This document shows, piece by piece, positions 1-47,525 of a stretch of DNA of 47,525 nucleotides. The notes beneath the pieces were generated by a model. That model was not told the origin of the DNA, did no database searches, and saw only the letters and a program-made list of their open reading frames with translations. Positions within the stretch are counted from its first letter, which is position 1. Each line of letters starts with the position of its first letter. The position numbers and the translations under genes were made by a program. Origin of the DNA: a virus. The DNA is taken from positions 1 through 47,525 of the IMG/VR virus record IMGVR_UViG_3300044991_001171; one strand, given 5' to 3'.

Positions 1-80
1 GCATCACCTTTATGTGTACCACGTCCAGAATTCTTGTGCTGTTTGGCACCAATTCTTTTTGACTCACTTCTTTCGCTCAT
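1..80 (-). CDS. Probable phage nuclease / Holliday-junction-resolvase-like protein (N-terminus only)
   Basis: Only the first 26 codons are inside the window; the rest lies beyond the left edge. The visible N-terminus is Ser/Lys/Arg-rich and contains KNSGRGTHKGDA. This resembles the start of small phage resolvase or VRR-type endonucleases, where a basic S/G-R-G stretch is followed by G-D at the first metal-binding acidic residue. The ATG (78-80) is preceded by GAAGGAC and overlaps the end of the small zinc-motif gene upstream, so the two are probably translationally coupled. A recombination nuclease next to RecA would make sense. The family assignment rests on few residues and is tentative. 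Confidence 0.4.
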   Translation of the reverse strand, partial: MSERSESKRIGAKQHKNSGRGTHKGD

Positions 81-243
81 AGTCCTTCTTTGTCATAATT
101 AATGGAACTTTTGAAATATGTTTTTTACTGCACATCCAAGTTAGTTCTGCTGTTTGAATCCACAAACGCAAAGACTTTACGTCTTCTTTACATATTTGGC
201 AATTAAAATCACCATTAAATATTTTAAATCTTTCTTCAGGCAT
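64..243 (-). CDS. Small putative zinc-finger protein (59 aa)
   Basis: A 59-codon reading frame fills the space between RecA and the partial nuclease gene. It starts with ATG at 241-243, overlapping the last 8 nt of recA, and its TGA stop overlaps the next gene's start. It encodes MPEERFKIFN with CQICKED at residues 15-21 and MCSKKH at 37-42. The C-x2-C ... C-x3-H pattern could bind one zinc ion. The tight overlap on both sides and the cysteine pattern argue that it is real. I do not recognise the family; a nucleic-acid-binding accessory role to recombination is a guess. Confidence 0.6.
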   Translation of the reverse strand: MPEERFKIFNGDFNCQICKEDVKSLRLWIQTAELTWMCSKKHISKVPLIMTKKDYERKK

Positions 244-1249
244 TCATTAGCTTATTTCTAAGAGATTCCTGAAGATCAAGATCTTCTTTTACACGGTTGA
301 TAAAACCTTCACGACCTTGTACCTTTGTTCCATCTTCAAGTTTATACCATGCTCCTGTGCGCTCTACAAGTCCCGCAAGTTCTGCGGTATCAACAAGATC
401 TCCAATGCCATCAATACCAACATTATCACCACGAAAATAAAAGTCATACTCTCCAGACTGAAATCCAGGAGATGTCTTAGAGAATTGTAATTCCCATTTA
501 ATTTTGCGACCAATTTTTTCTTCAATAAGTTTATCTCCTACTTGAATCTTGCCCTTAATAGCTTGATTATCTGATTCAGAGGAAAATAACTTAATAACAA
601 CTGAGGAATAAAACTTAGTAGCCTGACCGCCAGAAGGCTGCTGACTAGTATACATAGCACTAATATTATTACGAGACTGGCTAATAAGCACAAGCATAGT
701 AGGCTTAACTTTATTATTAGCATAGTTAAGCATTTTCCATGCATTGCTAAAGTCTCTAGATTCCGCTCCAATTTGTTTTGTATTTTCAAGTTGCTTAAGT
801 TCATCTGTATCCTTTTCAAAATATATGGCAGGAAGCAAAGATGTAATACTATCTATAACAATAATATCAACTCCTGCATTCATTAGATTTGTTCCTACAT
901 CTACCATTTCATTAATTGTTCTTGCTTGTGAGTAGATTAATTTTGTTGAGTCTACCCCAAGTTTATCAGCCCATGCTGAATCGTATGACATTTCTGCATC
1001 AATCCATGCACAAACCTTTCCTTCTGCTTGCGCTAGAGCAATCATCTGAAGGCACATAGAGGACTTTGCAGAAGACTTTGAGCCCCAAACCAGTACTTGT
1101 CTACCATAAGGAAGACCGCCCTTTAGAGCACGGTTTAAACCAAAACTAGGGGTTGCTGCATATTCAACTTTTTGACCAGTAGCGTCTCCTAAACGCTTGC
1201 GAATGCGTGGATCTAATTGTGCTAATACTTCTTCCATTGTTACTGACAT
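236..1249 (-). CDS. recA: RecA-like recombinase
   Basis: A 337-aa RecA/UvsX-type strand-exchange ATPase, close to the usual RecA length. Visible RecA signatures are the P-loop region GSKSSAKSS (56-64), the segment WIDAEMSYD (82-90) matching RecA's FIDAEHALD, the Walker B stretch VDIIVID ending at Asp133, the ISQSRNN segment with the ATP-sensing Gln (191), and the L2-loop end GGQATKFYSS (207-216). The P-loop departs from consensus: the Gly before Lys is Ala (SSAKS instead of SSGKT). The ATG overlaps the TAA of mazG (TAATG). It probably acts in recombination-dependent replication or repair together with the neighbouring replisome genes. Confidence 0.95.
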   Translation of the reverse strand: MSVTMEEVLAQLDPRIRKRLGDATGQKVEYAATPSFGLNRALKGGLPYGRQVLVWGSKSSAKSSMCLQMIALAQAEGKVCAWIDAEMSYDSAWADKLGVDSTKLIYSQARTINEMVDVGTNLMNAGVDIIVIDSITSLLPAIYFEKDTDELKQLENTKQIGAESRDFSNAWKMLNYANNKVKPTMLVLISQSRNNISAMYTSQQPSGGQATKFYSSVVIKLFSSESDNQAIKGKIQVGDKLIEEKIGRKIKWELQFSKTSPGFQSGEYDFYFRGDNVGIDGIGDLVDTAELAGLVERTGAWYKLEDGTKVQGREGFINRVKEDLDLQESLRNKLMNA

Positions 1250-1578
1250 TAAAATCGTACCCCGTGTTTTTCTGGTCTAGTTTTATTGAAGTCTACTTTT
1301 TCTCTCAATGCTTGATCAAGTGATAATCTAGTATACCCTGCTTCTACTGCTCCTGCATATAGATCTAGAGTACGTATAATAATATCTGCAAACTCTTTTG
1401 TTATTTCTTCTTCACCTTTATCTTTTCTAATTGCCTCCATAACTTCTGTTACTTCAGAAACAATCATCATGCATTGCTTAGCAATAAAAATATCATCAAC
1501 TTCTTCAGGCCAAAAACCTTTTTCAACTGCAACCTCATGCAAATTAATTGCTAGATTATCAAATAAATTATCATACAT
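1249..1578 (-). CDS. mazG: MazG-like nucleotide pyrophosphohydrolase
   Basis: A 109-aa all-alpha NTP pyrophosphohydrolase. The metal-binding motif is visible as E42-x2-E45 in SEVTEVMEAIRK and E62-x2-D65 in EFADIIIR, followed by a helix RTLDLYAG. MazG proteins cleave (d)NTPs to (d)NMP and PPi; phage copies are usually explained as sanitising the nucleotide pool or lowering ppGpp. It is a single-domain form, shorter than the two-domain E. coli MazG. The ATG overlaps the last 8 nt of the DnaE gene and the TAA overlaps the recA start, so it sits within a coupled replication operon. Confidence 0.88.
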   Translation of the reverse strand: MYDNLFDNLAINLHEVAVEKGFWPEEVDDIFIAKQCMMIVSEVTEVMEAIRKDKGEEEITKEFADIIIRTLDLYAGAVEAGYTRLSLDQALREKVDFNKTRPEKHGVRF

Positions 1579-4500
1579 TTACTACATCCTCCAATATAAC
1601 GGTTCCATCTTTAGTCTTACCCAAAGAAACTTTATATACATTTCCTTCTTCAATAGTCATATATGCTTTAGAAAATACTGTTGGAAATACAAGAATTGAA
1701 TGAAGTTCTCTTGCTGCATCTGCTACAACAAGATTAGCCATTTTTTTACCAGCCTTGGTCATTCTTGGTTTGAATGAAACTACAAATTGTTCTTCACCTT
1801 TATACGGTAATTGTTTATAATTTAAAAACTTTACTAATGCATCTTTTGATTCTTTAATGCTATCAGCTGGTATAGCATTTACAATTCTGTTATCACTGAC
1901 AAGAATTAAATATGTTCTACCAGTTTCAATTAATGTATTTTCATCATCAAAAATTCCTACACTTCCAGTTTTATCAAGAAACTCAACTCTTGACCAACCC
2001 TTACCACGTTTAATTGATTTGATCATACCAAGCATAACAAAAGATCCAGTCTCTTCATATTCTTCTGCTTCCTGAATATAAGCATAGTAATGTTGAGGCA
2101 CCGTCATATTAAACTCAGGTAGGTTTAAGTATTCGTATAAATTTTCTTTGATTTCTTGATCATTGCGTTCACTGTCAGCAAACGTTGCTGCACCAATTAC
2201 TCTTAGTGCTTGTAATGCACGAGAGTTTACTCCGTTACCTTTTGTGAATGTAAACTCTTCAAGTTCTTTGTATGAACTAAATGGTCGTGCTGCAATATAT
2301 CTTTCTGCAATTTTATCAGAAATAAACTTGATAGAACTGAGTCCAAACCTAATGCCTTTACCTTCAATCTTAAAATCCATATCCGAATCGTTAATGTGAG
2401 GTAGCTTAACACTAATGCCCATTCTTTTTGCTTCAATAAGATATTCAGTTCTTGCATCTTTATCCTTTTCATTCTTTAATAGTGAATACATAAACTCAAG
2501 TGGATAATGATATTTTAGCCAAGCTGTCCAGTATGACAGTGTTGAGTATGCTACTGCGTGTGACTTATTAAATGAATACCCTGCGTGGGCCTCAAAGTCA
2601 TGCCATAAATCTAGTGCTTGATTTGGAGAAATGTATTGCGAAGCACCTTTAACAAACTGGTCTTTAAAAACATCAAATTCTTTAGCATCTTTTTTCTTAC
2701 CAATAATCTTTCTAACTTTGTCTGCTTCAGACATTGACATACCACCAAGTTGTACACATGCTTGCATAACTTGTTCCTGATAAAGAATACATCCATATGT
2801 TTCTTCTGTAAATGACTTTAAGATCTGATGCTTATAGTCTGGGTTTTGACGACCATGCTTGATAGCAATATAATCTTTGCCAATAGTATTCATAGCACCT
2901 GGGCGAACCAAAGCGTTTGATGCAGATAATTCTTCAAGATTCTTTACACGCATTTTAACTAAAAGGTTTGTGTATGGTGCTGCTTCACACTGAAACACAC
3001 CTTTTGTATATCCATCAGAAAGCATAGTATATACATTAGCATCTTCCATATCAATCTTTAATGGATCAATTTTTGTTCCTTCACGCTCTTTAATAATATC
3101 AATACAATCTTTGAGTACCGTTAAAGTTTTAAGACCTAAAGCGTCAATCTTAATTAGGCCAATGTTTTCAGCCTCTCCCATATCTACAGCAACAACAGGA
3201 ATGCGGTCATCGCTGCCAGCAACAGAACGTGTTTCCATTGGGGCATACCTAAATATAGGGTCCTTACTAGTAACAACACCTGCAGCGTGAATACCAGTGC
3301 CCTTAATTCTTCCACGTAATTGTTCACCATACACCTCTACTTCTGGATATTTATCTCTAAACCATTGTGCACTTTTTGACATGCAGTATTCATCCCAAGT
3401 ATCAATTTGCTTATTTACTTTATTTGCATCAGCGAGTGGGATATTTAAAACACGAGAAACATCTTTAACAATATTTTTATCTTTAAACTGCATGAATGTA
3501 GCAATAGATGCAACATGTCGGTATTGACGAACAAGATAATCTTTTACTTCATCACGGCGATTATCCTGAATATCTGAATCAATATCTGGAAAGTCATTAC
3601 GGTCAGGGTTAATGAAGCGGAAGAACAAAAGACCGTGCTTAATTGGATCAATGTCTGTAATACCTAAAGCATAACAAAGCAAAGATCCTGCTGCAGAACC
3701 ACGACCTGGGCCAACCATAATGCCTTCTTTTTTTGCCCAGTTAAGCATGTTACGGACAACTAGAAAGTAAGGACCAAAATTCTTTTCACCAATAATTTTT
3801 AATTCTTCATCAAGACGATCAAGATATTCTTTATTATTTTCTAGACCACGTTGAGATAAACCTTCAATAGCAAAAGTTTTTAATTCCTGCATTGGTTTTT
3901 TATATTGAACTGGAAGTAAATCAAGTCCCGACTTAATATCATATTCTTCAATTTTGTCTGCAATCTCTAAAGAACTTGTAAACATTTCTTCATCTGTATG
4001 ACCTTGCTCTGCCATAGCAGATTTCATTTCTTCATAAGACAAAAGGTGAATGTCAAAAGTTCTAAATGACATTTTACGATCTTCGCCATATAAATAATCT
4101 AGACGCTCCATCATGTTGTTAATTTTCTTTGACTTGTCAAATGTTGATTCTTTTAATACTTTGCCATGCGTATTAAGCAGAAGCATCATTTCTTGAATTT
4201 CTTTTTGACTTGTATCTGCATGGTGACAATCGGGGGTAACTACTACTTTTACATTAAATGCTTTGGCAAGTGCTACAAGTTCATCATTAATATTCTTTGG
4301 ATTATGAGGCATCAATTCAATATAAAAGTCATCTTTAAAACGATTCTTAAACCATTGAACCTTTTCTTTTGCAAATGCATACTCTTCATTCTCAATAGCT
4401 TTTGCAATAAGTCCACCCTGACATGCAGACAATACAATTAATCCATCTCCGTATTGATCTAATACTTCAAAATCAATTCTTGGTTTTCTATAAAAACCAT

Positions 4501-4846
4501 CTGTCCATGCAATTTCATTTAGTTTATTAAGGTTTTCTAATCCTTGTTGATTCTTAGCAAGAAGGACTATATGGAAAAAATTAACATCAAGTGGACCTAC
4601 CCTTTCGGACTTATCCCTTTTATCATGTCTATCTAATGCCAAATAGCCTTCTATGCCAAGAATTGGCTTGATGCCCTTTGCTTTTGCAATTCGGTACAGT
4701 TCCCGATGCCCAGATAAGGTTCCGTGATCTGTGATAGCCAATGCTGGCATACCAAGTTCAACTGCTCGGTCAATATATTCTTCTGGAGTAGCAACACCAT
4801 CCATTAAGGAATAGTGTGTATGGACATGCAAGCCTACATAATTCAC
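1571..4846 (-). CDS. dnaE: DNA polymerase III alpha subunit (DnaE type)
   Basis: A 1091-aa C-family replicative polymerase. The N-terminal PHP domain carries HVHTHYSLMDG (7-17), ITDHGTL (38-44), GIEGY (64-68), FHIVLLAKN (91-99) and, further on, LSACQGG and PDCHH, so its metal-binding residues look intact. The palm has GSAAGSLLCYALGITDIDP, FPDIDSDI (two catalytic Asp) and GLIKIDALGLKTL (third Asp). A C-terminal OB-fold begins near SFVMLGMIKSI. Start is GTG (4844-4846), fixed by the conserved PHP start. It follows the SSB gene by 8 nt. Intact PHP sites suggest built-in exonuclease activity; no separate proofreading exonuclease is seen nearby. Confidence 0.96.
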   Translation of the reverse strand: MNYVGLHVHTHYSLMDGVATPEEYIDRAVELGMPALAITDHGTLSGHRELYRIAKAKGIKPILGIEGYLALDRHDKRDKSERVGPLDVNFFHIVLLAKNQQGLENLNKLNEIAWTDGFYRKPRIDFEVLDQYGDGLIVLSACQGGLIAKAIENEEYAFAKEKVQWFKNRFKDDFYIELMPHNPKNINDELVALAKAFNVKVVVTPDCHHADTSQKEIQEMMLLLNTHGKVLKESTFDKSKKINNMMERLDYLYGEDRKMSFRTFDIHLLSYEEMKSAMAEQGHTDEEMFTSSLEIADKIEEYDIKSGLDLLPVQYKKPMQELKTFAIEGLSQRGLENNKEYLDRLDEELKIIGEKNFGPYFLVVRNMLNWAKKEGIMVGPGRGSAAGSLLCYALGITDIDPIKHGLLFFRFINPDRNDFPDIDSDIQDNRRDEVKDYLVRQYRHVASIATFMQFKDKNIVKDVSRVLNIPLADANKVNKQIDTWDEYCMSKSAQWFRDKYPEVEVYGEQLRGRIKGTGIHAAGVVTSKDPIFRYAPMETRSVAGSDDRIPVVAVDMGEAENIGLIKIDALGLKTLTVLKDCIDIIKEREGTKIDPLKIDMEDANVYTMLSDGYTKGVFQCEAAPYTNLLVKMRVKNLEELSASNALVRPGAMNTIGKDYIAIKHGRQNPDYKHQILKSFTEETYGCILYQEQVMQACVQLGGMSMSEADKVRKIIGKKKDAKEFDVFKDQFVKGASQYISPNQALDLWHDFEAHAGYSFNKSHAVAYSTLSYWTAWLKYHYPLEFMYSLLKNEKDKDARTEYLIEAKRMGISVKLPHINDSDMDFKIEGKGIRFGLSSIKFISDKIAERYIAARPFSSYKELEEFTFTKGNGVNSRALQALRVIGAATFADSERNDQEIKENLYEYLNLPEFNMTVPQHYYAYIQEAEEYEETGSFVMLGMIKSIKRGKGWSRVEFLDKTGSVGIFDDENTLIETGRTYLILVSDNRIVNAIPADSIKESKDALVKFLNYKQLPYKGEEQFVVSFKPRMTKAGKKMANLVVADAARELHSILVFPTVFSKAYMTIEEGNVYKVSLGKTKDGTVILEDVVNV

Positions 4847-4854
4847 CTAGTGTA

Positions 4855-5508
4855 TTACCAGTCCATGTTTGTGGATGTAGTACCTGGTGTATCAAAGCCT
4901 AGATAAAAGGCTTCTTGTTCAGCATAAGGAATTTTGTTGAGTGCCTTTTCTAGTGGAAATGGCTCTGTTGCTGCCCAATCAAATGGTTCCTTATCTGGAC
5001 CACCTGGAATAAGTGTGTACGATGTTTCAGTTCCCTGACCATTGCGCTTTACTTTCCAAGTAAGATTTGAAATACTGCCTGTCTCCAGTGCGTATTCACG
5101 AATAGTGTTAAATGCAGATTGCTTGCTAACACCCATTGACCAAATAGCCACATATGGTGCTTCAATACCGTCATCTACAAGTACGTTGCAATAAAAACGA
5201 AGACGTGCTCTCCAGCCTGCCTTCATGTCCTTGCGGTGCATCTCTTCTGCCCAGTCACGACCTTCTGTGTCCATTGTATCTACAGCCTTACGCTTATAGT
5301 CTTTTGGATTTGTGTGTTCTGAAACAACAAGTGCGAGACCACGAGCCTCATTGTAATTTGCTGAATCTTCATCAAGTTCTTCAATGAAGCGAATTTTTAC
5401 TGCTTGTCCGTCAGCCAACTTAAGCCAACGAACTTTTGTTCCTGTACCTTCATACTTGGGCTTGTCTACCAATGCGTTGATATTTTTTAGTCCCTTTACA
5501 ATAGCCAT
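4855..5508 (-). CDS. Probable single-stranded DNA-binding protein
   Basis: A 217-aa protein with an OB-like core, including WRARLRFYCNVLV, APYVAIWSMG and TWKVKRNGQG, and an acidic/aromatic last residue pair (DW). This matches the phage SSB type that sits in replication operons of many tailed phages. It lies between the primase and the DnaE polymerase, where a helix-destabilising protein is expected. An AGGAG ribosome site lies 10 nt before the ATG, and an extended -10 promoter (5542-5550) overlaps the end of the primase gene, so it may be transcribed at a higher level than its neighbours. Assignment rests on pattern and context rather than an invariant motif. Confidence 0.65.
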   Translation of the reverse strand: MAIVKGLKNINALVDKPKYEGTGTKVRWLKLADGQAVKIRFIEELDEDSANYNEARGLALVVSEHTNPKDYKRKAVDTMDTEGRDWAEEMHRKDMKAGWRARLRFYCNVLVDDGIEAPYVAIWSMGVSKQSAFNTIREYALETGSISNLTWKVKRNGQGTETSYTLIPGGPDKEPFDWAATEPFPLEKALNKIPYAEQEAFYLGFDTPGTTSTNMDW

Positions 5509-5539
5509 ATTATTTTTCTCCTATGTGTTTTGTTATGTT

Positions 5540-6466
5540 TTATTTTAGCATAGAGATGATTGAATTGTCAAACTGGAATTCCAATTTTTTAATTGCATCA
5601 TCATCCATATCGCCGATATCTTTATATTTTTTATCTAACTGTATTACTGTAACAAGGTGACCTAGTTTTTCAACTAGTTTATCTTTCATGATAGAGCCAG
5701 CCTCATCATTATCTGCAACCAGTACAACATTATTGAAGTACTTTGCTAATAACTTAATCTGCGAAGCAGACACATTAGCACCCAGCGTTGCAACTGCTGG
5801 GAAACCTACTTGATCTAGTCTTATAGCATCAAATGATGATTCAACTACATAGACTGTTGTTGATGTTTTAACCTTGTGCAAGTTAAACAAAATTTTACTT
5901 TTTGGTAGTCCAGGAGTATTTTTAAAATCTTTACCCTCAACTGTTCTAGCAACAAAACCAATACACATTCCATCAGGTGTTGCCATTGGAATAATTACTG
6001 AATCTTGCTTTTCAGAAAATCCTAGATTAAATTTTACCACAGAATCTTTTGTAATGCTGCGACCTTCAAAATATCTCATTGCTCTTGGTGACTCAAGCGC
6101 TTGATTATTTAATCTTTTAATTAATACTTCGTCATACTGAACAAAATCAGCGGGTGCGTATAAAGCTTTATCAATTATTGATGAAAGGTTTGACTCTTGT
6201 TCTTTGCTTTTAATATATCTTGCTGCTTCAAAGTATGTTCTGTTTGACATAAACATAATTAACTCTGTTAAATTCTTAGTCACTTGACAGCCAAAACAAA
6301 AAAACAAACCAGACTCTTTGGATACTTCTCCTGCAGGTGTTCTGTTGTTATTGTGATAAGGACAGAATATAATAAAGTCAGATCCAAACTCTGCTTCAAT
6401 ATCAATTCCTGCCCCGTTAAGAACACGGCGGATTTGATCCTCTGTGTATATATCGTTACTTGCCAT
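5540..6466 (-). CDS. DNA primase (zinc-finger plus Toprim)
   Basis: I choose the ATG at 6464-6466 (308 aa) rather than a longer frame. It has TAAGGA 9 nt upstream, and the extra upstream residues lie wholly inside the helicase gene. Residues 35-60 form a CHC2-type zinc site (C35-P-Y-H38 ... C57-F-G-C60). The Toprim core follows with YVVESSFDA (Glu209) and VLVADNDEAG (Asp252, Asp254). There is no helicase domain, so it resembles the N-terminal half of T7 gp4 and works with the separate DnaB gene that overlaps its start by 11 nt. It would make RNA primers for lagging-strand synthesis. Confidence 0.92.
   Translation of the reverse strand: MASNDIYTEDQIRRVLNGAGIDIEAEFGSDFIIFCPYHNNNRTPAGEVSKESGLFFCFGCQVTKNLTELIMFMSNRTYFEAARYIKSKEQESNLSSIIDKALYAPADFVQYDEVLIKRLNNQALESPRAMRYFEGRSITKDSVVKFNLGFSEKQDSVIIPMATPDGMCIGFVARTVEGKDFKNTPGLPKSKILFNLHKVKTSTTVYVVESSFDAIRLDQVGFPAVATLGANVSASQIKLLAKYFNNVVLVADNDEAGSIMKDKLVEKLGHLVTVIQLDKKYKDIGDMDDDAIKKLEFQFDNSIISMLK
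5542..5550 (-). promoter_or_regulatory. Extended -10 element TGCTAAAAT (SSB gene)
   Basis: TGCTAAAAT overlaps the last codons of the primase gene (Met-Leu-Lys-stop). The distance to the SSB ATG is 33 nt, with AGGAG between. Only a single-base departure from TATAAT; no -35 found. Confidence 0.45.
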
Positions 6467-7679
6467 CTTCAAAATCCTTATAACGATAATAACCTTTGTC
6501 AAAGTCACACTGAACCAGAAAGTCTCCCATAAAACCATTACGGTTCTTTCTGAAAGCACATTCAATAATGTCGCTATTAGTTGCACGACCCATTGCTAAA
6601 ACCCAGTCAGCATCATATGCAATCTGCCTAGACCATGCAGTCTGTGCAAGTGTTGGAACTGTAGATAGATCTTTTACATCGTCTGGTGTAGCAGATGAAA
6701 TAGCAATAATAGGTACTTCTTCACCAATAGCCATTAGTTTAAGTTCTCGTGAAAGGTTTTTCATCTTTACCGTTTCATTATCAGCTTTTTGATTTGGATT
6801 CATTAGCTGGAGATAATCTACTACAACAAAATCAGGCTTGTATTGATCTAGTTTTCCACGAATAATAGATGGTGTTACTTCACCACCTGAGTCATTTGAG
6901 ATAATATGAAATGGTGGACGACCTTCAATTTTATCTGCATGCCATTTTTTCATCATATCAAGTTCTACTTCACCGTTTGACAACTTGCGATGAGACCAAA
7001 GACCTTCACCCATAATTGTAAATGCACGATTACGTACTTCTGTTTCACTCATTTCAAGTGAGATTACAAGGGGTGTCTTACCCTGCTTCCAGGCCTGTAC
7101 AGCAAAGTAGAGAGCCATCCAAGACTTTCCTATGCCTGGGTATGCTAAGAAGACTCCTAGTTGACCTGGCATAATTCCAGAAGGTAGATAATTATCAAAC
7201 CCTGGCAAACCTGTTTTGATTCCTCTATGACCTAGACGATGCTGCTCTTTAACTTGTTCAAAGTATGCAATTGCAGAATCAATATCTGTTGCATCAATAT
7301 CTCTAATTGCTGCTGTATTCTTTTTTAACTGTGATGTTTTTGTAATTAATTCTTCAAGGGCTTGGCCTCCTTGCCCATTTTGTACTTCTCCTGCTGCAGA
7401 TCGTAAAATATCTTTAAGGCTATCATTTAAATATTCTGATTGTAATTCTTCAAGGTGATGCTTTGTTGCACCTATACCCTGGACTGGTTGAAAGTCTCTA
7501 AACTTTTCAACTACCAAAGATGTTGGTGGAACAGTGCCATTATTTTCTGCATACAATCTAATAAAATTCCACACGTCATTATGTGTGCGAAGCAATGTTT
7601 CTACATTTGCCTGTAGCAAAACGTGAAGTTGTTTATCTGCTAGGACTGCGGAGATTACTTTTGCTTCTGTATTATTCAC
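6456..7679 (-). CDS. dnaB: Replicative DNA helicase (DnaB-like)
   Basis: A 407-aa hexameric RecA-fold helicase. Residues 1-65 resemble the DnaB N-terminal domain, a linker follows, and GIKTGLPGFDNYLPSG (153-168) opens the ATPase domain. Walker A is AYPGIGKS (179-186), motif H1a is SLEMSE (207-212), Walker B is VVVDYLQLM (285-293), and a C-terminal arginine-rich segment AFRKNRNG follows. The start is GTG (7677-7679) with AAGGAG seven nt upstream, overlapping the end of the 102-aa gene before it. Its 3' end overlaps the primase start, so helicase and primase are probably translated together. Confidence 0.93.
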   Translation of the reverse strand: MNNTEAKVISAVLADKQLHVLLQANVETLLRTHNDVWNFIRLYAENNGTVPPTSLVVEKFRDFQPVQGIGATKHHLEELQSEYLNDSLKDILRSAAGEVQNGQGGQALEELITKTSQLKKNTAAIRDIDATDIDSAIAYFEQVKEQHRLGHRGIKTGLPGFDNYLPSGIMPGQLGVFLAYPGIGKSWMALYFAVQAWKQGKTPLVISLEMSETEVRNRAFTIMGEGLWSHRKLSNGEVELDMMKKWHADKIEGRPPFHIISNDSGGEVTPSIIRGKLDQYKPDFVVVDYLQLMNPNQKADNETVKMKNLSRELKLMAIGEEVPIIAISSATPDDVKDLSTVPTLAQTAWSRQIAYDADWVLAMGRATNSDIIECAFRKNRNGFMGDFLVQCDFDKGYYRYKDFEDGK

Positions 7680-7980
7680 TCAGCCACTCCTTTGCTTTTT
7701 TTCTTAGTTCTGCTCTTTGTTTAATATCTTGTTGTACTTCTAGTTTACCATTAAGAATTTTTTCTGCATTATATGCAAAGTAATTCCATGTAGGATCTTG
7801 TGCAATCTTAAAGTAATACTCTAATAAATCATAGCATTCAGAGATACCATAGGATTCAATGAGACCATCTGCTGCCCACTGTTCAACATTTAAATTAATA
7901 TTAGACTTACGCTCATACCTTTGGGTATAAAATTTGTTATAGCGACTGAGCAAAGCCATTCTGTCTTTGCGTTCAGCCAT
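7672..7980 (-). CDS. Unknown 102-aa protein upstream of DnaB, possible helicase loader
   Basis: A helical, charged protein with no motif I can assign. Notable parts are the basic N-terminus (RYNKFYTQRYERK), a Tyr/Phe-rich centre (ECYDLLEYYFKIAQDPTWNY) and a C-terminal charged helix (QRAELRKKAKEW). ATG overlaps the previous gene's stop (TAATG) with GAAGGAT as ribosome site, and the 3' end overlaps the dnaB GTG by 8 nt. Small genes directly before dnaB in phages are often helicase loaders, so that role is a reasonable guess from position only. Confidence 0.65.
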   Translation of the reverse strand: MAERKDRMALLSRYNKFYTQRYERKSNINLNVEQWAADGLIESYGISECYDLLEYYFKIAQDPTWNYFAYNAEKILNGKLEVQQDIKQRAELRKKAKEWLSE

Positions 7981-8201
7981 TATCCTTCAGATGCCTCTTC
8001 TTGTGCTTCCTTAATCTTTTCTGTAAGCTTGTCTTCAACAAACTTATAAACACGATCAAAAGCCTGCTCTGTGGTTTCACCATCACGCTTATTGTCAATA
8101 ACGCCAAGATCAAGTCTTAGTGATTGAAAATTTCCTAGATTAAGTGTATATCCTAATGTTACGTTTACTTTAGTTGAATCATTTTCCATTGTCCCACCCA
8201 T
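7980..8201 (-). CDS. Unknown 73-aa acidic protein
   Basis: The first half is beta-rich (VNVTLGYTLNLGNFQSLRLDLGV) and the second half is an acidic helix (AFDRVYKFVEDKLTEKIKEAQEE). I recognise no named family. An extended -10 element lies directly upstream. Two starts are possible: ATG at 8201, with only a weak ribosome site, or ATG at 8189, preceded by GGTGGG; the second would give 69 aa. It overlaps the next gene by 1 nt and therefore belongs to the replication operon. Confidence 0.7.
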   Translation of the reverse strand: MGGTMENDSTKVNVTLGYTLNLGNFQSLRLDLGVIDNKRDGETTEQAFDRVYKFVEDKLTEKIKEAQEEASEG

Positions 8202-8217
8202 TTTCTTTGTTTTAATA

Positions 8218-8226
8218 ATTGTAGCA
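8218..8226 (-). promoter_or_regulatory. Possible extended -10 element TGCTACAAT
   Basis: TGCTACAAT on the minus strand lies in the 38-nt gap after the HTH gene. The start would be near 8211, 10-22 nt before the candidate start codons of the 73-aa gene. Weak, but it lies at the border of the replisome genes. Confidence 0.4.
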
Positions 8227-8239
8227 CATAACCAAACCT

Positions 8240-8782
8240 TTAGATACTTTCACTCCATGTAGGAATAAATCTACCGTCTTCTGTCTTTGTATATGTAAGT
8301 ATACCGTCTCCCATGCGCCGTGTCAATTCTTGTGTTGTTGGAGTCATGTTATTAGTTATTAATTTATCTTTTCTTGGTTGCCCAATATGAATACTTGCTA
8401 GTATTGCACGTATCTCTCTTACTTGTGATTCAGAATAGTATGCTCTGACTTGCCATCCTGTTTCCCCTCCAAATTTTGATCCTGTTGGTTTTGGTATAGT
8501 TCCTGCTTTTATTAGCCTTGGCATATATTTACGATGCCTATTGACAAGTATTGCTGTTTCTGCTATGGTATATGCTCGTTCTCTGTTCCGCCTGAAATCT
8601 GTACGTAGACAAGTTTCAAGTCTATCTTTTGTAATGTTATAAAAAGAAACCATTCCAGTAGATCTTGAGCTATGGTGAATTCTAACTAAATCATTATTTA
8701 AAAACCAAACTTTTTGATTTCCTTTTATTACAGATTCGTTATTGTATTCATCGCTCTGTATTTTTCGTTTAGCAGTAGCCAT
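8240..8782 (-). CDS. Helix-turn-helix DNA-binding protein
   Basis: A 180-aa protein. Residues 71-130 look like a MerR/excisionase-type winged helix: YTIAETAILVNRHRKYMPRL (recognition region), then IKAGTIPKPTG, and AYYSESQVREIRAILAS, which closes the domain. The N-terminal 60 residues contain a segment (KVWFLNNDLVRIHHSSRSTG) that may be a small beta domain. Start is ATG 8780-8782 with GGGAGG just upstream. The first 55 nt overlap the zinc-ribbon gene in another frame. A regulator of the replication operon or an origin-binding protein are both possible; the sequence does not decide. Confidence 0.75.
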   Translation of the reverse strand: MATAKRKIQSDEYNNESVIKGNQKVWFLNNDLVRIHHSSRSTGMVSFYNITKDRLETCLRTDFRRNRERAYTIAETAILVNRHRKYMPRLIKAGTIPKPTGSKFGGETGWQVRAYYSESQVREIRAILASIHIGQPRKDKLITNNMTPTTQELTRRMGDGILTYTKTEDGRFIPTWSESI

Positions 8783-8919
8783 CTGCCCTCCCGACTATCT
8801 TGCGGTGGATGATAAAATTTTCTTTCTCCACATCGGATACAATAAGTTTCAAGATGCATCTGAGAAGTATATTGTCTATCAAGAAACACTCTGCCTTTGC
8901 ATTTATTACAGCTTATCAA
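8728..8919 (-). CDS. Small zinc-ribbon protein, TTG start
   Basis: 63 aa with two CxxC knuckles: CNKC (residues 4-7) and CIRC near residue 27, separated by about 19 residues, as in zinc ribbons. The start must be TTG (8917-8919), because the only later Met would remove the first knuckle and an in-frame stop lies just upstream. This TTG overlaps the stop region of the preceding coiled-coil gene, so translation is probably by re-initiation. Its 3' end overlaps the HTH gene by 55 nt. The pairing with an HTH protein hints at a transcription or DNA-binding accessory role. Confidence 0.7.
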   Translation of the reverse strand: MISCNKCKGRVFLDRQYTSQMHLETYCIRCGERKFYHPPQDSREGRWLLLNEKYRAMNTITNL

Positions 8920-9112
8920 TTTTTTTATTTTCTAAAATAATTTTTTCTTTTAAGTCATCCGAGTATTCTTTTATTGTTTTTTCTTTTAATTTATTATCGT
9001 CTAGCATTTGAGTTATTTCTGCACGAAGAATTGCAATTTGTGTTTCATAATTTGATACTAACTCACCTATACGTTGCTGTAAGGCGGTAATAATTAATTC
9101 GGCTTTTTCCAT
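8906..9112 (-). CDS. Small coiled-coil protein (68 aa)
   Basis: Almost entirely alpha-helical with heptad-like hydrophobic spacing (LIITALQQRIGEL, ILRAEITQML) and a highly charged Lys/Glu-rich C-terminal half. There is no catalytic motif. ATG at 9110-9112 has AGGAAAT as ribosome site. It is the second of two adjacent small coiled-coil genes (the other is at 9121-9333), with only 8 nt between them. Function unknown. Confidence 0.65.
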   Translation of the reverse strand: MEKAELIITALQQRIGELVSNYETQIAILRAEITQMLDDNKLKEKTIKEYSDDLKEKIILENKKIDKL

Positions 9113-9120
9113 TTAATTTC

Positions 9121-9333
9121 CTATGCTTGTAGTGTAGCTAATTCAGATAATAGTGCTTCTTTTTTGGAAGTCTCATTATCAATCTGTTGATTTAAATTGT
9201 CTACGTTAGCCTGATTAATAGTCTCAACAGCTTGTTCTGCTATTAGACTAACATAAAGGTTATAGATATTTGATACAACAGATTTAATATGCTGTGTTAC
9301 TATATTTGATTTTTCTTCATTAGTTAGTTCCAT
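9121..9333 (-). CDS. Small coiled-coil protein (70 aa)
   Basis: Predicted as a long helix with acidic and Gln/Asn-rich heptads: EEKSNIVTQHIKSVVSNIYN at the N-terminus and NLNQQIDNETSKKEALLSEL at the C-terminus. No known family is recognised. The start codon is preceded by GGAAAT. Its spacing of 12 nt to the DUF6171-like gene upstream and 8 nt to the next coiled-coil gene places it in the early-type operon downstream of the strong promoter at about 9863-9892. Confidence 0.65.
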   Translation of the reverse strand: MELTNEEKSNIVTQHIKSVVSNIYNLYVSLIAEQAVETINQANVDNLNQQIDNETSKKEALLSELATLQA

Positions 9334-9345
9334 TTTATTTCCATT

Positions 9346-9618
9346 CTATATAAAGTCAGGGACATCTTGTACTGCGCCCCATTTTCCTAGTGGGCATTCA
9401 GCATGTGGAAGTTTTGCCTTTTGAGCCATAAAGCATCCACATTTTTTGCATTGTCCAGTAGACTTAAGAAATGACGGACATTTTTTGCATAGACTATATC
9501 TATCATTAAATGTTTCTTTATCTACGTTTTCAATTTTTGGATTTAATAGGTCCCACGGCCTTGCTGCATCCCCTGCGCTTTTTTCTTTCCAAAGTTGCCA
9601 AGCAGATTTTTCTGTCAT
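9346..9618 (-). CDS. Cysteine-rich zinc-binding protein (DUF6171-like)
   Basis: 90 aa. The N-terminal half carries ARPWDLLNP, and the second half is a metal-binding module: CKKC (44-47), CKKCGC (57-62), then H72 and C75 in LPHAECPLGKW. This arrangement matches small phage proteins of the DUF6171 type, which sit near fibre or structural genes in many tailed phages. Its exact role is unknown. The ATG overlaps the TAA of the preceding 72-aa gene by 1 nt, so the two are coupled. Confidence 0.72.
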   Translation of the reverse strand: MTEKSAWQLWKEKSAGDAARPWDLLNPKIENVDKETFNDRYSLCKKCPSFLKSTGQCKKCGCFMAQKAKLPHAECPLGKWGAVQDVPDFI

Positions 9619-9836
9619 TATAAGACCTCTGGTTCTGTAAATATTCCAGTTTCGGAATCATATTTAGCACCTGTAGCAACTGATAATGGATCATCAATAA
9701 ATCTTTGTGAAACATCTATAACAATTGGATTACTAGTAAAAATAGCAGCTAGTCTTTCATCTGTATGCAAAACATCTGTAACTTCGCCATCTAAAATAAA
9801 TGCTAACTTTATAGGTGTTTTATCTTGTTCTGTCAT
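9618..9836 (-). CDS. Conserved small phage protein (72 aa)
   Basis: The sequence begins with a beta stretch KLAFILDGEVTDVLHTDERL, followed by AAIFTSNPIVIDVS, and ends with KYDSETGIFTEP. This layout (a 'FIxDGxVxxVLxTDERxAAI' start and a YDxxTGxF end) is familiar from small proteins beside structural genes in cyanophages and other freshwater phages. No function is established that I know of. It is the first gene after a strong promoter, with AAAGGAG directly before the ATG. The sequence alone does not settle whether it belongs with the tail or the early genes. Confidence 0.7.
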   Translation of the reverse strand: MTEQDKTPIKLAFILDGEVTDVLHTDERLAAIFTSNPIVIDVSQRFIDDPLSVATGAKYDSETGIFTEPEVL

Positions 9837-9862
9837 TATTTTCTCCTTTCGCTTATCTTTTA

Positions 9863-9892
9863 ATTATATCACAAACAACAAACACTTGACAA
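9863..9892 (-). promoter_or_regulatory. Strong sigma70-like promoter with extended -10
   Basis: On the minus strand TTGTCA (9887-9892) is followed by an 18-nt spacer and TATAAT (9863-9868) with an upstream TGA (9869-9871), giving the extended -10 TGATATAAT. It is the only candidate in the window with both hexamers close to consensus. The start point is expected near 9856, followed by AAAGGAG and the ATG at 9836. It marks the border between the tail genes and the early-type/replication genes. Confidence 0.75.
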
Positions 9893-9897
9893 CTAAA

Positions 9898-12468
9898 TTA
9901 ATTAATTTGAAAATCATCAAATTGAGTTCCGCCACTGCCTGTTCCTGGCGGTGTTTTTATTATTCCAAAAGCGCTCTGGCCTACAAGCGAAGATTTTGTT
10001 GGGTTTGATGCGGTATAAGATTTTGTAGTTATTGTTGAACTTCTTGCCGTATTAGAATATAATGTTGTAGATATATTATTACCTGAAGTGGATACAGAAA
10101 TTCCACCAATTGTTGATGGAGATTCTTCATTTGAAAAAATATTTTCTGTATTAACTGTAGAAACACTAGAACCATCCGCTTTTAATGTATCAAGTCTTGT
10201 ATTATAAACAGTTACACTAGATGAGCTATTTGAACAATTTGTTGGTAGCGATCCTCCATATTGTGTATTTGGTCCAACAGTACATCCATAAACTGAAGCA
10301 TCATATTCTGTTGTAGAAGCAGAACTGTCATAGACTGTTGTATTTACGTATGCATCATATACAATAGTTGAACCTGGATAATCGTATACGGTTGTATTTG
10401 TAGAAACAGAACTGTCATAAACGGTTGTATTTACGTATGCATCATATATAATAGTTGAACTTGTAGAGTCGTATATAGTTGTATTTACAGTTGCATCATA
10501 TACAAGAAATCCATTTACGAATCTTGTTTTGCAGTTATTTCCAGCACTTCCTAGACCGTTATTTGGGCAACTACTTGAAGTTCTTGTTTTGCAATTGCTT
10601 CCAGCACTTCCCGATCCATTGTCTGGGCAGGAGCTTGTAGTTCTTGATTTACAGTTACTAAATAAGTTTCCTGATCCATTATTTGGGCAAGTACTTGAGG
10701 TTCTTGACTTACAGTTGCTTCCAGCACTTCCCGATCCATTGTCTGGGCAAGAAGTAGAACTCACAGTTCTTGACTTACAGTTGCTTCCAGCACTTCCCGA
10801 TCCATTGTCTGGGCAAGTACCTACAGTTCTTTGTTTACAATAGCTCAATAAATTTCCTGAGCTATTGTCTGGGCAAGTACTTACAGTTCTTGTTTTGCAA
10901 TTGCTTCCAGCACTTCCAGAGCTGTTATCTGGGCAACTGGTAACAATTCTTGTTTTACAGTTAGTTCCTAAGCTTCCTGTATTGTTATCTGGGCAAGTAG
11001 GAATAGTTGCAGTTGTATAATATACATATTTAGTTACAGCAGATGAAGTTTTATTAACTCTTGAAGCCCACCAAGACCCAGCATCTGTTGACCAAAATGT
11101 TAGTCCAAGGCCTTCCGAGCCAGAAGGAAAACTAGCAGAAACAACTGCATCGGTAGTTCCATCTAAAATAACTGATTGTTGCGGATATGTAGTTGGAGTT
11201 GATCCCGAAACAGTACTTGTAATAGATGCTACAGAACCGTTAACGCTCCAAAGAGAACCGTTAGAGCTAAGGCTATATATATAGGAATTTGGACTCATAG
11301 CAGAATTAATAATTGGAGTCATTGTACCTAATCCCCCAGATACCGTTCTTGTATAATTATCTATTACTTGACCAATTTTTGCATCAATTGATGAACTGTA
11401 GTAGTAGTAAAATGTTGTTCCATCAAGTGCAAGAACTTCGTCAATATAGTAAAAATAATATTTTGGGGCAGTAGCATCATTTTGATTTACATTATATGGA
11501 GAAGAACCTGCATTAGATATAGATGAACTGGTTAATCCACTTGTTAGTGGGGTAGAAAAAATTGTTCTTCCAATGTATGAAGTTTTAGATTGAAATGTTC
11601 CAGATTGATAAGTACCAGATGTTCCAGTTATTGCTGCAAATGCGTACCCAGTTCCACTAATAGATGGGGAAGTTAATTGAGTTGGAACAGGTGAGGCATT
11701 TGTAGTAATTGTTAAAGTATTTGAATCATTACCTTGATAGCCTCTATATGTAGCATTTATACCAGTAATTGGAATTACTTTAAAATCATAAGATGTGCTG
11801 GATAAAAGACTAGATATTGTTGCTGTAGTTCCAGATTCTACTGAAGAAAATGAAAAAGTGGCATCTGAAGATAATTTGTAATAAACTAAATAATTAGCAG
11901 CATTTGCCGCGGCGGTAGAAGTCCAATTAATACTAACTGAGTTATATGTGTGGCTTGTTTCTACAATTGTTATATTTTCTGGCCCATATATAGTTGTATT
12001 GCCAGAAGTTGATGATGCGGAGGTGGAATAAGTTGAATTAGTAGCAGTTACAACATACCTATATATATTAGTAGCATTTGGAGATACGTCAGTTAAATTA
12101 TTTTGTAATAAATATGTATTTGTATTACTTGATCCAGAAGATGGATTAGTTGCGGATCCAGATGCTATTTGTGTCCAATTTGTTCCGCTATCTGTACTTT
12201 TATCAAATCTATATGTCATTCCAGTTGAATTAATCCAATAATAGTTTGTTCCAGTTAATGTTTTAGCATATGTTATTCCATCAGTAGATTGTGATATTGT
12301 TACCGTATTTTGAATTGATGGGGTTAAAGAAGAAGAAAATATTAATTTCCAAGATCCCGAAACTTTTAAATATGCAGAAGAAAGATTTTTCCAGACATCA
12401 GAATTTTTTAAATATACAGATGCTACATTTCTCCAGTCCCCATCACTCCCCTTTAGTTTTATTGTCAT
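9898..12468 (-). CDS. Tail adhesin/minor tail protein with FN3 domain and cysteine repeats
   Basis: 856 aa. The N-terminal 50 residues repeat a WRNVASVYLKNSDVWKNLSS-type motif (three W/Y-rich copies) that probably docks to the tail. A fibronectin-III-like domain follows (ENITIVETSHTYNSVSINWT to TLTITTN). Residues 492-649 are eight about 20-residue repeats of the form CP(D/N)N-x8-(N/Y)CKxR, and residues 652-727 are a Tyr-Asp repeat block (VYDA/TTVYDSS). The C-terminus is Ser/Thr/Gly-rich. It is probably a host-recognition protein at the tail tip. The paired cysteines are unusual for a cytoplasmically assembled virion protein. Followed after about 60 nt by the next promoter-gene unit. Confidence 0.8.
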   Translation of the reverse strand: MTIKLKGSDGDWRNVASVYLKNSDVWKNLSSAYLKVSGSWKLIFSSSLTPSIQNTVTISQSTDGITYAKTLTGTNYYWINSTGMTYRFDKSTDSGTNWTQIASGSATNPSSGSSNTNTYLLQNNLTDVSPNATNIYRYVVTATNSTYSTSASSTSGNTTIYGPENITIVETSHTYNSVSINWTSTAAANAANYLVYYKLSSDATFSFSSVESGTTATISSLLSSTSYDFKVIPITGINATYRGYQGNDSNTLTITTNASPVPTQLTSPSISGTGYAFAAITGTSGTYQSGTFQSKTSYIGRTIFSTPLTSGLTSSSISNAGSSPYNVNQNDATAPKYYFYYIDEVLALDGTTFYYYYSSSIDAKIGQVIDNYTRTVSGGLGTMTPIINSAMSPNSYIYSLSSNGSLWSVNGSVASITSTVSGSTPTTYPQQSVILDGTTDAVVSASFPSGSEGLGLTFWSTDAGSWWASRVNKTSSAVTKYVYYTTATIPTCPDNNTGSLGTNCKTRIVTSCPDNSSGSAGSNCKTRTVSTCPDNSSGNLLSYCKQRTVGTCPDNGSGSAGSNCKSRTVSSTSCPDNGSGSAGSNCKSRTSSTCPNNGSGNLFSNCKSRTTSSCPDNGSGSAGSNCKTRTSSSCPNNGLGSAGNNCKTRFVNGFLVYDATVNTTIYDSTSSTIIYDAYVNTTVYDSSVSTNTTVYDYPGSTIVYDAYVNTTVYDSSASTTEYDASVYGCTVGPNTQYGGSLPTNCSNSSSSVTVYNTRLDTLKADGSSVSTVNTENIFSNEESPSTIGGISVSTSGNNISTTLYSNTARSSTITTKSYTASNPTKSSLVGQSAFGIIKTPPGTGSGGTQFDDFQIN
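10288..10513 (-). repeat. Tyr-Asp repeat block within the tail adhesin
   Basis: Irregular direct repeats of about 30-36 nt encode alternating VYDA-YVNTT and VYDSS-type units, with at least seven YD pairs. Two long near-identical stretches (YDAYVNTTVYDSS) lie about 100 nt apart. The period differs from Rhs YD repeats (YDxxGRL), which are absent. Confidence 0.75.
10519..10995 (-). repeat. Eight tandem about 60-bp repeats encoding paired-cysteine units
   Basis: Each unit encodes C-P-(D/N)-N, a Ser/Gly-rich loop and (N/Y)-C-K-x-R. The GGGCA (Cys-Pro) and TTACA/TTGCA (Cys-Lys) words recur at about 60-nt spacing on the plus strand. Copies 4, 5 and 7 are nearly identical, which points to recent expansion or homogenisation. 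Confidence 0.9.
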
Positions 12469-12477
12469 ATTATTACC

Positions 12478-14874
12478 TTAAGGGGTATACACCAATAAGA
12501 CTGAGCCATTGCCTGCATCTGGAAAAGCCGTAGGATTGCTTCCAAATGCAGATGTTGTAATAGTGTACATATTTCTTAATCCACCTGATCTATAGTCTTC
12601 AGCACTACCACTATATGATCCAGATATTTGTGCATTTTTTGCAATTTCAACTTGGCGACCTTCTTGCCCTAAAGAAAGTCTATAGATAAACGTTGATCCA
12701 GTTGCTGACTCATCACCTGCAATATCATATCTTTTAAAATCTGTATACATTAGGTATTGCGAAAGGTTATCATCATAGATTAAAAAGTCAGATCCTGTGT
12801 TACTTTGAATTGAATAGTTTCCTACTTTTATTCTTCCAGTGCCAGTTGAAATAATTCCTGCTTCATCAATAGTCCAACCATTTGTAAGGGTTCCTAGATA
12901 ACCACCTCCTGCTTTTATATCTCCAGTAATCTCTGCATCTGTTGCAAATACTTTACCTGCTACTGTTACTCTAAACTTGTTTGCTGTATCATTTGGGCCT
13001 GTTCCGTTACCCGCCCAAAATACAGAATGAGTTACATCATTTCCTGGGCTATTAATGCCAGCCTTGTATGTGCTAATAGATGAATTTGAAACTGCAATGT
13101 ATCCATTAGTTGAGTCTATTTCTATATTACCTTTTCCAGATATTGACGTTTTAAAAATACTACTTGATGATACGTCCCAGCCTCCGATATTTGCAGAGGC
13201 GGTAGTTAGTTTTCCATTGCTTGCATCAATTGTTGTAATACCTGATACAGAAGATGAGTTAAATGTTAAACCTGAAGAGTTTAATATGTACCCAGCACCT
13301 GAAAGGCTGCCCGAAACTATAGTTCCTGAATATAAAGATCCTCCAGAAATTATTCCAACATTGCCAGCAAAGTATCCACTTCTTGCAGTTATGTCTCCAT
13401 CAATTGTAAATGTAGATCCATCCCAAGAAATATAGTTTGTCGTGCTTCCGCCTACTTTTAATGATGCTGATTGTGCTGAGTCTATATACCAATAGTTATG
13501 TGTATTAAATACTAAACCTCTTTTACCAGTATCTACTCCATATCCAAATTTAAATGTTCCAGTATCGGTTCCACTTACTCCTGCTTGAAAATATCCTGTA
13601 GTTGATACATTTGTTCCTATAAACGGTGTTCCGCTAATTGCAACATTTGAGCCAGCAATGTAAGAAGTAGAATCGTTATTGTATTCATCGTATGTAGCAA
13701 CTGCAAATTCATATGTTAGTCCTACTCCTAAACCAGATAACCTGTATGCCGTTCCAGTACCTGGTGAGTCGGCATATGAGTAGGATGATACAGGACTTGT
13801 TACTGGTCTATATCTTATTCTGTATCCACGAATACCGCCAGTTGTGACGGCAGCCCAAGAAATATCTGCATAACCATTAAACCCAATTGTTCCAGTAGTA
13901 TCTAATCCGCCTGTTGTTGTAACTGTTGCTACATCTGCTGGTCCTGTTGTATCTGCTACAACTGGGTTTGTTGGAGTAATTTTGTATGCAGTTGAAAATG
14001 GTGTTGCAAGTCCCGCATCTGAATAAAACCTTGCCTTAACCCAACGTGCATTAAAGTTTGAAGTAATAATATTTGCGGGATTAACTGTTCCAAAATATGA
14101 TCTAAGATAAGTAACTCCTGTTGGAGCAGTAGAACTTGTTGACTCATATTCTACAATTTCAATTGAGTTATATCGTGCTTCAGTTGGTGTGGTATAGGCA
14201 ACGCTATAACCAGCATTGATTGCTGTTACAGTAATTGTTGGGGTTGGTAGGTCTAAGGTATAGGTAGGAATAGATGCAACACACGCTGTGCTACTTTTAT
14301 TATAAAATGGATCTATTGATAAAACGCAGATGGCTGTAAATACTGTTCTTTGGATTCCAAACATTGATTCGTTTAGTGCTTTTGTTACTGTAAGGGTTTG
14401 TGCGGTTTGAGTTCTATTTACTAAAAATGATTGAAGGGGTGTTTGCTTTGTTACTCCATCTGCGGTTAGTTCAACTATAAATTCAGATACCGTTGAATTT
14501 AATGAGTCCAAATAATCCCAGTTAAAACCAATTACTAGATCATCTCCAGACCAAGATGCAGTAACACTTGATACTGCAGTTGGCGTAACTGCTCCATAAC
14601 CAGTTTTATAACCTGGATTTCCATTAGATGGTGGAACATACTGTTTTTCTTTTGTTCCCGAAGGGTTTGCAGATCCTTTTACTCCTGTAGGATTAGAAGT
14701 GTTGGTTCCCCCAGAAGCTATCAGCTTTCCGTCAAAACCAACAATATCAATTTCTGCACCTTGACGTGATTTTGTTTGTGAAACTTTATTCCAAGCAACT
14801 CTAGGGTCATCAGCACTTATTGGTACCGTGGGATTTTTTGCAACGCTTTTGCCACTTTTATATTTTGAGTTCAT
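12478..14874 (-). CDS. Minor tail/fibre protein with FN3-like domains
   Basis: 798 aa. The start is Lys-rich (KYKSGKSVAKNP), and beta-sandwich domains follow: SSVTASWSGDDLVIGFNWDY near 110-130, and a second FN3-like domain with GYRIRYRPVTSP and GLTYEFAVATYDEYNNDS near 345-410. The second half is a Ser/Gly-rich beta-helical region (FAGNVGIISGGSLYSG, TASANIGGWDVSSSS), as in long tail fibres or the C-terminal part of J-like tip proteins. It ends 10 nt before the cysteine-repeat adhesin and starts 13 nt after the 172-aa tail gene, so these form one tail-tip operon. It probably contacts the host surface. Confidence 0.78.
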   Translation of the reverse strand: MNSKYKSGKSVAKNPTVPISADDPRVAWNKVSQTKSRQGAEIDIVGFDGKLIASGGTNTSNPTGVKGSANPSGTKEKQYVPPSNGNPGYKTGYGAVTPTAVSSVTASWSGDDLVIGFNWDYLDSLNSTVSEFIVELTADGVTKQTPLQSFLVNRTQTAQTLTVTKALNESMFGIQRTVFTAICVLSIDPFYNKSSTACVASIPTYTLDLPTPTITVTAINAGYSVAYTTPTEARYNSIEIVEYESTSSTAPTGVTYLRSYFGTVNPANIITSNFNARWVKARFYSDAGLATPFSTAYKITPTNPVVADTTGPADVATVTTTGGLDTTGTIGFNGYADISWAAVTTGGIRGYRIRYRPVTSPVSSYSYADSPGTGTAYRLSGLGVGLTYEFAVATYDEYNNDSTSYIAGSNVAISGTPFIGTNVSTTGYFQAGVSGTDTGTFKFGYGVDTGKRGLVFNTHNYWYIDSAQSASLKVGGSTTNYISWDGSTFTIDGDITARSGYFAGNVGIISGGSLYSGTIVSGSLSGAGYILNSSGLTFNSSSVSGITTIDASNGKLTTASANIGGWDVSSSSIFKTSISGKGNIEIDSTNGYIAVSNSSISTYKAGINSPGNDVTHSVFWAGNGTGPNDTANKFRVTVAGKVFATDAEITGDIKAGGGYLGTLTNGWTIDEAGIISTGTGRIKVGNYSIQSNTGSDFLIYDDNLSQYLMYTDFKRYDIAGDESATGSTFIYRLSLGQEGRQVEIAKNAQISGSYSGSAEDYRSGGLRNMYTITTSAFGSNPTAFPDAGNGSVLLVYTP

Positions 14875-14886
14875 GGCTGTTCCTAA

Positions 14887-15405
14887 TTATTTTGGACCTG
14901 TTGCTTGCCAATTTAAATAAAAATATCCAGTCAAAGGATCAGGATCTTCGCTTGTGCTAGTTGCCCTTGTTACTCTAAAACTAAACTGTGAATCAGTTAC
15001 GTGAAAAATATTAAAAATAATATTATGATTTGTATCGTCAAGTGCTCCAAATGATGAATGTCCAAATCGCATTGTTCCAGTTACAATAGGTTTGGCACTA
15101 AAGGCTGTTGTTCCAGATACTGCGTCTATAAAAGATATGTCTCCATAAAATATTTGATCTCCTGTGTTGCTAGATGCAGTTGTGGTATCAATTTTAGTTG
15201 TGCCATAAAGCATTTTTTGTGGTCCTGGATTATATTCATGAACTACATCATTATCGCCATTCCAGTCTACGGTACCCGAACCCTGCACACCAAAATTATT
15301 TGTAATAGAGCTAATACTATCGCTATGCTGATTAACAACATTAATGACTTGCTGCCATGCACCAAGGTCTATAATATTTGGATCTGATATTTTTACATAA
15401 GGCAT
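14887..15405 (-). CDS. Virion structural (minor tail) protein, 172 aa
   Basis: The N-terminus MPYVKISDPNIIDLGAWQQV, followed by a short helix (INVVNQHSDSISSI), is typical of small tail proteins that start with a trimerising helix. The rest is beta-rich, containing TVDWNGDNDVVHEYNPGPQK and FNIFHVTDSQFSFRVTRA. No enzyme motif is seen. It has its own extended -10 element (15427-15435) and an AGGAGA ribosome site, and it leads the group of three adhesin-type genes. It is probably a fibre-base or tip protein. Confidence 0.65.
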   Translation of the reverse strand: MPYVKISDPNIIDLGAWQQVINVVNQHSDSISSITNNFGVQGSGTVDWNGDNDVVHEYNPGPQKMLYGTTKIDTTTASSNTGDQIFYGDISFIDAVSGTTAFSAKPIVTGTMRFGHSSFGALDDTNHNIIFNIFHVTDSQFSFRVTRATSTSEDPDPLTGYFYLNWQATGPK

Positions 15406-15426
15406 TCTTGTTCTCCTATTTTATCA

Positions 15427-15435
15427 ATTATACCA
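15427..15435 (-). promoter_or_regulatory. Extended -10 element TGGTATAAT (tail-tip genes)
   Basis: TGGTATAAT on the minus strand lies 21 nt before the ATG of the 172-aa tail gene, with AGGAGA between. A possible ATGACA (-35) lies 14 nt upstream, closer than usual. It would serve the three adhesin-type genes to 9898. Confidence 0.6.
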
Positions 15436-15452
15436 TAGCAGAATGTTGTCAT

Positions 15453-18400
15453 TTATTGTATCCTTTTAAGTCCCAGCCTTGTTTCAAGGCCTTGATTAAA
15501 TGAGTGAGATACAGAATGAACAAAATATTTTTGCTGGCTTATACCATTTAGAGAATAAGTAAGAGTAATTATGTCTCCAACTTGGATTAAAGGATTACCA
15601 AATATACTAAGGTTGGCATCTTTTGAAAAACCTTCAATTCCCATTTGTACCAGCTTAAGCATTCTTTGTGCTGCTTGCTTTGACTGTATCCATTCTGAGT
15701 CTAGTTGTGCTACTTCTGAGCTATTAGATTGATCAATCAATACCTCCAAAATTTCAGGGTCAGAAGGAGCAACAATTTCATGTGTCCAGAGATTTAAGTT
15801 AATTGTAAATTGATCAAGGTCATCTGCCTCTTTATGTAAAAATACCATGTTTGATGAATTATTAGCAATTACCATCTTTGCTCTAAATCCTGTGTTAATT
15901 GGGGTTGAGTAAGAAAGTGAATATTCATCAATTAACTTTTTTTGATAATTAGTCTGATCTTCTTTTTCATTTCCTGGAAAATAATACCACATATATTCAA
16001 CTGGTAACACATCTACTGAAACTGCTGCAGGAGTTGTATATTGAACATCGTAATAGTTAATTCCAGCTACTTCAGGGCTTGTCTGCATTAAATAAGTAAT
16101 TGAATTTGAGTATAGTGGTTGACCTTGGACTAAACCATTTAAAAATTCTCTATCTTGGTAAAAATAACTAACGCTTCTTTCTGTTAATGCTTTTTCTGTT
16201 GCATGAATTTCTCTAAGGGCGGCAGGAGAAACTCTTGTTCCCTGATCAAAATATTCAGGTTCTGGGTGTAGATCTGGAACCATTGTAGGATACATTGATG
16301 CATGAAAGCCAAACTTAGTTCCTGTTTGAATGTCATCATCAAAGTATGGTTTTTGTCTCATACCAGTTAAACCATTTACTTCAGTTGATTTCCAGCCAGA
16401 ACCTCCAGGATTTGTTGTTACATCATAATCATCTGTTTTAGATTCTTGCCATCCAACTATTTCTACGTTGTTTAAAAATATTGATAAAATTATTTTGTTG
16501 TTTCCTACGGTACCGCTTTCTCCATCTGAACCATCTGAAGAAGTTATTGCAACTTTTAAATTAAATGGGTTATCTGTTACATAAGAGTATTCATATTCTT
16601 TACCAACCAAAGTTTTTTTAATTATCTTTGAAAAATTATTTACGATACTGTTACACTCTCCAGTAACCTCTGACCAAAACATTACACCAGTTGTTACATT
16701 TTTTGCTAATAATACATACTTGTATTTTGGTGGATCGTAAAGATCTCCTGGTGATTTTGGATTTTCTTGGTTATACCTTACAAGCTCAATAAAATAAGCT
16801 TCTGCAGAAGATGTTGTACTTGCCATGTTAAAGAATAGACCAGCAGAAGCCACAGACTGATCTGGCATATCAAACTTTACAGAATAGGTGTGATAACCTA
16901 TATCTGTTTCAGTTGTTGGATATATGAGAAGTTTATTATTTATACCAATATCATATATGGTTTCACTAACGTTTATTTTTGAAATGCTTGGCAAAGTACT
17001 TTCATTATCATTGTCATCTATTATTGATGTATATCCTGAAGATGTTGCTAATGCAAGGGTTGAATCATTAAATCGTTTTTCAGAAAGACTCTTGCTGGCT
17101 AAAGTAGTAATTCTTGTATGTGCTGCTGGCACTGTTCCATATAGTCCACGCTGAACATTTGTAATATTTCCAGTAGGAGTTACTATAACTTCATAGTCAA
17201 ACGGAACTGTTGCCTCTCCGCCAGAGACATAAGTGCCTGCTGCTGGATCAATAATTGAAAAAGAAGTATTTGTTCTGCTAGAAATAATTCCATTTATGTT
17301 ATATGTTTTAGGATTAACTGCAGTGACAATCACTTTTTGTCCTACCTTAAAAGTATTTGCTGCCGTATAAACTACTGCGCTTCCGCTTCTAGCAACATTT
17401 GTAACAGTTGCATAAGAAGTTTTTAGCCCAACATTATTTTGTTTAATAAAATTGTTTATTTCCGATTGAAGTTCCGTATCATTTTTTATTGAAACTGTAA
17501 TTGGACTTTCTCCAAACTTTCCAATCTCATATTCTTTATAAAGAAATGAAACAATTTCATTTTCAATAAAAGCATAACCACTTGCATCACGATTAAAAGT
17601 ATGAAAAATGTCTTGAAGATCATTAACATTTATGTTAAACATATTTGAATTTTTTTCCATGTTGCTATTTATATAGTTAAACCCAACAGAGTCTATGCTT
17701 TGTTGCTGCCATACAACATCATTAGATGTTGCATAAACAAAAGATGGAGAATTTTTAACCATTGGGTTTGTAACATTTTGTAAAGAAGGAGATTGTTTAA
17801 CTTTAGGAATTTGATATCTTAAAGAAATTTTTCCTGGCTTTGCTTTATTAGAGATAGAAAATCCACCTTGTTTAATGTTAAAGTCTGAGACTGTTAGATT
17901 AGATGTGCTTGAAGATAAAATATTATGCAAACTTAAAAATTTCATAATTCCATATTCATCAATATATGCTCCAATTTGATAAGCAACAAATATCTTATTA
18001 AGTGTGTCTACAATAGTTGAGTCTTTTGAGTTGCAGTAAAAGTATGCTAGATCCATTGGATTAGCTTTATTGTTACAAACGTTGTAAAGAGAGTCATAGT
18101 CGTAATCTGTAAAACCAGCCAAATCAAGAATATTAGTGATTACATCAAATACGTTTTTTAAGTTAACTACATAATCAGGAACTGGGGTTGATTGGAGATA
18201 TCTTGAGATATCAAAAGACTGAATAGAAACTGTATCTATATCTGATTCATCCCAAGAGTCTGAATAAAATACCCCTGCTGGAACATAGGCTGTTGTAGAT
18301 GTTACGGTATTTGTAGATAAATCAGAGTACTCAAAAAGATTAAAATTAACATAAAACTTAATATTTTTTCTAAGAATACTTGAAAGCAATGTAGAGGCAC

Positions 18401-19808
18401 TATCGCTTTGACTAGAAAAAACATTAACTATTTCATTATTATATAAAAGTGGTATTGCTGAAAGTGTTATGTTACAACTGTTTGTGTTCATTGAGGAAAT
18501 AGGCAATAGATTATTTTGTCCGTCTAAGGATTTATCTATTGATATATTTTCAACAAAACTTGATAAATCTACTTCAAGTCTTGGAGAAACCTCAACAAGT
18601 TGCATCTTGACTAAATCACTAGTTAAATTAGCATTGTCATAAGAAGAAAATTCGGATCTGGTTGTTTTTGATATTTGTGATACAGATAATGATGTTAATG
18701 ACATTGTTTGGCTTATAGACCCAGAACTTGTAAAACTAGGCATAGAAGACCACTTTGTTTTTGTCCATTCCGAGCCTGTGTAGTATAGAGTCAATAGACC
18801 TGTGGTAAAACTATCTGCGTTAGCTGGCATAGATATGGTTTCACTGCCGTCAACACTAATAAAAGAATTATTTACTTTTATTTTTATTGAAGGTATTGTT
18901 ACTAGTGTATTAAACTTAACAATAATTTTGTTAGTAAGAATACCCTTTTCATATTTTGCCGTTATCATATTACTTGTACCATCTGAAACAAAATATTTAT
19001 AAGCAGAAATGTCTGTTGGTAAAGCACTCTTTAGTGCTGGTACTGGGGAAGATGCTAGAAAAAATGACGGCATTTGCGTTATAGAACTTATTGGAGAATA
19101 TACAGCAGATGTATAACCAGTTATTGTAGGTGAGGTAATTTTTCTATAATTAGAAGGAAATAAACAATTTATATTTCCAGATGGTACGTATGACTCACCT
19201 GGTCTAAAGTATGAGAAAACGCTATCGGTTGGCCAAAAAGATCCATACTTATAGTCCTCATAAGAGGTTTTGTATACTTCTGGTACCGTAAAATATACTA
19301 TTGGATTATCAGTTATACCACTTAAAACATTAAAATTAACTCTATAAGTAAATGAAGATATAGTATCTCCTGATGCTTGCGATGTTCCAATGTATGTGGT
19401 AATTTTAGTCCACCCAAGAGAACTAACTTCTTCTTGGGTTGATCCGTATTGACTACTTGTTCCTTCGGCAAAAGCAGTAGCCATAATTGGCATAGAGTTA
19501 TTTGTTTTTACATAGGTAATTATTTTATATGCTTTACCGCCATTAGCAGTAACAGAATATTGTAAAAAACCTTGTCCACTTGACATTGTAAATTTTTTAG
19601 TTGTAAAGTTAGGTTTTGATTCACCTGTGGTTGCAGAAGCTAGGGTACCCGTAGAAGAAGGCGATGTTAAGCTCATTGCTGTAATATCACCTGCAATAGT
19701 TACATAAGGTGGATTAAATAAGTTATGATTCCACTCAGCAGAAACTACGGGGACTAAACCAATTGAATCAGAATCATTAAAGATTGCAGAGTTAATGTTA
19801 TCTAACAC
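15453..19808 (-). CDS. Large tail-tip / baseplate hub protein (1451 aa)
   Basis: The C-terminal segment GDIITLTYSLNGISQQKYFV followed by HSVSHSFNQGLETRLGLKRI is characteristic of hub proteins (Tal/gp27-like), in which a barrel domain ends the protein. The middle (about residues 930-1100, with YHTYSVKFDMPDQSVASAGL) looks like a concanavalin/laminin-G-type beta sandwich, a common carbohydrate-binding insertion. It starts with GTG overlapping the TAG of the 168-aa gene upstream. Position after the tape measure and the Dit-like gene matches the usual siphovirus order (tape measure, distal tail, hub). No lysozyme or peptidase motif was noticed. Confidence 0.8.
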   Translation of the reverse strand: MLDNINSAIFNDSDSIGLVPVVSAEWNHNLFNPPYVTIAGDITAMSLTSPSSTGTLASATTGESKPNFTTKKFTMSSGQGFLQYSVTANGGKAYKIITYVKTNNSMPIMATAFAEGTSSQYGSTQEEVSSLGWTKITTYIGTSQASGDTISSFTYRVNFNVLSGITDNPIVYFTVPEVYKTSYEDYKYGSFWPTDSVFSYFRPGESYVPSGNINCLFPSNYRKITSPTITGYTSAVYSPISSITQMPSFFLASSPVPALKSALPTDISAYKYFVSDGTSNMITAKYEKGILTNKIIVKFNTLVTIPSIKIKVNNSFISVDGSETISMPANADSFTTGLLTLYYTGSEWTKTKWSSMPSFTSSGSISQTMSLTSLSVSQISKTTRSEFSSYDNANLTSDLVKMQLVEVSPRLEVDLSSFVENISIDKSLDGQNNLLPISSMNTNSCNITLSAIPLLYNNEIVNVFSSQSDSASTLLSSILRKNIKFYVNFNLFEYSDLSTNTVTSTTAYVPAGVFYSDSWDESDIDTVSIQSFDISRYLQSTPVPDYVVNLKNVFDVITNILDLAGFTDYDYDSLYNVCNNKANPMDLAYFYCNSKDSTIVDTLNKIFVAYQIGAYIDEYGIMKFLSLHNILSSSTSNLTVSDFNIKQGGFSISNKAKPGKISLRYQIPKVKQSPSLQNVTNPMVKNSPSFVYATSNDVVWQQQSIDSVGFNYINSNMEKNSNMFNINVNDLQDIFHTFNRDASGYAFIENEIVSFLYKEYEIGKFGESPITVSIKNDTELQSEINNFIKQNNVGLKTSYATVTNVARSGSAVVYTAANTFKVGQKVIVTAVNPKTYNINGIISSRTNTSFSIIDPAAGTYVSGGEATVPFDYEVIVTPTGNITNVQRGLYGTVPAAHTRITTLASKSLSEKRFNDSTLALATSSGYTSIIDDNDNESTLPSISKINVSETIYDIGINNKLLIYPTTETDIGYHTYSVKFDMPDQSVASAGLFFNMASTTSSAEAYFIELVRYNQENPKSPGDLYDPPKYKYVLLAKNVTTGVMFWSEVTGECNSIVNNFSKIIKKTLVGKEYEYSYVTDNPFNLKVAITSSDGSDGESGTVGNNKIILSIFLNNVEIVGWQESKTDDYDVTTNPGGSGWKSTEVNGLTGMRQKPYFDDDIQTGTKFGFHASMYPTMVPDLHPEPEYFDQGTRVSPAALREIHATEKALTERSVSYFYQDREFLNGLVQGQPLYSNSITYLMQTSPEVAGINYYDVQYTTPAAVSVDVLPVEYMWYYFPGNEKEDQTNYQKKLIDEYSLSYSTPINTGFRAKMVIANNSSNMVFLHKEADDLDQFTINLNLWTHEIVAPSDPEILEVLIDQSNSSEVAQLDSEWIQSKQAAQRMLKLVQMGIEGFSKDANLSIFGNPLIQVGDIITLTYSLNGISQQKYFVHSVSHSFNQGLETRLGLKRIQ

Positions 19809-20314
19809 TAGATCTCCGTAAATTCAATACTTATATCTACATAGTCTGCTACTGAGGTTCTTTTTGAAAGAGTCTTTGAAAATGAGGTTATAAAAACACT
19901 ATATGTTCTAGATCCCGTTGCATTTGTCGTAGATGTTTCTGTGTACGCCGTTTTAAAATTAGTGCCAGATTCGTCTGGAATTGCACCTAGAGCAGGGTCT
20001 GCATTAAGTTTAGATTCAATAACCTTAACATATATTGGGATCCCAGCGTTAGCATTATAAAATGATTCCATCCAAGCAGCGCCTTTATTGCCGTCTGCTG
20101 TCTCTGCTGTCTTTGTAGGCAAAAATGTCCAAGAAGTTGAAATGTTATGTTTTTTAGCAACTACATATTTTCTCATAGCACCATTGGCCATACGAGATGA
20201 TGACTCAATTAGATCCACGTCTATCTGGATAGGTTCTCTATTATGGTCTGTTAGTTTGTACCAAGTTGATCCATTTAAGGATACCTGTATACCTGCTTGA
20301 ATTTTATATACCAT
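19808..20314 (-). CDS. Distal tail / tail-tube-like protein (168 aa)
   Basis: A beta-rich protein with an N-terminal sheet (IQAGIQVSLNGSTWYKLTD) and a tube-like hairpin region (VAKKHNISTSWTFLPTKT), ending in SVADYVDISIEFTEI. Position between the tape measure gene (TAATG overlap) and the hub gene (TAGTG overlap) is the position of Dit-type proteins. The sequence itself is only suggestive. It probably connects the tube to the tip complex. Confidence 0.65.
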   Translation of the reverse strand: MVYKIQAGIQVSLNGSTWYKLTDHNREPIQIDVDLIESSSRMANGAMRKYVVAKKHNISTSWTFLPTKTAETADGNKGAAWMESFYNANAGIPIYVKVIESKLNADPALGAIPDESGTNFKTAYTETSTTNATGSRTYSVFITSFSKTLSKRTSVADYVDISIEFTEI

Positions 20315-23300
20315 TACATCATCACCGCATTTGATTTATTATTTTTTGAGGTTTCAAGTTTAAGTTTTCTAATTACTTGGTTTGCTATTTCACTTGGATT
20401 TGAACTTCCACCATTTATAGTCATATCAATATTATACACTGCTCCACCCATTGAAGTGCTTGAATTTGATGTACCAACCTTTTGATTGTTAATTGCATCC
20501 ATAAATCCAACACCATAGTTTTTAACTGAATCTGCTTTTACTATATATTCTCCATTAGATACACGAAGTTGTGGTAGTCCACCACTTGCAAATCTAGCAG
20601 CGATTGAGTCTGATGTTCCCGTGCCTGGACCTTTAATAAGACCACCCATGTAGTTGCCTTTTGCTTTTGCTTTATTTAATGCTGTTTCTGCATTAGTAAC
20701 TCTTGCTCCAGCAGTTAATTCTGAGATTCTATTTTCTAGATCTGTTATTTTTTTATCAAGTGCAATAGATGCTGTTTCTTTATTAAATTCTGCTCTTTGG
20801 AATGATTTTTGTTGATCAATTATTGCAGCACCAATATAGTTACCTGAAATTTTTGCTTGAACTGCCTCTTGTTGCAATTGCATTAATTTTTGTTGATACT
20901 CATATTCACGTTTTACTTCGTCGGCAGATTCTTTAGATGCATCTCTAATTTTCTTTTTTTGCACAAGCTCTTGTTGAAGTCTAGCAATTGTAAGCTTTGC
21001 TTGTTTAGAAAGCACATCAGTATTTGTTCCACCAGCGCTGCCGCCGTCTTCAATACCGCCAAACATCTCTGCTAAAGTTTTTTGAGTTTGATCATACAAT
21101 TCTTTAAAATCTTTTGATTTTGCGTATGCTTCAATTTGTTTAGCTAGGCTAGTTTTTCTCATTAAATTGTTTTTTTCAGCAAATGATCTAACTGCTGGAA
21201 TACGAATATTGCCTTTTTCGTCACGCTCTATAGGTGTTGTTTGCATTACAGCATTTGCTAACATTATTTGTCCAGCACTTAATTTTGCCGCTAGTCCTGC
21301 AGATTTGTAGACTTCTTTAATTTGATTAAGTCTATCAATAGCATCTTTATTTCCACTATTATTTATTGCAGTACTAAGTGCAATAACTCCAATTTTTGCA
21401 TTAAGCGAAGAAGCATTTACTCCGTCTATTCTTTGTTTCATTTGATCAAAAGTAAGTGATCCATTACTAGTAATACTAAATATATTTAACAATTGATCTG
21501 CAAATGCTTTTTGTACTGCAGTTAATTCTTTATATGATTTTGCAAATTCTCCTGCAACATTTACATTATATAAAAATGAATCACCATTTTTTTGAATTAA
21601 AGTATCAAGTTTGTTTAAACTTTTAGTTGTAGCTGTTTGAGCATCAACAACATCTTTAGAAACAGACTGCCAAACCGCTCCAAAATCTTTTGTTCTGTTC
21701 GCAGCGGCAAGTAAAACTTGTACATATTGTTGTGCATTTTTTGGATCAAGTCCACCAGTTGCAATTGCTGAAGTAACTTGTGATCTAATTGAACCTGTAA
21801 CACTTTGTAGATCAGACTTATTAGATGATATATTTTTAATAAATTTTGATATTGGGTCATCTTCTGGAAGTGCTTTAATAGAAGCAACCATATTTTGAAT
21901 TTCTGGAGAAAGAAAACCTAAAGAATCTTTAAGGGTTTTTGAAGAATCGGTAATACTAGTTATTTTTAAACTAGTGTCTAAAGCAGTATCGCCAAACATT
22001 TTAATAACTTCTGTACTTGCTGTAAAAGTTGCTTTTACTGTAGCATCATGTTCTTTTTCTTTTGATATAAGTGTAACTAGTGCAGAAGAAACTAATCCTA
22101 TTGCAGCCCCTGCTGCAGTACCCCAGGGACCAAAAAGCATACCCATATTAGCACCAGTCATGGTAGATTGAATAACTCCTTTACCAGCAAAGTCTGGCAT
22201 GGATCCAAGTGCCATGTTTGCACCAAGGAGGCCAAGACCTCCACCAAGTCCTCCAACCCTACCCATTCCTCCACGCATTCTTCCTGCTACTGAAGTGTTT
22301 TGTGCTTGTGGTCTAGGGATTACTGATAATTCTTGTGTTCCCGCAGGAATTATAGGACCAATTGGGGCAGGGCCTTGTCCTCTTGTTGCACGTCGTGCTC
22401 CAGTTCTGGTTCCATTTACTGCTGTTGAACTTAATTGTTCTGCTTGTGTCTTAACATTCTTTTTACGCTTTTTCATTCCAACTTCAAGGCCACGAGCAAT
22501 GTCTTCACCAATTGGAATTGTTTTTTTAGAAGGAGATGCAGTACCTGCTGCTTTAGCTGCAGATTTAATTGCGCCATTTGAAATTTCTGCTGCTTGCCCG
22601 TTCATAACTTGTGCAGCTTTTGATACAGATCCTGAAGCCATTGGATTAGCTTGCAAAGATGCAATGTCTGTCATCTGTGGTTTAAATACGTGACCCATCT
22701 GTAAATCTGCTGCAGAGTTTCCAGTCATTCTTTCATATAGAGTTTTAACTCCAGGTCTGATTGCTGTGTAAGACCTTGTTCCAAATAGTTTAGTTTGAAA
22801 AGCTCCTCTTCTTCCACGAGATGGGTTTGTTTCTCCAGGTTTTCTTGCCTCTGTAGGAATTGTTCCATATACATCTGGATCTAATCCAAAAGTTTTTCTT
22901 ACAACTCCTCGTTCTGCCTCAGATGCTATCTGGTTAACTTCTTTTTCTACCGTTTGTCCTGCATTTGTCCAAGCGCTAGCAAATCTTTCATTACTATCTT
23001 TTATGTCTTTATATGTTGTATCAAGATCTAAGTTTAATTTATCAACAAAAGACTTAGTAAGGTTTTCGTATTCTTTTGCAATAGGATCAAATTTTCCTAC
23101 ACGTATATTTGATTGTGTTGGAGCAATTCCTCTTGACTCACCAATTCTTGCTATTAGGTTTGATAAAACAGAAGGGACGTCTGTTGCTCCTGCTTTTTGT
23201 TTCATATTTTCTGTTTTGTTTTGTAGTCTCATTGCAAATTCTGGAAATATTGGAATTTTTCCATTTGCAAAACCTGGAATATTTCCAGCAACTAGTCCTG

Positions 23301-25410
23301 CAACCATTCCTGGATATTTTTTTACACTTGCTGCTGGTATTACTGCTTCACCATTTGAAACCATTGCTGGAATAGAATCTGAAGTACCATTTCCTGGACC
23401 AGTGATAATTCCACCATTTGCAAGTTTTCTTGGAATTCTCATCATTCCAGGATTGATCGCTGCAAACCTTGCTCCTGCTGCTGCTGCTGATTGATATGCA
23501 GCAATAAGTTTATTTAATTCTGCAGTCTCAACTGTAAATTGTTGTGTGAGTCTTGCATGTGACTGATTAAGTGAATGTGCTGCGGCAGCTGCTTCTAGTT
23601 GCTCGGTTGTCATGTACTGTGTTTGTTCACCAAGATTTTTTGATTGCCCTGTTAAATTTTGATAACCAGTACGAAGTGTTAAGAATAATTTCATTATATT
23701 TGCAACACCGTTTGCAAGTAAACCAAAAGTCATAAGTAGTATTGGTCCAAGACCACCAATAACAGTTACCATTACGGTAATTGCTTTTTTAGTTCCATCG
23801 GAAAGATCTGCAAATCTGCTTGCAATTTTTGAAACAAAGTCAAGAACAGGAGTTACTGCTTCTAGAAATGCTTGTCCTACTGGAATTATTGCAGCCTTAA
23901 GATCTTCAACAGATTTTTTAAATTTATTCATTGATGAATTGGCTGTAATGCCTAATTCTTTATTTGATAAAGATGCAAGTTCTTGTACCGATGATCCTGC
24001 TAAATCTAAAACTCTAGAAGCTTGTGTTCCATCTTTAGTTACGTTTTGAAATAATGTAGACAAACGAGCAAACTGAAATTTACCAAACATCTGTTCAATG
24101 GCTCTGGCCCTCTGTAAAGGTGCAAGAGTATCAAGTGCTTGAGCAAAACCAATTACAGTAGCTTTTAGATCGCCTTTGTTATTTTCTACAATACCATTAA
24201 TATCAATGCCCAGTCCCTGAAACATTGCTCTTGCTTTTGTACTTGGATTAATTAATGATGCAAGGCCAGACTTAAGTGCGTTAGCTCCTTCTGATGCATT
24301 TACTCCGCCTTCTTTCATAGCAGTGAGGAAGAATGCTAAATCTTTTACATCTCCACCAAGTTGCTGAATAATTGGTGCAACTTTTGGAATTGCAATTGTT
24401 ACGTCGTCAAGAGATAAAACAGTCTGGTTTTCTACTGCGTTAAGAAAATCAATGCTATTGGCAAGATTGGCACTTGAAGTTCCAAATGCATTTTGTAAAG
24501 AAATTGTAGTTTGAAGAGCCTGTTGATTATCAATTTGTCCAAGGACCGATAGTCTTGTTGCTTCTGTTGTCTGGCGTTGTAGATCTAGCCCTTTAAAGCC
24601 TGCTGCAGCCGCATCAGCGGCCAAACCAACAGTATCTGCAACTGCTATACCATATTTAGTAAACTCGCTTGCAAGGGCCTGTACGTCTGCTAGAGCTTGT
24701 TGTGTTTCTTCTTGTGGAGTAAATAAATCTCCATATACCTTTTTAAATTTAAGTGCTTGTGCTTCCATCTTCATAAAGGCTTGGGATGCAGCAGAGCCAA
24801 CAGCCATAAGTGGCAGGGTAAAACCAACCATTAACTGACGTCCAGCCCACTGTGTATTTTTACCAAAGTTTAATAGATTAGTTGAACCTTGCTTCATTAG
24901 CTGATTAAACAGTGCTTGTTTCTGTGCAGCAATTTGAGTCTGTGTTGCAAAGTTACCCATATCTAACTGATTAGGAATAATAGCAATAGCTTTCATTACT
25001 CCAGAAGCATCTCTGCCCATCTTAATGTATTGGGTTTGAAGTTTCTTTACCCGATCTTCTGCTACCTTGCCAATTGTGTCATACTCTGATTTAAATAATC
25101 TACCAAATGTTTTTGTAGATGCTCCAGCATAACGGAAATATTCTCGCATTGAGAACTTGTTCTTTTCAAGAGAGCTAGTAAAAGACTCTGATGTTGTTTT
25201 TACATTGCGGAGTTCTGCAGAAAAAGATCCAATAGCATTTACGCTACTAAGAAAATTTCTCTGCAGATCCCTTTGTGCAAGTGCTGCTGCTGAACTTGAT
25301 TTAGCTATTGAAGAGTGAAACTGAGATATCTGACGTTGTAGGTCCTTAAGTTGGCCCAATGCTTTGGACGTGTCAATATTTACGCCAATATTAGCATTTA
25401 CATCAGCCAT
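20314..25410 (-). CDS. Tail tape measure protein (1698 aa)
   Basis: The largest gene in the window. A helical N-terminus (KALGQLKDLQRQISQFHSSI) leads into the tape-measure core with FGKFQFARLSTLFQNVTKDG and an SSVQELASLSNKELG segment. A hydrophobic stretch follows (GLGPILLMTFGLLANGVANI) that could enter the membrane at DNA injection. A second Gly-rich hydrophobic patch (MGRVGGLGGGLGLLGANMAL) lies near the middle. Two related motifs (GPGNGTSDSIPAMVSNGEAV and its C-terminal relative SNGEYIVKADSVKNYG) occur about 970 residues apart. By the usual 1.5 angstrom per residue rule the tail would be about 250 nm long. Ribosome site GAGGTG lies just before the ATG. Confidence 0.95.
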   Translation of the reverse strand: MADVNANIGVNIDTSKALGQLKDLQRQISQFHSSIAKSSSAAALAQRDLQRNFLSSVNAIGSFSAELRNVKTTSESFTSSLEKNKFSMREYFRYAGASTKTFGRLFKSEYDTIGKVAEDRVKKLQTQYIKMGRDASGVMKAIAIIPNQLDMGNFATQTQIAAQKQALFNQLMKQGSTNLLNFGKNTQWAGRQLMVGFTLPLMAVGSAASQAFMKMEAQALKFKKVYGDLFTPQEETQQALADVQALASEFTKYGIAVADTVGLAADAAAAGFKGLDLQRQTTEATRLSVLGQIDNQQALQTTISLQNAFGTSSANLANSIDFLNAVENQTVLSLDDVTIAIPKVAPIIQQLGGDVKDLAFFLTAMKEGGVNASEGANALKSGLASLINPSTKARAMFQGLGIDINGIVENNKGDLKATVIGFAQALDTLAPLQRARAIEQMFGKFQFARLSTLFQNVTKDGTQASRVLDLAGSSVQELASLSNKELGITANSSMNKFKKSVEDLKAAIIPVGQAFLEAVTPVLDFVSKIASRFADLSDGTKKAITVMVTVIGGLGPILLMTFGLLANGVANIMKLFLTLRTGYQNLTGQSKNLGEQTQYMTTEQLEAAAAAHSLNQSHARLTQQFTVETAELNKLIAAYQSAAAAGARFAAINPGMMRIPRKLANGGIITGPGNGTSDSIPAMVSNGEAVIPAASVKKYPGMVAGLVAGNIPGFANGKIPIFPEFAMRLQNKTENMKQKAGATDVPSVLSNLIARIGESRGIAPTQSNIRVGKFDPIAKEYENLTKSFVDKLNLDLDTTYKDIKDSNERFASAWTNAGQTVEKEVNQIASEAERGVVRKTFGLDPDVYGTIPTEARKPGETNPSRGRRGAFQTKLFGTRSYTAIRPGVKTLYERMTGNSAADLQMGHVFKPQMTDIASLQANPMASGSVSKAAQVMNGQAAEISNGAIKSAAKAAGTASPSKKTIPIGEDIARGLEVGMKKRKKNVKTQAEQLSSTAVNGTRTGARRATRGQGPAPIGPIIPAGTQELSVIPRPQAQNTSVAGRMRGGMGRVGGLGGGLGLLGANMALGSMPDFAGKGVIQSTMTGANMGMLFGPWGTAAGAAIGLVSSALVTLISKEKEHDATVKATFTASTEVIKMFGDTALDTSLKITSITDSSKTLKDSLGFLSPEIQNMVASIKALPEDDPISKFIKNISSNKSDLQSVTGSIRSQVTSAIATGGLDPKNAQQYVQVLLAAANRTKDFGAVWQSVSKDVVDAQTATTKSLNKLDTLIQKNGDSFLYNVNVAGEFAKSYKELTAVQKAFADQLLNIFSITSNGSLTFDQMKQRIDGVNASSLNAKIGVIALSTAINNSGNKDAIDRLNQIKEVYKSAGLAAKLSAGQIMLANAVMQTTPIERDEKGNIRIPAVRSFAEKNNLMRKTSLAKQIEAYAKSKDFKELYDQTQKTLAEMFGGIEDGGSAGGTNTDVLSKQAKLTIARLQQELVQKKKIRDASKESADEVKREYEYQQKLMQLQQEAVQAKISGNYIGAAIIDQQKSFQRAEFNKETASIALDKKITDLENRISELTAGARVTNAETALNKAKAKGNYMGGLIKGPGTGTSDSIAARFASGGLPQLRVSNGEYIVKADSVKNYGVGFMDAINNQKVGTSNSSTSMGGAVYNIDMTINGGSSNPSEIANQVIRKLKLETSKNNKSNAVMM
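20519..20650 (-). repeat. C-terminal copy of the tape-measure GPGxGTSDSI/SNGE motif
   Basis: This stretch encodes GGLIKGPGTGTSDSIAARFA followed by a SNGEYIVKADSVKNYG segment. It is related to the segment encoded at 23337-23424 (GGIITGPGNGTSDSIPAMVS, then NGEAVIPAASVKKYPG). The second copy has a short insertion between its two halves. Confidence 0.75.
23337..23424 (-). repeat. Internal copy of the tape-measure GPGxGTSDSI/SNGE motif
   Basis: Encodes LANGGIITGPGNGTSDSIPA and the following SNGEAVIPAASVKKYPG. This glycine-rich motif recurs near the C-terminus of the same protein (20519-20650). The pattern is common in tape measure proteins of actinobacterial and other phages. Confidence 0.75.
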
Positions 25411-25432
25411 GCATCACCTCTTTTAAGTTTTA

Positions 25433-25753
25433 TTATTCAAATGCAAGAGTGTTTGCTACAGATCCAAGTTCAATTCCTGATGCTGCTTCAACAATCTTAT
25501 AGACCGTAGGAAGATCAAGAATTTCTTCAAGTGCTTCCAAGTCTTTTGCCAATTCTGGCTTGTACTGCTGCATAGCAATTTGAACACACTCAACAAGAAG
25601 AGTCATTGACTTTTCATTGTTATCCGCCACCGCTGCTACTCCTTCAAACTTCTTCATGAACGGGCGAAGCAAAGAAATTTTAAGAGGTCTAACCTCAATC
25701 TTTGTCCCATCAATGAGAGTAAGTTCGTTCCCCTCGTGTACTTTTGTTGCCAT
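25433..25753 (-). CDS. Short tail assembly chaperone (gpG-like)
   Basis: 106 aa, directly upstream of the tape measure gene. Its N-terminal 90 residues are clearly related to those of the next gene upstream (25781-26485): MATKVHEGNELTLIDGTKIE aligns with MATKIYNNKIIKLIDGREIE, and LDLPTVYKIVEAASGIEL aligns with LDLPNIYEVLDIAGGIKI. It lacks the C-terminal T-type region of the longer paralogue. It would bind the tape measure during tail assembly. It has its own promoter (TGCTATAAT at 25780-25788) and a strong AGGAGG ribosome site. Confidence 0.8.
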   Translation of the reverse strand: MATKVHEGNELTLIDGTKIEVRPLKISLLRPFMKKFEGVAAVADNNEKSMTLLVECVQIAMQQYKPELAKDLEALEEILDLPTVYKIVEAASGIELGSVANTLAFE

Positions 25754-25779
25754 TCGTTCCTCCTATGTAGGCTTAGTCA

Positions 25780-25788
25780 ATTATAGCA
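25780..25788 (-). promoter_or_regulatory. Extended -10 element TGCTATAAT (short chaperone and tape measure)
   Basis: TGCTATAAT on the minus strand overlaps the last codons of the long chaperone gene and is 26 nt before the ATG of the short one. AGGAGG follows. It would set separate levels for the short chaperone and tape measure. Confidence 0.6.
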
Positions 25789-26485
25789 TAACGGAGGGGT
25801 CTCTAGCGTCTTCATAATCAAGACCCATGTTAATTCCAAAACCTGCAGATGATGCTTTAGGTCCTTGAAAAGATAGAATATCATTTGAATCATTTGTTTG
25901 ACCTTGGCTAAATACTCTAGCCTTCATGTCTTCCCATTGCTTTTGTCCTTTATCTTGTTCTCCTTCAAGGTCAACTCCTTGAATGGCTGCCAAGAATTTC
26001 TTTTCCTCATAATCTAATTCTCTTTTGCTTTCTATGGTTGCCAGTAGTTCGGGCATAGAAAGAGATATTTCTAGTTCACGATAGTCTTTCCATATGCCCA
26101 ATAAAAAAACTTCGGACTCTAATTTAGCAAGATCAAATGTATCCCAAGTTACTCCATTTTCTACTGCTTGATCTTTTACTGCTTCTTCTGATTTATTGTT
26201 TATTTTTATACCGCCTGCAATATCTAAAACCTCATATATGTTTGGAAGGTCAAGGTTGTCCTCAAGGTCTTCAGTACTTCTAGATATAGAAGGATAATAT
26301 TGTTTCATGGCTATTCTTGCACATTCTGCTAATAAGCCAATTGCTTCATCATCATTTTTAGCAGTACGAACTAACTGAAAAGCATCCATAAACTCACGAA
26401 GGTATTTTATCTTTAAAGGCATTGCCTCAATTTCTCTACCATCAATGAGTTTAATTATTTTGTTATTATATATTTTTGTAGCCAT
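25781..26485 (-). CDS. Long tail assembly chaperone (gpGT-like)
   Basis: I place the start at ATG 26483-26485 (234 aa). The paralogous gene starts at the equivalent MATK, and the upstream extension overlaps the -10 box. Residues 1-100 match the short chaperone. From about residue 115 a second domain follows (TWDTFDLAKLESEVFLLGIW, LSMPELLATIESKRELDYEE), then a charged tail. Together these look like the G and T parts that are normally joined by ribosomal frameshifting; here both parts are in one continuous frame. A terminator lies just upstream (26508-26538), and its promoter (26494-26502) is only 8 nt from the ATG, so the mRNA may be nearly leaderless. Confidence 0.78.
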   Translation of the reverse strand: MATKIYNNKIIKLIDGREIEAMPLKIKYLREFMDAFQLVRTAKNDDEAIGLLAECARIAMKQYYPSISRSTEDLEDNLDLPNIYEVLDIAGGIKINNKSEEAVKDQAVENGVTWDTFDLAKLESEVFLLGIWKDYRELEISLSMPELLATIESKRELDYEEKKFLAAIQGVDLEGEQDKGQKQWEDMKARVFSQGQTNDSNDILSFQGPKASSAGFGINMGLDYEDARDPSVML

Positions 26486-26493
26486 AGAATTCA

Positions 26494-26502
26494 ATTTTAT
26501 CA
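26494..26502 (-). promoter_or_regulatory. Extended -10 element TGATAAAAT (long chaperone)
   Basis: TGATAAAAT on the minus strand ends 8 nt before the ATG at 26485, so the transcript would begin at or 1-2 nt before the start codon. No ribosome site is seen between. It lies directly after a terminator, so an independent transcript is expected. No clear -35. Confidence 0.5.
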
Positions 26503-26507
26503 TATAG

Positions 26508-26538
26508 AAACAACAAAACCCACTATTTTCATAGTGGG
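26508..26538 (-). terminator. Rho-independent terminator with GAAA tetraloop
   Basis: On the minus strand an 8-bp stem CCCACTAT/ATAGTGGG closes on a GAAA loop (26519-26538) and is followed by TTTTGTTGTTT. It lies 24 nt after the stop of the major tail protein gene and before the chaperone promoter. It would separate abundant tube-protein mRNA from the scarce chaperones and tape measure. Confidence 0.85.
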
Positions 26539-26562
26539 CTAAGTCGTATAATTTATGTTAAA

Positions 26563-27204
26563 TTATGATGCTGGTGTCCAGGTACGATCTACGATCTTAC
26601 CATATGAACCAGAAACATCTTCTGGAAGTAGACGGAATGAAACTTCAAACATTGAAGCCTCATCACGCTTTGCAGATACTGTAACATTTTCAATTGAAAG
26701 TGCACGGTATGCAACATAGACTCGCTCTACATAAGCAGAGTTATCGCAATCGCCTGTGCCAGGACCAACAGCAACAATTCCACGCTCTACTGGACATTCG
26801 CCAATAGTGCCTGCAGAAAGGTTGAGAGTACGGCCAGCTGATTGTGACTTTGTGCCTGAAAGATTTGAGTCTGAGTATGCCAAAGACAATAGAAGATTTT
26901 CTAGTGTAGCTTCAGCAAAAGCAGTAGCTAGATTAACTTGCATTCCCTGCTTGTAAAGTTTTGCAACGTCAAGAACCTGATCTACTGCAACCTCACCAAA
27001 ATCTGGTTGGAATTGTAGCTCAAGACCATTCATTGTGTATCCGACATTTGTGTAATCTGCATCATCTGAGAGGGTAGTCTTATATGATTCTGATCCTACA
27101 AGTGGGGTATCTGTAAATACGTCTGCGTCAAGTGTTGTATCTGCTATAAAAAGAGCAGCTGCACCAACGATAATGTTGGTAGATGTACCACGACTATATG
27201 CCAT
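26563..27204 (-). CDS. Major tail protein (tail tube)
   Basis: 213 aa, beta-rich, with the N-terminus MAYSRGTSTNIIVGAAALFI and a tube-type hairpin region YTNVGYTMNGLELQFQPDFG. It contains ENVTVSAKRDEASMFEVSFR near the C-terminus, which resembles the end of major tail proteins of the lambda gpV/HK97 tube fold. It lies directly upstream of the chaperones and tape measure, the normal place. It has a separate promoter (27268-27276), an AGAGGTG ribosome site and its own terminator, consistent with high expression of a many-copy protein. Confidence 0.85.
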   Translation of the reverse strand: MAYSRGTSTNIIVGAAALFIADTTLDADVFTDTPLVGSESYKTTLSDDADYTNVGYTMNGLELQFQPDFGEVAVDQVLDVAKLYKQGMQVNLATAFAEATLENLLLSLAYSDSNLSGTKSQSAGRTLNLSAGTIGECPVERGIVAVGPGTGDCDNSAYVERVYVAYRALSIENVTVSAKRDEASMFEVSFRLLPEDVSGSYGKIVDRTWTPAS

Positions 27205-27267
27205 ATTTTCACCTCTTTTTTCTAAATAGGTTTATTAAGTTGTTTGGCGCTTGTTTCCTCAAAATTA

Positions 27268-27276
27268 ATTATAACA
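27268..27276 (-). promoter_or_regulatory. Extended -10 element TGTTATAAT (tail tube gene)
   Basis: TGTTATAAT on the minus strand lies about 64 nt before the tail-tube ATG and just after the stop of the tail-terminator gene. The leader contains an AGAGGTG ribosome site. No convincing -35 hexamer is seen. Confidence 0.6.
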
Positions 27277-27282
27277 GCATTT

Positions 27283-27816
27283 TTAAGTATATAGGGAATC
27301 TTTTGTATGATAATCATACTCAATAATTAGTTTACCCCGCCAGTTAAACTTGACAGATCCTAGCTCAACTAGGTCCCTAGTCTCATCTACTTGGAAAACC
27401 TTAAAACGATGAAAAAATACATTTATAGGAGGTATTTTATCGGGATTTTGAATAAGCCATAGATTAACATCTTCTGCGGCTGCATCTTCTCTATCTAGGG
27501 CTTCTGCAATTATTCTTGCTATATTGAATCCCTGAGCATCATCCGAAGAGTGAATGGTATAAACCAATTGCTCTCTTTTATGTCTATACATTGTGTCTTG
27601 TCTATATCTAGCTAATCTATCATATGCTATTAAAAATGCATCTCCAGTTACAGTGATTTCTCCAAATAGGTCATCTAGGTTGGTGGACTGTACTGGAACT
27701 ATTGGATCTATTCCCTCAATACCCGTAACTATTCCAAAATCTTTTAACTGAGCAATAATATATTTATTGATAAAAAGAGGTGGAAACCCTGTTTCAGTGG
27801 CTGCGTTAAAAGTCAT
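27283..27816 (-). CDS. Probable tail terminator protein
   Basis: 177 aa. N-terminus NAATETGFPPLFINKYIIAQ, then alternating strands and helices with YDRLARYRQDTMYRHKREQL, VYTIHSSDDAQGFNIARIIA and a C-terminal strand NWRGKLIIEYDYHTKDSLYT. The position between the neck genes and the tail tube gene and the size (150-180 aa) fit a gpU-type tail terminator. The family cannot be proven by eye. It follows the 225-aa gene by 4 nt. Confidence 0.6.
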   Translation of the reverse strand: MTFNAATETGFPPLFINKYIIAQLKDFGIVTGIEGIDPIVPVQSTNLDDLFGEITVTGDAFLIAYDRLARYRQDTMYRHKREQLVYTIHSSDDAQGFNIARIIAEALDREDAAAEDVNLWLIQNPDKIPPINVFFHRFKVFQVDETRDLVELGSVKFNWRGKLIIEYDYHTKDSLYT

Positions 27817-27820
27817 GGTT

Positions 27821-28498
27821 CTATTCTACTCCCATATGTGCATTTGCTATCCATTTAAATCCAGTGTTAACTCCAACAGCCTTACCAGACTTTGATCCTT
27901 TTTTAATGTTTTGTTTATAAAGAATTGGATTATTTATGTAAGACTTTAATCCCGATGATGCTAAAAATGATTGTCTAAAATAAACGTTAAAAAATTCATC
28001 AACGGCACGTTCAAAGGATCCTGAAACGTAGTCTCCTCCAGGATTGTCAATAGTAATATCATTGCTTGTAAAAACGGTTTCTCCGTTAGATTCAAATACT
28101 AAAACTTTTGATTTCTTGGGAGATATTTTTACTGGTATACCATCTTCCATTATTTTTGCTTTATTATAAAAAGGTGTTGATGATCCCTGAGACAAGGAAC
28201 TTGACTGTTTAAATGTTGACATAAAGGATAATCCTAAATTGCTTACAGTATAATCAAAGTCAAAAAGTCTAGCATTAGGACTTCCAGTTTTATACCATTC
28301 ATAAATATGATGAAGTGCTTTTGGGTTTGATCTTGCTTCAGCATCAACGTATTGTTTTAATACTAAAATTGTGCTTTTACCAAGATTTTTTAAAAAAACA
28401 CTTTTGCCCTTTTGAGCACCATCTAAAAACCCAATAGAATAATTTGCTATATTTAAAATAGATTTTTCAAATTCTTTAGCATTAAGAGAAACTCTCAT
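27821..28498 (-). CDS. Neck / tail-completion protein (HK97 gp10-like)
   Basis: 225 aa. It starts MRVSLNAKEFEKSILNIANY, followed by a helix typical of gp10-like proteins that begin with a helix and a beta sheet. A conserved-looking core holds PKALHHIYEWYKTGSPNARL and ISPKKSKVLVFESNGETVFT. It sits between the stopper-like gene (TAATG overlap) and the terminator-like gene, the usual place for tail completion or head closure proteins. Tentative from order and general pattern. Confidence 0.6.
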   Translation of the reverse strand: MRVSLNAKEFEKSILNIANYSIGFLDGAQKGKSVFLKNLGKSTILVLKQYVDAEARSNPKALHHIYEWYKTGSPNARLFDFDYTVSNLGLSFMSTFKQSSSLSQGSSTPFYNKAKIMEDGIPVKISPKKSKVLVFESNGETVFTSNDITIDNPGGDYVSGSFERAVDEFFNVYFRQSFLASSGLKSYINNPILYKQNIKKGSKSGKAVGVNTGFKWIANAHMGVE

Positions 28499-28944
28499 TA
28501 GTCACCAACTGTCTGATTTTCTGATCTACGCCACATCATGTAATAGTATTCAATGCTTTGTAAGCCACCAATAAAAGGTTCTATTGTGGCGAGTTCATAG
28601 ATTGTTCCTCTGCCATTTCTTGGTCCCGCAGTTTCTCTATATACAAGGTTATCTTGTGGAAGCCTTATATTTGTTATTAATACGTTTGTTATAGCATTAT
28701 TATCATTTTTAGAAGAAGTTCTAATATCAGTTTTAGATCTTGCTACTAATTTTCCATCCGTCTGAAGAAATATTGCAGGACTCATTTCTTCCTGAGTTCT
28801 TTTTGTAATTGGCTGGGCATTGCATGTAATTGTTTTATCAAATACCCAATCTTTTATTGCCTTGCCATATTCATTTTGTTTAATTATTGCATAATAAACA
28901 TCAGCAAGCATTGGGTACATAAAGTCTGGTTTATCACAATTCAT
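28498..28944 (-). CDS. Head-tail stopper / head closure-like protein (148 aa)
   Basis: Start at ATG 28942-28944 (an adjacent GTG gives one more residue), overlapping the TGA of the connector gene (TGATG). Beta-rich with DVYYAIIKQNEYGKAIKDWV, TITCNAQPITKRTQEEM and a C-terminal strand region YELATIEPFIGGLQSIEYYY. The size and position (after the adaptor, before the gp10-like gene) match stopper proteins of siphoviruses. No strict motif. Confidence 0.58.
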   Translation of the reverse strand: MNCDKPDFMYPMLADVYYAIIKQNEYGKAIKDWVFDKTITCNAQPITKRTQEEMSPAIFLQTDGKLVARSKTDIRTSSKNDNNAITNVLITNIRLPQDNLVYRETAGPRNGRGTIYELATIEPFIGGLQSIEYYYMMWRRSENQTVGD

Positions 28945-29921
28945 CACAGCATCCCAGGTGTACGCAAATTTGTAATGTATTTATCAAGAATAATATCAAC
29001 TAGAATGTTTCCAGTTCCAAAGAACTTAGATGAGTCATATTTTAGTTTAAATTGATCTGTTTCATATTCACTAACATAAGATTTGTAGTGATCCATTCTT
29101 CCGCACTTAAGGTCATCAATCATCATTCCTACTGCATCACGTACATCATTTGGAATAACTTTATACCCTGAATCATAATCAATTATATAATCAAAACCTT
29201 CTGGAAATGAAACTGCTGTATTTTTTGTGTTTGTCCACATGTTGTCATAATTTTCATATGGTGCATATGTATAAAATGAGTCTGACCCTGCATCTCTATA
29301 CTTAAGTGGTTTTCTTTCTGCACGATCTTTTGATTCATAGTAAGATGAGTCTGTAGGAATTTTAACAATTGCAGTTCTATCTTTTGTAACTGCATAATCA
29401 AATCCATTTAGAGCTGGTCCATCTACTGTATCTGTAATGTCATACACAAGTTGCCCATTTTCATAAACTTGATTAATCTTATAAATTGTTCCCCAAACAG
29501 GGATATAATCAGTTCCTTGACCAACAACCTCAAGAATTTTCTTTTCAAATGTAAAGCCTCGGTTAATTAATGAATCAACAATTGCTCTAGCAATACGTTC
29601 ATTATATGTTGCTTCTGCAATTTCTGTTGCAGTTGTGCCTAGTGTATTTGGATCAACATATGGTCTAATAATACTAAGAATGTCTTGAACAAGAATATCT
29701 TCTTCGGAATCTTCAAATATTTGTACCGAGTAATCGTGATCATAAGTAATAAAATCACCCGTCAAAGTAAAAGTAATCTGAGAGTTTGCATCAGATGTGA
29801 TTGTTTCAGATACCTCAATTGTTTTAGGGGCATTTTCAATAGTAAACAGGTAGTCTGTATCTGGTAAAGGAACGTCATACTTAATCTCAATAGGGTATGG
29901 TGGGAGTCTTAGAATTATCAT
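28944..29921 (-). CDS. Head-tail connector / adaptor protein
   Basis: 325 aa, longer than the usual 100-200 aa adaptors. The first about 80 residues form a beta region (IILRLPPYPIEIKYDVPLPD, ITFTLTGDFITYDHDYSVQI). After this comes the helical part that resembles connectors, with ATYNERIARAIVDSLINRGF and VIPNDVRDAVGMMIDDLKCG. The N-terminal beta domain may be an added decoration. It is placed directly after the small SAP/Rho-N-like head gene and before the stopper. Confidence 0.58.
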   Translation of the reverse strand: MIILRLPPYPIEIKYDVPLPDTDYLFTIENAPKTIEVSETITSDANSQITFTLTGDFITYDHDYSVQIFEDSEEDILVQDILSIIRPYVDPNTLGTTATEIAEATYNERIARAIVDSLINRGFTFEKKILEVVGQGTDYIPVWGTIYKINQVYENGQLVYDITDTVDGPALNGFDYAVTKDRTAIVKIPTDSSYYESKDRAERKPLKYRDAGSDSFYTYAPYENYDNMWTNTKNTAVSFPEGFDYIIDYDSGYKVIPNDVRDAVGMMIDDLKCGRMDHYKSYVSEYETDQFKLKYDSSKFFGTGNILVDIILDKYITNLRTPGML

Positions 29922-29923
29922 AA

Positions 29924-30265
29924 TTATTTACCGTAGTACTTTGCCACTTCTTGAGGTGTCGCTGTGCGAACCTTGTTGTGGGTAAGCCACTTTTCGGAAA
30001 CCTCCTTGGTTACAATGTTATAGCCTTTTATGATTTCTCCAACACCATTCCAGAAAATATTACGTTCTGAAAAGAGTGCTACTTTTTCATTAATTAGCTT
30101 TTCTGCTTTTGGGTTTACTGTTGACTCTTGTTTTGGAGTCCAACTAGAAATTACTTCAAGCATGTGAACTTTTGTTGTTACCCCAAACAAATCAATGTTA
30201 TTTTTCTTTGCATAAGACTTTATTTCCATAACAGTCTTTTTAGATAAATCTTCAATAATAGACAT
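29924..30265 (-). CDS. Small head protein with Rho-N/SAP-like N-terminus
   Basis: 113 aa. Residues 9-42 (KTVMEIKSYAKKNNIDLFGV and onward) form a helix-extended loop-helix pattern like Rho N-terminal or SAP/HeH domains, which bind nucleic acid or proteins. The rest is KVALFSERNIFWNGVGEIIK, then VSEKWLTHNKVRTATPQEVA. Similar small proteins with HeH starts are encoded next to capsid genes in many phages. It has its own extended -10 element (30282-30290) and an AGGAGG ribosome site. Confidence 0.62.
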   Translation of the reverse strand: MSIIEDLSKKTVMEIKSYAKKNNIDLFGVTTKVHMLEVISSWTPKQESTVNPKAEKLINEKVALFSERNIFWNGVGEIIKGYNIVTKEVSEKWLTHNKVRTATPQEVAKYYGK

Positions 30266-30281
30266 TAATTCCTCCTATGTT

Positions 30282-30290
30282 ATTATACCA
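30282..30290 (-). promoter_or_regulatory. Extended -10 element TGGTATAAT (head-neck genes)
   Basis: TGGTATAAT ends about 16 nt before the ATG of the 113-aa head gene and lies right after the stop of the capsid-arm paralogue. AGGAGG follows at a normal distance. It would serve the connector and neck genes separately from the capsid gene. Confidence 0.6.
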
Positions 30291-30293
30291 GAA

Positions 30294-30530
30294 TTAGCGT
30301 CGTCTTCCTCTACCAAAATTATTTTGCATTGGTAAACGAATTCCATTTGGTGTTCCCGATGGATTTACAGCATTAGGTCCCGATGTTTCTCCAAGAGTTG
30401 CTCCTGAAGCTCCAAGTGTATTAACTTGTAGACCACTAGATCCCATAATAATAACACCTGGATTTCCTAATGTAACAATTGCTCCTTCGCCATTGTGACT
30501 ATGATCAATTGGTTCACCTGGATAAGACAT
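30294..30530 (-). CDS. Free-standing paralogue of the capsid N-terminal arm (78 aa)
   Basis: This 78-aa protein is clearly related to the first about 75 residues of the major capsid protein encoded directly upstream. YPGEPIDHSHNGEGAIV (3-19) matches YPGTTTSHGHDGSGAVA (9-25) of the capsid, and NAVNPSGTPNGIRLPMQ (53-69) matches NAVNPVGTPGGILLPEQ (57-73). It then ends in a basic tail, FGRGRRR, instead of the HK97 fold. It is Gly-rich with no enzyme motif. A role as a minor capsid, cement or assembly-control protein is inferred. The ribosome site is GGGAGAA; a hairpin lies between it and the capsid gene. Confidence 0.8.
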   Translation of the reverse strand: MSYPGEPIDHSHNGEGAIVTLGNPGVIIMGSSGLQVNTLGASGATLGETSGPNAVNPSGTPNGIRLPMQNNFGRGRRR

Positions 30531-30555
30531 TTTATTCTCCCTATAAATGACTGAA

Positions 30556-30579
30556 GGGAACGGCTTTTACACCGTTCCC
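30556..30579 (-). terminator. Strong hairpin between capsid gene and arm paralogue
   Basis: A perfect 8-bp stem GGGAACGG/CCGTTCCC with an 8-nt loop lies 21 nt after the capsid stop. The following bases on the minus strand (TTCAGTCATTTATAG) are only weakly T-rich. It may act as a leaky terminator or as an mRNA 3'-end stabiliser that lets abundant capsid transcripts partly read into the next gene. Confidence 0.5.
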
Positions 30580-30599
30580 CAAGTCAATCGTTTTAGCGA

Positions 30600-31712
30600 T
30601 TATGAGTTATTTGCTGCTGTTGCGTATGCAACTGCGTCAAGTTCTTCCCATTGTAGACCAAAGCGGACGAATACTGTGTATTCAATTGTGTCCTTCTTTG
30701 GTTGGTAGAAACGGTTTACAGTGATATCACGTTGGAATCCCCATACACGGTTCTGTGGGAATGTAAGATCTACATATCCTGCAGGGTAGTAAGGAACTTC
30801 TTGGACTTCAACACCGAGAACACGAGTTGTACGTGCTCCACCAAATGTCTGAGCATTGCCATCAAGGTATGCTTGACGGTTTGCAGGTGTACCTGCTGGC
30901 TTACCAGCAAATGCTTCTGCGATTGCATCAGCCAATGTACCATTATTTTTAATGATACCCTGGAATGCGTCTGTACCAGCATAGAACTTAAGATTGTTCT
31001 TGATTGCACGATACTTACGTGGCATTGCGAGGATAATGTTTTGCATAACCTCTGTTGTCCATGCGTTGTCAGCAACAGTTACCATTGACTCGTGTGAGTC
31101 TCCGCCCTGTACTTTTTCAACAAAGCCTTCCATGATTGAAAGGAATGATCCTGTTGCACCGTCACCGTTGATCGCAAGATCTTCAATGTCGTTTGCAAAA
31201 GCATTTGTCATCAAACGTACGAGATGGTCTTCAAGAGCGCCGCCTTCTACGTTATCTTCTAGTGCTTCTGTTGATACTTCCCAGTCAAGACGAATCTTCT
31301 TTGTAGTCAATTCAACCTTTGAGAAAGTTGCGCCTGCATTTGTAAATGTAGGGTCTGCTTGTGCTGCTGCACGAATTACACGCTCACCAACGTTAACTTT
31401 TTCAAGTTCCATTGTATTTGCTCGCATTGTAACTCTACGTCCATCTTTAGCGAGAACTGTAGCATCCCACACATAATCAATGAAGCGACGTGCTTGTTCA
31501 GGCAATAGGATTCCACCTGGTGTGCCGACAGGGTTAACTGCGTTTGCACCTGATGTTCCGTAATTTGCTCCAGCAATATTTCCTAGAATGCCTTCACGAC
31601 CACTTACGATGGTTGCGGGAGCACCGTCTGAACCTGATGCTACTGCACCTGATCCATCATGACCATGACTAGTTGTAGTTCCTGGATAGTTTTTTACGAT
31701 ATCTTCTGACAT
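30600..31712 (-). CDS. Major capsid protein (HK97 fold)
   Basis: 370 aa from the ATG at 31710-31712, which sits 8 nt after AGGAGG (a GTG three codons earlier is less well placed). The N-terminal about 75 residues are a Gly-rich arm. The HK97-type core includes FIDYVWDATVLAKDGRRVTM, the E-loop region, KVELTTKKIRLDWEVSTEAL, EDLAINGDGATGSFLSIMEG, and a C-terminal P-domain/A-domain end with FQRDITVNRFYQPKKDTIEY and VFVRFGLQWEEL. It lies directly after the scaffold/protease gene. Its initiation region is nearly identical to that of the nested scaffold start. Confidence 0.93.
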   Translation of the reverse strand: MSEDIVKNYPGTTTSHGHDGSGAVASGSDGAPATIVSGREGILGNIAGANYGTSGANAVNPVGTPGGILLPEQARRFIDYVWDATVLAKDGRRVTMRANTMELEKVNVGERVIRAAAQADPTFTNAGATFSKVELTTKKIRLDWEVSTEALEDNVEGGALEDHLVRLMTNAFANDIEDLAINGDGATGSFLSIMEGFVEKVQGGDSHESMVTVADNAWTTEVMQNIILAMPRKYRAIKNNLKFYAGTDAFQGIIKNNGTLADAIAEAFAGKPAGTPANRQAYLDGNAQTFGGARTTRVLGVEVQEVPYYPAGYVDLTFPQNRVWGFQRDITVNRFYQPKKDTIEYTVFVRFGLQWEELDAVAYATAANNS

Positions 31713-31740
31713 ATTGTTCACCTCCTAGTGATTTTTTATG

Positions 31741-32286
31741 TTAGTTATATAGGTCGGAGAATTTGAGGAAACGTCCGCCCCATAGGGATTTTTGAATTGG
31801 ACTTTCATCCATTTCCTGCACGATCTCGCCAAGATCGCCAGACTTGCGGAAAGCGGTGTCCTTTTCTACGGAATCAACTCTCTTTCCAATTTCGTTAAAA
31901 GTACCCTTGATCTGATTTACATCAGTTGTTGTGGCATCAAGAGACTTCTTTATATTAGCAACTTCATCACTAAGTGACTTAAGTGTTGCTGTTAGATCGC
32001 CAAAGGCATTAGTAACAGATTCCTTGATGTCTGTAATTGCATCAGCAATTACTTGATCAGCCTTTGCAGCATCTTCTGCTGCTGGTGCTTCTGGATTCTG
32101 AATTGCATCTTCTACTGAAGATGTAGCACTATCTTCCACAATTGAATCAGACTTTTCTGCTTCAGCAACTGGTGCTTCTGCTTCTAGAACTTTTTCTACT
32201 GCTTCTGTTGGTTGTGCCTCTGGAGTGACCTCTACTGATACTGCTTCTGCAACTGGTGCATCCACTGTTAGTGTATCTTCTGACAT
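31741..32286 (-). CDS. Nested scaffold protein (internal start in the protease gene)
   Basis: An in-frame ATG (32284-32286; residue 254 of the protease) is preceded by AAGGAGGT seven nt upstream, the best ribosome site in the area. It would give a 181-aa product starting MSEDTLTVDAPVAEAV, covering the acidic and coiled-coil scaffold half. This is the same logic as lambda C/Nu3, where the scaffold is made from an internal start in the protease gene. The initiation region matches that of the capsid gene at 24 of 27 positions. The internal start is inferred from sequence and not shown experimentally. Confidence 0.72.
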   Translation of the reverse strand: MSEDTLTVDAPVAEAVSVEVTPEAQPTEAVEKVLEAEAPVAEAEKSDSIVEDSATSSVEDAIQNPEAPAAEDAAKADQVIADAITDIKESVTNAFGDLTATLKSLSDEVANIKKSLDATTTDVNQIKGTFNEIGKRVDSVEKDTAFRKSGDLGEIVQEMDESPIQKSLWGGRFLKFSDLYN

Positions 32287-33045
32287 AGGGTTTACCTCCT
32301 TTGTAATCTTAGATGTATTAATGCCTTTAGCACTATCAACTAAGAACTTTATCATGTTTGCTTTATCTGAGTCATTTTTTTCTACAAAACCAATGTTTTT
32401 CATTTCGTTACCGTTTACTGGGCTAACGTATGTCTCTTCATCAGAAGTTAGAACAATGCCTGTTTCTTCATCATAAAAAACATTTTCTACAACTACATCG
32501 GCAAACTCACCTTTAATAACATCTACACCGTCAACTTTTTCAACTGACATAATACTTGCAAATTGATTTGCTGGTGAATCTACTAAAGATAGTTCTACTA
32601 GATCATAGTCTTTAATAATTCTAATTGCTTTATCAAGTTCTTCATTATATGCATCATCCCACTTATTCATTCGTCCCCCGATTGAAAAACCAGTGTATGT
32701 TCCATCAAGAACTTTTTCCCATGCGTCCTGTGCACCTTTGGAAATGTATGTAGAAACATAAACTCCCTTATAAAATTTCTTTGTTTCTGGATCAAAATAT
32801 TTTTCTTCTTTAAAGTTAAGCATTTTTCCAACTGCTGAGGGCTGATGCATTTCACGTATGTTTCCACGGAATTTTGCAAAAGCACTCATAGATGCTTCTG
32901 TTGTAACAATGTCATATTGTTTATCAACATTGTCAAGAGATGCAAAACCAGAGACAATTCTTTTCTCAATGTCTACTTTTCCAAAGGGCATTGAAAGGCG
33001 AAGGCTGTCGCCGTCAGTGGTCCAAAAAGCTTTATTTATGTCCAT
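31741..33045 (-). CDS. Prohead protease fused to scaffold region
   Basis: 434 aa from the ATG at 33043-33045; the ATG 12 nt further up overlaps the -10 box. Residues 1-170 are an S78-type HK97 prohead protease: IVSGFASLDNVDKQYDIVTT, a His in REMHQPSAVG (His67), the Ser in GFSIGGRM (Ser121) and DLVELSLVDSPAN. From about residue 250 the protein becomes acidic, Ala/Glu-rich and then coiled-coil (DAITDIKESVTNAFGDLTAT, VANIKKSLDATTTDVNQIKG), typical of scaffold. It would assemble the procapsid and cleave the scaffold. A second, strong start inside the gene encodes the scaffold alone. Confidence 0.88.
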   Translation of the reverse strand: MDINKAFWTTDGDSLRLSMPFGKVDIEKRIVSGFASLDNVDKQYDIVTTEASMSAFAKFRGNIREMHQPSAVGKMLNFKEEKYFDPETKKFYKGVYVSTYISKGAQDAWEKVLDGTYTGFSIGGRMNKWDDAYNEELDKAIRIIKDYDLVELSLVDSPANQFASIMSVEKVDGVDVIKGEFADVVVENVFYDEETGIVLTSDEETYVSPVNGNEMKNIGFVEKNDSDKANMIKFLVDSAKGINTSKITKEVNPMSEDTLTVDAPVAEAVSVEVTPEAQPTEAVEKVLEAEAPVAEAEKSDSIVEDSATSSVEDAIQNPEAPAAEDAAKADQVIADAITDIKESVTNAFGDLTATLKSLSDEVANIKKSLDATTTDVNQIKGTFNEIGKRVDSVEKDTAFRKSGDLGEIVQEMDESPIQKSLWGGRFLKFSDLYN

Positions 33046-33055
33046 ATCGTATTCC

Positions 33056-33064
33056 ATTATACCA
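33056..33064 (-). promoter_or_regulatory. Extended -10 element TGGTATAAT (protease/scaffold/capsid)
   Basis: TGGTATAAT on the minus strand ends 10 nt before the protease ATG at 33045, leaving a leader of only about 2-4 nt and no room for a ribosome site. The longer reading-frame start would overlap the box itself. It would drive the protease, scaffold and capsid genes. Confidence 0.6.
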
Positions 33065-33086
33065 AATATTTATAGAGTTTTCTCAA

Positions 33087-34721
33087 TTATTGAGATGCTC
33101 TACCTTCACCCTTCGGATTGCGTCCAGATACAGTTGCAGAGCTATCAGATTGGTTATTTGTTCGTTCAGAATCTCTAGAACGATTCCCATTTGCTCTTGA
33201 ATCTGCAGCCTGTCTTGGACTAAGTTCAAGTGGAGTATCACCGTGATCTGCTTGAGGAAGGTCTAAGATTTCACGTGCTTCATTAGGAAGCATAATTTGA
33301 TTCTTTACATAACGCTCAAGAATTTGTGACTGTGCAATCTCATCTGTAAGTGTAAGTTCATTAAACTTAAACTGAAGAATGTCTGTTTTTTCTTTAATAA
33401 TTTTGCTAATTACTTTTTCAAGATGCTGTTGTTCTGGACGAGAAACCTGCTCTTTAAATGTACGATCTTGAGCAAGAGCTGCAGCAATAGCACCTGAGTC
33501 TGAACCACCAAGTTTAGAAATTGGAACTTGATGAGCAATTAAAATATCGTCACGATTTTGCTTTCGGTACTCTTTAAATGAACCATCCTGAATACCATTT
33601 TCAATTGGCTTCATTTCAAACTCAACTTTAGAATGATCAGTATCTCCAGGAAGAGGAATGTAAAGTGTTCTATGTGATTGTGACTTCATTCCTGTTTGCA
33701 AGAATCTAAACATTTTATCTTCAGCGTCTGCAGATAACTTTGCACCCTTAAGAGTTATAACATATCTTGGTACCGCTTTATTTTCAAAATAATCAATATT
33801 ATATTGTGATGCAAGCTGATCACCAATTAATGATGGAAGGGCTGCAATAATATCAGGTACACCGTAATAAGTATTTAAAGGTGAATAATCTTTAAAGTGA
33901 ATAATTTCATTTGGACGATTATCTTCTGTTAGTGGGTTTTGATTATTTGCAGCAAAGTTACGGAAGTAAACAACTTTTGGTCCAATGATTTGAACAAAAC
34001 CATCACGAAGGCGACGGACACGAACTGTTGTTGAAGGAATATGTCCAACATATCCAATCTCTCCAGTTATGGTTCTTCCAATTTCCATGTAACCATTTCC
34101 AGTTGCTTGAAGATCTGTATAAATTTTTTCCATTGTTCGTGTAAAACTATCATCATCGTTTAATGATTCAAGCCAATCACGTATTTCTAATTTAGCTCTT
34201 TCAATACGATTACGAGCACGAAGAGTTGCACCTGTATCTGAATTGTTTTCAAGACTCATCATTGTTCTATCTGTGACATCAAAACGATATCCAAGACCAA
34301 CAACATTTTCTACCTTTGCGTCAATTGCGGCATGATTAGCAAAAGATGTATCATAAAAATTAGCAAGTTCATACATATTATAAGGCGGAGTAATTACATC
34401 AAATAAGCCATAGCCATTGCGGTAAACCAAACCAGGATTAATTGCTTTAGATCCAGAATCTTTGATGCCTTTTGGATCAGCATTTGCTGAACTCAAATAT
34501 GAATCACTAAGCAAATTAATATTTGCATTTGTAGCAAGATAACCTTCTTGGGTTACTGCTTTATTTACTTGTCTTGTAACACGGCGTTTAAAGTTTTCTT
34601 CAATTCCCGTCAAAGATTTTAATTCGTCCCAAGATTTATTAAATGGATCACTATTTTTAAACTGACTTTCTGGTTTATCTGTTGTTCCAAGTCTTGCTTC
34701 TAGGTAATCACTGTTACTCAT
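33087..34721 (-). CDS. Portal protein
   Basis: 544 aa from the ATG at 34719-34721, chosen because it overlaps the TAA of the gene before it and has GGAAAGGG upstream; a longer frame starting 54 nt earlier lies inside that gene. Portal features are YELANFYDTSFANHAAIDAK near the N-terminus, a central MEKIYTDLQATGNGYMEIGR, VVYFRNFAANNQNP and IIHFKDYSPLNTYYGVPDII, then the helical stem and a clip region with ISKLGGSDSGAIAAALAQDR. It resembles PBSX/HK97-like portals. The C-terminus is basic and Ser/Asn/Arg-rich. No terminase gene lies upstream, where one would expect it. Confidence 0.92.
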   Translation of the reverse strand: MSNSDYLEARLGTTDKPESQFKNSDPFNKSWDELKSLTGIEENFKRRVTRQVNKAVTQEGYLATNANINLLSDSYLSSANADPKGIKDSGSKAINPGLVYRNGYGLFDVITPPYNMYELANFYDTSFANHAAIDAKVENVVGLGYRFDVTDRTMMSLENNSDTGATLRARNRIERAKLEIRDWLESLNDDDSFTRTMEKIYTDLQATGNGYMEIGRTITGEIGYVGHIPSTTVRVRRLRDGFVQIIGPKVVYFRNFAANNQNPLTEDNRPNEIIHFKDYSPLNTYYGVPDIIAALPSLIGDQLASQYNIDYFENKAVPRYVITLKGAKLSADAEDKMFRFLQTGMKSQSHRTLYIPLPGDTDHSKVEFEMKPIENGIQDGSFKEYRKQNRDDILIAHQVPISKLGGSDSGAIAAALAQDRTFKEQVSRPEQQHLEKVISKIIKEKTDILQFKFNELTLTDEIAQSQILERYVKNQIMLPNEAREILDLPQADHGDTPLELSPRQAADSRANGNRSRDSERTNNQSDSSATVSGRNPKGEGRASQ

Positions 34722-35109
34722 CAAATGCACCCTTTCCTGCTTTATTAAGAGTTTGCTGGGCTGCATGCCACGCACCTAAATCGTTCATTGAAGGGATTAG
34801 TCCAGACTTCATACGATCTATTTGTTCAGAGTGTTCCTCTTCTGAAATACGAGTAAGGCCTGGAACAAATACTGCTTCTCCATCGCCTTCATCTCCATAG
34901 TGCTTTGCTGCTGCTTTAAGTTCTGCAATTTTTGCTATATCATTACGCATTGACTCAATGTTGAGTACGTTGCCTTCTCCGTCAGTAAACCATTTTCCAG
35001 TTGACTTTTTATACACATATAGACCCCAGTTATATTTTTTTTCTATAACCTGTCTGCGTACATTTTTGACAATTGGTTGGCCAGTTTCGGGGTTGATTAA
35101 AGAATCCAT
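34714..35109 (-). CDS. Conserved protein of unknown function upstream of the portal (131 aa)
   Basis: Start set at ATG 35107-35109, seven nt after the -10 box TATACT, giving 131 aa. A first ATG 6 nt earlier would lie even closer to the box. Contains NWGLYVYKKSTGKWFTDGEG, then VLNIESMRNDIAKIAELKAA, GEAVFVPGLTRISEEEHSEQ and SGLIPSMNDLGAWHAAQQTL. Similar small genes precede portals in uncultured phages, but I know of no function. The strong coupling to the portal suggests a role in head assembly or packaging. The transcript may be leaderless. Confidence 0.7.
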   Translation of the reverse strand: MDSLINPETGQPIVKNVRRQVIEKKYNWGLYVYKKSTGKWFTDGEGNVLNIESMRNDIAKIAELKAAAKHYGDEGDGEAVFVPGLTRISEEEHSEQIDRMKSGLIPSMNDLGAWHAAQQTLNKAGKGAFDE

Positions 35110-35116
35110 AACCATC

Positions 35117-35125
35117 AGTATACCA
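35117..35125 (-). promoter_or_regulatory. Extended -10 element TGGTATACT (pre-portal gene)
   Basis: TGGTATACT on the minus strand lies 7 nt from the ATG at 35109, so RNA would begin on or next to that codon. A TAGGA-like sequence lies upstream of the box, where it could not be transcribed from this start. No -35 seen. Confidence 0.5.
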
Positions 35126-35161
35126 TATTCCTAAGAGATAAGTACTTAAATAACCAGTATT

Positions 35162-37195
35162 TTAGTACAACTTGATTTCACAAGCATCTGTAGAACAATA
35201 TTTCTCAGACTCAGCATCAAGGTTATCTTTACCATCATAAATAGCAGACCAGTCAATTTTGCCAATTGTTCCTACATATGCATTATATTGTTCTCTTGTA
35301 ATCTCCGTATATGGTTGCTGTGGATAGGTTTTATTCCCCATTGGAAGGAATGAAACAGCCTTTAGCTGGCCCTCATACATATTAAGGGCTGGAGCAATAA
35401 ATTTTGTTTCTTCTTCTTTGTCAAATGAAAGTGTCACAGAGACACCATTATCTGACCAGTACTTCTGAGCAGTTGCTGCCAAACCAATTTTCTCAAACAA
35501 ACTAACCTGCTTTTCTGCACGTTTGTGTCCAGATGCAACTGGGAAATATACTACCTGTGTATTTGCTGATACAAGGTCTGGTTCAACTTTATACCCCGCT
35601 GCTTTGAATAGGTGAAGCATTGGATCTTGGTCTCCAAAGCGAATAGCTCTAAGATAGAACTCTCCACCAGGACCCCAGTGAACTCCAGGGGTAGCACCAG
35701 AGAGAAGTGAAACAGATCCTGATGGCTTAACTGTAGTTACACGAACTGACTCACGAACACACAACCATTCTGAATATGAATGATCATATTTACGGATTGT
35801 ATTATATCCTTCATCCATCCATTCACGAATAACAGGAAGACCATATTCATCAGCAAAAGAAGCAATGCCTGTAAGAGATGTGCCAATACGACGATTGCGT
35901 TGCATAATACCATTTGTCTGTTGCCAATGTGTAGGCATTAAAGTTACAGTTTTTCCATAAAGATAAGCAAACTTTAATGTCTTTAAAAAGTCTTCTTTAG
36001 ATTCATGGCGATTAAGATGAACTTCAACCAATGTACATAGTTCATAACTTTCTAGTGGCTGTTCAGCACAAGGATTAAAACCCATGATTCTAGAATCTTT
36101 ATAGTCTGGTGCATCTGCAAGACGACCATAACTACGTGCAACATCTAACCAAATAAAACCTGGTTCTCCATTATCTGCAATTAAATCTACATAGTCTTCA
36201 TACTTTGTTCCAACTTCAGCAGCAATAGAGTTATTACTCATCCATGCCCACCCTGGTTTCTTTGGATCATATGAATTTCTTTCTGCAAATACCTCGGGAT
36301 TTTTAAGATTAATAAAATCTTGATCTTCTGGTGTACCAAGTGCAAGGGTAGCAGAACGACGAACATTTCCAGAAACAACACATGTACCAATAAGATTTAC
36401 AATATCTACAATAGCACGGCTATCAAAGGCATCCCCTGCTCTAGAACCGATTACATTACGAATACGTGTATGGAGATCAATAAGTGGTGCTGGACCGCTT
36501 GCTACCCCGCCAAAGCCCTTAATAGGGGCACCTAGAGGACGAATGAGGTCATAGGTAAACTCTTGAATAGACTGGTTTGCACGAAGGAATGAATTAATAA
36601 GTAATCTAACAGACTCAACCCATCCTTCACGAGTATCTGGGATTTCATAAATAGATGCTGGCTCTGTTGGAGCATAGATAGACATTTGCTTGTCTTGACC
36701 AAGGGTATCAAACCCTACACCAATACCTAACATTAATGCATCCATTACCCAAGCAAAAAGAGCACCTGGATCATTACGATCAATGTCACGAGTAGAGACC
36801 ATTGCACAATTTTGAAGGGATGCTGAGTTACGCTTCTCCATAGTCATAGGAGTTCCAAATGCCCAGAGACCACGGCCTGGAGGAGTCCACTTTAATTCAA
36901 ACATTCTTTGAAAGGCTTCTTGGGCAGACTTCTGTGCCTTGTTATCATTCCAAGGTAGGCGATTATCTTTAGCATGGTTTTTTTGAACTGAATACATACC
37001 CTCAATTACACGACGACATACTTCATGCCAGCGTTCTTTTGTCCCGTCTTCTTTAACACGAGAATATGTACGAATAAATGTTACCTCTCCCAGAGAGTTA
37101 GATCCTGCATCTGAGAATCCAAATGGCGCTGGGATGGTTTGATATTTATTTACAAATTCTTCTGATAGACGAAAAGAGAATACGCTTTCTGACAT
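35162..37195 (-). CDS. nrdJ: Adenosylcobalamin-dependent ribonucleoside-triphosphate reductase (class II)
   Basis: 677 aa, slightly shorter than Lactobacillus leichmannii RTPR (739 aa). Key residues are visible: Cys130 in SLQNCAMVS (equivalent to C119), NPCAEQPLESYELC with the thiyl-radical Cys376, Glu378 and the paired Cys387 (equivalents of C408, E410, C419), and a C-terminal shuttle pair C667-x4-C672. It makes deoxynucleotides from NTPs without a second subunit or oxygen and depends on host B12. It stands alone between the fibre and head modules with its own promoter, a GAAAGG ribosome site and a terminator upstream. It may be an acquired cargo gene that raises dNTP supply. Confidence 0.93.
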   Translation of the reverse strand: MSESVFSFRLSEEFVNKYQTIPAPFGFSDAGSNSLGEVTFIRTYSRVKEDGTKERWHEVCRRVIEGMYSVQKNHAKDNRLPWNDNKAQKSAQEAFQRMFELKWTPPGRGLWAFGTPMTMEKRNSASLQNCAMVSTRDIDRNDPGALFAWVMDALMLGIGVGFDTLGQDKQMSIYAPTEPASIYEIPDTREGWVESVRLLINSFLRANQSIQEFTYDLIRPLGAPIKGFGGVASGPAPLIDLHTRIRNVIGSRAGDAFDSRAIVDIVNLIGTCVVSGNVRRSATLALGTPEDQDFINLKNPEVFAERNSYDPKKPGWAWMSNNSIAAEVGTKYEDYVDLIADNGEPGFIWLDVARSYGRLADAPDYKDSRIMGFNPCAEQPLESYELCTLVEVHLNRHESKEDFLKTLKFAYLYGKTVTLMPTHWQQTNGIMQRNRRIGTSLTGIASFADEYGLPVIREWMDEGYNTIRKYDHSYSEWLCVRESVRVTTVKPSGSVSLLSGATPGVHWGPGGEFYLRAIRFGDQDPMLHLFKAAGYKVEPDLVSANTQVVYFPVASGHKRAEKQVSLFEKIGLAATAQKYWSDNGVSVTLSFDKEEETKFIAPALNMYEGQLKAVSFLPMGNKTYPQQPYTEITREQYNAYVGTIGKIDWSAIYDGKDNLDAESEKYCSTDACEIKLY

Positions 37196-37225
37196 TTATA
37201 TACCTTTCAAAGTAAAATTAGACGA

Positions 37226-37263
37226 GTACTTCATGTTTTCTGAAGTAGTACCTAAGTATAACA
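37226..37263 (-). promoter_or_regulatory. Promoter TGTTATACT and leader hairpin of the reductase gene
   Basis: The extended -10 TGTTATACT lies at 37255-37263 on the minus strand. The expected start near 37248 falls at the foot of a hairpin, GTAC(TA)CTTCA pairing with TGAAGTAC (37226-37251), with a two-base bulge. A stem at the 5' end of the mRNA may stabilise it. It is too short to be a cobalamin riboswitch. Confidence 0.55.
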
Positions 37264-37267
37264 CAGT

Positions 37268-37300
37268 TTAAAAAGAAAAACACGCTCACTAAGAGCGTGT
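37268..37300 (-). terminator. Rho-independent terminator
   Basis: An 8-bp stem ACACGCTC/GAGCGTGT (37280-37300) with a five-nt loop is followed by TTTTTCTTTTT on the minus strand. It ends the fibre operon about 50 nt after the lectin-like gene at 37354 and separates it from the reductase. It is one of the two clearest terminators in the window. Confidence 0.9.
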
Positions 37301-37315
37301 AAATCTTTACTTTAG

Positions 37316-37351
37316 AGTTAGTACTTTTTGTAAATTAAAGTGCTACTAACT
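37316..37351 (-). other. Second hairpin just upstream of the terminator
   Basis: An 8-bp inverted repeat, AGTTAGTA/TACTAACT, with a 20-nt loop begins within 3 nt of the stop of the lectin-like gene and precedes the terminator stem by 15 nt. It may protect the 3' end of the mRNA. It lacks its own T-run. Confidence 0.5.
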
Positions 37352-37353
37352 AT

Positions 37354-37920
37354 TTATACATAACGAATTGCGCGAACTGGGAAAGCACCAGTTCCTTTAT
37401 CAGAGTAGTCCTGAGTGCCATCTACCATACTTTGTATATGAGCATCTGACGTAAATTGCTCACTAGATGCCCAATAATAGGTTTGAGCAGCGGTTCCGCT
37501 TGTTGGAAAACCACCGACAACTGTTTTTTGTAAGTAAAGTTGAGCAAGTTCTAATCTTGAAGGTAAGAACCAATCCGTTTTACCGCCACCAGTATAGGAG
37601 CGGCATCTAGTTGCGGCTTTATTGGCGGTACTGTTCTGCGCCACTATCGCAATTGAGTTGGTCAATCCTGCACCGATAGCGGTGGAAGTGCCTACAAGAG
37701 TATTTCCATTTCCAGACCAATTGAGTTGTTGTGTAAGATTAAATGCTGGGGAAGTAGAAGAATTTGCTGCTTCCATATATCTTCCCCAGGATAAAGTGCT
37801 TCCAGCATCATAGAATATTTTACCTCCGCCAGGACCAGTATCGCCTATAGAATAAACAATAGGGGCAGATAAAGATCCTGCACCTGAAAAAGATCCGACT
37901 CCGCTGAACGTATTTGGCAT
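37354..37920 (-). CDS. C-type-lectin-like receptor-binding protein, copy 2
   Basis: 188 aa. It shares an N-terminal segment (MPNTFSGVGSFSGAGSL) and a CLec-type domain with the gene at 38240-38785. Domain landmarks are YSIGDTGPGGGKIFYDAGST, WGRYMEAA, KTDWFLPSRLELAQLY, YYWASSEQF and the end FPVRAIRYV. This pattern (DUF1566-like) matches lectin-fold modules on phage fibres and surface proteins. Two cysteine-like positions are lost compared with lectins. Probably a tip adhesin of the fibre. It lies at the end of the fibre operon before the terminator. Confidence 0.75.
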   Translation of the reverse strand: MPNTFSGVGSFSGAGSLSAPIVYSIGDTGPGGGKIFYDAGSTLSWGRYMEAANSSTSPAFNLTQQLNWSGNGNTLVGTSTAIGAGLTNSIAIVAQNSTANKAATRCRSYTGGGKTDWFLPSRLELAQLYLQKTVVGGFPTSGTAAQTYYWASSEQFTSDAHIQSMVDGTQDYSDKGTGAFPVRAIRYV

Positions 37921-37921
37921 A

Positions 37922-38227
37922 TTATTCTACTAGTTCTTGCCAATTAAGATCTTCTTCTACCCACATATACATTTTACCATCTGTTGGATATGAAGTAGGT
38001 GGTTCATATGATGCAGTTTCTAAATTTAATGTCCAAGATGGGAATTGCTGAACTCCATAGCACTCTAAGGTTTGTCTTGCAATTAATTCTGATTCCGCCC
38101 AAATCCATCCTTCAACGGGATAAGAGTAGGTATCCTTTTGATCTATCCATAATTCAAAGTTATCATTGATAACTCTATCGGCTGACCAAATTAGAAAGCC
38201 GTTGTCATTTTTATAAAATCCTTGCAT
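37922..38227 (-). CDS. Small fibre-associated protein (101 aa)
   Basis: A Trp/Tyr-rich protein. IARQTLECYGVQQFPSWTLN is followed by YEPPTSYPTDGKMYMWVEED and NWQEL. The 'FPSWxLN...YPTDGKxYxWxE' pattern is familiar from small proteins beside tail fibres in cyano- and other aquatic phages, where a fibre chaperone or cap is suspected. It lies between the two lectin-like paralogues with 1 nt and 12 nt spacing. The ribosome site is GGGAGAA. Exact role not known. Confidence 0.7.
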   Translation of the reverse strand: MQGFYKNDNGFLIWSADRVINDNFELWIDQKDTYSYPVEGWIWAESELIARQTLECYGVQQFPSWTLNLETASYEPPTSYPTDGKMYMWVEEDLNWQELVE

Positions 38228-38239
38228 TATATTTCTCCC

Positions 38240-38785
38240 TTATTCTACGTAACGAATTGGTCTAATATACCAGGTTCCACTTTTTGCAGTAGAAGCTTCG
38301 CCGCTGCTATAGCGACCATAAGCATTTGTTGCACTGCTCTCAGTTGAGGACCAATAGTATGCATTACCAGCCACTGGTGAATACGAAGCCCTATTAGCAA
38401 TAAATGGAGTTAATTCATCTCTTGATGGTAAGAACCAATCAGTAAATCCATTAACCTCATATGCGTCACAATATGTTCCTGCTTTACTTGCTGTATTGTT
38501 TTGTGCAACTATGGCTAAAGTATTTGTATATCCTGTGCCAATTGCTGAAGATGTTCCAACTAAAGTATTAGTGTTACCTGACCATGTTCCTGTTGTATCA
38601 CTAAAATTTGAAGCACCAGCAGGAGCTGGAGCACATTCTAAATACTGACCCCAAGATAGTGTGCTTCCAGCGTCATAAAAAATCTTTCCTCCTGCAGGAC
38701 CAGTTTGACCAATAGTATAAACTGCTTTATTTTTTAAACTACCGACACCTGAGAAAGATCCTTGACCACTATAAGTACTTGGCAT
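38240..38785 (-). CDS. C-type-lectin-like receptor-binding protein, copy 1
   Basis: 181 aa with N-terminus MPSTYSGQGSFSGVGSLKNK and the same fold signature as copy 2: YTIGQTGPAGGKIFYDAGST, WGQYLECAP, FTDWFLPSRDELTPF, YYWSSTESSATNAYG and the final WYIRPIRYVE. The last about 40 residues, between the YYWSS motif and the RPIR end, are where CLec domains used by diversity-generating retroelements vary. No reverse transcriptase or template repeat is seen here. It starts 6 nt after the stop of the 582-aa fibre gene. Confidence 0.75.
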   Translation of the reverse strand: MPSTYSGQGSFSGVGSLKNKAVYTIGQTGPAGGKIFYDAGSTLSWGQYLECAPAPAGASNFSDTTGTWSGNTNTLVGTSSAIGTGYTNTLAIVAQNNTASKAGTYCDAYEVNGFTDWFLPSRDELTPFIANRASYSPVAGNAYYWSSTESSATNAYGRYSSGEASTAKSGTWYIRPIRYVE

Positions 38786-38791
38786 GTTGCA

Positions 38792-40540
38792 TTACCAGGC
38801 ACTCATTATATTCATAAGAGAAATATCTTGTTCATATCCACTTGCATCAAGTGATGCATGTATTGGTGATGTAATTTTTGTTGCAGATGCTACTCCAAGT
38901 GTAGGAGCAGTCATTGTTGGGCTAGTTAAAGTTTTATTTGTAAGAGTCTGTGTATTTCCAGCAGTTGTAATTATATTATCTGCAGACAAAGTTCCAACAT
39001 ATGCGTTACTGCCTCCAGCTGGAACAATTCTAACGTTTGTGTCTCCACTTACTAAGAAATCACCAGTTCCGCTAATTGTGGATGTTCCTGAAAGTGTTGC
39101 ACCTGATAATGTTAGTCCCGCAATTGTTGTGACGGTAGCTCCTGAAGCAATTGATGTTGATCCAAGTGTTGGTGCTGAATATCCTGATACTGTACCCCAA
39201 GAAGTTGAAGTTCCATCTGTAGTAAGGTACTTACCTGAGTTGCTAGTTTGTGAAGCAACTAAATCAGTTCCGTTATATTTTAATGTCTTACCTGAAGCAA
39301 GATTAATATGCTCTGATGAAGTCCAAGCATCTGTAGCGTCTACCCAGTTAAAAGTTTTATCAGTTGCCCCCTTGAGTGTGAGGCCACCACCGTCGGCAGT
39401 TGTATCAGTTGGGGTATCAACATCACCAAGGATAATATTCTTATCATCCACTGCAAGAGTAGTAGAGTTAATTGTTGTGGTTGTGCCATTAATTGTTAGG
39501 TCCCCTGAAAGTGTAAGGGATGTACCAGTTGCAGCACCAATGTTTGGTGTTACAAGTGTTGGGGTATCAGCAAAAACAAGTGTTCCACTACCATTGTGAT
39601 CAGAGATTACTGATTGAAGTTCTGATGAAGAAGTTGCTGCAAAAGCATCCAACTTATTGTTTGTAAGAGCAACAGTACCTGTAGCATCTGGGAAAGTTAC
39701 TGTACGGTCACCAGTTGGATCTGCAACTGTAAGTGTTGTCTCAAATTCATTTGCTGTTGTACCTTCAAGAACGATTGAACCATCTGAAAGCGTAAGTCCT
39801 GAAACTACTGGACTTGTCAAAGTTTTGTTTGTTAAAGTTTCTGTTTTGCTTTCAGTTGATTTGGCATCTAATTGAGTTTGTATTGCTGAAGTAACACCAT
39901 TAAGGTATCCGATTTCTGTATCTGTAACATCTGTAACACGAGCCTGAATTGTTGTAGTATCTACATCAAATTTACTTGTTCCAGCATTCCAGCTAATTCC
40001 ATTACCTGCAAGTGTAGACTGATCTACTTCTGCTCCACCAATTTCTGAATCTACATATTCTTGTGTTGCTACTGTTCCTGTTTCATCAGGAAATGTTATA
40101 GTACGATCTGCTGTGGGTTCTCCTGCTGAAAGGGTAAGTTCGTGAGCATCTGCTGTTGAACCTTCCATTACGATTGTTGAAGTAAATATACCAATGTCTG
40201 TAATGTCTGAAAGGTTTCCTGTTGTAATAACAGTTCCTGTAACATTTGGAATAGTAATTGTACGATCTGCTGTAGGATCTGTTATTTGAAGTGTTGTTTC
40301 AAATCCATCTGCCGTTGCACCCTCAAATGTAATACTTGAGCCAAAGGCAGGGTTTACTGTTGAATTAGCATCAATAAAGTAATCAAGGGTTAGCCAGTGA
40401 TTTGTGCCATCACCAATTTTAAACTTGTTTGTATCGGTCTCATATCCAATTTCGCCAGGTTCAAGAATGGGGCCATTTCCTGAATTTGTTGAAATCCATT
40501 GAGCCGCAGTACCTCTGCGCTGTTGCATTCTTGTTGCCAT
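38792..40540 (-). CDS. Tail fibre with tropism-determinant-like N-terminus (582 aa)
   Basis: The first about 55 residues (RRGTAAQWISTNSGNGPILE, then PGEIGYETDTNKFKIGDGTN) match the N-terminal attachment domain found in Mtd-like and many aquatic phage fibres. Three about 37-residue repeats follow (EGATADGFETTL, EGSTADAHELTL, EGTTANEFETTL, each ending DRTxTxPDxTGTV), then a beta-helical shaft with TSPxVSGLTLS and TLSGDLTINGTTTTINSTTL repeats. It likely forms a trimeric fibre. A promoter for the fibre group lies just before the upstream fibre gene's stop (40568-40576). Confidence 0.8.
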   Translation of the reverse strand: MATRMQQRRGTAAQWISTNSGNGPILEPGEIGYETDTNKFKIGDGTNHWLTLDYFIDANSTVNPAFGSSITFEGATADGFETTLQITDPTADRTITIPNVTGTVITTGNLSDITDIGIFTSTIVMEGSTADAHELTLSAGEPTADRTITFPDETGTVATQEYVDSEIGGAEVDQSTLAGNGISWNAGTSKFDVDTTTIQARVTDVTDTEIGYLNGVTSAIQTQLDAKSTESKTETLTNKTLTSPVVSGLTLSDGSIVLEGTTANEFETTLTVADPTGDRTVTFPDATGTVALTNNKLDAFAATSSSELQSVISDHNGSGTLVFADTPTLVTPNIGAATGTSLTLSGDLTINGTTTTINSTTLAVDDKNIILGDVDTPTDTTADGGGLTLKGATDKTFNWVDATDAWTSSEHINLASGKTLKYNGTDLVASQTSNSGKYLTTDGTSTSWGTVSGYSAPTLGSTSIASGATVTTIAGLTLSGATLSGTSTISGTGDFLVSGDTNVRIVPAGGSNAYVGTLSADNIITTAGNTQTLTNKTLTSPTMTAPTLGVASATKITSPIHASLDASGYEQDISLMNIMSAW

Positions 40541-40567
40541 TTATAGCCTCCTGTGGTGTATGTTAAT

Positions 40568-40576
40568 ATTATATCA
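40568..40576 (-). promoter_or_regulatory. Extended -10 element TGATATAAT (fibre genes)
   Basis: TGATATAAT on the minus strand lies 27 nt before the ATG of the 582-aa fibre gene and directly after the end of the 153-aa gene. A CAGGAGG ribosome site follows. It would drive the fibre and lectin-like genes to the terminator at 37268-37300. Confidence 0.6.
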
Positions 40577-40581
40577 GATAA

Positions 40582-41043
40582 TTAGTTGAAATTATCTAAT
40601 GGACTTCCGCCATCATAGCTGTTTGTCCAGTACTCTGAATCATAGAATCCTGCAATTTCAGCTGATGTAAAAATTGAATCATAGAAGCCTGCATCTTGGA
40701 ATACTGAAACAATAAGTCCAGTTCCGTCAATTGCAGTATCGTGAATGTGTTGTCTAAGATCGGCGGTATCGGAGAAAGTAGCAATCATAATCCATTCAGC
40801 AGCATCTGTTGAATAAATAGATAAATGTTGTGTTACAGTGTCAAACCATAATTGACCATCTACTGGACTTACTGGCTCTGTTGACTCTGTTGGTACGATT
40901 GGAGCTTTAGTGTCTACATATAGCTTTGTAGCGGCATGTGTATTTTCAGTAGGTGTATCTACTGTTACAGTACCGCCAAAAGATCCACCAAGGGCAACGA
41001 TTAACCCATTTTTTACTTTAAAATCTTTATCAGTCGTTGCCAC
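40582..41043 (-). CDS. Short fibre-related protein (153 aa)
   Basis: The N-terminus MATTDKDFKVKNGLIVALGG is clearly related to the start of the next fibre upstream (MATVNKNFRIKNGLVVEGST). It continues with ENTHAATKLYVDTKAP and PVDGQLWFDTVTQHLSIYS, which look like a fibre linker and beta motif. The C-terminus holds two FYDS units (DAGFYDSIFTS and IAGFYDSEYWTNSYDGGS). It resembles a truncated relative of longer fibres with an attachment domain. It has 15 nt to the fibre upstream. Confidence 0.7.
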   Translation of the reverse strand: MATTDKDFKVKNGLIVALGGSFGGTVTVDTPTENTHAATKLYVDTKAPIVPTESTEPVSPVDGQLWFDTVTQHLSIYSTDAAEWIMIATFSDTADLRQHIHDTAIDGTGLIVSVFQDAGFYDSIFTSAEIAGFYDSEYWTNSYDGGSPLDNFN

Positions 41044-41058
41044 TTGGTTTCTCCTTTA

Positions 41059-42744
41059 TTAGTAGTTTGAACTATTAAGTAGTGTTGCTACTGTAACAAC
41101 TTCACATGCTACTGCTGCTGTTGCAATTAGTTGATAAGTATTATCAACATAGTCTGCAGAGAATGAAGCAAGATTGTTTGCATGTGTGCAAATTGTTCCA
41201 TATTCAGTAATTGCAATATTATTGTTTCCATCTGTTGTAAGAAGAATTTCTGTAATTTGTGAATGTTTAGTTCCAGAAACAGGTCCAGCTACAGTAACAA
41301 TATATTTTGCTGAATCATAGTTACTAAAGGAATGAACATTTGCAGTTGAAGCAGTTCCAAATACTGTAAAGTTTGCTTCTTCTTGACGGACACCATTAAG
41401 TAAAATAGAGACTGTTGTAACACTTGCTGGGTAAATAACTTCATCTTGAATTGCACTAGTTGCACGAACATTTGAGAAGTAAAGATTTGTGCTTCCTTCT
41501 GTTAAGTCATCTGTGTCAAGACCTGCTACAACCGCATCGGTTGCACGAGCATTTGAGAAGTAAAGGTTAGTGCTTCCTTCAGATAGATCATCTGTATCAA
41601 GACCTGCTACAACTGCGTCAGTTGCACGAACATTTGAGAAGTAAAGATTTGTACCTTCGGCAATATCATCTGTATCAAGACCTGCAAGTGCTGTTGCAAT
41701 TGAGTTTGCTGCCTCATAGTTATTAGCAAGTCCATCTGCATAATTTTGTGCATTTGTTTGTGCAGTTGCAGCAGAACCATTAGCATCATACCAACCGTCT
41801 ACTGTAGTGCGATCAACAGAAATATCATCAGAGCCATCAAATGCAAGACCTGAACCAAGTGTTGCTGCAATGGTGTCTGCAGTAATATCAATACCTTGAC
41901 CTACAGTTAATGTATTTTGCTTCTGTGAAAGGCTATTTGCCATATCAGTTGCATAGTTTGGATTTTCTGCAATTGCATTAGCTAATTCAGCAAGAGTATT
42001 AAGAAGTTCAGGTGCTGAATCAACAAGTGCTGCCACAGAGTTATCTGTGTATTCACTAGCATATGCTTGAGTTGCAAGTATATCTGATCCCCAGAAAATG
42101 TATTCACCTGCACCTGGTGTAATAACAACGTTACCATCACCATTAATTTCAAAGTCGCCTGCACCAGTGAAGGTAATTGCATCGCTAAATGATTTGTTTG
42201 AAAGTGTTTGTGTATCTGATGTTCCAACTACGTTACCAGTTACTCCGTGAATATTTGAAGTAAGGCCTTCGTGTGTTGAAAGGTCTGCTGCTACATCTCC
42301 TGCTGCACCAAGTACATCATATGATCCTGCGGTTGCATCCTGTGCACGAACATTTGAGAAGTAAAGATTTGTGCTTCCTTCAGTCAAATCATCTGTATCA
42401 AGACCTGCTACAACTGCGTCAGTTGCACGAGCATTTGAGAAATAGAGATTTGTAGTTCCTTCAGCTAGATCATCTGTATCGTGGTTTGAAATATCTGATA
42501 CTTGACCAGTTACATCACCAATTAAGTCTGCTGTAATTACGTTAGCAGCAAAACTTGCATTTGTATCACGAAGAACTACTGCATTTGCGTTTGCTTCTGG
42601 TGTTGCTGATCCACCAATAAGACTAATGATGTAATCTTGGTCTGCCTGTACTTTAGTAAGAATGTCGTAGCCATTAACGGTAGCTGTTGAACCTTCAACT
42701 ACAAGTCCATTCTTAATTCTGAAGTTTTTATTTACTGTTGCCAT
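41059..42744 (-). CDS. Repeat-containing tail fibre (561 aa)
   Basis: After an attachment segment (KNFRIKNGLVVEGST) it carries five copies of a 26-residue unit of the form DTDD(L/I)xEG(S)TNLYFSNxRATDAVVAG: two near residues 90-135 and three near 350-430. In between is a beta-helical middle (VQADQDYIISLIGGSATPEA; LSNKSFSDAITFTGAGDFEI). The C-terminal domain (AKYIVTVAGPVSGTKHSQIT, ITEYGTICTHANNLASFSAD) is related to the C-terminal half of the gene at 42760-43206, suggesting a shared adhesin tip. Such repeats are common in fibres of aquatic phages. Confidence 0.8.
   Translation of the reverse strand: MATVNKNFRIKNGLVVEGSTATVNGYDILTKVQADQDYIISLIGGSATPEANANAVVLRDTNASFAANVITADLIGDVTGQVSDISNHDTDDLAEGTTNLYFSNARATDAVVAGLDTDDLTEGSTNLYFSNVRAQDATAGSYDVLGAAGDVAADLSTHEGLTSNIHGVTGNVVGTSDTQTLSNKSFSDAITFTGAGDFEINGDGNVVITPGAGEYIFWGSDILATQAYASEYTDNSVAALVDSAPELLNTLAELANAIAENPNYATDMANSLSQKQNTLTVGQGIDITADTIAATLGSGLAFDGSDDISVDRTTVDGWYDANGSAATAQTNAQNYADGLANNYEAANSIATALAGLDTDDIAEGTNLYFSNVRATDAVVAGLDTDDLSEGSTNLYFSNARATDAVVAGLDTDDLTEGSTNLYFSNVRATSAIQDEVIYPASVTTVSILLNGVRQEEANFTVFGTASTANVHSFSNYDSAKYIVTVAGPVSGTKHSQITEILLTTDGNNNIAITEYGTICTHANNLASFSADYVDNTYQLIATAAVACEVVTVATLLNSSNY
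41458..41695 (-). repeat. Three tandem copies of the fibre TNLYFSN repeat
   Basis: Three copies of about 78-81 bp encode the DTDDxxEGTNLYFSNxRA unit. They share exact words such as TTTGAGAAGTAAAG and TCAAGACCTGC on the plus strand. Two more copies lie at 42343-42484, so recombination between them could shorten or lengthen the fibre. Confidence 0.85.
42343..42484 (-). repeat. Two further copies of the fibre TNLYFSN repeat
   Basis: Two direct copies of the same 75-80-bp unit as at 41458-41695, separated from it by about 650 nt. Copy identity at the DNA level is high. Confidence 0.8.
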
Positions 42745-42759
42745 TTTTTATCTCCTTAG

Positions 42760-43206
42760 TTATGCCTTCAAACCAATACGTGCATAACGTACGGTTATAG
42801 GTGTTATTCCTGGTGCTGGTGTAACAGTTATAGCAACTGTATTTCCAGCTCTGGAGACGCTAATGGTGCCAATATTCCCATCGTTGTCTATTATTCCATA
42901 TTCACTAACTGATACGTCTGTACCGTCATTTAATATGTTTAATTCTGTAGCGTAATATTTATTATCGCCACCAGAAGTCTTTGATATTGAAATTAAGTAC
43001 TTTACTAAGCGCCATTCAGTAGCATTATAATTATTTATAACGGTTGCACTTTCAATTCCATCAATTGTACTTTCATTATTGCCTGCTGTACCAAGATCTG
43101 TACTTTGTGCAGAAAGGGTATCAATTAAGTCTTCATAATTTGCCTGTGAAGGACGATCTCCCGTTTGGAATAAGGCCTTTACGCTTGAAAGTGATATTTT
43201 CGCCAT
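42760..43206 (-). CDS. Fibre/adhesin protein (148 aa), possibly leaderless
   Basis: N-terminus MAKISLSSVKALFQTGDRPS followed by QANYEDLIDTL, a short segment known from the start of many aquatic phage fibres. The C-terminal half (WRLVKYLISISKTSGGDNKY to ITVRYARIG) is related to the C-terminal domain of the 561-aa fibre. A promoter box TGATATAAT ends 6 nt before the ATG, so transcription should begin on the start codon itself. It starts the fibre module. Confidence 0.75.
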   Translation of the reverse strand: MAKISLSSVKALFQTGDRPSQANYEDLIDTLSAQSTDLGTAGNNESTIDGIESATVINNYNATEWRLVKYLISISKTSGGDNKYYATELNILNDGTDVSVSEYGIIDNDGNIGTISVSRAGNTVAITVTPAPGITPITVRYARIGLKA

Positions 43207-43212
43207 AGTTGT

Positions 43213-43221
43213 ATTATATCA
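43213..43221 (-). promoter_or_regulatory. Extended -10 element TGATATAAT giving a leaderless start
   Basis: TATAAT (43213-43218) preceded by TGA lies 6 nt from the ATG at 43206, the normal -10 to +1 distance. The first base of the mRNA should thus be the A of the ATG. The 59-nt gap after the GT25/FkbM gene contains no ribosome site. Confidence 0.65.
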
Positions 43222-43265
43222 TACGTTTATATTAGTACTGATTGGCATACCCTAAAGATAACTTT

Positions 43266-44579
43266 TTAATCAGTCTTTTCTGTCTTAGGTATTGCCAAAT
43301 GATTTCCATTGCCATCTATACATGATATTGTGTATCCAAAATCTTCTAAGTCTTTAAAAATGTCTGAAATCTTGGTCGCATCAAATATTTTTAATGTTTC
43401 AACAGGAGGTTTTTGTGAGTTGTGCTTAAACATAATAGATGGCTTAAACTTTTCAATAGTTTCTTTTGCACCTTTAATTACTAGGTGTTCTTTACCTTCT
43501 AGGTCAATTTTGATATAATCGCAGGACTCTAGGTTTAGACTATCTATGGCTATTTCTTGTTCCGATTCCCCAAAAGAATTACCATAAAGAGTGATATCCG
43601 ATAAATTGTTTGCTAACACGTTTTTACTAAGCAATTCAAATAATTTTTCCTGGGGTTCAAAACAGTGAATTTTTACATTTGAGTTAATACTCTTATAAAC
43701 AACGGTGTGCGAGCCAGCGTGGGCTCCAATATCTAAAATAGTTGAAGAATTTTTTATAATGTCTGATAGGTGGTTTTCAATTAGATCTTGTTCATATATT
43801 TTATTAATAGATAAAAACTTAGTAAAGTCTAGATCGTTTTTATGGTAAGAGATGTATCCACAATCTGTTGTTTTTTCTTGTACCTCTGAGTTTTTAGATT
43901 TCCAAAACTCTGTTATTTGATTATAAGATCTTGTGTGGCTTTGTAAAATGTGGTCTTGATTTATTGATGAGTTTAATTTTAGGTTAGTAACAAATAATGG
44001 CGTAGAGTATGTTTTTGCTGTATAATAAATAAGAAAGTCTGCGACAGATTTTTTATCTAAATAAAAATTAAACTTATCATCTGGATAGTGTTTCTTAATT
44101 AATTTTTCAGCATACTCTCTTTTGATTAAATATGCACCTGCAGACCAATCATTAATTTCTTTTAAATGAGTATTTGTGTTTATATTTATGTTATGTATTA
44201 TACACATTTGTAATATATCGTATTTTTTATTTATATTTTTTAAAAACTCAGACCAATTAAAGTCCCAATATTGAACAGTTTCAAAACTTACATCATCTTC
44301 CATAATTATTGCATAGTCAGAATCAGAAGTTTCAAGCCAAGTTTTTATTGCTGTCAGGTGGGACATGGCTGCACCGAGTTCTGGCTTTGTTAATGTTAAT
44401 GCATCAAACTTAATTACATCTGATTCCATGTTATGGGTGTTACCATCAATTGCATCAATAAATGTAAAATCTTTTATGCCGTGACTTTTAAATTGTTTTA
44501 GCATAAAATCTTTACGATCTTTACGATCTTTAAGGTTGATTACGTATATTGGTCCAAAGGACTCTAATTTATTATTCAA
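43266..44579 (-). CDS. GT25 glycosyltransferase fused to FkbM-type methyltransferase
   Basis: 437 aa with a TTG start (44577-44579) that overlaps the TAA of the gene before it. Residues 10-230 are a family-25 glycosyltransferase: IYVINLKDRKDR (11-22), AAMSHLTAIKTW (70-81), a metal-binding EDD (94-96) and SAGAYLIKREYAEKL (146-160). Residues 275-400 are an FkbM-type SAM methyltransferase with LDIGAHAGSHT (282-292), HCFEPQEKL (305-313) and YIKIDLEGKEH (355-365). A single polypeptide would transfer a sugar and methylate a glycan. It follows two other glycan genes. Confidence 0.85.
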   Translation of the reverse strand: MNNKLESFGPIYVINLKDRKDRKDFMLKQFKSHGIKDFTFIDAIDGNTHNMESDVIKFDALTLTKPELGAAMSHLTAIKTWLETSDSDYAIIMEDDVSFETVQYWDFNWSEFLKNINKKYDILQMCIIHNININTNTHLKEINDWSAGAYLIKREYAEKLIKKHYPDDKFNFYLDKKSVADFLIYYTAKTYSTPLFVTNLKLNSSINQDHILQSHTRSYNQITEFWKSKNSEVQEKTTDCGYISYHKNDLDFTKFLSINKIYEQDLIENHLSDIIKNSSTILDIGAHAGSHTVVYKSINSNVKIHCFEPQEKLFELLSKNVLANNLSDITLYGNSFGESEQEIAIDSLNLESCDYIKIDLEGKEHLVIKGAKETIEKFKPSIMFKHNSQKPPVETLKIFDATKISDIFKDLEDFGYTISCIDGNGNHLAIPKTEKTD

Positions 44580-45285
44580 ACCAATATGTCCCAGCGTGGG
44601 TTACTTTTACATAAGGGGCTAAATAGATTGTGCCGCCAAAATTCTTCCATAACTGACAAAACTGATAATCTTCAGATAATAGTCTTTCAGACTCTGGGTT
44701 AATTCCAGTGTTCCAAAAATCGTAAACTGGATCTCCTTTTTGAATGGATCCCATTCCAGATTGATCAACTCTATATTGACCAACATGTGGTTTTAAAAAA
44801 TCAAAAACTTTTCTTTTAATTGCAACAAGTCCAGTTCCAACATAAACAACCTCTACTTTGTTATTTGGATTTTTTGCAAGAATTTGTTTTTGTTCTTTAC
44901 TTATGTTTACATTATATATTGAGGAATGTTTTGCTAAGTTTGTTTTTCCATCTACCGCTGCTTGTGCAACTTTTTCCCAATTAATACCTTTCATGGGAAC
45001 TGCAGCACCAATAATGTCAACTTCTTCTTCCACCATTTTACACACGCCTTTTGGATCAAAACCTTCGTCGGCATCAATAAAAATAAGATATTCAGAGTTA
45101 GTTCTTAAAAATATTTCAGTCAAAGTATTTCTTGCTCGTGTAATTAATGATTCATTATATAGGTCATGGTATAAAACCTCATGTCCGCGGGACCTAAGCA
45201 AATTTATTAACTCCATCATACTTTTCATAAAAATACCATGGCAGACACCACCATACATAGGAGTTGCTATACTAATTCTAGCCAA
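44572..45285 (-). CDS. GT-A fold glycosyltransferase
   Basis: 237 aa with TTG start (45283-45285) preceded by AGGGGGT 8 nt away. It begins MARISIATPMYGGVCHGIFM, has ITRARNTLTEIFL, then the metal-binding D-x-D motif LIFIDADEGFD (DAD at 71-73), and ends with LSEDYQFCQLWKNFGGTIYL, VTHAGTYW. This is a typical small glycosyltransferase of phages and bacteria. Target sugar and acceptor cannot be read from sequence. Its C-terminus overlaps the start of the GT25/FkbM gene by 8 nt. Confidence 0.8.
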   Translation of the reverse strand: MARISIATPMYGGVCHGIFMKSMMELINLLRSRGHEVLYHDLYNESLITRARNTLTEIFLRTNSEYLIFIDADEGFDPKGVCKMVEEEVDIIGAAVPMKGINWEKVAQAAVDGKTNLAKHSSIYNVNISKEQKQILAKNPNNKVEVVYVGTGLVAIKRKVFDFLKPHVGQYRVDQSGMGSIQKGDPVYDFWNTGINPESERLLSEDYQFCQLWKNFGGTIYLAPYVKVTHAGTYWFE

Positions 45286-46014
45286 TTAGATTACCCCCTT
45301 TATGTTATCTAGATTTTTAAAAGACTCAACTTTATTATACCACTTCAAAGAATTTGTTTTTATTAACATTGGCATATATTTGTCCCACAATTCTTTTCTT
45401 TCAACATATGGGCTAGTTTTAAATCTAGAGTAGTCTGATCCAGTAGTCTTTGTGTGTTTCATAATAAGTTTATCTATTACAGCTATTTTATTTTTTGGTG
45501 CCCCTAACAAAGCGTTCCATACGTGTTCCATCCCCCACATAGACTCTGTTGCTCCAAAAGTATGAGACAAATATAACATAACTTCTTTTTTAAATGATGG
45601 CGCCATGACTTCAACAAAATTAGTAAACCTTATATCTGAATCTGGTTTATTTGCAGTAATTGGAAGATTTACATTATTTACAACTGATGGCTGTGCTATC
45701 CATAAATCATATTTTTCCATTATTAAAAACATCTCTTCTATATCTTTTATATCAATGTCTAAATCATCGTCGGGTAGCCAAATGTATCCATACTGCTGTA
45801 TTTTTTCAAAATTGTCTGTTATTATTTCTTTTAGAAATTCATATTTTGATTTTGTTTTAATGTTAAGAAAATAAGTTGATTGTGATTTATATTTTTTTAA
45901 ATTTGTTTCATTGTTTCCATAATATATTAAAAATAAATCAACACTGTCAGACCCAACCCATTTTTCATGTAATGAATTATCTCCAACTGCAGATATAATT
46001 AAGTTTTTATTCAT
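45286..46014 (-). CDS. DUF707-like putative glycosyltransferase
   Basis: 242 aa from the ATG at 46012-46014 (a TTG 12 nt earlier is possible), overlapping the stop of the mutase gene. It contains YIWLPDDDLDIDIKDIEEMF with a DDD cluster (82-84), the block YDLWIAQPSV, and FTNFVEVMAPSF with WGMEHVWNAL. These are the landmarks of the DUF707 family, which is thought to be a GT-A related sugar transferase. Biochemical role is not established. Confidence 0.7.
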   Translation of the reverse strand: MNKNLIISAVGDNSLHEKWVGSDSVDLFLIYYGNNETNLKKYKSQSTYFLNIKTKSKYEFLKEIITDNFEKIQQYGYIWLPDDDLDIDIKDIEEMFLIMEKYDLWIAQPSVVNNVNLPITANKPDSDIRFTNFVEVMAPSFKKEVMLYLSHTFGATESMWGMEHVWNALLGAPKNKIAVIDKLIMKHTKTTGSDYSRFKTSPYVERKELWDKYMPMLIKTNSLKWYNKVESFKNLDNIKGVI

Positions 46015-47107
46015 TCTTAGTATCAAAACTTTCCGTAAAATTTAATGCACTTTCTATTACTTGGTGCATATCGTAATATTTGTATTCGGCAAGTCTTCCA
46101 CCAAAATAAACATTTGTCTCAAGTTTTGAAAGTTCTAAGTATTTATTGTAAAGATCTTGATTTTGTTTATCATTAATTGGATAATAAGGTTCATCTCCTT
46201 TATTCCATTCAACGGGGTATTCTTTTGTTATAATTGTTTTATTAGAATTATTTTTATAAAAATGTTTATGTTCTATAATTCTTGTGTATGGCACACTTTC
46301 TTCTGTATAGTTAACAACAGAATGACCTTGATAGTTATCTATGTCTAAAGTCTCATGCTCAAATTCTAATGGACGATATTCCAAGTCGCCAAACTTGTAA
46401 TCATAAAATTTATCTATCTGCCCTGTAAATATAATATTTTGTGCAAGGCTTTTTAAAGATTCTTTATTCTCAAAAAAATCTGTATTAAGTTTTATGTCTA
46501 TTCCATCAAGCATCTTTTCAAATATTTTTGTAAAACCCTCAGTTGGCATTCCTTGATAATCATCAAAAAAGTAATTATTGTCATATGTGTATCTTACTGG
46601 AAGTCGTTTAATAATACTAGAAGGTAAATCTTTAGGGTCTTTTAACCATTGTTTTTTTGTATATCCCTTGATTAATTTTTCATAAATTTCTTCTCCTATA
46701 TTTGCAATTGCTTGCTCTTCAAGGTTTTGAGGCTCTCCAATAAATTTTTGAGAATCAATAATATCTTTTGCTTCTTTTGGAGTATTAACGCCCCAGAGTT
46801 TGTTAAAAGTCCACATATTAAAAGGTAAAGAATATAGTTCATCCTGATATTTAGCAATTACATGATGCCTATAGTTATTAAATGTTGTGAATCTATTAAT
46901 GTATTCCCAGACTTTTTTATTAGAGGTATGAAAAATATGAGCTCCATATTTACTTACATGTATTCCTTCAATTTCTTCTGTATAACAATTGCCACCAATA
47001 TGATCTCTTTTTTCTACAACTAAGCATTTATATCCTTTATCTGTAAGTTCTCTAGCACATACAGAACCATAAAAGCCTGCTCCAATAATTAAAAAATCAT
47101 ATTTCAT
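46007..47107 (-). CDS. glf: UDP-galactopyranose mutase
   Basis: 366 aa, the normal length. An FAD-binding Rossmann motif GAGFYGSVCARELTDKGY (9-26) and VVEKRDHIGGNCYTE open the protein. Further conserved stretches are YGAHIFHTSNKKVWEYINRF, LIKGYTKKQWLKDP, and RLPVRYTYDNNYFFDDYQGM. The C-terminus has YFGGRLAEYKYYDMHQVI. It converts UDP-galactopyranose to UDP-galactofuranose, the precursor of Galf glycans such as arabinogalactan or surface galactans. The other genes of the cassette may use Galf. ATG follows the methyltransferase stop by 1 nt. Confidence 0.95.
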   Translation of the reverse strand: MKYDFLIIGAGFYGSVCARELTDKGYKCLVVEKRDHIGGNCYTEEIEGIHVSKYGAHIFHTSNKKVWEYINRFTTFNNYRHHVIAKYQDELYSLPFNMWTFNKLWGVNTPKEAKDIIDSQKFIGEPQNLEEQAIANIGEEIYEKLIKGYTKKQWLKDPKDLPSSIIKRLPVRYTYDNNYFFDDYQGMPTEGFTKIFEKMLDGIDIKLNTDFFENKESLKSLAQNIIFTGQIDKFYDYKFGDLEYRPLEFEHETLDIDNYQGHSVVNYTEESVPYTRIIEHKHFYKNNSNKTIITKEYPVEWNKGDEPYYPINDKQNQDLYNKYLELSKLETNVYFGGRLAEYKYYDMHQVIESALNFTESFDTKNE

Positions 47108-47108
47108 A

Positions 47109-47525
47109 TTAACTCTTTCTTGTTACTTTAAACGCAACTTGCTCATTATGGATCTGATTATTATTGCTAGAGTATGCTATAGGCTCATATTCCCAGGAGT
47201 ACGTATCTAAAAATTCTGAAAAAGCTTTAAACTCATGATCCTGCCATGTTTCATAATTAAAAAATTCATCAAACAAAAAAACACAAGTCTCTCCTAGGTA
47301 AGGCTCTATAGAGTCTAAAACATATTTTGTAGATGAATACAGGTCTGCATCAAAATGAACAAAAGATATATTTAACTCCTCATTTAAAAAATCTAACAGT
47401 GTTTCTTGAAATAATCCAACTATGATTGTTGCCTTATCTATTTTTGGAATTTTATTTGTAGCAAAAAGTCCTTTTTCAAAATTTGGTCGCCAGTCTTCTG
47501 GAAGCCCAAGAAAACTATCAAACCC
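47109..47525 (-). CDS. TylF-like O-methyltransferase (C-terminal part)
   Basis: 138 residues and a TAA stop are in the window; the N-terminus is beyond the right edge. Visible pieces are FDSFLGLPEDW at the start, FVHFDADLYSSTKYVLDSIE in the middle, and VFLFDEFFNYETWQDHEFKA, then QVAFKVTRKS at the end. The HxDADLYxSTxxxL and FDEFFN motifs are typical of the TylF/macrocin O-methyltransferase group and related glycan methyltransferases. It probably decorates a sugar made by the neighbouring genes. Confidence 0.75.
   Translation of the reverse strand, partial: GFDSFLGLPEDWRPNFEKGLFATNKIPKIDKATIIVGLFQETLLDFLNEELNISFVHFDADLYSSTKYVLDSIEPYLGETCVFLFDEFFNYETWQDHEFKAFSEFLDTYSWEYEPIAYSSNNNQIHNEQVAFKVTRKS

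Follow-up and report, generated by a model that had tools for sequence, protein, structure and literature searches.

A free-standing homologue of the capsid N-terminal arm that matches its own capsid in uncultured, probably actinobacterial, viruses

The 78-aa gene directly downstream of the major capsid protein (MCP) gene in the viral DNA studied here is, judged by its sequence, a truncated MCP paralogue that makes the N-terminal arm as a protein of its own. What is new is that this free arm, in its N-terminal motif, resembles its own capsid's arm more closely than it does the arms of other capsids. Capsid arms lock subunits together, and all the capsid arms known to us are attached to a subunit. 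A conserved arm-only gene, matched to its own capsid in many lineages, amounts to a natural experiment on arm contacts, on any action of arms in trans, and on the regulation or sealing of the shell lattice. A gene common in uncultured actinophages, yet present in none of the family libraries searched, can thereby be annotated.

The window (the whole stretch of DNA analysed, 47,525 bases) is a virus record from IMG/VR. Its head module lies on the minus strand in the order portal, protease-scaffold, MCP, 78-aa gene, 113-aa gene and connectors. The portal (34775-33087) was assigned by gene order, and the gene after it (31741..33057) encodes a head maturation protease (PHROG 9427, E 4.5e-111; Pfam Peptidase_S78_2) fused to a visibly acidic, coiled-coil-like scaffold region. 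The MCP (30600..31712) was identified by its matches to PHROG 1623 (E 4e-72) and PHROG 10, major head protein (E 1e-6). Its likely start is the ATG at 31712, giving 370 aa, because the upstream GTG, from which the ORF would span 30600-31721 (373 aa), is part of a perfect Shine-Dalgarno (SD) sequence, AGGAGGTGA. Residues 1-75 (31488..31712), the probable source of the duplicate, form the N-terminal arm, and the core begins at RFIDYVW. In the same direction, the free-arm gene runs from an ATG and occupies 30294..30530, TAA included. Its product comprises an N-terminal motif, YPG..HSHNGEGA (residues 3-17), a middle segment containing GVIIMGSSGLQ (residues 21-48), the arm end SGPNAVNPSGTPNGIRLPMQ (residues 50-69) and a basic tail, NNFGRGRRR (residues 70-78). 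The next gene (29924..30265, minus strand) codes for 113 aa with an N-terminus that is SAP-like by eye.

The 69-nt spacer between the MCP and the small gene (30531..30599) contains the SD-like sequence AGGGAG, located 6 nt upstream of the small gene's ATG and weaker than the SD of the MCP. It also contains a strong hairpin (GGGGAACGG..CCGTTCCC, MFE -28.6) at 30556-30581, just 3' of the MCP stop and with no U-run. This hairpin is also kept behind the MCP in relatives without a free arm, so it is not part of the free-arm gene; it may be an element for mRNA processing or 3'-end formation that separates the MCP from the downstream genes. Elsewhere on the minus strand of the window, a 677-aa protein just upstream of the portal-side genes (35162-37195) resembles by eye a class II ribonucleotide reductase, and an 856-aa protein of the tail region (9898-12468) carries, at about 10500-10900, about eight Cys-containing repeats, nearly identical to one another, of the type CPDNGSGSAGSNCKTR.

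The sequence-only reading of this DNA had described the small gene as repeating the capsid N-terminus in order, and our comparisons bear this out. The 78-aa protein is collinear and homologous from end to end with MCP residues 9-73, and a tblastn search of its own record returned no match besides itself and the N-terminus of the MCP (E 4.1e-12, 52% across residues 2-69). Local alignment of the small protein with the arm scored 141, whereas the best of 20,000 composition-preserving shuffles reached 76. Taken separately, the N half scored 79 (shuffle maximum, 65) and the C half 79 (maximum, 47), values reached by 0 of the 20,000 shuffles in each case. At the profile level, hhalign between the free-arm and capsid-arm families gave a probability of 99.6 and an E of 1.3e-23. 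The shuffles and the profile comparison rule out low-complexity or Gly matching, the doubt for which the same reading had proposed a pairwise alignment. Homology ends with ...GIRLPMQ69 in the small protein and ...GILLPEQ73 in the MCP, just before ARRFIDYVW, the first helix of the MCP core, in agreement with the claim that the gene stops where the capsid enters its core. With 78 aa, a homology that is over before that helix and no Pfam or PHROG match, the protein has no HK97 shell domain. Its proposed derivation from the capsid gene is supported by the end-to-end homology and by the shared ancestral segment discussed below. At the other end, the MCP has an extra stretch, MSEDIVKN, of which the small protein has MS only. 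The Arg-rich tail (FGRGRRR) had also been pointed out; it is indeed present as a basic tail, with 3.7 R/K among the final 10 residues across the family vs 1.2 in all the remaining ones, and needs the correction that it is without a counterpart in the capsid.

Among IMG/VR viral contigs we detected the free-arm gene at 185 loci, some of which overlap on the same contig, so that contigs are fewer than loci. These encode 98 distinct proteins. Far from varying freely without ever resembling the arm, which the sequence-only reading had named as the case against itself, all of them are arm-like and track the arm of their own capsid. Most are 70-92 aa long, with one truncated ORF of 47 aa in locus L265, and the gene is found once per locus, 63-78 nt behind the MCP where both ORFs are intact. 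In another 70 loci, a gene of the 113-aa type directly follows the MCP; the small gene is therefore an insertion into a conserved gene order. Relatives' contigs of 91, 106 and 114 kb carry the capsid's own arm only and no free-arm gene, and we found no third arm-like protein in the 91-114 kb contigs of relatives. Searching the INPHARED phages with the free arms of two clades and the capsid arm gave no match, a profile search of genome contigs with the free-arm profile gave no relative, and a PDB sequence search with the free-arm and MCP profiles returned nothing useful. The carriers are uncultured, mostly freshwater viruses. Actinobacteria are probably the hosts, since WhiB, a key indicator of actinophages (PMC10202952), was present in all seven of the large related contigs tested.

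Some loci show unusual arrangements. In L019 (416-1585) the MCP reading frame continues in frame from the protease-scaffold end (..GGRFLKFSDVKNYPGTT..), as would follow from a deletion of the intergenic stretch and capsid start; this is either a natural polyprotein or an assembly chimera. In L265 (670-1859) the 3' end of the MCP runs on after ..YKPK, in a different frame, into the latter half of the free-arm gene, by a deletion or a chimera uniting the two adjoining genes. L033/L109 (3497-5699) contain two tandem MCP copies, the second without an intact arm; given that the repeated cores are identical, we treated this second MCP as a probable assembly artefact and not as a real copy.

The free arm appears to be translated and maintained by purifying selection, on sequence-level evidence: SD-like sequences stand ahead of nearly all its copies, the frames are intact in the 98 distinct copies, and dN/dS is 0.14 for the free arm vs 0.27 for the capsid arm (pN/pS between close carriers, from overlapping pairs and given without error). 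Regarding codon adaptation to the MCP core, the free arm has a CAI of 0.47, vs 0.61 for the MCP arm, 0.45-0.51 for low-copy neighbours and 0.45 for the next gene. This codon usage, unlike that of the MCP, and the weaker SD give a weak hint of modest expression.

In a tree of 163 distinct arms and free arms, all the free arms form one clade (SH-aLRT 97), so the free arm most likely arose once. Its presence on the MCP core tree requires 11 changes, at least 5 of them on well-supported branches, and we conclude that the gene has been lost or exchanged repeatedly; a carrier (L170) and a non-carrier (L169) are near neighbours. As for the direction, a duplication of the MCP 5' end into the gap between the MCP and the next gene seems likelier, because the free-arm end GIRLPxQ has a counterpart, GGLLNxEQ, in the armless capsids of Streptomyces phages and because the most basal armed capsids, on a weakly supported root, lack the free-arm gene. 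We also noted that the motif G[NY][LV]xP in the middle segment of the capsid arm occurs in 33 of 50 distinct arms from non-carriers (L074 and L077, for instance) and in 5 of 57 from carriers, while the free arms keep a GPxG-type motif. This contrast, resting on four tree changes only, is suggestive of split functions. We do not claim a move of the GPxGNLSP middle segment from capsid arm to free arm in carriers, given those few changes and the lack of support from independent pairs, and an association between small-gene presence and HxH in the capsid arm found no support either.

The N-terminal motif (residues 3-20) is of the YPG..HxH..GxGA type in two clades and of the PLNGEG type in a third, following the own capsid in each. 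Over these residues, mean identity to the arm of the own capsid was 0.52-0.54, vs 0.40-0.43 to the arms of other lineages. The own arm exceeded the mean of the others in 11/11, 17/17 and 31/31 lineages under three thinning schemes and in 18/19 under a fourth. Permutation of partners gave p 0.0002 in every scheme, values that are too small given that the lineages are related; within the three clades, the own pair was better than all 2000 permutations. We observed no consistent own-partner excess in the middle segment, and a weak one in the C-terminal half, the most conserved part. HxH is found in both or neither protein of the pair in 62/62 distinct pairs; this concordance corresponds to one event on the tree and was rejected as strong evidence by itself. 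Gene conversion is not supported as the source of the matching: at shared residues within positions 3-20, synonymous-codon identity was 0.516 in own pairs vs 0.54 in others. Because synonymous codons are no more alike in own pairs, the matching points to selection at the protein level. The duplication is older than the clades, so independent drift does not predict it; a shared binding partner or direct contact between the arms would. A third partner, outside the capsid and shared by both arms, might also explain why the two change together.

From this matching we infer that the free arm uses the contacts of the capsid arm in head assembly or in the virion. Our explanation, for which we find belief and doubt evenly balanced, is that a single-origin paralogue of the arm docks at the capsid arm's partner and aids assembly or sealing. 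The free arm would dock through its N-terminal motif (YPG...HxH..GxGA) onto that partner, presumably a neighbouring capsid subunit or an arm bundle at the threefold axis, and once docked it would be an arm without a subunit. Its basic tail may reach the acidic scaffold or packaged DNA, and the whole would steer or seal a portion of the shell as it assembles or expands. A more specific version, a soluble, sequence-matched copy of the lattice-locking arm occupying arm sites that have no subunit (at the portal vertex, lattice defects or threefold bundles), is tentative and leans to the doubtful side. AlphaFold2 models (pLDDT 52 for the free arm; 31 for the MCP, with a shallow alignment) were too weak for a fold search or a docking model. 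The sequence-only reading had suggested that the free arm could fill capsomer holes, cap the arm-binding sites or limit assembly. Many relatives whose capsids belong to the same family do without the gene, so any role must be dispensable at that level, and its absence from those among them with 91-114 kb contigs speaks against filling holes or setting size as an essential role. An assembly aid or minor component is more likely than a cement at every capsid subunit. If true, the arm without a subunit would represent a head factor of a new class, made from a piece of the capsid protein.

One could argue that the free arm is instead a transient competitor, absent from the mature virion, which would occupy the arm-binding sites of the procapsid and slow or time closure, or set curvature or size, much like CpmB. 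The binding-type sequence in common with the arm, the selection to match it, and the codon usage and SD weaker than those of the MCP would all suit such a factor. A CpmB-like competitor would be expected to carry the lattice-binding motif of another head protein and to compete for its site; the free arm has a motif in common with the capsid arm and co-varying with it, which might serve in this way, and CpmB itself may be a precedent (PMC5644958). Nevertheless, the contigs of carriers (95-112 kb) overlap those of non-carriers (91-114 kb), all of which may be fragments, and so give no sign of a different capsid size; we consider this reading somewhat unlikely.

Quite unlikely, in our opinion, is a surface or cement protein, in which both arms would lie outside the mature head in mixed clusters, perhaps metal-bound through HxH, and stabilise the shell or bind a host surface. 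The HxH motif is common to both arms and lost together, the arms of T4 shift to the outer surface on expansion (PMC9958956), and in decoration proteins an arm frequently becomes ordered upon binding and not before (PMC7602432), analogies that may apply here. However, one whole clade that keeps the gene lacks HxH, the codon usage is not MCP-like, and the free arm gave no match to described decoration or cement families in PHROGs, Pfam or PDB sequences. Very unlikely is a decoy or signal, by which a free copy of the motif would saturate or recruit a factor outside the shell, such as the maturation protease, a tail or portal factor or a host defence sensor. Amino-acid matching without DNA homogenisation would fit any common third partner and the protease gene lies two genes upstream, but we recognised no known sensor and, apart from the capsid and the free arm, found no protein of the genomes that carries the motif. 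Finally, a non-functional relic of capsid gene duplication, or the reverse history, in which an armless capsid acquired its arm by fusion with a free arm gene, is scarcely credible: the armless capsids of the Streptomyces relatives do make the arm itself an addition and the gene is repeatedly absent, but the low dN/dS, the intact frames and the SD contradict a relic, while the counterpart of GIRLPxQ in those capsids and the basal armed capsids without the gene contradict a fusion.

By comparing these results with known systems, we find partial likenesses to several of them. Among named phages, the MCPs are 43-44% identical at best, and they match from residue 69 of the 373-aa ORF, with no arm. 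These belong to Stanwilliamsviridae (the Streptomyces phages Jay2Jay and BillNye), which share the MCP family and the order portal, protease, MCP and a gene resembling the window's 113-aa gene, but whose capsid lacks the 60-residue arm and which have no free-arm gene. T4 gp24 is also a second capsid-derived protein that arose by gene duplication and specialised for part of the shell, in a head whose arms move and make inter-subunit contacts (PMC9958956); gp24, however, is full length with an HK97 fold, whereas the window gene kept the arm only and no fold remains. The Ccm of SaPIbov5, which redirects phi12 assembly, is likewise a capsid homologue acting on the shell, and the long N-arms of phi12 contact the P-domain of the neighbour and form triskelia at the threefold axes (PMC8569155). 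Ccm is nonetheless the full-length pentamer-former of a satellite, while the free arm is an arm-only protein encoded by the phage itself. The size factor CpmB of SaPI1 is a small protein with a capsid-binding motif common to another head protein, the scaffold, through which it competes for a site (PMC5644958); that motif is thus not the capsid arm's, and CpmB is a helical dimer and no capsid paralogue. The small capsid accessory protein gp4 of the actinophages Patience and Adjutor is similarly tiny (54 aa in Adjutor) and, in Patience, forms a random coil on its own but becomes ordered within the capsid, where it touches the E-loop and N-arm region (PMC10635136), but it adopts a helical fold there and has no reported resemblance to a capsid arm. 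The pLDDT of 52 for the free arm would agree with disorder of the isolated protein, without being proof of it. We found no arm-only capsid paralogue in the open-access literature searched, and a paywalled description is possible. The free arm would belong with the known capsid-derived accessory proteins; its sequences indicate a real gene, conserved, occurring widely in these phages and matched to its own capsid.
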